Source: a bacterium (GTDB taxonomy: Bacteria > Vulcanimicrobiota > Vulcanimicrobiia > Vulcanimicrobiales > Vulcanimicrobiaceae). Taken from it: a stretch of 39,887 nt of DNA. Below the pieces are notes generated by a model. That model saw only the letters and a program-made list of their open reading frames with translations, was not told the origin of the DNA and ran no database searches. A program made the position numbers and the translations under genes. Below, piece after piece: positions 1-39,887 of this stretch. The stretch covers positions 1 through 39,887 of the forward strand of contig JAJZVP010000006.1 of NCBI GenBank assembly GCA_021845615.1, in the 5' to 3' direction. How positions within the stretch are numbered: the first letter of the stretch is position 1; each line of letters opens with the position of its first letter.

Positions 1-94
1 AGCCCCGCAAGGGCATCGCAGCCCGACGACGGAAAGTTGGGTTCAATGGAAGGCGTTTTCACCTCGCCTTCTTCACCCACGGGAAAGGTTGACC

Positions 95-1576
95 ATGCAC
101 GTTCTTCAATCATCTGATGCTCTCGGTTCGCTGCCATGCGCGATTGCCGTGCCGATTCCCTCGGAGAGTCCGCTCGCCGGCGTCGCAAAAGAGCTCGATG
201 CCCTCCTCGGCGGGGCGATTGCCGATATTCTCGCCTCCGGTGAGTTCAAGGGGAAGGTCGGAGAGAGCGCGCTGCTCCACGCAGCCGCCCACCCCTTCAA
301 GCGCGTCTTACTCGTCGGCCTCGGCGAGAGCGCGACGTTCAACCCATCGGTTCTCGCTAAAGTCGCAGGGAGTGCGGTGCGCGCGCTCGGGAAACGCGGC
401 GCGACCAAACTCGCGATCGCATTCCCGCAGCAAGCCGCCGGCGACGAAGAGCGCTGCGCCTCGTTTGCCGCCGAAGGAGCGATCGCCGGCAGTTTCGAGA
501 CGACCACTTACCAGAGCGCTCCCGAACGCGCGATCGCGGTCGGCGAGGTGCTCCTCCTCTCGCAAGGATTCAATGCCGAGGCGATCGCCCGCGGCCTCAA
601 GCGCGGCGTTGCGATCGGTGAAGCGGTCAACCTCGCCCGTCGCTTGGCACTGACGCCCGCAAACGATATGACGCCGACGCACCTCGCCGCCGAAGCGAGC
701 GCGGTCGCCAAGGCGCACGGCATGGAGATCGAAGTGCACGACGCGGCGTGGGCGGCGGAGAAAAAGATGGGTTCCTTCCTTTCGGTCGCGCAGGGCAGCG
801 CACAACCTCCCGCCTTCATCGTCATGCACTACCGCGGCGCGCCCGGCAGCGACCAGCTGCTCGCACTCGTCGGCAAAGGCATCACCTTCGATACCGGCGG
901 CATCTCGCTCAAGCCGCCCGAGAAGATGGAAGAGATGAAATACGACATGTCCGGCGGAGCGGGCGTCATCGCCGCAATGGGCGCGATCGCGGCCCTCAAA
1001 CCGAAAATCAACGTCGTCGGAATCGTTCCCGCCACCGAGAATATGCCCGGCGGGAAAGCGACGAAGCCCGGGGATATCGTTCGCGCGAGCAACGGCACGA
1101 CCATCGAGGTCATCAACACCGATGCCGAGGGTCGACTCGTCCTCGCCGATGCACTCGTATACGCACGCTCGCTCAAGGCAACGCAGATCGTCGACGCGGC
1201 GACCCTCACCGGCGCCTGCGTCATCGCGCTCGGCCATGCCGCGAGCGCCGCGGTCAGTAACGACGATGCCTTTGCAACGCTCTTTCTCGATGCGGCGAAG
1301 GATTGCGGCGAACGCTACTGGCGCATGCCGCTCTACGAAGACTACAGCAACGCGATGAAGAGCGATATCGCCGATCTGAAAAACACCGGCGGTCGCCCCG
1401 CCGGAACGTTGACCGCAGCGGCGTTCTTAAAAGCCTTCGTTGAAAAGACGCCGTGGATTCACCTCGATGTCGCCGGCACGGCGTACGTCGACGGCGAGAC
1501 CGCATGGTCGGCGAAAGGCCCGACCGGAACGCCCGTGCGCGCATTCGTCCATCTCGCCGAGAAGATCGCGGGATAG
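95..1576 (+). CDS. pepA: Leucyl aminopeptidase (M17 family)
   Basis: M17 signature NTDAEGRLVLADALVYA and metal/active-site region VGKGITFDTGGISLKP; ATG at 95 preceded by GGGAAAGG (ORF track starts at TTG 89). Confidence 0.95.
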   Translation: MHVLQSSDALGSLPCAIAVPIPSESPLAGVAKELDALLGGAIADILASGEFKGKVGESALLHAAAHPFKRVLLVGLGESATFNPSVLAKVAGSAVRALGKRGATKLAIAFPQQAAGDEERCASFAAEGAIAGSFETTTYQSAPERAIAVGEVLLLSQGFNAEAIARGLKRGVAIGEAVNLARRLALTPANDMTPTHLAAEASAVAKAHGMEIEVHDAAWAAEKKMGSFLSVAQGSAQPPAFIVMHYRGAPGSDQLLALVGKGITFDTGGISLKPPEKMEEMKYDMSGGAGVIAAMGAIAALKPKINVVGIVPATENMPGGKATKPGDIVRASNGTTIEVINTDAEGRLVLADALVYARSLKATQIVDAATLTGACVIALGHAASAAVSNDDAFATLFLDAAKDCGERYWRMPLYEDYSNAMKSDIADLKNTGGRPAGTLTAAAFLKAFVEKTPWIHLDVAGTAYVDGETAWSAKGPTGTPVRAFVHLAEKIAG

Positions 1577-1578
1577 CG

Positions 1579-2403
1579 ATGTCCGCGCACGGCGGAAGCG
1601 ATCAGGCGCGTCCCTACGAGCCGGCGCACGGACGCGCGGTACGCCGAATAACCGCCGGCGCCGTTCGGCGCCGGAAGGGCACGCCGTTTCCGATCGTCAC
1701 GGCGTACGACGCGCCGTTCGCCGGTTTCGCCGAAGCTGCGGGTATCGACATTATTCTCGTCGGCGATAGCCTCGCCAACGTCGTGCTCGGCTACGACGAA
1801 ACGACGCCGATCACCGTCGAAGTGATGATCCATCACGCGCAAGCGGTGGTGCGCGGTACCTCGCGCGCGCACATCGTCGTCGATATGCCGTTCGGTTCGT
1901 ATCACGTCAGCGACGAAGATGCGGTGCGCAACGCCATCCGTTTGGTCAAAGAAGGCGGCGCGTGCAGCGTCAAACTCGAAGGCGGAGGCATGGAAGCCGA
2001 TCGCATCGCCGCGATCGCCGCGACCGGAATCCCGGTCATGGGGCATATCGGCGTGATGCCGCAGACCGCCGGGCTCGGCCCCGGTTACAAAAAGCGCGCC
2101 AACCGCGAACGCCTGTTGGAGCAGGCAAAAAAGGTCGAAGCCGCCGGCGCGTACGCGATCGTGCTCGAAGTCGTCGACAGCGAGATCGCCGAAGAGATTA
2201 CCGCTTCGATTGCGATTCCGACGGTCGGCATCGGCGCCGGGCCGCACTGCGACGCGCAGGTGCTGGTGCTACACGACGCCTTGGGAATCTATTCTCAATC
2301 ACCGCCCTTTGCAAAACGTTTTGCCGAACTAGGCTCGGCGGCAACGCACGCGCTGGCGGAGTACGCTCGCGAAGTGCGCGAGCGAGCTTTCCCCGCGCGA
2401 TAA
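1579..2403 (+). CDS. panB: 3-methyl-2-oxobutanoate hydroxymethyltransferase
   Basis: PanB motifs TAYDAPFA, VGDSLANVVLGYDETTPITVEVMIHH, VKLEGG; start ATG 1579 lies 3 nt after the pepA stop, so the ORF-track N-terminus is over-extended. Confidence 0.93.
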   Translation: MSAHGGSDQARPYEPAHGRAVRRITAGAVRRRKGTPFPIVTAYDAPFAGFAEAAGIDIILVGDSLANVVLGYDETTPITVEVMIHHAQAVVRGTSRAHIVVDMPFGSYHVSDEDAVRNAIRLVKEGGACSVKLEGGGMEADRIAAIAATGIPVMGHIGVMPQTAGLGPGYKKRANRERLLEQAKKVEAAGAYAIVLEVVDSEIAEEITASIAIPTVGIGAGPHCDAQVLVLHDALGIYSQSPPFAKRFAELGSAATHALAEYAREVRERAFPAR

Positions 2404-2415
2404 GCGGCTTTCGTT

Positions 2416-3021
2416 CTACGAAATACGGCTCGCTCGCGCTCTCCACGGGCTCTTTTCGATCGCCAGCACGAACGCATCGAAGAGCTCGGGGTCGCTGACG
2501 CGCCCGCGTTCGTCGGCCATCAGTTCTAGGGCTTCGTCGTGCGTCAATGGGGGGCGGTACGCGCGCGTCTCGGTGAGCGCGTCGTAACAATCGGCGATGA
2601 GAATGATGCGCGACCAGAGCGGAATCGCCTCGCCGACGAGAGCGTCGGGGTAGCCCCGGCCGTCGAATCGCTCGTGATGGTGGCGGACCGCGTTCACGAT
2701 ATTCGCCGAAGCGTGCGTCCCCTTCCAATTCGGCGACGACTGCGCCCCGATAATCCGCGCTCCGAGCTCGCTATGGTTCTTCATGATCTCCCATTCGTGC
2801 ACCGTCAAGGGAGCCGGCTTGAGTAAGATTCGATCGGGGATCCCGATCTTGCCGACGTCGTGAATGTGCGCCGCCTCGCGCAATGCGTCGATATCGTCGC
2901 TATCGAGTGCGATGGCGCGCCCCAACTCCTCGGCAAGACGGGCCACCTGAAGGCCGTGGACGGCGGTATGCTCGTCCCTCGCCTCGACGGCTGCGTGGAT
3001 CGCTCGATCGACCTGCGTCAC
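2416..3021 (-). CDS. HD-GYP/HDIG domain phosphohydrolase (stand-alone)
   Basis: HIHDVGKIGIPD, HHHERFDGRGYP, ADCYDALTETRAYR motifs; GTG start with AAGGAG 5 nt upstream. Confidence 0.88.
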   Translation of the reverse strand: MTQVDRAIHAAVEARDEHTAVHGLQVARLAEELGRAIALDSDDIDALREAAHIHDVGKIGIPDRILLKPAPLTVHEWEIMKNHSELGARIIGAQSSPNWKGTHASANIVNAVRHHHERFDGRGYPDALVGEAIPLWSRIILIADCYDALTETRAYRPPLTHDEALELMADERGRVSDPELFDAFVLAIEKSPWRARASRIS

Positions 3022-3204
3022 GATATCTCCTTAACAACAACAACGAACACGAAACCGAAGGGACATCCGTATTCCCCCCTCGCCTACGCTCGCATCGCCG
3101 CGGCGATGCCGCCCTTGTGCGTTGCCGACGCCTCCATCGAATCCCTCTCCCCGGGGTACCCCCGCCGGCGATCCCAACGCGTGAAAATCGATGCGAGAAA
3201 AAGC

Positions 3205-3345
3205 GGGCATTGGGGAGACTCCGTGGAAGCAACCGCCTACGGTCACCTGCCGGGTTCGAGGAGTACATCTTCGGCACCGTGCTGGGGCTCTTTGGCCTCG
3301 GGAGCAGCTGCTACTCGCTCTTGCGGATCTACCCACCCCCATGCG
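3205..3345 (+). ncRNA. Candidate structured RNA / 5' leader upstream of the zinc-ribbon gene
   Basis: Closing helix GCAT(T)GGGG 3207-3215 with CCCC(C)ATGC 3336-3344; inner helix ACGG..TGCCG with CGGCACCGT (3239-3280); apical GCTG..CAGC around 3281-3308; no convincing ORF. Confidence 0.35.
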
Positions 3346-3364
3346 AGGCAAACGCGCCTCGCAT
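3341..3364 (+). promoter_or_regulatory. 9-bp perfect stem-loop immediately upstream of the Shine-Dalgarno of the zinc-ribbon gene
   Basis: ATGCGAGGC-AAACGC-GCCTCGCAT followed by CCAAGGAG. Confidence 0.5.
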
Positions 3365-3381
3365 CCAAGGAGATGTCTCGA

Positions 3382-3687
3382 ATGTACACCGATGAAATGC
3401 TCACCTGCGTCGATTGCGGACGCACGTTTACCTTTACCGCAAACGAACAGCAGTTCTACGCGAGCAAGGGCTTCACGAATAAGCCGAGCCGTTGTGCCGA
3501 TTGTCGCGCCGCCCGTAAGGCGAGCGGCGGCCGCGGTGGAAGCGGCGGCGGCGGCGGTGCGCGCCGCGAAATGTTCAAAGCGACCTGCAGCCAGTGCGGC
3601 GGCGTCGCGGAAGTTCCGTTCCAACCGCGTGGCGACAAGCCAGTTTACTGCCGCGACTGCTTTGCGTCGCGCCCCAGCTACCGTTAG
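3382..3687 (+). CDS. Zinc-ribbon protein (zf-trcl-like N-terminus plus CxxC-x17-CxxC C-terminus)
   Basis: LTCVDCGRTFTFTANEQQFYASKGFTNKPSRCADCR and CSQCGGVAEVPFQPRGDKPVYCRDC; AAGGAG 9 nt upstream of ATG 3382; ORF track extends far upstream without support. Confidence 0.85.
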   Translation: MYTDEMLTCVDCGRTFTFTANEQQFYASKGFTNKPSRCADCRAARKASGGRGGSGGGGGARREMFKATCSQCGGVAEVPFQPRGDKPVYCRDCFASRPSYR

Positions 3688-3693
3688 GCCAAT

Positions 3694-4533
3694 GTGACCG
3701 ACCTCGCTCGGCGCCGTATGAATCGCTTCGGACTCGCAGCGATTCATATCGGCGCGCTCGCGGTGTTCATCCCGGGTGCGTTCCAATGGAGCGCACTCGC
3801 GGTCGCCGCAGCGATCGCCTACGCTACCGGCGCACTCGGCGTCACCCTCTTCTACCACCGAACGCTCACGCATCGTGGTTTGCGCCTACGCAAGCCGCTC
3901 GAATACGTCCTGGCGATCTTCGGTGCCCTCGCGCTGCAGGGCGACCCCATCCGCTGGGTTGCGACGCACCGCAAACATCACGCCAACGCCGATACCGCGA
4001 ACGACCCGCATGGGATGGATCGTGGTTTCCGCTGGGCGCATATTCGCTGGATCTACAAGCACAACGACGCGATCCCCAGCGAAGCGGAGATTCGGCGCTT
4101 TGCGCCCGACCTCTGCGATAGCCGCTTCTACCGCTTCCTCGAACGCACGCACGTCTACATGCAGCTCGCGCTCGCACTCGTGCTCTTCGCGCTCGGCGGA
4201 TGGACCTGGGTCGTCTGGGGAATCTTCGTTCGGCTCGTGCTCGGCTACCACACCACGTGGCTGGTTAACAGCGCCGCACATTCGTTAGGCTATCGTACCT
4301 ATCGCACGAAGGATCTCTCCACCAACTGCTGGTGGGTCGCGCTCCTCTCGTGGGGGGAAGGCTGGCACAACAACCATCACGCCTTCCCGTTCTCCGCGCG
4401 TCACGGCCTGCGTTGGTTCGAATTCGACCCGACCTGGCTCAACGTACGTCTTCTCGCCTTCCTCCGGCTCGCCGACCACATCAAGATCCCGGCCGCGAGT
4501 TCGATCGCGCGCAACCTCCAGCCGGAGCGCTAG
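3694..4533 (+). CDS. Acyl-CoA/fatty acid desaturase (delta-9 type)
   Basis: Three histidine boxes HRTLTHRG, HRKHHAN, HNNHHAFP plus hydrophobic segments. Confidence 0.9.
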   Translation: MTDLARRRMNRFGLAAIHIGALAVFIPGAFQWSALAVAAAIAYATGALGVTLFYHRTLTHRGLRLRKPLEYVLAIFGALALQGDPIRWVATHRKHHANADTANDPHGMDRGFRWAHIRWIYKHNDAIPSEAEIRRFAPDLCDSRFYRFLERTHVYMQLALALVLFALGGWTWVVWGIFVRLVLGYHTTWLVNSAAHSLGYRTYRTKDLSTNCWWVALLSWGEGWHNNHHAFPFSARHGLRWFEFDPTWLNVRLLAFLRLADHIKIPAASSIARNLQPER

Positions 4534-4548
4534 TTCTGCCGCACTCGC

Positions 4549-4564
4549 CGCTCCGTTAGGAGCG
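4549..4564. terminator. Short inverted repeat between convergent genes, possible bidirectional terminator
   Basis: CGCTCC-GTTA-GGAGCG overlapping the purF stop codon; no clear U-tract. Confidence 0.3.
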
Positions 4565-5935
4565 CGTGAGTGCGTGCGGGCCGCGTTCGTGCACCGCGGG
4601 CTCGGTCGGATAGACCCCGGTGAGGCACCCCAAACACATCTCCTCGCGCTTGCGCCCGGTCGAAGCGATCAGGCCGTCGAGCGAGAGGTACCCCAGCGAA
4701 TCGGCGCCGGTCTTCGCGCGAATCTCATCGACGCTATGATTTGCGGCGATGAGTTCGTCGTAGGTCGCCATATCGACGCCGAGATAGCACGGGTGGAGAA
4801 TCGGCGGCGAGGTGATGCGCAGGTGCACCTCGCGCGCGCCCGCCTCGCGTAACAGCGCGACGATACGCGGCGTCGTCGTTCCCCGAACGATCGAATCGTC
4901 GACCACCACGACGCGTTGGCCGCGGAGATTTTCGACGACCGGATTGAACTTCAAATGCACGCCGCGCGAACGCATCGACTGATCGGGGCTGATGAAGGTT
5001 CGACCGATATATCGATTTTTGATCAGTCCTTCGATGTACGGCAGCCCGCTCTCGGTAGCGTATCCGATGCCACCCGGAACGGCGGAATCGGGGACGGCCA
5101 TGACGCAGTCTGCGTCGACGGGATGCTCGCGCGCGAGAGCGCGCCCCATTTCGTGACGCGCCATGTAGATCGAGCGATTGTCGAGCTTCGAATCGGGGCG
5201 CGCGAAATAAATGTATTCGAACATACAGAGCGCGGGAAACTCGTCGGGCGCGTGAACGTGATACGAAGTGAGCCCGTCGCGCGTTACGTGGACCACCTCG
5301 CCGGCCTCGATCTCGCGAAGATAGCGCGCCCCGACGGTCGCCAGCGCGCAGGATTCGCTCGCGACGACGTAGCCCCCGTCGTCGAAGGTGCCCAAACAGA
5401 GCGGACGGACTCCCCACGGGTCGCGAAATGCGTAGAGTTCGCTCTCCGAACAGAGAACGATGGAATAAGCGCCGCGCGCCCGTTGAATCGCCGCTTCGAT
5501 GCGTTCGATCATCGTGCCCGATCCTTCAACGATCAATTTTGCGAGCACTTCGGTATCCGAGGAGGCTTGCATGATCGTTCCGGCCGGCAATGCGGCGCGC
5601 AGTTCCTCGGTGTTGGTGAGGTTCCCATTATGCGCCAGCGCGAACTCGCCGATATCGGTGCGTTCGAGCAACGGTTGCGCGTTTACGACGATCGAGGATC
5701 CCGTCGTCGAATAGCGCGTGTGCCCGACGGCGAGATGTCCGCTGAGTTGCGCGAGAATCTCTTCGTCGAAGATCGCTCCAAGCAACCCCATCTCTTTATG
5801 CGAGCGGAGCGTTCCTCCATCGCCGGCGGCGATCCCCGCCGATTCCTGGCCGCGATGTTGGAGCGCGTAGAGCCCGAAATAGGCGAGCCGCGCTGCGTCA
5901 CGACCGGGGGCGAAGAGACCGACGATCCCACACAC
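4556..5935 (-). CDS. purF: Amidophosphoribosyltransferase
   Basis: N-terminal MCGIVGLFAPG, LQHRGQESAGI, PRPP-loop VVVVDDSIVRGTTT. Confidence 0.97.
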   Translation of the reverse strand: MCGIVGLFAPGRDAARLAYFGLYALQHRGQESAGIAAGDGGTLRSHKEMGLLGAIFDEEILAQLSGHLAVGHTRYSTTGSSIVVNAQPLLERTDIGEFALAHNGNLTNTEELRAALPAGTIMQASSDTEVLAKLIVEGSGTMIERIEAAIQRARGAYSIVLCSESELYAFRDPWGVRPLCLGTFDDGGYVVASESCALATVGARYLREIEAGEVVHVTRDGLTSYHVHAPDEFPALCMFEYIYFARPDSKLDNRSIYMARHEMGRALAREHPVDADCVMAVPDSAVPGGIGYATESGLPYIEGLIKNRYIGRTFISPDQSMRSRGVHLKFNPVVENLRGQRVVVVDDSIVRGTTTPRIVALLREAGAREVHLRITSPPILHPCYLGVDMATYDELIAANHSVDEIRAKTGADSLGYLSLDGLIASTGRKREEMCLGCLTGVYPTEPAVHERGPHALTRS

Positions 5936-5944
5936 GTTCGACCG

Positions 5945-6607
5945 CTAATCGTTCGAGCGACGGCCGCCGAAGATTTGCAGCAACGCGAGGAAGATATTGA
6001 TCGCGTCGAGATAGATGCTCACCGCCAGCATGACCGCACTCGATCCGTCACCGCCGGCGCGAATGCGCGCGAAATCGGCGAGCGTTAGCCCCGCAAAGAT
6101 GAACAGGATCACCCACGAGATCGCCGTCGGCGAGACGAAATGGATGAAGAGCGAAACGATGCTGATAAGGATGACCGCCATGAGCGCCATCATCAGCACG
6201 CCGTAGAAGCGACGGAAATCGAAGGTCGTCGCATAGACGATCGCACCGAGCCCGAGCATTCCGAGGCCGGTGGTCAGCGCGGCGTTGACGACCACGCTCG
6301 GCCCATCGATGTGCGCGTAATAGGCGATCGTCGGCGCGATGCCGATGCCTTCGAGAAACGTAAACGTGTAAAATAGCAACAACGCAACGGGCTCGTTCGC
6401 TCTCATGCGCTGGATCGCAAAGAGCAATACGAATCCGAGAATCAACGCCCCAAGGGCGAGAAAGCCGGGTGCCATCCCGCGAAAGAGATAGGCGGCGAGC
6501 GCGGTAATGCAGAGGCCCAGGCCGGTAATCCCGAGCACTTGGCCGAGCAGCGTGGAGGTCGATGCCGTGGCGCCATAGGGGCGCGGAGGTTGAAACTGGT
6601 AGCTCAT
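5945..6607 (-). CDS. Bax inhibitor-1 / YccA family membrane protein
   Basis: About seven hydrophobic segments with BI-1-like pattern; 9 bp upstream of purF. Confidence 0.85.
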   Translation of the reverse strand: MSYQFQPPRPYGATASTSTLLGQVLGITGLGLCITALAAYLFRGMAPGFLALGALILGFVLLFAIQRMRANEPVALLLFYTFTFLEGIGIAPTIAYYAHIDGPSVVVNAALTTGLGMLGLGAIVYATTFDFRRFYGVLMMALMAVILISIVSLFIHFVSPTAISWVILFIFAGLTLADFARIRAGGDGSSAVMLAVSIYLDAINIFLALLQIFGGRRSND

Positions 6608-6742
6608 CGCTCTCTATAATCGCTCATCGAGCCGCTTAGGTTCCCTTCGCGGCGATTCCGCCCTGCCGTAGGTTCCGGTCGCCGCTCCGTCGCAGCGCGC
6701 GTCGTCGGCAGTAAATCAACCCCACCCTAAGAAAAACGTCGT

Positions 6743-8473
6743 GTGAATTTTTCGTTCGAGCCCAAGGGAAGCGGATACGTCTTACGCCTCGCGCGGTTTT
6801 CTATTTCCCAGAGCGCCTTTATGATCGCCGCCGCGGTGCTCGTCGGCGTCGGCGGCGGGCTCGGTGCGGTCGTCTTTCGTCGCATGATCGCCGGAGCCGG
6901 GTGGCTGGCGTTCGGTCGCCTTCTTCCCGCGCTCGAGTCGCATCTGGGAGCGATCGGCCTGATTCTGCTGTTGGCGATCGGCGGCACGATCGCCGCCTTT
7001 ATCACCGTCCGTTTCGCCCCCGAGGCGAAGGGGCACGGTGTCCCCGAGGTGATGGAATCGGTCGCCCTACGCGGCGGCGTGATGCGCCCGCGTATCATCG
7101 CGATCAAATCGATCGCGTCGGCGACCTCGATCGGATTCGGCGGTAGTTGCGGGCGCGAGGGCCCCATCGTCCAAATTGGCTCGGCGATCGGCTCGGTGAT
7201 CGGACAGGCGACGAAAGCCCCGGCCTCGGTCGTCCGCACCCTGGTCGCCTGCGGCGCTGCAGCGGGAATCTCGGCGACCTTTAACGCGCCGATCGGCGGG
7301 GTATTCTTCGCCGCCGAGGTGATCCTCGGTGAGTTTGCGCCGCGCTCGTTCGCGGCGATCGTCGTCGCCTCGGTGATCTCGGCGGTGATCGGGCGGGCGT
7401 TCCTCGGAAACCACCCCTCCTTCAACGCCGCGGCGTTCCAACTCGCGTCGCCCTGGGAATTGATCCTGTACGGCGTCCTCGGCGTGCTCGCGGCGATCTG
7501 GGCGACCGGGTTCGTCAAGCTGCTCTATGCCGTCGAAGACCGCTTTGAAGCGGCGCGTTTGCCGGCATGGTCGAAGGGCGCCATCGGTTTCGCAGGCGTC
7601 GGGGCGATCGGGATCTGGTTTCCGCAGGTCTTCGGTGTGGGATACGATTCGATTCAGCAGGTGCTCTACGAACACGTCGCCGCACCCCATGCCTTTCTAC
7701 TCGCCGCGCTCAAGCCGCTCGCAACCTCGCTCACACTGGGGAGCGGCGGCTCGGGCGGCGTCTTCGCGCCCTCGCTCTTCACCGGCGCCTTTCTCGGCGA
7801 TGCCTATGGGCGGATCGTCCACGGGCTCTTTCCGCTCTGGACCGGCCCACCGGCCGCCTACGGTTTGGTTGCCATGGCGGCGCTCTTCGCCGCCGCGGCG
7901 GAGGCACCGATCACCGCGATTATGATCGTCTTCGAGATGTCGAGCGATTACACGATCATTCTTCCGCTCATGGTCACCGTCGTGATCGCCTCGCTGCTCG
8001 GGCGGCGTCTGCTCGGCGCGACCGTCTACGAACAGAAGCTGCTGCGACGCGGCGTCGACTGGAGAAAGGCGCGCAACCCGGGCTTCTTCACGCGCCTCAC
8101 CGTCGCCGCCTACACGCGCAAAGCTCCGGTCGTCGCTCAGATCGACGAACCGATCGCCGGCGCGATCGACGACGAACGCGATGAGAACGAGTTGGCGATA
8201 CCCGTCTGCGATGGCGAGCGATTCGTCGGCGTCGTCACCGCGCTCGATCTCGCGCGCGCGGTTGCAGAGCGCCGCGGTGCGGAGCCGCTCCGTTCGATCC
8301 TCCACTTGCATCCCGGCGCGCTCGCACCGACCGACACGCTCGACCGCGCCGCCGCGCTGATGGCCGAGAGCGATACCCCGCTCCTACCGGTTCTCGGGGA
8401 GGGCGAAACGCTGATCGGTATCCTGACGCGGCGCGATCTGCTTCTCGCGTATCGCAGCGCGGGGAGCGGCTAG
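6743..8473 (+). CDS. ClC-family chloride channel/antiporter with C-terminal CBS domain pair
   Basis: GSCGREGPIVQIGSAIGS, GSGGSGGVFAPSLFTGAFLG; CBS-like C-terminus. Confidence 0.93.
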   Translation: MNFSFEPKGSGYVLRLARFSISQSAFMIAAAVLVGVGGGLGAVVFRRMIAGAGWLAFGRLLPALESHLGAIGLILLLAIGGTIAAFITVRFAPEAKGHGVPEVMESVALRGGVMRPRIIAIKSIASATSIGFGGSCGREGPIVQIGSAIGSVIGQATKAPASVVRTLVACGAAAGISATFNAPIGGVFFAAEVILGEFAPRSFAAIVVASVISAVIGRAFLGNHPSFNAAAFQLASPWELILYGVLGVLAAIWATGFVKLLYAVEDRFEAARLPAWSKGAIGFAGVGAIGIWFPQVFGVGYDSIQQVLYEHVAAPHAFLLAALKPLATSLTLGSGGSGGVFAPSLFTGAFLGDAYGRIVHGLFPLWTGPPAAYGLVAMAALFAAAAEAPITAIMIVFEMSSDYTIILPLMVTVVIASLLGRRLLGATVYEQKLLRRGVDWRKARNPGFFTRLTVAAYTRKAPVVAQIDEPIAGAIDDERDENELAIPVCDGERFVGVVTALDLARAVAERRGAEPLRSILHLHPGALAPTDTLDRAAALMAESDTPLLPVLGEGETLIGILTRRDLLLAYRSAGSG

Positions 8474-8483
8474 CGGCGTACGC

Positions 8484-9755
8484 CTAAAAGAGCGCGATGT
8501 CGCTGCGAAACGTGAGGTCGGCCTCGCCGAAGCGTGCGCGCAGCGATCGAACGCCTTCGTACGCGCGCGCGCGTGCATCGTGAAGTGTCGCCGCAACGGC
8601 GGCAACCGTCAACACCCGCCCGCCGGGGCTCGATACTTTTCCGTCGACGAGCTGCGAGCTTCCCCAGAACGCCCGCACGCCCTCGGGCAAGCGGAGATCT
8701 GCCGGAAGGCCGGCGACCGGCGTGCTTTCGGTTGGATATTTCGAACTCGCCAAAACGACGCCGACGCACGGTTCGGGATTGACGTGCGCGAGCGAGAGAT
8801 CGATCGTCCCATCGGCACACGATTTCAAGAGCCCCGCGAAATCGCCGCCGATGCGCGGCATCAGCACCTGCGTTTCGGGATCGCCGAATCGCACGTTGAA
8901 CTCGATCACCTTCGGGCCATCCGCACACCACATGAGCCCCGCATAGAGAACGCCGACATATCGTTCGTTCTCGGCGGCTAAACCGCGCAGCATCGGTGCG
9001 AAAATACTCTCGCGGACGATATCCATGAAGCCCTCTGGGAAACCATGCGGCGGCGAGTAGGCGCCCATGCCGCCGGTATTGGGCCCGGTGTCCCCATCGC
9101 CCGCACGCTTGTAGTCGCACGCAGCGATAAACGGCATCATCGCGCGCCCGTCGCAGAGCGCGAAGACGGAGAGTTCCCGCCCGACGAGCCGCTCTTCGAG
9201 CACCACGTCGCTACCGCCACCGGGAATCGCGCGCTCGCCGTACCAATGCGCGAGCAGCGCCTCGGCCTCGGCGGGCCCCGAGGTAACGACGACGCCTTTG
9301 CCGGCGGCCAAACCGTCGGCTTTCACCACCACTCCGCGTTCGCCCCAGGTCGCGAGAATTTTTCGCGCGTGATCGAGCCCGTGCACGACTGCATACCGCG
9401 CGCTCGGAACGCCGTTGCGCTCCATAAAACGCTTGGCAAAACTCTTCGAACTCTCCAACCGTCCGATCGAACGATTCGGGCCGAAAACGGCGAGCCCGAG
9501 TTCGCGCGCGCGATCCGCGACGCCGGCGGCGATCGCCGTCTCGGGACCGATCACCACGAGGTCGATGCGTTCCTCGAGCGCCCGTTGCGCGATGCCTTTC
9601 GCATCGGTGACCGACAGGTTCCAATTCGTACCGTGTCGTGCGGTGCCGGCATTCCCAGGTGTCGTAAAGAGCGCATCGCACGACGGCGAGCTTGCGATAC
9701 GCCAGCCGAGTGCGTCTTCGCGCGCACCGTTTCCGACGAGAAGAACGCGCATCAT
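8484..9755 (-). CDS. purD: Phosphoribosylamine--glycine ligase
   Basis: MRVLLVGNGAREDALGWRI, KADGLAAGKGVVV, NVRFGDPETQVLMPR; start overlaps the guaA stop (ATGA). Confidence 0.97.
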   Translation of the reverse strand: MMRVLLVGNGAREDALGWRIASSPSCDALFTTPGNAGTARHGTNWNLSVTDAKGIAQRALEERIDLVVIGPETAIAAGVADRARELGLAVFGPNRSIGRLESSKSFAKRFMERNGVPSARYAVVHGLDHARKILATWGERGVVVKADGLAAGKGVVVTSGPAEAEALLAHWYGERAIPGGGSDVVLEERLVGRELSVFALCDGRAMMPFIAACDYKRAGDGDTGPNTGGMGAYSPPHGFPEGFMDIVRESIFAPMLRGLAAENERYVGVLYAGLMWCADGPKVIEFNVRFGDPETQVLMPRIGGDFAGLLKSCADGTIDLSLAHVNPEPCVGVVLASSKYPTESTPVAGLPADLRLPEGVRAFWGSSQLVDGKVSSPGGRVLTVAAVAATLHDARARAYEGVRSLRARFGEADLTFRSDIALF

Positions 9756-11290
9756 TCCCACTCCACCGTTGCGGGGGGTTTGGAGGTGATATCGTAGGCG
9801 ATACGGTTGACGCCGGCGACCTCATTCACGATTCGCGTCGAGATTCGAGCGAGCAGGTCGTGCGGCAAGCGCGCCCAATCCGCGGTCATTCCGTCTTCGC
9901 TCACGATCGCGCGCACCGCGACGAGATTGGCGTAGGTACGTCCGTCGCCCATCACGCCGACCGATTTCACCGGCGTGAGTACCGCGAAGTACTGCCACGG
10001 ATGCGGTTCGAGCACGGCGCGATCGATCTCGTCGCGCACGATCGCATCGGCCTCGCGCACGATCGTCAGACGCTCCTCGTCGACCGCACCGATGATGCGT
10101 ACCGCCAGCCCCGGCCCCGGGAAGGGTTGGCGCGCGACGATATGTTCGGGGAGTCCGAGCACGCGGCCGAGCGCGCGTACCTCATCTTTAAAGAGCGAAC
10201 GGAGCGGCTCGACGAGCGCGAAGTTCATATGCTCGGGGAGGCCGCCGACGTTGTGATGCGACTTAATTTTATGCCCGGCCTTGCTCTGCGGCGTCTTCGA
10301 TTCGATGACGTCGGGATAGAGCGTGCCCTGAACCAGAAAGCCGACATCGGGGAGCTTCGCCGCTTCTTCTTCGAAGATCGCGATGAATTCGTGCCCGATG
10401 AGAATGCGTTTTCGCTCCGGGTCTTCGACGCCCGCGAGTTTTGCTAAAAACCGCTTCGAGGCATCGACGTGAATGACGTTGAGGTGCAACACGTCGCGAA
10501 ACGCCGCGAGCACTTCGCTCGCTTCGTTTTTCCGCAAGAGGCCGTGATCGACGAAGATGCAGGTCAATTGCTCGCCGATCGCTCGCGCGACCAAGGTCGC
10601 CGCGACCGCCGAATCGACCCCACCGGAGAGCGCGCAGATGACGCGTCGCGATCCGACGCGCTCGCGGATATCGGCAATACTCCGATCGAGAAAGGACTCC
10701 ATCGCCCAGTTCGGAGCGATACCGGCGACGTTGCGAAGAAAATTCTCGATCAACCGCTTGCCGTATTCCGTGTGAACCACTTCCGGATGAAATTGAACGC
10801 CGACCATCCGCCGCTTCGTGCTCGCCATCGCGGCGATCGCACACCGCGGAGTCGCCGCAAGAGCGGTGAAATCGACCGGAAGTCGCTGCACCGAGTCGCC
10901 GTGCGACATCCACACGCGCGATTGCTCCGGCAATCCTGCGAGCAACGGGTGCGAGGCGTCGAGCACGCGCAGGGTCGCCGGCCCATATTCGGGTGCGCCG
11001 CCGGAGACCAACTCCGCACCGACCTGCCGCGCGAGCAACTGCATGCCGTAACAGATTCCGAGCATCGGCAGCCCGCTCGCGAGCACCGCTGGGTCGCACG
11101 CGGGCGCCCCCTCCGCGAGGGTGCTCTCCGGTCCTCCGGAGAGGACGATCGCCGAAGGATCGAGTTCGAGAATCTGCTTCCAGGGACGATCGAACGGAAC
11201 GATCTCGCAATAGTATCCGGCCTCTCGAACGCGCCGCGCGATGAGTTGGCTATATTGCGCTCCAAAATCGAGGACGACGACGGTTTTCAT
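9752..11290 (-). CDS. guaA: GMP synthase (glutamine-hydrolysing)
   Basis: VLDFGAQYSQLIARRVRE, GICYGMQ, LSGGVDSAV, QPFPGPGLAVRIIG, C-terminal TVEWE. Confidence 0.98.
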   Translation of the reverse strand: MKTVVVLDFGAQYSQLIARRVREAGYYCEIVPFDRPWKQILELDPSAIVLSGGPESTLAEGAPACDPAVLASGLPMLGICYGMQLLARQVGAELVSGGAPEYGPATLRVLDASHPLLAGLPEQSRVWMSHGDSVQRLPVDFTALAATPRCAIAAMASTKRRMVGVQFHPEVVHTEYGKRLIENFLRNVAGIAPNWAMESFLDRSIADIRERVGSRRVICALSGGVDSAVAATLVARAIGEQLTCIFVDHGLLRKNEASEVLAAFRDVLHLNVIHVDASKRFLAKLAGVEDPERKRILIGHEFIAIFEEEAAKLPDVGFLVQGTLYPDVIESKTPQSKAGHKIKSHHNVGGLPEHMNFALVEPLRSLFKDEVRALGRVLGLPEHIVARQPFPGPGLAVRIIGAVDEERLTIVREADAIVRDEIDRAVLEPHPWQYFAVLTPVKSVGVMGDGRTYANLVAVRAIVSEDGMTADWARLPHDLLARISTRIVNEVAGVNRIAYDITSKPPATVEWE

Positions 11291-11294
11291 AGCG

Positions 11295-12437
11295 TTATGT
11301 TAGCACCTCGGCCATACGACCGGCGTCGCGAGCGAACTCGATCTCCATGGCGATGCGTTCGCCGACGGAGAGATCGCGTCCCCAACGATAGGACGAATAC
11401 GGAGTGAAACGAGTCCCCGGCGAACCCGGAATGCGCAACGAGACGTCGTAGCACACGAACTCTTTCGGCGGGCCGGCGACGATGGCACACTGCAGCGCAA
11501 AGGGGCCGATCGTCCCCGGAGGGAGTGCTTCGCGCGCCGCAGCGACGAAGCGCTCGCCCATGCCGAACGCCGATTCGAGCGTCGATTCCGTGAGCGTCGC
11601 GGCGATGTGTCCCGCCTCTTCCAGGCGCATCGGGACGTCGCGCAGCTGCTCGTAGACCGAGGGCGGCACGTTACGAAATCCTTCGAGGTTGGTCTGCCGC
11701 CGAGTATCGGTGCCGAGCAATTCCAATTCTCCGAGGATCGGCGAATAAAAGAAATTCAGGTTGACGGAGGGACCGAGCGCGAATTCCTCGATCACCGCCC
11801 CGGCGAGCCCGCTCTCGTCGAGAATGCCGTCGGCGATGAGTCGCGCGCTGACCTCGCGATACTGTTGCGGGCTCGCGCAGAGAAAGAAGGCACGCTCGAA
11901 ACGCACGCGCGCGTGCGGAGCCTTCACCATGACGAGCCGATCGATCTCCTCCGGCGACGTAAACTGACGGGGATGCCGAATGCCCGCCTTGGCCAACAGT
12001 TCGTACTGGTTTCCGGCCTCGTCGCGCTCCTCGGCTCGAAGGAGGTAACGGTTTCCGAAAAACGGCACCAGCATGCGCTTCTCGATCTCGTCGTAGCTAT
12101 AACGCTGGTGCAGGTAGACTTCGAACGAGCGATTCGCGCAAAAAATGACGTTCCGCGCAAGGAGCTCGCGCTGCACGCGCTCGTCGAGCAGATCGGCAAA
12201 GGCATCGAGCTCGATCGTCTCGTCGACGCACCCGCGCGGAATCGGCGACTCGCGGCGCCGAAAGTGCTCGGTGTAGGTTCGTTCGCGCCCCTTCGCCGTG
12301 ACGACCAAATTCCGAAAGCCGCGCATTCGCGCCCCCGCTGCGACCTCGAGCGCCGAATGGCTTCCGATCGAGCATATCGTCAACGCGTCGAGATCGTAGC
12401 CTCGTAACGTCTCTTCGACCGAGGTAAAGCTCGCCAT
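11295..12437 (-). CDS. PurP-like protein, divergent paralog (ATP-grasp, DUF1297-type)
   Basis: IGSHSALEVAAGA, VPFFGNRYLLRAEE, NFFYSPILGELELLGTDTRRQTNLEG, PPGTIGPFALQCA resemble archaeal PurP; the VPHGS and Gly-rich KFPGARGGRGYF equivalents are degraded (FCANRS, KAPHARVRFERAFF). Confidence 0.82.
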   Translation of the reverse strand: MASFTSVEETLRGYDLDALTICSIGSHSALEVAAGARMRGFRNLVVTAKGRERTYTEHFRRRESPIPRGCVDETIELDAFADLLDERVQRELLARNVIFCANRSFEVYLHQRYSYDEIEKRMLVPFFGNRYLLRAEERDEAGNQYELLAKAGIRHPRQFTSPEEIDRLVMVKAPHARVRFERAFFLCASPQQYREVSARLIADGILDESGLAGAVIEEFALGPSVNLNFFYSPILGELELLGTDTRRQTNLEGFRNVPPSVYEQLRDVPMRLEEAGHIAATLTESTLESAFGMGERFVAAAREALPPGTIGPFALQCAIVAGPPKEFVCYDVSLRIPGSPGTRFTPYSSYRWGRDLSVGERIAMEIEFARDAGRMAEVLT

Positions 12438-12440
12438 CGG

Positions 12441-13463
12441 CTAGAGCACGCTCGAGTCGTCGAGGACCGCGCGCAGGTTCGAAGAGAGCAACGCGTTTTT
12501 AATTTCCCGTGCGATGCGCCGCCCGGTCGACATCGGCTCGGAGTAGTGGAGGTACGAGTATGGGGAGCCGTCGATAAACAGGTTGCTCCCCGCAACGATA
12601 CGCGCCGAAATTTCCATGATGTAAAAATGCATATCGGGCGTGATGATGGTTTCGATACAGAACGCCCCAAACAGTCCCTTCGGCCCGCAAATTTCCTTGC
12701 TGACGCGAACGACGTTGTCGCCCATTTCGAGCGCCTCGGCGAGCATCGATTCGCGTAGGCTAACCGGCGAATTCCCGACGACGACGTAGGATGGATCGAC
12801 GTCCATTCCCTCTTGTGCCGCTGCAGGGATGCGCCCCAGCGAGTCCACGTTCGTTTCGTAGCGACGGTCCATCGACATGATTTCGAGCTCGCCGGAGAGC
12901 GGCGAGTAAAAATAATGGATGTAGAGCGGCACGCCGATGATATATTCTTGAATCGTATATTGAGCTTTGAGCGAACCCGCCCGCTCCTCGAAATCGGCGG
13001 CGTCACGGATGAACATATATCCCTTGCCGCCGGCGGCTCCATACAATTTGACGATGACCGGCCGGTCGATCTCCGCGCCGCTCTTGAATTGTCTCGGCAG
13101 GCGTAACCCCGCTCGCGTCAGCCAATCGCGCTGCAACTCGCGGCTCGCCTCCCAATCGAGTACCGCTTTATTCCCGAAGTAGGGAATCGTCATCTTCTTA
13201 TGCTCTTCGGGCGAGAGATAGGCGACGAAGGATCCGTGCGGAACGACGATCGCCTTTCGCGCTTGCAGCTCCTCGAAGAGGGTCGGGAAGGCCGAGTACG
13301 ACGGGAGCACGATGACCTCGTCGACAAAGCGAAACGATCGATAGAGTCGTTCGGTTTGAGGATTGGTGATCGCCAACGTGCGAAAACCTTCGTCGCGCGC
13401 CCCTTTCAGAATCTGAAGAGCGGAGTGCGAGCCCAAGGTCGCGATGGTATAGTGCCGATTCAT
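12441..13463 (-). CDS. purP: Formate-dependent FAICAR synthetase, archaeal-type PurP
   Basis: TLGSHSALQILKGARDEGF, VVPHGSFVAYL, PYFGNKAVLDWE, KLYGAAGGKGYMF, HYFYSPLSGELEIMSMDRRYETNVDSLGRIPA, MEISARIVAGSN match the recalled Methanocaldococcus PurP pattern. Confidence 0.92.
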   Translation of the reverse strand: MNRHYTIATLGSHSALQILKGARDEGFRTLAITNPQTERLYRSFRFVDEVIVLPSYSAFPTLFEELQARKAIVVPHGSFVAYLSPEEHKKMTIPYFGNKAVLDWEASRELQRDWLTRAGLRLPRQFKSGAEIDRPVIVKLYGAAGGKGYMFIRDAADFEERAGSLKAQYTIQEYIIGVPLYIHYFYSPLSGELEIMSMDRRYETNVDSLGRIPAAAQEGMDVDPSYVVVGNSPVSLRESMLAEALEMGDNVVRVSKEICGPKGLFGAFCIETIITPDMHFYIMEISARIVAGSNLFIDGSPYSYLHYSEPMSTGRRIAREIKNALLSSNLRAVLDDSSVL

Positions 13464-13864
13464 CGGATCGCCCTTTCGATGGCGGGATTACAAAGCAGTC
13501 GAACGCATGCGGCATCGAGCTCGTCGCCGCCGAGCGGTTCGTCGGCGCCGCCGAAGAGCCGCCAACTGACGAGGCGACGCATCGGCGCCGACCGCGGCGC
13601 GTCGAGCATCTCGATCCACACTTCACCCGCGCGCGGCTGCATGCTCGCGAGCCGCTCGAGGCGATGTTTGTTGGGGTTGAAAAGCGTTTCGTCGCGCTCG
13701 ATGCGCTCGCGCAACGTTTCGTTACCTTCGTCGCCGTTAAAGACGAGCACGTCGGCGCGTCGAACGTGCGCGACGGCGATACCAAGGCGTTGGAGCGCCC
13801 GCATCGCGGTGTAAGCTTCGTTATCGGGGATTTTCAACGCAACCGCAAATGCCCGTTCGCCCAT
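13460..13864 (-). CDS. PurS-like FGAM synthetase small subunit, enlarged (134 aa)
   Basis: Lies between purQ and purP; N-terminal AFAVALKIPDNEAYTAMRALQRLGIAVAHVRRADVLVF and C-terminal DAACVRLLCNPAIERAI resemble PurS ends; TAATG coupling to purQ and ATGA to purP. Confidence 0.6.
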   Translation of the reverse strand: MGERAFAVALKIPDNEAYTAMRALQRLGIAVAHVRRADVLVFNGDEGNETLRERIERDETLFNPNKHRLERLASMQPRAGEVWIEMLDAPRSAPMRRLVSWRLFGGADEPLGGDELDAACVRLLCNPAIERAIR

Positions 13865-14631
13865 TACCAACGCTCCAATGCAGTGACGAAGCTTCGGAAC
13901 AGGACGCTCCCTCCCGAAGGAGCGAGAACATCCGCACCTTCGCGCCGATCGAGGTGGTTGAAGTTCCATGCGTCGCGTTCGGGGTGCGGCATGATCGCCA
14001 AGACGTTGCCTTCGCGATTCGTCAGCGCCGCCGCACCGAGCGCCGATCCTTGCGGCGCAAGGTGCGCGTCGGTCGCTCCACGAGCGTCGGCGTAGCGAAA
14101 GACGACGTGCCCGCCGCGCTCGATTTCCTCGAGGTGCGCGGCCGAGGCGGCGAGCCGTCCCTGCCCGTGCGCCGCCCATGCCGGGATGAGTGCGTCCTCC
14201 GGCAGCGCGGCGGCGATCGCGCAGCGTTCTGCCGCAACGGTCCGTCGCAAGAGGACGCGTTCGCAAATGAAATGTCCCTGCGCGTTGTGCGTGAAGGCTG
14301 CCGTCGGTCGGCGAATCTCTCCGCTTCCCGGTACGAGCCCCGCCTCCAACAGAATTTGCGCGCCGTTGCAGATTCCCATGACGAGTTTTCCGGCCTGCGC
14401 CGCTTCGATCACAACGTCGAGCATCGCGTCGTGTGCGGCAATAGCTCCGGCGCGAATGCGGTCTTCGTATGCGAAGCCGCCCGGCAGAACGAATGCATCG
14501 TAATACGCGAGGCTCGCCGATTCGCTCCAATGCACGATCCGCGCGTCGGCTCCGCAATCGAGCAGCAGATCGCGGGTCTCTTCTTCGGAATTGGTTCCCG
14601 GGAAAACGAGAACCGCTACGCGTGCAGTCAC
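13864..14631 (-). CDS. purQ: FGAM synthetase glutaminase subunit
   Basis: VAVLVFPGTNSEEET, GICNGAQILLEAGLVPG, MPHPERDAW; GTG start overlaps the purL stop (GTGA). Confidence 0.96.
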   Translation of the reverse strand: MTARVAVLVFPGTNSEEETRDLLLDCGADARIVHWSESASLAYYDAFVLPGGFAYEDRIRAGAIAAHDAMLDVVIEAAQAGKLVMGICNGAQILLEAGLVPGSGEIRRPTAAFTHNAQGHFICERVLLRRTVAAERCAIAAALPEDALIPAWAAHGQGRLAASAAHLEEIERGGHVVFRYADARGATDAHLAPQGSALGAAALTNREGNVLAIMPHPERDAWNFNHLDRREGADVLAPSGGSVLFRSFVTALERW

Positions 14632-16934
14632 GGAAAGAGCTCCTGGAGCGGGCGCGACCAACTGCGGTGGAGATCGTCGATCTCCCACGCGTCATCGTCG
14701 AAGGCGAGGATCGGTTGCGGGATCGTCGTGCCGATCTCACGCACGCTCTCCAAGGCACCGGCGAGTTCTTCGAAGCGATCGACGTCGCGCTCTGCGACTT
14801 CGACGACGATCCCGCCCCATTCGCCGAAGAGCGATTCGTAGCGTCCAACGTTCGACCACCCTGCGAGGCCGTCGAGTTCGATGCCGATCGCCGCTCGCTG
14901 CGCCGGATAGCAGGCAAAACTCATCTCGGCGAGCGTCACGAGCAAGCCCCCGTCGGAGATATCGTGCGCGCTGCGAAGGAGCCCCGCACGCGCCGCAGCG
15001 AGGAGGAAGCGGTGCTCGGCGAGCACGCGCTCGAAATCGATAGCGGGCACTCCTTCGTCGCGCAGCGACAGGAGCGCGGCGAGCACGCTCCCACCGAGCG
15101 CGCGCTGCGTTTCACCGACGAGATAGAGCCGCGAGCCGACCTCTTTCAGCGCGAGCGTCACGCACTGCGAAACGTCGGTGAGACGCCCGAGGCAGGCAAC
15201 GATCGGCGAGGCCGGGATCGCATGGCCGTCGCTCGCCGCATTATAGAGACTCACGTTCCCCGATACGTAGGCGAGCCCCAAGGCGCGCGCCGATCGCGCG
15301 AGGCCGTCGATTCCCGCGACGAGTTCGCCGAATTGTCTAGCGTCGCGCGGGCTTCCGTAATTGAGACAATCGGTAAGGCCGATCGGTTCGGCTCCGACGG
15401 CGACGACGTTGCGCACCGCTTCGTAGACCGCGTGTTCGGCGGCTCGCTCCGGGTCGATCCGTCCGATGCGCGGATTGCCGTCGACGCTCAATGCAAACGC
15501 GAGCTGCGAACCGCGTATCGGTGCGAGGACGCCGGCGTCGGCCTCGCCGCGCGGGATCACGGTGCGCCCGCGAACGACGGCGTCGTAATGACGGAAGAGC
15601 GGAGCCCGCGAGCAGACGTCGCGGTGGGCGAGGGTCGCGTGGAGCACATCGTCGAGCGTCCGTTCGCAGGCGAGGTCGTGCTCCCGCCGTTCCCTCGGAG
15701 GAGCGGGCGGCTGTGCCGGAAGCGTATCGCGCACCGTCCCGGTCAGAAAATCGATCGGAACGTCCATCACGAGTTCGCCGCGATGGCGCAACTGATAGCG
15801 TTGCGCGGCGGTCGCACGGCCGATACGAACGGCACGCGCATTCTGGGCGACCTGCGGCAACGAGAACTCTTCGTTATAGATGCGCTCGACCTCGTCGACG
15901 ATCTCCTCGGGTAGCGCCCAAAGCAGCCGTTCCTGCGTCTCGCCGACGGCGATAACTTCGGGGAGCAGGTGGTCGACCGCGACGTTCACGGTGTCGAGAT
16001 CGAGCTCCGCACCGAAACCGCCCGCGCTGCATAATTCCGCCGAACATCCCATAATGCCGCCGGCACCGAGATCTTTAAAGCCGACCTCGATCCCGCGCGC
16101 TCGGAGCATCGAGAAGACGCGATAGCTGGCGCGCATGATGACGTTTTTCAGGAATGGGTCGGGAACCTGAACCGCGCCTTTATTGCTCTCCGTCTCTCGC
16201 GCGTCGAGCGCGACCGAGGAGAACGAAGCCCCCCCGAAACCGCTCGCATCGGTCGCCTTCCCGACGAGCAGCAACACGAAATCCGCTCCATGTTTCGGCA
16301 CGCGCGAATGGATGATCTGCGACTCTTTTACGAGTCCGAGCGCGACCACGTTGACGAGGACGTTATCGTCGAACTCCGGATCGAAATAACAATCGCCCGC
16401 AAGGTTGGGAACCCCGATGGCGTTCCCGTACGCAGCGATGCCGTCGACGACGCCGCGCGCCACCGCGCGTTGATGCGGGCGGGCGGGATCGACGTTGCCG
16501 AAGCGCAGCGGGTCGGCGACGGCGACGACCTCGGCGCCCATGCAGAGGACGTCGCGCACGATGCCGCCGATACCGGTCGCAGCCCCCTCGAACGGCACGA
16601 CCTGCGATGGGTGATTGTGCGACTCGTGAGCGATGACGATTCCATACCGTTCGCCCTCGTGTTCGCCGAGATGCAAGATGCCCGCATCCTCCGCCGGGCC
16701 GAGCACGACGTCGGCGCCCTTCGTCGGAAGGTGGGATAAGAGCGCGCGACTCGATTTATACGAGCAATGCTCGCTCCACTGAGCGTCGAACGCGTAAAGT
16801 TCGACCAAACTCGGCGCTCGCCCGAGGCGATCCGCGATGCCGCGCAGTTCGTCGACGCGCAAGGCGAGCCCCAATGCATCGGCACGCGCGCGCAGAGTTT
16901 CGTCGTCGAGTTCGGCGACGGCTAAATCACGCAA
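14628..16934 (-). CDS. purL: FGAM synthetase large subunit (small PurL type)
   Basis: WSEHCSYKSSRALL, AHESHNHPSQVVPFEGAATGIGGIVRDVLCMGA, DLGAGGIMGCSAE; probable TTG start. Confidence 0.97.
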   Translation of the reverse strand: MRDLAVAELDDETLRARADALGLALRVDELRGIADRLGRAPSLVELYAFDAQWSEHCSYKSSRALLSHLPTKGADVVLGPAEDAGILHLGEHEGERYGIVIAHESHNHPSQVVPFEGAATGIGGIVRDVLCMGAEVVAVADPLRFGNVDPARPHQRAVARGVVDGIAAYGNAIGVPNLAGDCYFDPEFDDNVLVNVVALGLVKESQIIHSRVPKHGADFVLLLVGKATDASGFGGASFSSVALDARETESNKGAVQVPDPFLKNVIMRASYRVFSMLRARGIEVGFKDLGAGGIMGCSAELCSAGGFGAELDLDTVNVAVDHLLPEVIAVGETQERLLWALPEEIVDEVERIYNEEFSLPQVAQNARAVRIGRATAAQRYQLRHRGELVMDVPIDFLTGTVRDTLPAQPPAPPRERREHDLACERTLDDVLHATLAHRDVCSRAPLFRHYDAVVRGRTVIPRGEADAGVLAPIRGSQLAFALSVDGNPRIGRIDPERAAEHAVYEAVRNVVAVGAEPIGLTDCLNYGSPRDARQFGELVAGIDGLARSARALGLAYVSGNVSLYNAASDGHAIPASPIVACLGRLTDVSQCVTLALKEVGSRLYLVGETQRALGGSVLAALLSLRDEGVPAIDFERVLAEHRFLLAAARAGLLRSAHDISDGGLLVTLAEMSFACYPAQRAAIGIELDGLAGWSNVGRYESLFGEWGGIVVEVAERDVDRFEELAGALESVREIGTTIPQPILAFDDDAWEIDDLHRSWSRPLQELFP

Positions 16935-18117
16935 TGACGGCTCCCGGCGGCAATTGTTGTTGGAGGAGCGCGTCGACGCGCAGCATTTCGGAGCGCGCGT
17001 TCGACTGAGCGAGCATCACGCGTCCGAACATCGCCGAGTCGTCGATCGCCAGTAATTTCGCACAGGCGAGCGCGATGCGGTGCGGTTCGTCGTTTCCGTC
17101 GATGACCGGCGAGCTCGCGCTGCCGTCGAGGGTGGCGCGCAGCGTGTGGTCGCCGATCGCCACGAAGATCGGCCGGGCGAAGCCCGCCTCGATCTGCGAC
17201 ACGATCTGCAAGACGTAGCCCGGCGTCACCGTGACGCTGGCGAGATGGCGCGCCGTCGGAATACCGAAGGAATGGAGCGCGGTCGCGACTTCGTTCGCTC
17301 GGTCGACCATCTGCGCATCGTCGACGAAGATCGCCGCGACTCCAGGGCGCATCGCCGGAAAATTGCCGACGAAATCGGCGACCTGTTCGTAGGCGGCCTT
17401 CACGCGGGCGAGCCCCGCCGCATCGACCGGATCGAGATTGCGGTAGATCTGCTTATCGAGCATCTGATCTTCGTGTCCGTGCCGCCAGATGCGCCACGAA
17501 TCGTTGTCGATAACGTCGGCGATCACGAGCTGCCCTTGGTTCTCACCGCCGATCAATCGGCCGAACTCCACCTTCATATCGACGAGCAAGACGTCGCGAT
17601 GGCGCCAGGCGTGGGCGAGAATTTCGAAGGTCAACCGAGCGATCTCGCTCATCGCTCCAATTTCGTTGGGCGAAGCGATCCCGCGTGCGGCGATCTCCTC
17701 GGGGGTAATGAGCGGATCGTGATTTGCATCGTCCTTGAGGAAAAATTCCGTCACCCGCGGCACCAGGATCGCCCCGCGCTGGAGCCCCGTATGACGGCGC
17801 ACGAACGAGCCCGCCGCGACGCCGCGCACGACCACTTCCAACGGAATCATCGAGCAGCGGCGCACCAACATTTCGTTGTCGTCGTCGTCCTCGCCACCGT
17901 TGAGAAAATGCGTCGGCAATCCGCAGAGATTGAGCAACCGGAAGACGCGCGAGGTGGTCTGAGCGGCGAGCCGCCCTTTGCCGGGGATTTCGTCGCGCCG
18001 CGCGCCGTCGCCGGCGGTAATCGCATCGCCCTGCGCGACGACGAGTTGGTCGGGAGAACTCGGGACTTCGTAGAGAACTTTGGTCTTGCCCCGTGCGATC
18101 TCGATCCCTTTATCCAC
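16927..18117 (-). CDS. purC: SAICAR synthetase fused to a C-terminal PurE/AIR-carboxylase-like domain
   Basis: PurC: ARGKTKVLYEVP, VEVVVRGVAAGSF, VDMKVEFGR; C-terminal about 140 aa aligns loosely with the PAICS AIR-carboxylase half; GTG start with GGAGGA upstream. Confidence 0.9.
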   Translation of the reverse strand: MDKGIEIARGKTKVLYEVPSSPDQLVVAQGDAITAGDGARRDEIPGKGRLAAQTTSRVFRLLNLCGLPTHFLNGGEDDDDNEMLVRRCSMIPLEVVVRGVAAGSFVRRHTGLQRGAILVPRVTEFFLKDDANHDPLITPEEIAARGIASPNEIGAMSEIARLTFEILAHAWRHRDVLLVDMKVEFGRLIGGENQGQLVIADVIDNDSWRIWRHGHEDQMLDKQIYRNLDPVDAAGLARVKAAYEQVADFVGNFPAMRPGVAAIFVDDAQMVDRANEVATALHSFGIPTARHLASVTVTPGYVLQIVSQIEAGFARPIFVAIGDHTLRATLDGSASSPVIDGNDEPHRIALACAKLLAIDDSAMFGRVMLAQSNARSEMLRVDALLQQQLPPGAVIA

Positions 18118-19549
18118 GTTCTTCCTCCGCCCGATGTTCGGCGACGATGCGTTGCTGCGGGAAATCCGGCAATGCGGCGATCTGCGCCGCAACCATGCGC
18201 GCGCGCCGCGCCGCGAGCCCGACATGTCCCGTGGGATCGAGCGAGCGACGGATCTCGGCGGGATCGATCAGCGCGGTCAACGCCGGATCGCCGGCGAGTA
18301 ACCCCGCGAGCGGATTATCCTCGCCTCGGGCGAGCGCGTCCCACGCCTCCATCGCGCGTCCGCGCAGCGTTTCGTGCAACTCCTGACGGTCGCCGCCGGC
18401 GCGCGCGGCTTCCATCATCACCCGCTCGGTACCCGCAAACGGACCGTAGGTACGGACGTTCTGTGCGATGCGCCGTTCGTCGATGCGCAGCCCGCGCACC
18501 ACGCGCAGCGCGAGCGAGAGCAACTCGTCGACGCAGAGCAGCGCTTCGGGGATCGTGGTGCGTCGATTCGCACTATCGTCGAGCGTGCGCTCGAGGTAAT
18601 TCGTCGCGGCGTTCTGCCACGCGACGTCGGCGTATGCCGGCAAGAGCCGCGCGAGCGAATCGATCCGTTCGCAAAGAATCGGATTGCGCTTGAACGGCAT
18701 CGCGCTGCTGCCGACCTGCGCGCTTCCGAAGGGTTCGGCGAGCTCGCCGAACGGCGGCGCGCTGAGAATGCGCATATCGGCAGCGAACTTCGAAAGCGAT
18801 GTGCCGATGCCGGCGAGAGCGGCGAGCAACAGGTAATCGAGTTTGCGCGTGTAGGTTTGCGTGCTCGCCGCTCGCGCTTCGAGCCCGAAATGCTCGAGCA
18901 CCTCGCGCTCGAGATCGATCGACGCGCCGGTACCGCCGAGCAATTGTTCGTAGGACGCGGAGGTCCCGACGGCGCCGCGCAATCCCTTCGTCGTCATCTG
19001 CGCGAAGACGTGGCGGAGGTTCGCGTCGTCGATAAGGAGATCTTGGGCGTAGATCGCAAAGCGGTAGCCCAGCGTCGTCGGCTCCGCCGGCTGCAAGTGC
19101 GTGAACGCCATGCAGAGGCGATCGGCCTGCGCCTCAATCCGTTCGGCGAACGCCGCGAGCAACTCGTGTAAGCGTTCCCCGATACTGGAGAGCGCGCGGC
19201 GGATGCGATAGGTTTCGACCGTATCCTCGATGTCCATCGAGGTCGCGCCGAGATGGAGCTTGCCGCCGCCGATACGCGCCTGCGACGCGTAGACGCGGAT
19301 CTCGGCCATGAGATCGTGGTGGATCGAGCGCTCGATCTCTAATGCCGCCTCGATATCGATCTCATCGGCATGCGCGCGCAGGTCGGCGAGCTCCGCCTCG
19401 CTGACGAATCCGTGCTTCGATTGGGCTTGGGCGAGCGCGATCCAAACCTCGCGCCAGAGCCGCCGCCGCGTTCGCTCCGAGAAGAGCGAGCGCACGTCCT
19501 TGCGACCGTACCTCCAAGAGAACGGCGAAGCATAACTGGAGTGATCCAT
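18110..19549 (-). CDS. purB: Adenylosuccinate lyase
   Basis: Fumarase/lyase signature VGSSAMPFKRNPILCERI; MDHSSYASPFSWRYG start at 19549, so the 840-aa ORF is over-extended. Confidence 0.95.
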   Translation of the reverse strand: MDHSSYASPFSWRYGRKDVRSLFSERTRRRLWREVWIALAQAQSKHGFVSEAELADLRAHADEIDIEAALEIERSIHHDLMAEIRVYASQARIGGGKLHLGATSMDIEDTVETYRIRRALSSIGERLHELLAAFAERIEAQADRLCMAFTHLQPAEPTTLGYRFAIYAQDLLIDDANLRHVFAQMTTKGLRGAVGTSASYEQLLGGTGASIDLEREVLEHFGLEARAASTQTYTRKLDYLLLAALAGIGTSLSKFAADMRILSAPPFGELAEPFGSAQVGSSAMPFKRNPILCERIDSLARLLPAYADVAWQNAATNYLERTLDDSANRRTTIPEALLCVDELLSLALRVVRGLRIDERRIAQNVRTYGPFAGTERVMMEAARAGGDRQELHETLRGRAMEAWDALARGEDNPLAGLLAGDPALTALIDPAEIRRSLDPTGHVGLAARRARMVAAQIAALPDFPQQRIVAEHRAEEERG

Positions 19550-19593
19550 GGGTGCTCGCCGCTGTTCGCTCCGCGCGTAGCCGCGGCCTCGTT

Positions 19594-19621
19594 CGCGGCG
19601 CGAGTTTTCGGCCTCGCCGCG
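19594..19621 (-). promoter_or_regulatory. GC-rich stem-loop in the purB leader (holA-purB gap)
   Basis: Minus strand CGCGGCGAG-gccgaaaa-CTCG(CG)CCGCG, about 9 bp with a small bulge, in the only sizeable gap (83 bp) of the 13-gene run. Confidence 0.35.
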
Positions 19622-19632
19622 GGGGGGCGCGA

Positions 19633-20613
19633 CTAGCGAAGCGCGAGCTCGAGGCTGGTCCGCTCGACGAGGAGGCGGAGGTCCTCCAGATCGCTGCCGG
19701 CTCGCCCGGTCACGATGCTCTCGATCCCACGCAGGGCTCGCTCGTAGCCCGCCCGCGCCCGCCGCTCCCCGACGCGGCGCGCGATCGGCCGGAGCGCCCG
19801 CTCCCGCCAGGCCATCCGGGCGGGCAGGGTGCCGCCCGGGCGCGCCATCTCCCAGAGGAGTGCGTATTCGTTGGCGAGCGCCGAGAGCAGGGGCATCGCG
19901 GCGTTCCGCGGATCGTGCTCGAAGCAGTCGCCGAGGATCGTGAACGCCTCGGCGAGGCGCCCTTCGACGAGTGCTCCGGCGAAGCGATAGGGTTTGGGGT
20001 CGTCGACGGCGAGGCTCTCCTGCTCCAGGTCGGCGAGCCGTATCGTACGTCCCAGCAACGAGAGCTTCGCGAGATCGTTGCGGATGCTCGCAAGATCGCT
20101 TTCGGAGCGCGAGAGGTGGGCGAGGACCTGGCGTTCGGCCTCCACTCCGGCGGCCGCCAATTCTTCGCTCACGAAACGCGCGCGAACGTCCTCGTTCACC
20201 GAGCAGTCGATGCGCTGCGCGCTGCGGCCGAGTTGGGAACCCAGCGAGACCGGGCGCGTCGAGCGGGGAGCGACGAGATCGCAGAGCACCAACAGATTCT
20301 CGCCCTCGGCGCAGCGTTGCGCGAGTTCGAGGAGCGCGCGGCGCGGGGCCGCTTTCGCATTCTGCGCGTCGTTGACGATGACGACGCGCCGCGTGGCGAG
20401 AAAAGGCATCGCCGAAATCGCTTCTTCGATCTGCGCGCAATCGTCGACGCTTTCGATGGTCACGCTGCTGCAGTTCAGCGCGCGAATATCCTCGGAGAGC
20501 TCTCGTGCGACGATGGCGTCGCGCACGCGCTCTGCGAGCAGTCGATCGGTTCCCTCGATTGCGACGAGCGCGCCGATCTTCGGAGCGGTATCGAGAAAAT
20601 CGTAGGCTTTCAC
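19633..20613 (-). CDS. holA: DNA polymerase III delta subunit
   Basis: Overall HolA-like architecture (ALVAIEGTDRLLAERVRDAI, FLATRRVVIVNDAQ, SDLASIRNDLAKLSLL); GTG start overlapping the mtnA stop. Confidence 0.82.
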   Translation of the reverse strand: MKAYDFLDTAPKIGALVAIEGTDRLLAERVRDAIVARELSEDIRALNCSSVTIESVDDCAQIEEAISAMPFLATRRVVIVNDAQNAKAAPRRALLELAQRCAEGENLLVLCDLVAPRSTRPVSLGSQLGRSAQRIDCSVNEDVRARFVSEELAAAGVEAERQVLAHLSRSESDLASIRNDLAKLSLLGRTIRLADLEQESLAVDDPKPYRFAGALVEGRLAEAFTILGDCFEHDPRNAAMPLLSALANEYALLWEMARPGGTLPARMAWRERALRPIARRVGERRARAGYERALRGIESIVTGRAGSDLEDLRLLVERTSLELALR

Positions 20614-21656
20614 GCGCGCAACTCTTCGGCATTCCGCAACGCCGACCAAGCGGGGCGGCCGGCGAGGGTCGCGATGCTTTCGAGATAGGGAGGGCGGAGG
20701 AGGCCGTACTCGGTGATAAAGGCGGCGACGAGATGTCCCGGCGTTACGTCGAAGGCGGGGTTATAGACCCGCGCGTCCTCCGGTGCGACCGCCCTGCCGG
20801 CGAACGAACGCACCTCCGCCGCATCGCGTTCTTCGATGGGAATCTCGGCGCCCGACGCGATGGTAAAATCGAACGTCGAACGCGGTGCCGCGACGTAGAA
20901 CGGAATGGCGTGATGCGCTGCGAGAATCGCGAGCGCGTAGGTACCGATCTTATTCGCCGTATCGCCGTTGCGCGCGATGCGATCGGCGCCGACGATGACC
21001 GCATCGACGCGGCCGCGCGCCATCGCGATCGCCGCCGCCCCATCGACCTGCAGCGTCGCATCGATACCCGCGCGTTGACACTCGAGATAGGTGAGCCGAG
21101 CGCCCTGTAAGAGCGGGCGCGTTTCGTCGACGATCGCGTGCGGTGCGAGCCCCGCGCGCTGTGCCGCGATCAACACGCCGAGCGCGCTCCCATATCCCGC
21201 GGTCGCGATCGGTCCGGTGTTGCAATGGGTGAGCACGCGCGCGCCCTTGCCGAAGAGCGGTACGCCGTTGCTGCCGATCGCCGCGTCGATCGATCGCTGC
21301 TCTTCGTGAATAGCGATCGCCTCGCGCTCCATATCCGGCGCGGCAAGCACGCGATCGACCGCCCACGCCAAGTTCACCGCAGTCGGGCGCGCCGAACGAA
21401 CCCGTGCGGCGGCGGCGGCAAACGCACGGTCGTCACGTTCGACTACGCGCAGCACGGCGATTCCGTACGCCGCAAAGACGCCGATGCACGGCGCGCCGCG
21501 CACCGCTAACGTCGCGATCGCTGCGACGATGTCGTCGCACGTGCGCGCGCGCTCGTAGCGGATCTCCGCCGGGAGCAAGCGTTGGTCGAGGTACTGCAGC
21601 TGCCCGTTCTCGTAGCGAACCGCTTCGAGCGCATCGCTCACAACGCGAGCACGCAC
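20610..21656 (-). CDS. mtnA: S-methyl-5-thioribose-1-phosphate isomerase
   Basis: VRGAPCIGVFAAYG, HCNTGPIATAGYGSALGV, DETRPLLQGARLT, GADRIARNGDTANKIGTY. Confidence 0.95.
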   Translation of the reverse strand: MRARVVSDALEAVRYENGQLQYLDQRLLPAEIRYERARTCDDIVAAIATLAVRGAPCIGVFAAYGIAVLRVVERDDRAFAAAAARVRSARPTAVNLAWAVDRVLAAPDMEREAIAIHEEQRSIDAAIGSNGVPLFGKGARVLTHCNTGPIATAGYGSALGVLIAAQRAGLAPHAIVDETRPLLQGARLTYLECQRAGIDATLQVDGAAAIAMARGRVDAVIVGADRIARNGDTANKIGTYALAILAAHHAIPFYVAAPRSTFDFTIASGAEIPIEERDAAEVRSFAGRAVAPEDARVYNPAFDVTPGHLVAAFITEYGLLRPPYLESIATLAGRPAWSALRNAEELRA

Positions 21657-22108
21657 GCCGCGGCGAACGCCGCATCGTACCCCTTATCGCCGCGCGCCGG
21701 GTCGGCACGCTCCTCCGCCTGGGCGAGCGTATCGGTGGTCAGCACGCCGAACCCGACCGGAGCTCCGGTGCGCATCTGCACCTCCATCAGGCCGCGCGCG
21801 CATTCGCCGGCGACGAAATCGAAGTGCGGCGTTTCGCCGCGCACGACGACACCGAGCGCGACGACGGCGTCGACCTCGCCGTCCCGCAGCACTTTCAGCG
21901 CCGCGAGCGGGAGTTCGAAGCAACCGGGAACGTCGAAAAACAGCACGTCCTTATCGTCGACGCCGCAGTCGCGCAGTGCGCGTTTCGCACCGTCGATCAT
22001 CCACTCGGCCAAATCGTCGTAAAATCGCGCCGATAGAACGGCAAAACGTTTGCCCGCGCACGAAGGCACGGGCAAACGGCGCTTGGCGGAGCGATCGGTC
22101 GGTTTCAC
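21638..22108 (-). CDS. ribH: 6,7-dimethyl-8-ribityllumazine synthase
   Basis: VPGCFELPLAALKVL, ALGVVVRGETPHFDFVA, GFGVLTTDTLAQAEERA. Confidence 0.96.
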   Translation of the reverse strand: MKPTDRSAKRRLPVPSCAGKRFAVLSARFYDDLAEWMIDGAKRALRDCGVDDKDVLFFDVPGCFELPLAALKVLRDGEVDAVVALGVVVRGETPHFDFVAGECARGLMEVQMRTGAPVGFGVLTTDTLAQAEERADPARGDKGYDAAFAAACVLAL

Positions 22109-23526
22109 GACGCGGGTGCGTTCTGTACCGATTCGTCGAAGAGATGGCCGAGTTTCGAGCGCTTGGTGCCCATATAGCGTCGATTAAACGGCGTCGGGGT
22201 CGTCTCCATCGGAACGCGCTCGACGATCTTCAAACCGTAGCCCTCGAGGCCGAAGATCTTGCGCGGATTATTGGTAATGAGTTTGAGCTCTTTAATACCG
22301 AGATCGACGAGAATCTGCGAACCGATGCCGTAATCGCGCTTGTCGACGGGGAGGCCGAGCGCGAGATTCGCCTCGACGGTGTCGGCGCCGTTATCCTGGA
22401 GTTCATAGGCGCGCAATTTGTTGGCTAGTCCGATTCCGCGCCCTTCTTGGCGCAGGTAGAGGAGGACGCCGCGCCCCGCGTCGGCGATCATGCGCATCGC
22501 GCCGTCGCGTTGCGCCGCGCAGTCGCAGCGAATCGAATGCAGGGCATCCCCGGTGAGGCACTCGCTGTGCACGCGGACGAGAAGATCTTTGCCGTCGCCG
22601 ATCTCTCCCATAACCAGTGCGACGTGCGTGTTCTCATCGACGGAGGTCTCGTAAGCGATACCGCTCCAGAGACCGTAGGTCGTCGGAAGCGAAAATTCCG
22701 CGACGCGCGTGACGAGTTGTTCGGTTTTCATACGGTAAGCGATCAGCTCCCTGACGGTGACGAGTTTCATGCCGTGGTGATCGGCAAAAGCTCGTAACCC
22801 GTCGCGCCGCTCCATCGTTCCATCTTCGGCCATGATCTCGCAGATGACGCCGGCCGGAGCGAGCCCGGCGAGGCGCGCGAGATCTACCGACGCCTCGGTC
22901 TGCCCCGCCCGTACCAAGACGCCTCCCTCGCGCGCGCGTAACGGAAACATATGTCCCGGCCGCAGAAAATCCGCGGGCGTCGCCTGAGGATCGAGCAACT
23001 TTTGAATCGTCGCGGCGCGGTCGTGTGCGGAGATCCCCGTCGTCGTCACCCCACGCGCTTCGACCGAGACGGTGAATGCGGTCTCGTGTACCGCCGTGTT
23101 ATCGCTCACCATCATGGGAATATCGAGCTCGTCGAGCCGCGCACCGGTCATCGCGATACAGATCAATCCGCCCGCCTCGCGACGCATGAAATTGATCGCT
23201 TCGGCATCGACTTTCTCGGCAGCCATGACGAGATCGCCCTCATTCTCGCGATCCTCGTCGTCGAGGACGACCACCATCTTCCCGGCGCGAATATCGGCGA
23301 TCGCCTCCTCGATGGGATCGGTCACCGATTCGCGTTCGATCTTCGGGGCGGCGAGTTCGGGGAGTACGCTCGAGAGGCGCTCGAACGTTTGATAGGAGGG
23401 CTGGCGCCGTCCGGCGCGCAGGAGCGAGATCGCCGATTCGGTCACCCCGGAGCGCGCGGCAAGCTCGGCGGCGGTCAAACGGCTTTTCTCGAGGGCGGCA
23501 TTCAACCGTTCGGCAAAGCTCGGCAT
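22105..23526 (-). CDS. ribBA: XRE-family HTH domain fused to RibBA (DHBP synthase / GTP cyclohydrolase II)
   Basis: N-terminal HTH FAERLNAALEKSRLTAAELAARSGVTESAISLLRAGRRQPSYQTFERLSSVL; RibB DDEDRENEGDLVMAAE; RibA HSECLTGDALHSIRCDC, EGRGIGLANKLRAYELQD. Confidence 0.95.
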   Translation of the reverse strand: MPSFAERLNAALEKSRLTAAELAARSGVTESAISLLRAGRRQPSYQTFERLSSVLPELAAPKIERESVTDPIEEAIADIRAGKMVVVLDDEDRENEGDLVMAAEKVDAEAINFMRREAGGLICIAMTGARLDELDIPMMVSDNTAVHETAFTVSVEARGVTTTGISAHDRAATIQKLLDPQATPADFLRPGHMFPLRAREGGVLVRAGQTEASVDLARLAGLAPAGVICEIMAEDGTMERRDGLRAFADHHGMKLVTVRELIAYRMKTEQLVTRVAEFSLPTTYGLWSGIAYETSVDENTHVALVMGEIGDGKDLLVRVHSECLTGDALHSIRCDCAAQRDGAMRMIADAGRGVLLYLRQEGRGIGLANKLRAYELQDNGADTVEANLALGLPVDKRDYGIGSQILVDLGIKELKLITNNPRKIFGLEGYGLKIVERVPMETTPTPFNRRYMGTKRSKLGHLFDESVQNAPAS

Positions 23527-23532
23527 GAGCGA

Positions 23533-23561
23533 ACGCTACGCCCAGTCTTTTCAGTTGTCAA
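23533..23561 (-). promoter_or_regulatory. Sigma70-like promoter for ribBA
   Basis: Minus strand TTGACA (23561-23556), 17-nt spacer, TAGCGT (23538-23533); predicted TSS at or next to the ATG at 23526. Confidence 0.6.
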
Positions 23562-23678
23562 GCGACTTTGGAGTGCTCCGACATACCGAATGCCGAAGAA
23601 CGGATTCAACGCTATGCCATGCAGGTGGCACTCTATCGCGATACGCTCATCCGTGGAATTTGAAGCCCGGCCAACGCC

Positions 23679-23751
23679 GGGGGCGTGGTCTAGCGGTAAA
23701 GATGCCTGCTTGATACGTAGCGAGACGTGGGTTCGAATCCCACCGCCTCCA
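23679..23751 (+). tRNA. tRNA-like gene, anticodon GAU in the canonical 73-nt fold; identity uncertain (Gly-like body)
   Basis: Acceptor GGGGGCG/CGCCTCC, D-arm GTCT/AGAT, T-arm GTGGG-TTCGAAT-CCCAC, A73; anticodon stem CCTGC/GTAGC with a C27-C43 mismatch and G-U pair. Confidence 0.7.
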
Positions 23752-23760
23752 ACTTCCGCC

Positions 23761-23786
23761 AAGAGGCTCGCGAAGGCGAACCTCTT
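23761..23786 (+). other. Stem-loop downstream of the tRNA-like gene
   Basis: AAGAGG-c-TCGC-GAAG-GCGA-a-CCTCTT. Confidence 0.45.
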
Positions 23787-23822
23787 GTGCTACAATCGGG
23801 CCGCGTATCAAGCAAGCAGGTG

Positions 23823-23856
23823 AGGCCGGGGAGCAATCCCTGGCCTCCCGCTTTTA
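23823..23856 (+). terminator. Possible Rho-independent terminator
   Basis: GAGGCCGGG-GAGCAAT-CCC(T)GGCCTC stem followed by CCGCTTTT. Confidence 0.45.
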
Positions 23857-23932
23857 GCTCCCCGATCGCATGCCCACAACACTCGGCGTTATCCCCTGCG
23901 CTAGGAAATCACGTCGAGTTTATGGGCAAGGC

Positions 23933-24973
23933 CTAGCCGCGACCCTCACCAAACGTCAGGATCGGCTTGATGCACCGCGCCGCACGGAGATCGGCGTAGG
24001 CGGCGCCGACTTCCTCGAAGGGGCGCACCGTTGCGCCGAGCATATCGGCGCTCGCGACTCCGGCGGCGAGCAAGGCGAGCGCCTCGCGGGTATCGTCGGG
24101 GCCGCATGAATAGCTGGCGATGAGCCGTCGATCTCCGAAGTAGAACGCCGCCGGATCGAGGTCGATCGCAGTCCCAGGTTCGAGCGGCGTGAACATGACG
24201 ACGCGCCCCCCGGGTGCGCAGGCATCGAGCGCCGCGCGGAGCGCCGCGGGATGCCCCGGCCCGCAGATCGTGAGATCGGCGCCGGTTCCATCGCCCCAGG
24301 CCGCGAGCGCCGCCCCAAGCTCCTCGGGAGCGACGGCGCGCGCCCCGAGCGCCCGCGCCGCTTCTCGACGTTGCGGAAGCGGGTCGCTCCCGAGCACCTC
24401 GGCACCGCGATGGCGCGCGAGCGCGACGTGCATGAGCCCCATCACCCCCAAACCGATGCAGAGCACGCGGTCGCGCGATTGCAGCGCGCCGCGCCGGAGC
24501 GATTTCACGACGCAGGCGAACGGTTCGACGAGCGAGGCGTCGACGTACGACATGCCGTCGGGAATCCGTAACGTATCGCGCACGTTTTCGCGCGGAACGC
24601 GAAAATATTCGGCGATCGCACCGGGGTCGATGCGCGTCGCACGCCAGGTCGCGCACTGCACGTAGTCGCCGCGCGCGCAGGCCGCACACGCGAAACACGG
24701 CGCGTGGTGGTGAACGAAGACGCGATCCCCGGGCGCAAACGGGCGCCCGTCGTCGTCGCAGGGTGGTGTTCCCGGGCCGACCGCCGCGATCTCTCCGGCG
24801 GGCTCGTGCCCGAGCACCATCGGGGCTTTGCGCGCGACGTACCAGGCCATAATATCGCCACTGCAGATCCCCGCAGCACGCGTGCGCACGAGCAGTTCCC
24901 CTTCGGCGAGTTCGGGCACGGCGACGCGTTCGATCGCGATATCGTCGACGCTGCGCAGCATTGCCGCGCGCAT
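23933..24973 (-). CDS. Zinc-type (MDR) alcohol/polyol dehydrogenase
   Basis: GHEPAGEIAAVGPG, Cys cluster CFACAACARGDYVQC, nucleotide-binding VLCIGLGVMGLMHV; GTG at 24994 is an alternative start. Confidence 0.85.
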   Translation of the reverse strand: MRAAMLRSVDDIAIERVAVPELAEGELLVRTRAAGICSGDIMAWYVARKAPMVLGHEPAGEIAAVGPGTPPCDDDGRPFAPGDRVFVHHHAPCFACAACARGDYVQCATWRATRIDPGAIAEYFRVPRENVRDTLRIPDGMSYVDASLVEPFACVVKSLRRGALQSRDRVLCIGLGVMGLMHVALARHRGAEVLGSDPLPQRREAARALGARAVAPEELGAALAAWGDGTGADLTICGPGHPAALRAALDACAPGGRVVMFTPLEPGTAIDLDPAAFYFGDRRLIASYSCGPDDTREALALLAAGVASADMLGATVRPFEEVGAAYADLRAARCIKPILTFGEGRG

Positions 24974-24995
24974 GCGCTCGGGATGCGTTGCCACG

Positions 24996-26015
24996 TTACG
25001 TCTCGATCGCCGCTTTGAGCCCGATCCCGGAATCGAGCGCGGCGAAGGCATCGACGATGCGATCGAGTGGATAGCGGTGCGAGATGAGCCGCGTGCAATC
25101 GAACGCGCGCTCGCGCAACAATGCGAACGCTTCGGCGACCGCGCGCGGCGTAAAGTGAAACGGCGAAATCAGGCGCACTTCATCGTAATGGAGACGCGCC
25201 GCGCGAAACGAAACGTTCGCCTCGGCGGGCAACCCGCCGAAGAACGACACGGTGCCGCCCCGACGCACCAACGATGGAGCGAGTTCCCACACCTCGGCCG
25301 TGCCGGTACATTCGACCAGCGCGTCGGCGCCACGCCCGCCGGTTCGCTCGCGCAAGGACGCGCCGACGTCGTTCGCGCTTGCATCGATCGTCGCGAGCCC
25401 GAGCGAAGCGGCGAGCGCGAGCCGTTCGGGGCGACGCCCGACGAGCACGCACTCGTGCCCGTCACGTGCGAACAGCAAGGCGTGGAGCATGCCGAAGCCG
25501 CCGTCGCCGAAGACCGCGACGCTGCTGCGAGGGCGCGGAGCGAGCACGTTGCGCGAATGCACCACGCACGAGAGCGGCTCGAGAAAGGCCGCCTCGGCAA
25601 ACGTCATCGCCTCGGGCTTACGGAAGGCGTTGCGCGCGAGAATGTGCTGAGGAACCACGATGGCATCGGCGTAGGCGCCGAGAATTTTGCGCTCCATCAC
25701 GCTCTCGCAGAGTTCTTCTTCTCCGGCGGCACACCAGAAGCAGCCCCCGCAGGGGGCCGAGTGCACGCAGGCGATCGCCTCACCGACGCGCCAATCGCTC
25801 GCGCCCGAGCCGAGCGCGAGAATCTCGCCGGAAAATTCATGCCCGAACGGCGTCGGAAACGGCATCTGCGGGTGCCCGCGACGATAGGCCTTCAAATCGG
25901 TGCCGTCGGTCAACGCGACGCGCACGGCGACGACCGCTCCGCCCGGCGGCGGTTCGGGCATCGCGACCTCACGCAATTCGATGTTGCGCGGCGCCGTCAA
26001 CATCGCGACGCGCAT
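24996..26015 (-). CDS. Zinc-type (MDR) dehydrogenase, second copy
   Basis: GHEFSGEILALGSGA, CGGCFWCAAGEEELC, SVAVFGDGGFGMLHALL. Confidence 0.85.
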   Translation of the reverse strand: MRVAMLTAPRNIELREVAMPEPPPGGAVVAVRVALTDGTDLKAYRRGHPQMPFPTPFGHEFSGEILALGSGASDWRVGEAIACVHSAPCGGCFWCAAGEEELCESVMERKILGAYADAIVVPQHILARNAFRKPEAMTFAEAAFLEPLSCVVHSRNVLAPRPRSSVAVFGDGGFGMLHALLFARDGHECVLVGRRPERLALAASLGLATIDASANDVGASLRERTGGRGADALVECTGTAEVWELAPSLVRRGGTVSFFGGLPAEANVSFRAARLHYDEVRLISPFHFTPRAVAEAFALLRERAFDCTRLISHRYPLDRIVDAFAALDSGIGLKAAIET

Positions 26016-26018
26016 CGG

Positions 26019-26474
26019 TTACCGCTCCGGTGCGAGGGCCGAGCGCAGCGCGTCGCGCAAGGCGGGAGCGAGCGGCTTGCTCGTGCGTTTCACGCGATCC
26101 ATGCACGCGCAGGTCAGCGTGAACCGCGCCCCGGGCTCTCCGAGTCGCTCGTTCATCACGACGGTCTGCCAACGGATGCTCGCGGTACCGACGTGTTCGA
26201 TCGAGGTCTGTAGCTCCAGCCAATCGTCCATCAACGCGGGGCCGAAGTATTCGGCATCGGTCTTCACGCGCGGCAACCAGAAATCGTATTCCTCGAATAT
26301 TTTCTCGTACGCAAATCCAAGATCGCGAAAAAATTCCATCTCGGCACGCTCGATATAGCGCCAATAGGCGGCAAAATACATGATACCGGCGGCGTCGATA
26401 TCGGCCCACTGAACGCGCACCCGCGTGCGAAAAAGCCTCGCGCCGGGCGGACGCGTATCGACGTACCGGCTCAT
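26019..26474 (-). CDS. Acyl-CoA thioesterase, hot-dog fold (4HBT/YbgC-like)
   Basis: VQWADIDAAGIMYFAAYWRYIERAEMEFFRDLG. Confidence 0.85.
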   Translation of the reverse strand: MSRYVDTRPPGARLFRTRVRVQWADIDAAGIMYFAAYWRYIERAEMEFFRDLGFAYEKIFEEYDFWLPRVKTDAEYFGPALMDDWLELQTSIEHVGTASIRWQTVVMNERLGEPGARFTLTCACMDRVKRTSKPLAPALRDALRSALAPER

Positions 26475-27070
26475 CGGCGCTCCCCGAGTGCGGCCGCAAC
26501 GTAGCGCGCGAGCGGATCGATCTCGAGGTTGACTTCGCTGCCGACGGGGCGCGCCCCGAGCGTCGTCCGCCGGATGGTTTCGGGAATGAGGGCGAGTTCG
26601 AACCAATCGGGCCCGGTCGCGGCGACGGTAAGGCTGACGCCGTCGACGGCGACGTATCCTTTCTCGACGATGCCTTCGGCAATTCGTGCCGGACGCTCGA
26701 TGCGCATGCGTTCTCCTTGCCCTTCGGGCGTTCGTGCGATCACGTGCGCTCGCGCATCCACGTGTGCGTAAACAAAATGACCGCCCATGCGGTCGCCGAC
26801 GCGCAGACTATATTCGACGTTGACGCGCTCTCCCTGGGTGCGAGCACCCAAGGTGCTCCGTTCGATCGTCTCGGGAATCACGTCGAAGGTGATGCGCTCC
26901 CCGGAGACCTCGGTTGCCGTGAGGCAGACGCCGTCGATGGCGATCGAATCCTTCACCTCGGGACGCTCGCGCTCGACGCCCTCGCAGGCAACGACGAGAC
27001 GCATGCCGCCGCGCGCGTCGCGCTCGATCTCATGGATGCGGCCGCCGTAGGCGACGAGTCCGCTAAACAT
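26471..27070 (-). CDS. ribE: Riboflavin synthase alpha chain
   Basis: MFSGLVAYGG start; duplicated lumazine-binding repeats (IAIDGVCLTATEV / VAVDGVSLTVAAT; IPETIERSTLG / IPETIRRTTLG). Confidence 0.95.
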   Translation of the reverse strand: MFSGLVAYGGRIHEIERDARGGMRLVVACEGVERERPEVKDSIAIDGVCLTATEVSGERITFDVIPETIERSTLGARTQGERVNVEYSLRVGDRMGGHFVYAHVDARAHVIARTPEGQGERMRIERPARIAEGIVEKGYVAVDGVSLTVAATGPDWFELALIPETIRRTTLGARPVGSEVNLEIDPLARYVAAALGERR

Positions 27071-27554
27071 GCTCGCTCCCGTTCCTACGCGTAGCGACCG
27101 GGCCGAGCAGATGCGCGTTGATCGCGACGACCTCGTCGGCGAGCTCCGGAAACGCGCGCACCTCGACGCCGGCGGCACGGAGCAGCCGTTCGCCGTGCGC
27201 TTCAACGAAGAGCGCGGGTTCGGCGAAAGCGAAGACGACGCGCGGAATACCGACCTCGAGAATCCGCGTCACGCACGAACGGCGCGGCGAGAGACGCGCA
27301 CCGCAGGGTTCGAGCGAACTATAGAGGGTGCAGGCGCGCAGGTCGGCGCCCGCCGCTTCGGCTTTCTCGATCGCCACTTCTTCGGCGTGAGCGAGGTCCT
27401 CGTTCTCGCGGCTGTACCCCGTCGCGACGCACTGGCCTTCGGCGTCGACGATCGCGCATCCGACGGAGAATGCACGGTTCGACGGCGGCGCGGAGCGCGA
27501 TAGCTCCACCGCCTCGCGTAACCACGCGCGGTCGCGCGCCTCAACAGAGGACAT
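27063..27554 (-). CDS. RibD-type deaminase domain, stand-alone
   Basis: HAEEVAI and SSLEPCGARLSPRRSC zinc-deaminase motifs; start MSSVEARDRAW. Confidence 0.85.
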   Translation of the reverse strand: MSSVEARDRAWLREAVELSRSAPPSNRAFSVGCAIVDAEGQCVATGYSRENEDLAHAEEVAIEKAEAAGADLRACTLYSSLEPCGARLSPRRSCVTRILEVGIPRVVFAFAEPALFVEAHGERLLRAAGVEVRAFPELADEVVAINAHLLGPVATRRNGSEHV

Positions 27555-28182
27555 CGTCGGTATTCTCAAAGTCGAGGACGGCACAGTTCCCCAGAGTACG
27601 CACCGCGAGCAGATGCAGACGACGATCTTTGTCGTGCCGAAAGCTCGCCGGCTCGACGAAACGCGCCCGGCCATGCGCGCCGAGAAAAAACGGCGCGATC
27701 GAAAGGCGAAGGTGCGTGAAGAGCCCCGCCGAGAGAAACATCGTCAACACGCGCGTCCCGCCCTCGACGAAGAGGCTCGAGATACCTCGGCGTTCCAGCG
27801 CCGCAACGATGCCGCGCGCGTCGGCGCGTTCGAGAGAGATCACCTCGGCGCGTTCGCCGATCCGTTCGCGTACTGCGGCGAACGCGTCGTGCGGTGCGAG
27901 AACGATGCTCCGATCGCCGCCGTCGGCGGCGAAGAAGCGCGCCTCGTGCGGAATCGCACCGCTGCGCGTCAGGGTCACGCGGCGCGGTTGCACGCCGGCC
28001 CCCCGCAAAGAGGGATCGTCGCGGCGAACCGTCTCCGCCCCCACCAATATGGCCTCGTACTCCGAGCGGAGGCTCCGCACTTCCGCAAAATCTTCCGGAC
28101 TCGAGAGCACGAGCCGTTCCGCGCGATCGTCGTCGAGGAAACCGTCGAGCGAAAGTGCGGCGGAGAGGGCGATCGCTTTCAT
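27541..28182 (-). CDS. RibD C-terminal-type reductase, stand-alone
   Basis: ALSAALSLDGFL, AILVGAETVRRDDPSLR, LFVEGGTRVLTMFL. Confidence 0.87.
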   Translation of the reverse strand: MKAIALSAALSLDGFLDDDRAERLVLSSPEDFAEVRSLRSEYEAILVGAETVRRDDPSLRGAGVQPRRVTLTRSGAIPHEARFFAADGGDRSIVLAPHDAFAAVRERIGERAEVISLERADARGIVAALERRGISSLFVEGGTRVLTMFLSAGLFTHLRLSIAPFFLGAHGRARFVEPASFRHDKDRRLHLLAVRTLGNCAVLDFENTDDVLC

Positions 28183-28793
28183 CGTGGAGCGCGCTTTCGG
28201 CTCGCATCGGTAAGTGCGACGACCACGGCGCGTTCGACGATCGCACCCCGAGCGCGCAGCGCGAAGACAGCGTCGACGAGGGTCGCCCCGGTGGTACAGA
28301 CGTCGTCGATCAACGTCACGCGCGTTCCCGCCGCGAGCATCTCGTTCGCGCGAAAGCGCCCGCGCGCTTCGAGCCGTTCGGCACGCGAGCGGCCGCGCTG
28401 CCGATCGCGCGCGGCGAAGATCAATGCGCGGCTCGCCATCCGCCCGGCGGCGCGGGCCGCAAGCGACGCAAGGCACTCCCCGCCATCGAAACCGCGGCGC
28501 ATGCGGCGCGATGCGCTGGTAGGAATACCGACCAAATGGAGATCCTCGCTCGCGAGCGCGGCGCCCAAACGCGCACCGAGCGCTGTGGCGAGATCGCGAC
28601 GCCCGTCCTTTAATGCAAGCACCGCTCGCCTCCACGCGCCGTCGTACGGACCGAGCGCGCGAACCTCGATATCACCGAGCGTGCGGCGCAACGGCGCGCG
28701 ATTCGGCGCGCACTCCATGCAGAGCGCTTCGCCGATTCGCCCACAGAGAAGGCAACGCGGCGGAAAGAGCAGATCGAGGGCGCGGTCGAACAT
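28179..28793 (-). CDS. comF: ComF family phosphoribosyltransferase-like protein
   Basis: PPRCLLCGRIGEALCMEC zinc motif, RGRSRAERL, VTLIDDVCTTGATL PRPP-like loop. Confidence 0.9.
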   Translation of the reverse strand: MFDRALDLLFPPRCLLCGRIGEALCMECAPNRAPLRRTLGDIEVRALGPYDGAWRRAVLALKDGRRDLATALGARLGAALASEDLHLVGIPTSASRRMRRGFDGGECLASLAARAAGRMASRALIFAARDRQRGRSRAERLEARGRFRANEMLAAGTRVTLIDDVCTTGATLVDAVFALRARGAIVERAVVVALTDASRKRAPR

Positions 28794-28838
28794 ACCCGTC
28801 CTTCACGCGCTCGCACGAACGCGTCAAGAGCGCGCCGA

Positions 28839-29858
28839 TCATTCATTGGCGACCGAACACGCGATCAGCTCGCTACCCGCTTCGACGCGATAGTCGAGCC
28901 CGACCAACGCGTCGCGCAGCCGCGACCCGGCGCCGATCTCAGCGCGATCCCAGAGCACGCTGCGTTCGACGAGCGCATCGCGCCCGACGCTCGCGCCGAC
29001 CCCGACGACGCTCGGGCCGACGACGTGCGCACCGCGCTCGATCCGCGCTCCCGCGCCGATCCACACCTTCCCTTCGATACGCGCTCCCGTAGCGATCTCG
29101 GCATCTGCGGCGACGCCGACGGGGCGCGCACCGATGGGTACGAAGCGCCCTTCAAGCACGTCGTAGGTCGCGCGCCGATATTCTTCGGGCGTGCCGATAT
29201 CCGACCAATACGCGTCGGGCGCGCGAAAACCAAAGAATGCCGCGCGCGCGGCCTCCAGCGCCGGGAAGACTTGCTTGCCGAAATCGTAGAACGTCGCCGC
29301 CGGAATCTCGTTGAAGATCGACCGTGAAAAGGCGTAGATTCCGGTGTTGACCAGCCGGCTGCGCTCGGTTCCGAGCGCGGGCTTCTCCTGAAAGCCGACG
29401 ATGCGTTCATCGTCGTCGAGCACGACCACGCCGTATTGATCGACGCGTTCGCGCGGGACGAGGCCGATCGTGGCGATCGCTCGGTTCGCGCGGTGCCGCG
29501 CGAGCAAGGCGTCGAGAGGAAGATCGGTGAGGTCGTCGCAGCCGACGACGATAAAATCGTCGCTATCGGAAAAATAGGACTCCATCTGCTTGAGCGCGCC
29601 GGCACTCCCCATCAGCTCGCGTTCGTGCAGGTACTCCAGATGAACGCCGAATCGCGAGCCGTCACCGAGCGCTTCGCGGATTGCATCGGGAAGATAGAAA
29701 ATATTGATCGCAATTTCATTAAAACCGTAGCGCTTGAGATACCGAATCACGTGCGCGGCGTTCGGTTCGCCGGCGACGGGAACCAAGGGTTTGGGAACCT
29801 GTCGGGTGAGCGGATAGAGTCGCGTCGAGAGCCCGCCCGCGAGAATCATCGCCTTCAT
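28839..29858 (-). CDS. NDP-sugar pyrophosphorylase (mannose-1-phosphate guanylyltransferase-like)
   Basis: MKAMILAGGLSTRLYPLTRQVPKPLVPVAGEP; C-terminal left-handed beta-helix repeats. Confidence 0.85.
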   Translation of the reverse strand: MKAMILAGGLSTRLYPLTRQVPKPLVPVAGEPNAAHVIRYLKRYGFNEIAINIFYLPDAIREALGDGSRFGVHLEYLHERELMGSAGALKQMESYFSDSDDFIVVGCDDLTDLPLDALLARHRANRAIATIGLVPRERVDQYGVVVLDDDERIVGFQEKPALGTERSRLVNTGIYAFSRSIFNEIPAATFYDFGKQVFPALEAARAAFFGFRAPDAYWSDIGTPEEYRRATYDVLEGRFVPIGARPVGVAADAEIATGARIEGKVWIGAGARIERGAHVVGPSVVGVGASVGRDALVERSVLWDRAEIGAGSRLRDALVGLDYRVEAGSELIACSVANE

Positions 29859-30619
29859 GGTGTTCGCCGTCCTCCTAATGATGCACGCACTTCGTCGATG
29901 AGAACGAGAGCGAGGAATTGCGGCAGCGCGAGCTGACGCCGCCACCGATGGGGTTCTCGAAGCAGGCGATAGAGCCATTCGAGATTGAGGCGCTGCCAGC
30001 GCTCCGGCGCGCGCGGTACCCGCCCGACGATGGCGTCGAAGGCCCCACCGACCCCGATCCCCGCCCCGGCGCCGCTTGCGGCGAGATGATCGGCGAGCCA
30101 GAGCTCTTGGCGCGGCGAGCCCAACCCGACGAAGAGCAGGCGCGCGCCGCTTCGCGCGATCGCTTCGGCGACCGCAGCGGATCGATCGACGGGAAAATAT
30201 CCATCGGCGGCGCCGGCGACGCGCAGACCCGGAAAGCGCTCCGCCAACCGTTGCGCCGCCTCGATCGCGACGCCGGGCGCCCCGCCGAGGAGATAGATCG
30301 GGAGCGCCTCTTTCGCTGCTGCGGCACAGAGGCGTTCGAGCAGTTCGACGCCGGTCACGCGCGCCGACATGCGTGCGCCGCGCCGACGAGCGGCGGCGAG
30401 CACGCCGACCGTGTCGCAGACGTTGAGCGCGCTCGCGGCAAGCGTCGCCCGAAAACGCGCATCGCGTTGCGCCGCGACGACCATCTCGGTTCCGAGCGTG
30501 ACGACCTGCGCGGGGCGATCGCCGTGCGCGAACGCGAGGATACGCGCGGTCGCCTCATCGATATCGACGCAATCGAGGCGACACCCGAGCACCTCGACCG
30601 ATCTGGGGGCCTCCGTCAC
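29855..30619 (-). CDS. WecG/TagA/CpsF family glycosyltransferase
   Basis: VLGCRLDCVDIDEAT, PIYLLGGAPGVAIEAAQRL, LLFVGLGSPRQELWL, GVGGAFDAIVGRVPRAP; GTG start overlapping the dapA stop. Confidence 0.92.
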   Translation of the reverse strand: MTEAPRSVEVLGCRLDCVDIDEATARILAFAHGDRPAQVVTLGTEMVVAAQRDARFRATLAASALNVCDTVGVLAAARRRGARMSARVTGVELLERLCAAAAKEALPIYLLGGAPGVAIEAAQRLAERFPGLRVAGAADGYFPVDRSAAVAEAIARSGARLLFVGLGSPRQELWLADHLAASGAGAGIGVGGAFDAIVGRVPRAPERWQRLNLEWLYRLLREPHRWRRQLALPQFLALVLIDEVRASLGGRRTP

Positions 30620-31494
30620 GCGGCGTATGCGGCGAGCAACGGCTTCAGGCGCCGTGCGAGATCCGCGGGCATCGCATCGAGCGGGAGGCGACAGGATCCA
30701 ACAGCAAAGCCGAGTTCGCCCATCGCCCATTTCACCGGGATCGGATTGCTCACCGTGAAGAGCAACTCGAAGAGCTCGAGCAGCGAGGTGTGAATGCGCG
30801 CTGCTTCGTCAACCCGGCCCGCGCGAAATGCATCGCGCATCGCGCGAAACTCGCGCGAGCAGAGGTGCGTCGCCACGCCGACGATGCCGTCGGCCCCGAG
30901 CGCGAGCCCCGGAAGATAGAGATGGTCGTCGCCGACGAGGAACTGGAAGCCCTCGGGGCGATCGCGGAGGATCGTCGCGAATTGTTTGAGATCGCCGCTC
31001 GACTCTTTCACGCCGATGATGTTGCCGTGCCGGCGCGCGAGTTCGACGAGCGTGGCCGAAAGCATATTGGTCGCCGTACGGCCGGGAATATTATAGATCG
31101 CAATTGGAAGCTCGGTCGCCTCGGCGATCGCACCGAAATGCGCGAGCAAACCGCTCTGCGTCGGCTTGTTGTAATAGGGAACGACGGCGAGTAACGCATC
31201 GGCTCCCGCCGCCTGCATGCCGCGCGCCGCCTCGACCGATCCGCGGGTTTCGTTCGTGCCGGCATTGGCGATGACGCAGGCATCGTTTCCGACGCTCTCT
31301 TTCACGGCGGCGACGAGTTCCAAACGCTCGCCTTCGTCGAGCGCCATCCCTTCGCCGGTCGATCCCGCAACGACCAATCCGTCGTTTCCACGATCGACGA
31401 GCCAGCGCGCCAAACGCTTCGCTTCCGCGACGTCGAGCGCGCCGCTACTATCGAACGGCGTGATCATCGCCGTGAGAATGCTACCGAGTTTCAC
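30616..31494 (-). CDS. dapA: 4-hydroxy-tetrahydrodipicolinate synthase
   Basis: GSTGEGMALDEGERLELV, VVPYYNKPTQSGLLAHF, YNIPGRTATNM, GVKESSGDL. Confidence 0.96.
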   Translation of the reverse strand: MKLGSILTAMITPFDSSGALDVAEAKRLARWLVDRGNDGLVVAGSTGEGMALDEGERLELVAAVKESVGNDACVIANAGTNETRGSVEAARGMQAAGADALLAVVPYYNKPTQSGLLAHFGAIAEATELPIAIYNIPGRTATNMLSATLVELARRHGNIIGVKESSGDLKQFATILRDRPEGFQFLVGDDHLYLPGLALGADGIVGVATHLCSREFRAMRDAFRAGRVDEAARIHTSLLELFELLFTVSNPIPVKWAMGELGFAVGSCRLPLDAMPADLARRLKPLLAAYAA

Positions 31495-32716
31495 CGCTCA
31501 TCACTTTCTGCTCTGCGAGCTCGAATGCATCGAAGACCGCGCGTTCGGCACGTGCGGCGTCCGACGCCGGAACGAGGACCGAAATCGTGACGTTGCTGTC
31601 GGTGAGGTGAATGACCTCGACGTTTTCGGCGCTCAAAGCTTCGACGACCCGCAACACGACTCCGGGCAGTTCGCGCATGCCCGCACCGACGATCGAGAGT
31701 TTGGCGCAACCTTCGCGCACGCGAACGGCGAGATTGAGATCGCCGAGCAACGCCCGCAATTCGCCTCCGCGGTCACCTTCGACGACGAACGAGACGCCCG
31801 ATTGATTGATCGCGACCTGATCGATCGAAATACCGGCATCCGCGACGCGAGCAAACATTTCGAGTTCGACCTGCATGCGCCGTTTCGGGGATTCGATATC
31901 ACCGCGAATGACGCGCACCCACGTCAGCCGGTCGCTCACCGCAACGCCGGTCACCGGCGCGTCGTGACGCAGGCTTTCGACGACGAGGGTGCCTCGATCG
32001 CTGGTGAGTCCTTTGATGGCATAGGTGCGCTCCCGCTCCCGCGCGTACTCCGCGGCGACCGCGTGCATCACTTTCGCTCCGTGGGTCGCGAGCTCGGCCA
32101 TCTCTTCCAGCGAAGCGCGAGCGATCGTGCGCGCGCGCTCGATGCGGCGAGGATCTGCGGTCATCGCGCCGCTGACGTCGGTGTAGATATCGATGCGCTC
32201 GGCGTCGAGCGCGTCGCCGAGCGCGACGGCGGTTAAATCGCTCCCACCGCGCCCGAGCGTCGTCGTCGAGCCATCCGCGCTCGCTCCCTGGAACCCGGTG
32301 ACGACGGGCACGTAGCCCGCCGCGATCGCTCCGAGGAGCGCGGTCGGATCGACCGCGCCGATGCGCGCGTTCCCATAGCGCGCATCGGTAAGGATCCCCG
32401 CTTCGCGCCCGGTGAACGCTCGCGCGACGATGCCGTTGTCGCGAAGATGCTTCGCTACGACCGCGGCGGCGATACTCTCGCCGCACGAAAGCAGCAGGTC
32501 GCTCTCGGGCGTCGCGCTCTCGCCATCGAGCAACGCGAGCAGCGCGTCGGTGGAATAGGGTGCGGGTGCGCGGCCCATCGCCGAAACCACCAGCACCGGG
32601 GCGAAGTTCGCCGACAGCGCATCGCGTACGCGCTCGACGACGTGCGTGCGCTGCTCGGCCGTCGCGACCGAGGTGCCGCCGAATTTCATCACGGCGATGC
32701 GCGGTGCCGCAGTCAT
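31481..32716 (-). CDS. lysC: Aspartate kinase
   Basis: VMKFGGTSVAT, TTTLGRGGSDLTAVALG, IYTDVSGAMTADPR, C-terminal ACT-like region. Confidence 0.95.
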   Translation of the reverse strand: MTAAPRIAVMKFGGTSVATAEQRTHVVERVRDALSANFAPVLVVSAMGRAPAPYSTDALLALLDGESATPESDLLLSCGESIAAAVVAKHLRDNGIVARAFTGREAGILTDARYGNARIGAVDPTALLGAIAAGYVPVVTGFQGASADGSTTTLGRGGSDLTAVALGDALDAERIDIYTDVSGAMTADPRRIERARTIARASLEEMAELATHGAKVMHAVAAEYARERERTYAIKGLTSDRGTLVVESLRHDAPVTGVAVSDRLTWVRVIRGDIESPKRRMQVELEMFARVADAGISIDQVAINQSGVSFVVEGDRGGELRALLGDLNLAVRVREGCAKLSIVGAGMRELPGVVLRVVEALSAENVEVIHLTDSNVTISVLVPASDAARAERAVFDAFELAEQKVMSGETR

Positions 32717-33717
32717 CCGAGGAAGCCTCGCGCGAGCAAGAGTTCCAACAATTGCACGGCGTTCGTCGCCGCACCCTTGCGGAGCTGATCGCCAACGCAC
32801 CAGAGCGCGAAGCGCGTCCCCTCCGCGCCGTCGGCGCGGAGCCGCGCGACGTGCACTGCGTCGCCGCCTTCGACCTCCCGCGGCGTCACGATCCCTTCGG
32901 CGTGAAAGCGTAGCCCCGGCGCACCTTCGAATGCAGCGCGAAGCGCGGAGATATCGGTCGGACGCTCCGTGCGTACCACGATCGACTCGGCATGCGCGGT
33001 ACGGACAGGAACGCGCACGCAGGTCGCACTCACGTGCAATTCCGGCAATCCGAGCATCTTGCGCGTCTCTGCGGCGACCTTGCGTTCCTCACCGCTCCAT
33101 CCGTCGGCGTCGAACGTTCCGATCTGCGGCACCACGTTGCGCGCGAGCGGGGCCGGGAAAACGAGCGCGGGCGATTCGGGCTCGCCGAGGGCGAGCGCGC
33201 GCTGCGCGGCATCGAGTTCGTCGAGACCCGCGCGCCCCGCGCCGCTCGCGGCCTGGTAGGTCGAGACGACGACCTCGCGCAACCCGGCAACGTCGCGAAT
33301 CGGTGCGAGTGCGAGCGCGAGCAAAATTGCGGTGCAATTCCCGACGGGTAGGATATGGTGCCGACGCTCGAGGGCTGCGGCGTTGATCTCGGGAACGATC
33401 AACGGAATATCCTCGTGCAGGCGAAACGTCGCGTTGTTGTCGATGCAGTAGATGCCGCGCGCGGCGAGATCGGCGACGAACGCCTCGCCGAGCGATTCGC
33501 CCCCGGCGAAGAAGACGACGTCGCGGTCGGCGAGCGCTTCACCGGTGGTCGCACGCACGTCGAGCAAATCGCCGGCGTAACGAACCGCAGCGCTACGCTC
33601 GCGCGAGCCGAAGGCGGCGACGTGCGCGAGCGGCAGACGGCGCTCTTCGAGCACCCGCAAGAGCGTCTCGCCGACCGCGCCGGTCGCACCGACGATGCCG
33701 ACGCGAAGCGCGCTCAC
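32713..33717 (-). CDS. asd: Aspartate-semialdehyde dehydrogenase
   Basis: VGIVGATGAVGETLLRVL, LPVGNCTAILLALALAP, TYQAASGAGRAGLDEL. Confidence 0.96.
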   Translation of the reverse strand: MSALRVGIVGATGAVGETLLRVLEERRLPLAHVAAFGSRERSAAVRYAGDLLDVRATTGEALADRDVVFFAGGESLGEAFVADLAARGIYCIDNNATFRLHEDIPLIVPEINAAALERRHHILPVGNCTAILLALALAPIRDVAGLREVVVSTYQAASGAGRAGLDELDAAQRALALGEPESPALVFPAPLARNVVPQIGTFDADGWSGEERKVAAETRKMLGLPELHVSATCVRVPVRTAHAESIVVRTERPTDISALRAAFEGAPGLRFHAEGIVTPREVEGGDAVHVARLRADGAEGTRFALWCVGDQLRKGAATNAVQLLELLLARGFLG

Positions 33718-34433
33718 AGGACGAGTTCGAGGCCGACGTGCAGCCCCGGCGGAAGACGGCGCACGCCGCGCAACGCCGCCACGATACCATCGGCGAAGGA
33801 TTCCCGCGAGAGCGAATCGTGACGCACGGTCAGCACCTCGCCGCGACTTCCGAAAATAACCTCCTGATGGGCGACGAGTCCGGGAAGGCGCACGCTATGA
33901 ATGACGACCGGCGCCGCCCCGGCTGCCTCCATTCTTTTCGCCGTCACCTTCGCCGTGCCCGACGGCGCGTCGCGTTTGGTGTCATGATGCATCTCGACGA
34001 TCTCGGCGTGCGGAAAGCTCCGGGCGATCTCCGCCGCGACGCGCATCATCACGACCGCACCGATGGCGAAGTTCGGCACGAAGAGCGCGGGAACGCGTTT
34101 TTCGGCGGCGATTACGCCGATCTCGTCGAGCGTCGCCTCGTTCCAGCCGCTGCTCCCACTGACGACGGGAATGCCGTGCGAAACGGCTTCACGCGTCCAA
34201 CGCTCGCTGCCCGGTTGGGTAGCGACGTCGAGGAGTACGTCGATCGATCCCCGCGCGAGTAAATCGTCGAGCGAGCGAACGTACGTCGCATTATCGAGCG
34301 CCGTCCGTTCGCTTACCAAACCACCGACGAGCTCGAGCGTCTCGGCCTCGCGTACCGCATCGGCGGCGATGCCTCCGAGACGGCCGGCGATGCCCGCGAT
34401 GCCGATGCGCAGCGGCGCCCGTGCCTCAGACAC
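33714..34433 (-). CDS. dapB: 4-hydroxy-tetrahydrodipicolinate reductase
   Basis: IGIAGIAGRLG, VSGSSGW, VPNFAIGAVVMM, EMHHDTKRDAPSGTA. Confidence 0.92.
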   Translation of the reverse strand: MSEARAPLRIGIAGIAGRLGGIAADAVREAETLELVGGLVSERTALDNATYVRSLDDLLARGSIDVLLDVATQPGSERWTREAVSHGIPVVSGSSGWNEATLDEIGVIAAEKRVPALFVPNFAIGAVVMMRVAAEIARSFPHAEIVEMHHDTKRDAPSGTAKVTAKRMEAAGAAPVVIHSVRLPGLVAHQEVIFGSRGEVLTVRHDSLSRESFADGIVAALRGVRRLPPGLHVGLELVL

Positions 34434-36588
34434 GTTCGAGCGGGGCGTATTTGAGCATCAGCATTTTTTCGCCGACGTTCGGAAAATCGATCGTGACCAA
34501 GCCGTCGCCGCCGGCGCCGACGAGATCGCGGATCGTTCCCTCGCCCCACTTGGGATGACGAACCTTATCGCCGGGCCCGAGATTGAGTTCCAAGCCCGCG
34601 CCGGCGGTCTCGTGAATCGCCACCTCGCGCCAACGTCCACCTGCCGGGCGGGGAGCGACCGCGCCCTCACCATCGATCGTTTCGAGATTGGGAATCTCTT
34701 CGAGAAAACGCGATTTTGGGTAGGAGTACGTGTTGCCGTAGATCATACGCCGCTGTGCGTGCGTGAGATAGAGGCGATCCATCGCGCGAGTGACGCCGAC
34801 GTAAGCGAGACGCCGCTCTTCTTCGAGTTCGCCGGTATCGCTCAGCGCGCGGGTATGCGGGAAGACGCCTTCTTCCAAGCCGGTCAGAAAGACGACCGGG
34901 AACTCCAGGCCCTTCGCTCCGTGGAGCGTCATCAGCGTCACGTACGACGATTCGGGATCGAGCGCATCGAGATCGCTGATGAGCGCGATATTCGCGAGAA
35001 AACCATCGAGCGAGGGCTCCTCTTCGCGTTCCTCATATTCGCGCGCGACGCCGACGAGTTCGCGCAGGTTGTCGAGGCGCGCGCGCGCATCGTTGGTCTC
35101 TTCGCTCTGCAGCTCGCGGGCGTACCCCGAATCCTCGAGCACGGCCAACAATAGATCGGCGATGCCGAGCGTTCGCTGCTTTTCGATCAGCGAGCGCATG
35201 AGATCGGCGAACCGCTCCATCTCTTTGAGCTTCTTGGGAACGGCACGTTTGAGCAGTGCGGCATCGAAGAGCCCTTCGCCAACGGCGACTTTCGCCCGGG
35301 CCGCTTCGGCAACTAACGCGCCGAGCGTCTGCGAGCCGATCCCGCGGCGCGGCACGTTAATGATCCGCTTGAAGGCGATCGAATCGCGCGGGTTGGCGAG
35401 GTATCGTAAATAGGCGACCGCGTCTTTAATCTCCGATCGCGCGTAGAAGCCGACGCCGCCGACGACGCGATAGGGGATACCCTCTGCTATCAACGCTTCT
35501 TCGAAAATGCGCGATTGCGCGTTCGTGCGATAGAGCACGAGAAAATCGCGATAGGCGAGCCCGTCGCGCACGAGTTCTTTCACCTTTTCGACGACGAAGC
35601 GGCCTTCGTCGCGCTCGGTCGGCGCGCGGTACGCAACCACCGGCTCGCCCTCGGCCCGCTTGGTGAAGAGCTTCTTCTTCGCCCGCGTCTTATTGTTGGC
35701 GACCAAAGCGTTGGCCGCTTCGAGAATGTGCTGCGTGCTGCGATAGTTTTCTTCGAGTTTGAACACCTTCGCGCCCGGAAAATCTTCCTCGAAGCGCAAG
35801 ATCATTCGGTGGTCGCTGCCGCGCCACGAATAGATCGATTGGTCGTCGTCGCCGACGACGGTGATGTTGCGGTGTTCTCCGGCGAGCATCGAGACGAGCG
35901 TATACTGCGCCATGTTGACGTCTTGGTATTCGTCGACCAGGATATACGAGAAACGCGCGCGGTATTTCGCAAGCGTTTTTGCGTCGCGCTGCAAGAGATC
36001 GATCGCACGCACGATGAGATCGTCGAAATCGAGCGAGTTCGCCTCACGGAGTTTGCGATCGTATTCGCGATACACGTTTGCGAGACGCTCGCCGAGCGCA
36101 TTTTTTTGCTTTTTCGCAAACGCATCCGGCCAAACCAACGCGTTCTTCGCCTTCGAGATTTCGCTGAGACAGAAACCGGGGCTGAGTTGCCGTTCGTCGT
36201 AGTCGAGCTCGTCGAGAATTTCTTTCACCAGCGACCGTTGGTCGCCGTCGTCGACGATGGCGAAATTGCTCTCGATGCCGATTTTCGAGCCGTCGCGGCG
36301 CAGAATGCGCACGCACATCGCGTGGAACGTGCCGACCCAAAGCTCGCGCGCGGTCGCACCGATCATGCGCTCGAGGCGAGCTTTCATCTCGCCGGCAGCT
36401 TTGTTGGTGAATGTGACCGCTAAAATAGAATCCGGCGCCACACCATGCTCTTCAAGCAGATAGGCGATACGGTGCGTCAGAACGCGGGTTTTGCCGCTCC
36501 CGGCGCCGGCGAAGATCAAACACGGGCCGTCCCCGTGCGATACAGCCGCCGTTTGCACGGCGTTGAGAGCATCACGTTGTTGGAGCAT
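34426..36588 (-). CDS. UvrD/PcrA/Rep family DNA helicase
   Basis: IFAGAGSGKTRVLTHRI, LVDEYQDVNMAQ, VGDDDQSIYSWRGS, LMTLHGAKGLEFPVVFL, YVGVTRAMDRLYLTHA. Confidence 0.95.
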   Translation of the reverse strand: MLQQRDALNAVQTAAVSHGDGPCLIFAGAGSGKTRVLTHRIAYLLEEHGVAPDSILAVTFTNKAAGEMKARLERMIGATARELWVGTFHAMCVRILRRDGSKIGIESNFAIVDDGDQRSLVKEILDELDYDERQLSPGFCLSEISKAKNALVWPDAFAKKQKNALGERLANVYREYDRKLREANSLDFDDLIVRAIDLLQRDAKTLAKYRARFSYILVDEYQDVNMAQYTLVSMLAGEHRNITVVGDDDQSIYSWRGSDHRMILRFEEDFPGAKVFKLEENYRSTQHILEAANALVANNKTRAKKKLFTKRAEGEPVVAYRAPTERDEGRFVVEKVKELVRDGLAYRDFLVLYRTNAQSRIFEEALIAEGIPYRVVGGVGFYARSEIKDAVAYLRYLANPRDSIAFKRIINVPRRGIGSQTLGALVAEAARAKVAVGEGLFDAALLKRAVPKKLKEMERFADLMRSLIEKQRTLGIADLLLAVLEDSGYARELQSEETNDARARLDNLRELVGVAREYEEREEEPSLDGFLANIALISDLDALDPESSYVTLMTLHGAKGLEFPVVFLTGLEEGVFPHTRALSDTGELEEERRLAYVGVTRAMDRLYLTHAQRRMIYGNTYSYPKSRFLEEIPNLETIDGEGAVAPRPAGGRWREVAIHETAGAGLELNLGPGDKVRHPKWGEGTIRDLVGAGGDGLVTIDFPNVGEKMLMLKYAPLERV

Positions 36589-36638
36589 TGTTCTGGTTTC
36601 GACGCCTGCGAGCGAAAGGCCTCGGCGTGGAGCGAGTT

Positions 36639-37631
36639 TTACGATAATTCCCAGGCTTGAGCCGCCATGAGGTACGCCAGCGTCGATTCGGCACCGCGAT
36701 TGGCGTTAAGCCCGTCGGCATCGACGCCGTCGGAGCAACCGCCGCGCTCGTCGACCAGCGGAATCCCCAGCACGTTTTGCCCGTAAAACCATTGTAGAGC
36801 CCGCTCGGCATCGGCGCGAGCGCCCCGCAGCCCGGCCCGATCGGCCGCTAAAAACGCGTCGACCGCCGCCGCCGCTTCGAGCGGTTGCTGGTCGAAACGC
36901 GCCCTTTCGCCGCCGCGCGAGAGCCAACCGCGGTTGCCGACCGGCGAAAAGAGCGCTCCTTCGAGGTTTTGCAAGCGATAAAACGCGAGGGCGAGCAGCG
37001 CCTCATCGCGGGCCTCGGCGTCGCCGAGAAGATCGGCGAGGAGCAGCTCTGCCAGCGGTAGCCGCGCGTTGTCGTAGGTCATCTGCGATTCGTACCAGTG
37101 CCAATCGTCGCCGGAATTCGCCGCGAACGCCGCTCGGAGTCGTCCCAAAACCGCGGCTGCTACCGCGCCGCGCGCGCGCGCCGCGGAGAGCCCGAGCGCG
37201 GCATACGCGAGCGGACGCAAAAACGTAAACGCCTCGATGGTAGGAAGCGCGCGCTCGAACGCCGCGGCGCTACGATCGCGCCAATCGTCGCGACGCGCGT
37301 GCGCGCTTGCGTGCCCGAGCGCCCAAATCGCCCGGCCGCAGCTATCTTCGGTGCCGACGTCATCGAGCCACTCGCGGCCGTAACTCATGAAGTTATGAAA
37401 GCGACCGTCGGGAAGTTGCGCGTGGAGGAGAAAGGCGAGCGCGGTATGCGCGATGCGTTCGGCGTCGGCGCTCGACGGATCGAGGGCTTGATGCTGGATC
37501 GCGACGATCGACGAGCGCGCGAGATCGTCGGTGCAGTATCCGGTCGCGCGATTGGGCAACGTTCCGAAGGCGTGCTGGATCGTGCCGACATCGTCGGTCA
37601 GCGATGCGAGATGGGCGAGCGATGGAAACAT
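36639..37631 (-). CDS. Six-hairpin-like carbohydrate-associated protein (glycosyltransferase/GH130-neighbourhood type)
   Basis: DDVGTIQHAFGTLPNRATGYCTDDLARS, DSCGRAIWALGHA pattern; next to GT4. Confidence 0.6.
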   Translation of the reverse strand: MFPSLAHLASLTDDVGTIQHAFGTLPNRATGYCTDDLARSSIVAIQHQALDPSSADAERIAHTALAFLLHAQLPDGRFHNFMSYGREWLDDVGTEDSCGRAIWALGHASAHARRDDWRDRSAAAFERALPTIEAFTFLRPLAYAALGLSAARARGAVAAAVLGRLRAAFAANSGDDWHWYESQMTYDNARLPLAELLLADLLGDAEARDEALLALAFYRLQNLEGALFSPVGNRGWLSRGGERARFDQQPLEAAAAVDAFLAADRAGLRGARADAERALQWFYGQNVLGIPLVDERGGCSDGVDADGLNANRGAESTLAYLMAAQAWELS

Positions 37632-37635
37632 GCGC

Positions 37636-38802
37636 CTACGCGGTGTGGGCCAGCGTCGCCGGGCGAGGCTCGGTGAGTTCGCTGAAGAGCCGCTCGTAGG
37701 CGGTGGCGACGGCGTGCCACGTCATCGCGCGGGCGTACCGATACGCTCGGCGTTCGGTCGCTCGCCGCAGGCTTGGATCGTCGAGGAGCGCGGTGAGCTG
37801 CGCGGCGATCGACGAGGCATCGCGCACCTCCGCGAGCCTCCCGCGCCCGAACGCCAGCAATTCTTGCGCGTAGAGATAGGGCGTCGATACGATCGCTTTG
37901 CCGCATCCCAACGCGTAGGCGAGCGTCCCCGAGACGATCTGCGTGAGGTTGAGATAGGGCGTGAGATAGATGTCGGTCGCTTCGAGATAAGCGAGCAATT
38001 CGGACATGGTGAGGTATTTATCGATGAGTTGCACGTTATTGCGCAGCCCCTTGGCGACCACGAGTTCCTGGAGGGATTCGCGATACGATTCGCCTTCTTG
38101 CCTCCGGACGACCGGGTGCGTCTCGCCGAGAATGAGATAGAGCGCTTCGGGATGACGGCGCACGACCGCAGCCATCGCATCGATGGCGTATTCGAGCCCT
38201 TTACCGCGATTGATCAGGCCGAAGGTCGAAATCACGGTGCGCTGCCCGATGCCGAAACTCGCTTTCGCCGCAGCGGTATCGCGGAAGGGCACGTCGGGAA
38301 CGCCGTGCGGAATGACGTGCAGCTTTACCGGATTGACGCCGTAGACGTGCTCGAGCAGATCGCGCCCGGTATCGGAGAGCGAGACGACGGCACTCGCGAA
38401 ATCGCAGAGCGATCGCGCGACGCGCAGCATCACCGGATCGGGCTCGGGCAACACGGTGTGCATCGTAATGACGGTCGGCTTCGCGACTTGACGCACGAGA
38501 TCGACGAGCCACTCGCCGCGCTCGCCGCCGAAGAGGCCGTATTCGTGTTGGATATTGAGAATCGTCGCGGGGTGCGCGTCGATACGCGCGGCGATCTCGG
38601 AGTACGCCTGCCGATCGCGCTCGTCGAAGCGCGCGTAGACGCGCGCGGGATACCGGCGAAGATCCCCGCCCGGTTCGTTCACCGCGATCACCTCGCTGCT
38701 CGTGCCTTCTTCGCGATCGATCGCACTCACCAAATCGGAGGTAAAGGTCGCGATGCCGCACTCGCGCGGCGGAAAGGAACTGAGGAAGAGCACGCTCGGC
38801 AC
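37636..38802 (-). CDS. GT4-type glycosyltransferase
   Basis: FLSSFPPRECGIATFTSDL, QHEYGLFGGERG, HVIPHGVPDV, GLINRGKGLEYAIDAM. Confidence 0.9.
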   Translation of the reverse strand: MPSVLFLSSFPPRECGIATFTSDLVSAIDREEGTSSEVIAVNEPGGDLRRYPARVYARFDERDRQAYSEIAARIDAHPATILNIQHEYGLFGGERGEWLVDLVRQVAKPTVITMHTVLPEPDPVMLRVARSLCDFASAVVSLSDTGRDLLEHVYGVNPVKLHVIPHGVPDVPFRDTAAAKASFGIGQRTVISTFGLINRGKGLEYAIDAMAAVVRRHPEALYLILGETHPVVRRQEGESYRESLQELVVAKGLRNNVQLIDKYLTMSELLAYLEATDIYLTPYLNLTQIVSGTLAYALGCGKAIVSTPYLYAQELLAFGRGRLAEVRDASSIAAQLTALLDDPSLRRATERRAYRYARAMTWHAVATAYERLFSELTEPRPATLAHTA

Positions 38803-38808
38803 GGCGTT

Positions 38809-39887
38809 CTACCGCATCGCCGTCTGCGCGCCGACGCGGGCGCCCGGCTCGAGCATGCGACCCGATTCGATCACGACGTCGTGGCCGATCACGCTACCGC
38901 TCCCAACGGTAGCGCGCGCCCCGATACGCGTGCGACTCGCAACGATGGACTCTTCGATTCGTGCGTCATCACCGACTATAACCCCATCCCAGAGCACGGA
39001 GTCGCGAATGAGCGCTCGCTCGCCAACGTGGGTCCCGGCGCCGAGCACGACATTGGGACCGATCCGGGCGGTCGGCGCGACGACGACGCCCTCGTCGGCG
39101 TGGACCGGCTGGGCGACCCCAGGATGGCCGCGCAGGGCGGCGGAGCCGGCCCCGCTGATCCCCGGCTCGAGGACGAGCGGCATCGTCCCGGCGAGAATAT
39201 CTCGATGGGCGGCGAGGTAAGCCTCCGGACGCCCGAGATCGAGCCAATAGTCGGAGGTGGTGAACGCATAGAGCGGGCGCTCCCCTGAGATGAGCGCCGG
39301 GAAGGTCTCGCGCTCGATGGAGACCGGGCGCCCGGCGGGGATCGCCGCGAGCACCTCGGGTTCGAGCAGGTAGGTACCGGCATTGATTTCGTCGGTTGGA
39401 GCGGTCCCCGGGGCCGGCTTCTCGATAAAGGCTTCGATTCGCCCGTTCGCATCGTGGGCGACGCAGCCGAAGGCCGAGGGATCGGCGACGTGGATCAGGT
39501 GCAGGGTGCCGATGCCGCCGTGCGCCTGATGGGCGGCGAGCATGGCGCGCAGATCGAGGCTGGTGAGGATGTCGCCGTTCAGAACGAAAAAGACCCCGGT
39601 GATGTAGCGTTCGACATTCTTGAGCGCCCCTGCGGTGCCGAGCGGCGACTCTTCAATGACGTAGGTAAAGCGCATATCGAAGCGCGAGCCGTCCCCAAAA
39701 TAGTCGACGATGGGCTGGGGCAGATAGCCCGCCGGAAAGATGACGTCGCGGATGCCGGCTTTATAGAGCCGCTCGACGGTGCGCGCGAGGAAGGGCACGC
39801 CGAGGATCGGGACCATCGGTTTGGGGGTACCGTAGGTAAGCGGGCGCAGGCGCGTGCCTTCGCCGCCGACGAGAACGATTGCTTGCA
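38809..39887 (-). CDS. NDP-sugar pyrophosphorylase (mannose-1-phosphate guanylyltransferase-like), cut by the window edge at its start codon
   Basis: Reading on from the ORF track gives (M)QAIVLVGGEGTRLRPLTYGTPKPMVPILGVPF, ending 2 nt into the presumed ATG; C-terminal beta-helix repeats. Confidence 0.88.
   Translation of the reverse strand, partial: QAIVLVGGEGTRLRPLTYGTPKPMVPILGVPFLARTVERLYKAGIRDVIFPAGYLPQPIVDYFGDGSRFDMRFTYVIEESPLGTAGALKNVERYITGVFFVLNGDILTSLDLRAMLAAHQAHGGIGTLHLIHVADPSAFGCVAHDANGRIEAFIEKPAPGTAPTDEINAGTYLLEPEVLAAIPAGRPVSIERETFPALISGERPLYAFTTSDYWLDLGRPEAYLAAHRDILAGTMPLVLEPGISGAGSAALRGHPGVAQPVHADEGVVVAPTARIGPNVVLGAGTHVGERALIRDSVLWDGVIVGDDARIEESIVASRTRIGARATVGSGSVIGHDVVIESGRMLEPGARVGAQTAMR

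Follow-up and report, generated by a model that had tools for sequence, protein, structure and literature searches.

A PAICS-like PurC-PurE fusion of Vulcanimicrobiaceae in which a probably noncatalytic PurE half is retained under purifying selection

A PurC-PurE fusion within a purine gene cluster

The window, i.e., the whole stretch of DNA analyzed here (39,887 nucleotides; contig JAJZVP010000006.1, positions 1 to 39,887), carries a purine cluster in which a minus-strand fusion gene lies between purB, encoding adenylosuccinate lyase (18110..19534), and purL (14628..16934, with a TTG start), both on that strand, with 8-nt overlaps of purB with the fusion start and of purL with the fusion stop. 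The fusion open reading frame runs from a GTG start at 18117 to a stop at 16927 and encodes 396 aa; this start is backed by the relatives, which have ATG or GTG at the identical codon. Its first half (17353..18117, residues 1-255) is the SAICAR synthetase PurC (PF01259, E value of 6.8e-60), and its second half (16927..17352, residues 256-396 plus the stop) has a PurE fold and is probably noncatalytic. The cluster further comprises, on the same strand, purQ downstream of purL (13864..14646), a diverged purS downstream of purQ (13460-13861; TIGR00302 E value of 7e-4 and PF02700 19.9 bits, both below cut-off) and two adjoining purP-like genes (11295-12437 and 12441-13463; DUF1246/DUF1297, with scores below the NCBIfam cut-offs). 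It also includes guaA and purD. PurP is a formate-dependent AICAR ligase best known from archaea; the PurP-like pair sits in this bacterial cluster though the genome encodes a standard PurH (G000:C186:204-1163), and no PurO was found in the window's genome.

Those relatives with named records are metagenome genomes of Candidatus Eremiobacterota/Vulcanimicrobiota. The genomes compared here were assigned to the window's own family (f1), a family of the same order (f2), and a family of the same class (f3), G000 being the window's genome. A PF02700 search of the genomes found PurS in no f1 or f2 genome and gave weak matches in some f3 genomes. Three contigs labeled Rhodospirillales or Acidimicrobiaceae (L103, L105, and L118) also bear the fusion gene, with 62-79% identity to the window protein, and are probably mislabeled or misbinned metagenome contigs.

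Identity and fold of the C-terminal half

Taken alone, the C-terminal half scored weakly as PurE (PF00731, E value of 0.022; TIGR01162, 3.9e-5), below the curated cut-offs, as would a stretch that was not derived from PurE and resembled it by chance. The probability of such a chance resemblance is negligible, and it is refuted by the profile and fold matches. A 42-sequence family profile aligned over its full length with PAICS 4ja0 (profile positions 4-389, E value of 1.7e-95) and, over about positions 256-388, with free PurEs. Moreover, an AlphaFold2 model of the fusion as a single chain (mean pLDDT of 91.5, >90 through most of the PurE half) gave a full-length Foldseek match to the human octameric PAICS 6yb8 (TM of 0.89), and its PurE part also matched the class II PurE of Treponema denticola (3rg8), the top match among stand-alone PurE folds. 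The identical PurC-PurE junction is present with an intact PurE in relatives, and an unbroken series leads from the window protein to the intact PurE of f3. Owing to the profile match, the fold match, and this shared junction, the PurE homology of the C-terminal half is certain despite the weak single-sequence scores. A PAICS-like fusion with PurC and then PurE in one chain had been proposed by a sequence-only reading of the window, and the comparison with profiles, the predicted structure of the C terminus, and the junction in relatives all bear it out. An assembly error or frameshift artifact was rejected, since each of the 10 species of the genus has an open, full-length fusion with no internal stops.

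One active site kept, the other lost

The SAICAR synthetase site has been preserved in the window protein, with 23 of the 24 residues listed for human PAICS (PMC9376930) being identical and Asn43, replaced by Asp37, being the exception. The human AIR carboxylase site was modeled with 18 residues, of which the PurE half keeps only 2, namely Ser301 (here Ser294) and Leu335 (Leu326). The general-base His303 of human PAICS corresponds to Thr296, which lies in SVTVTP (17221..17238, minus strand, residues 294-299), the equivalent of the PurE motif SAHKTP; SAHK has thereby become SVTV, MGSTSD has become VDDAQM, and just the final L of the AGRSNGL stretch remains. The SAHK, MGSxSD, and AGRSN residues expected of a PAICS are accordingly not those of this PurE half. 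In addition, the final substrate loop (CPPxxxxGGMDxLSSLxxPSG, ∼27 aa), which the f2 and f3 fusions carry, is deleted between residues 339 and 344 (17089..17100, minus strand, residues 340-343). Alignment with human PAICS and with relatives thus confirmed the altered motifs pointed out earlier from the sequence (MGSxSD, SAHxxP with its His lost, and AGxxNxLxP) and upheld the claim, made on that basis, that the PurE active site is lost.

Human PAICS no longer complements when its AIR carboxylase His is replaced, and Escherichia coli PurE is inactive with Asn, Gln, or Trp in place of the corresponding His (PMC9376930). Judging from these alignments, the PurE half of the window protein would have no AIR carboxylase activity. 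Continued AIR carboxylase activity through rewired residues appears highly improbable. In its favor, the fold is retained, and the catalytic position is occupied by a His in one f1 subclade (STH/SAH/SSH). Against it, the window protein has lost 16 of the 18 site residues, a deletion in f1 has removed the substrate loop, and an intact free class I PurE occurs together with PurK.

Separate purE-purK and a graded series among relatives

This intact free purE, a search for which had been suggested together with the claim of an inactivated half, is found in the window's genome at G000:C18:6390-6827 (200 bits) and is adjoined by purK (G000:C18:5308-6354). The free PurE is class I-like, and the purE-purK pair (purEK) is not in the fusion's operon but on a separate contig of that genome. 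In f3, the same fusion has intact MGSxxD, SAHKTP, and AGRSNALS and is class II-like, with T. denticola PurE and human PAICS as the best solved relatives of its PurE domain. Neither purK nor a free class I-like purE was found in the f3 genomes, consistent with a class II PurE that works without PurK, a situation that does not hold for the window's genome and f1. In f2, SAQ, SAL, or NAQ replaces SAH in the fusion, the loop is kept, and a separate purE-purK is present. In f1, both the His and the loop of the fusion are lost, with the His being kept in one subclade, and purE-purK is likewise separate. Within that subclade, the fused halves of G016, G023, G024, G025, G026, and G032 have a His (STH/SAH/SSH), with the loop nonetheless deleted.

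Phylogenetic analysis placed fused and free PurE in two clades with 100/100 support; in the same tree, the free PurE of f2 was nested within that of f1, where the E. coli reference also fell, on a long branch. Further PF00731 matches (∼40-60 bits), found in f2, in f3, and in some of the f1 genomes, are for the most part in longer reading frames; they presumably represent LarB and were excluded from the PurE counts. One f1 genome of 96% completeness (G015) was without a free purEK and was rejected as a counterexample: its purEK most likely falls in an assembly gap, because the neighbor gene is cut off where its contig ends (G015:C20:5-259).

Living relatives keep each stage in which one enzyme appears to replace another in a core pathway, i.e., an intact class II-like fusion, a His-less fusion with purEK, a fusion without the site and with purEK, and PurC with purEK. 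Neither this history, in which class I PurE with PurK appears to have taken the place of a fused class II-like PurE, nor the total loss of the domain in one genus (described below) could have been seen from the window alone.

Selection on the probably noncatalytic half

In genomes that retain it, the dead half experiences strong purifying selection. Within the genus, NG86 gave dN/dS values of 0.024 (PurC half) and 0.039 (PurE half), and codon maximum likelihood (ML) gave 0.021 and 0.024, respectively. The corresponding codon ML values were 0.063 and 0.098 across f1 and 0.026 and 0.048 in f2, while the value of 0.011 for the f3 C-terminal half is probably saturated and was not relied on. The dead half is kept in 81 f1 genomes (36 of 37 genera), and G061 is the only one of them whose fusion has an in-frame stop, a picture unlike that of a pseudogene with dN/dS near 1, stops, or frameshifts. 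Seven residues (K354, D360, G365, R366, Q371, R375, and D382) do not vary across f1, f2, and f3 and lie mostly on the conserved C-terminal helix (residues 361-387), with residues 371, 375, and 382 on one face, as might be expected for packing; most catalytic columns of the PurE half are free to vary. The sequence-only reading was thus right about the fusion and the lost active site, but its description of the second domain as decaying does not hold in the sense of a degenerating remnant, given a fold that is kept, dN/dS of 0.02-0.10, retention in nearly every genus, and a helix face that is invariant from intact to dead halves.

The f1 half evolves ∼2 times faster relative to PurC than that of f3 (identity of 52/76% versus 74/78%), and the PurE half of G031 is very diverged. 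Residues R257, R290, F313, and N373 show a conservation within f1 that is absent from f3, which would suit a docking or regulatory module, e.g., a mixed assembly with free PurE/PurK that passes the unstable N5-CAIR/CAIR to PurC, or a nucleotide sensor. The families with the dead half, f1 and f2, are also those with purE-purK. We regard such a module as improbable, however, as F313 and N373 were fixed already in f2, purEK lies outside the fusion's operon (on a separate contig in the window's genome), and one genome that keeps purEK has lost the half.

Natural loss of the half in genus g19

This last genome, G027, belongs to the f1 genus g19 (8 genomes), in which PurC stands alone and the PurE half is completely lost. 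In the seven genomes with a readable gene end, a stop directly after the PurC domain is followed by purL, while in the eighth the gene stops at the contig end; the presence of purEK and the loss of the half were checked individually for G027. PurC of g19 is altered at 3 to 8 sites per genome that are otherwise invariant in f1, compared with 0 to 3 elsewhere, and the changes include Leu64 to Lys, Arg, or Glu, as well as positions 158, 161, 169, and 172, the last four on one helix. The mean identity of G027 PurC is 65.7%, outside the family's 70-79%, whereas that of its PurL is 72.2%, against a family range of 71-78%. These observations point to, but do not prove, a surface of PurC that is covered by the PurE half. 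Since g19 lives without the half, the half is not indispensable. One g19 genome has an additional PurC-PurE copy, interrupted by an in-frame stop, on a 4-kb contig (G106:C9, L155); this copy is 71% identical to the window protein and scores like g7, and the contig is probably a contaminant.

The tolerated loss in g19 and the faster evolution of the half relative to f3 are also what the main rival to a structural role would predict, namely that the half is a passive relic without benefit, the low dN/dS reflecting that it must fold without harming PurC and the retention reflecting that a clean deletion at the junction is rare. We consider this unlikely, considering the retention in 36 genera with dN/dS of <0.1, the helix face that is invariant from f3 to f1, and the change of otherwise invariant PurC sites where the half was lost.

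A proposed structural core and its implications

The reading that we favor, and hold to be probable, is that the protein is a monofunctional SAICAR synthetase whose noncatalytic PurE domain was kept as an assembly or stability core after purEK had taken over carboxylation. The ancestor would have been a bacterial PAICS-type bifunctional enzyme, with a C-terminal class II-like PurE that carboxylated AIR directly to CAIR with CO2. A stand-alone class I purE with purK may then have been acquired in the ancestry of the window's order and have taken over the CAIR step, whereupon the fused PurE would have lost its catalytic His and, in f1, also its nucleotide-binding loops. The fold and the C-terminal helix would have been kept by selection because the half still serves PurC as a core, presumably in a PAICS-like oligomer, and the present protein would be a SAICAR synthetase bearing a PurE pseudoenzyme domain. 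We favor this structural core because of the graded series, the low dN/dS, the invariant helix face, the match to octameric PAICS, and the PurC changes in g19; the absence of the half from g19, its faster evolution than in f3, and the divergence of G031 speak against it.

A bolder version, which we rate as quite improbable, is that the dead domain has become a dedicated noncatalytic core that either recruits the free PurE (class I) and PurK or serves as the binding site for a ligand of the purine pathway, channeling N5-CAIR chemistry to PurC; if true, this would be a metabolon built on a retired enzyme domain. The series makes testable why a domain outlives its own chemistry and amounts to a natural test of the contribution that the PurE part makes to PurC within PAICS. 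Moreover, annotation software would label the protein simply as PurC, or perhaps as bifunctional, and pathway models of these uncultured bacteria could be misled by either label.

Comparison with known systems

The fold and the fusion are already known, and the protein is a variant of PAICS rather than a new type of system. In the open-licence literature searched, we found neither a PurE pseudoenzyme nor a case in which a dead half persists and relatives show its replacement in graded steps. Animal PAICS (human 2h31/6yb8 and invertebrate 4ja0) is a fusion of PurC with a class II PurE, and the window protein resembles it in domain order, SAICAR synthetase site, and full-length fold (TM of 0.85-0.89; 6yb8 and 4ja0 chains A-C). 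Unlike animal PAICS, it has lost the AIR carboxylase site and one loop, and in the window's genome a separate class I PurE plus PurK presumably supplies CAIR. The class II PurE of T. denticola (3rg8) is the best stand-alone match to the intact fused domain of f3 (123 bits); unlike it, the window half has neither the catalytic residues nor the last substrate loop. For the PurE-PurE' tandem of Methanobrevibacter smithii/Methanothermobacter, one proposed possibility is that the divergent PurE' acts purely structurally in assembly (PMC3261824). The window half is similarly a divergent PurE domain with a possible purely structural role, but the methanogen PurE' has another PurE as its fusion partner and is needed for complementation, whereas the half described here is joined to PurC and has been lost in one genus.
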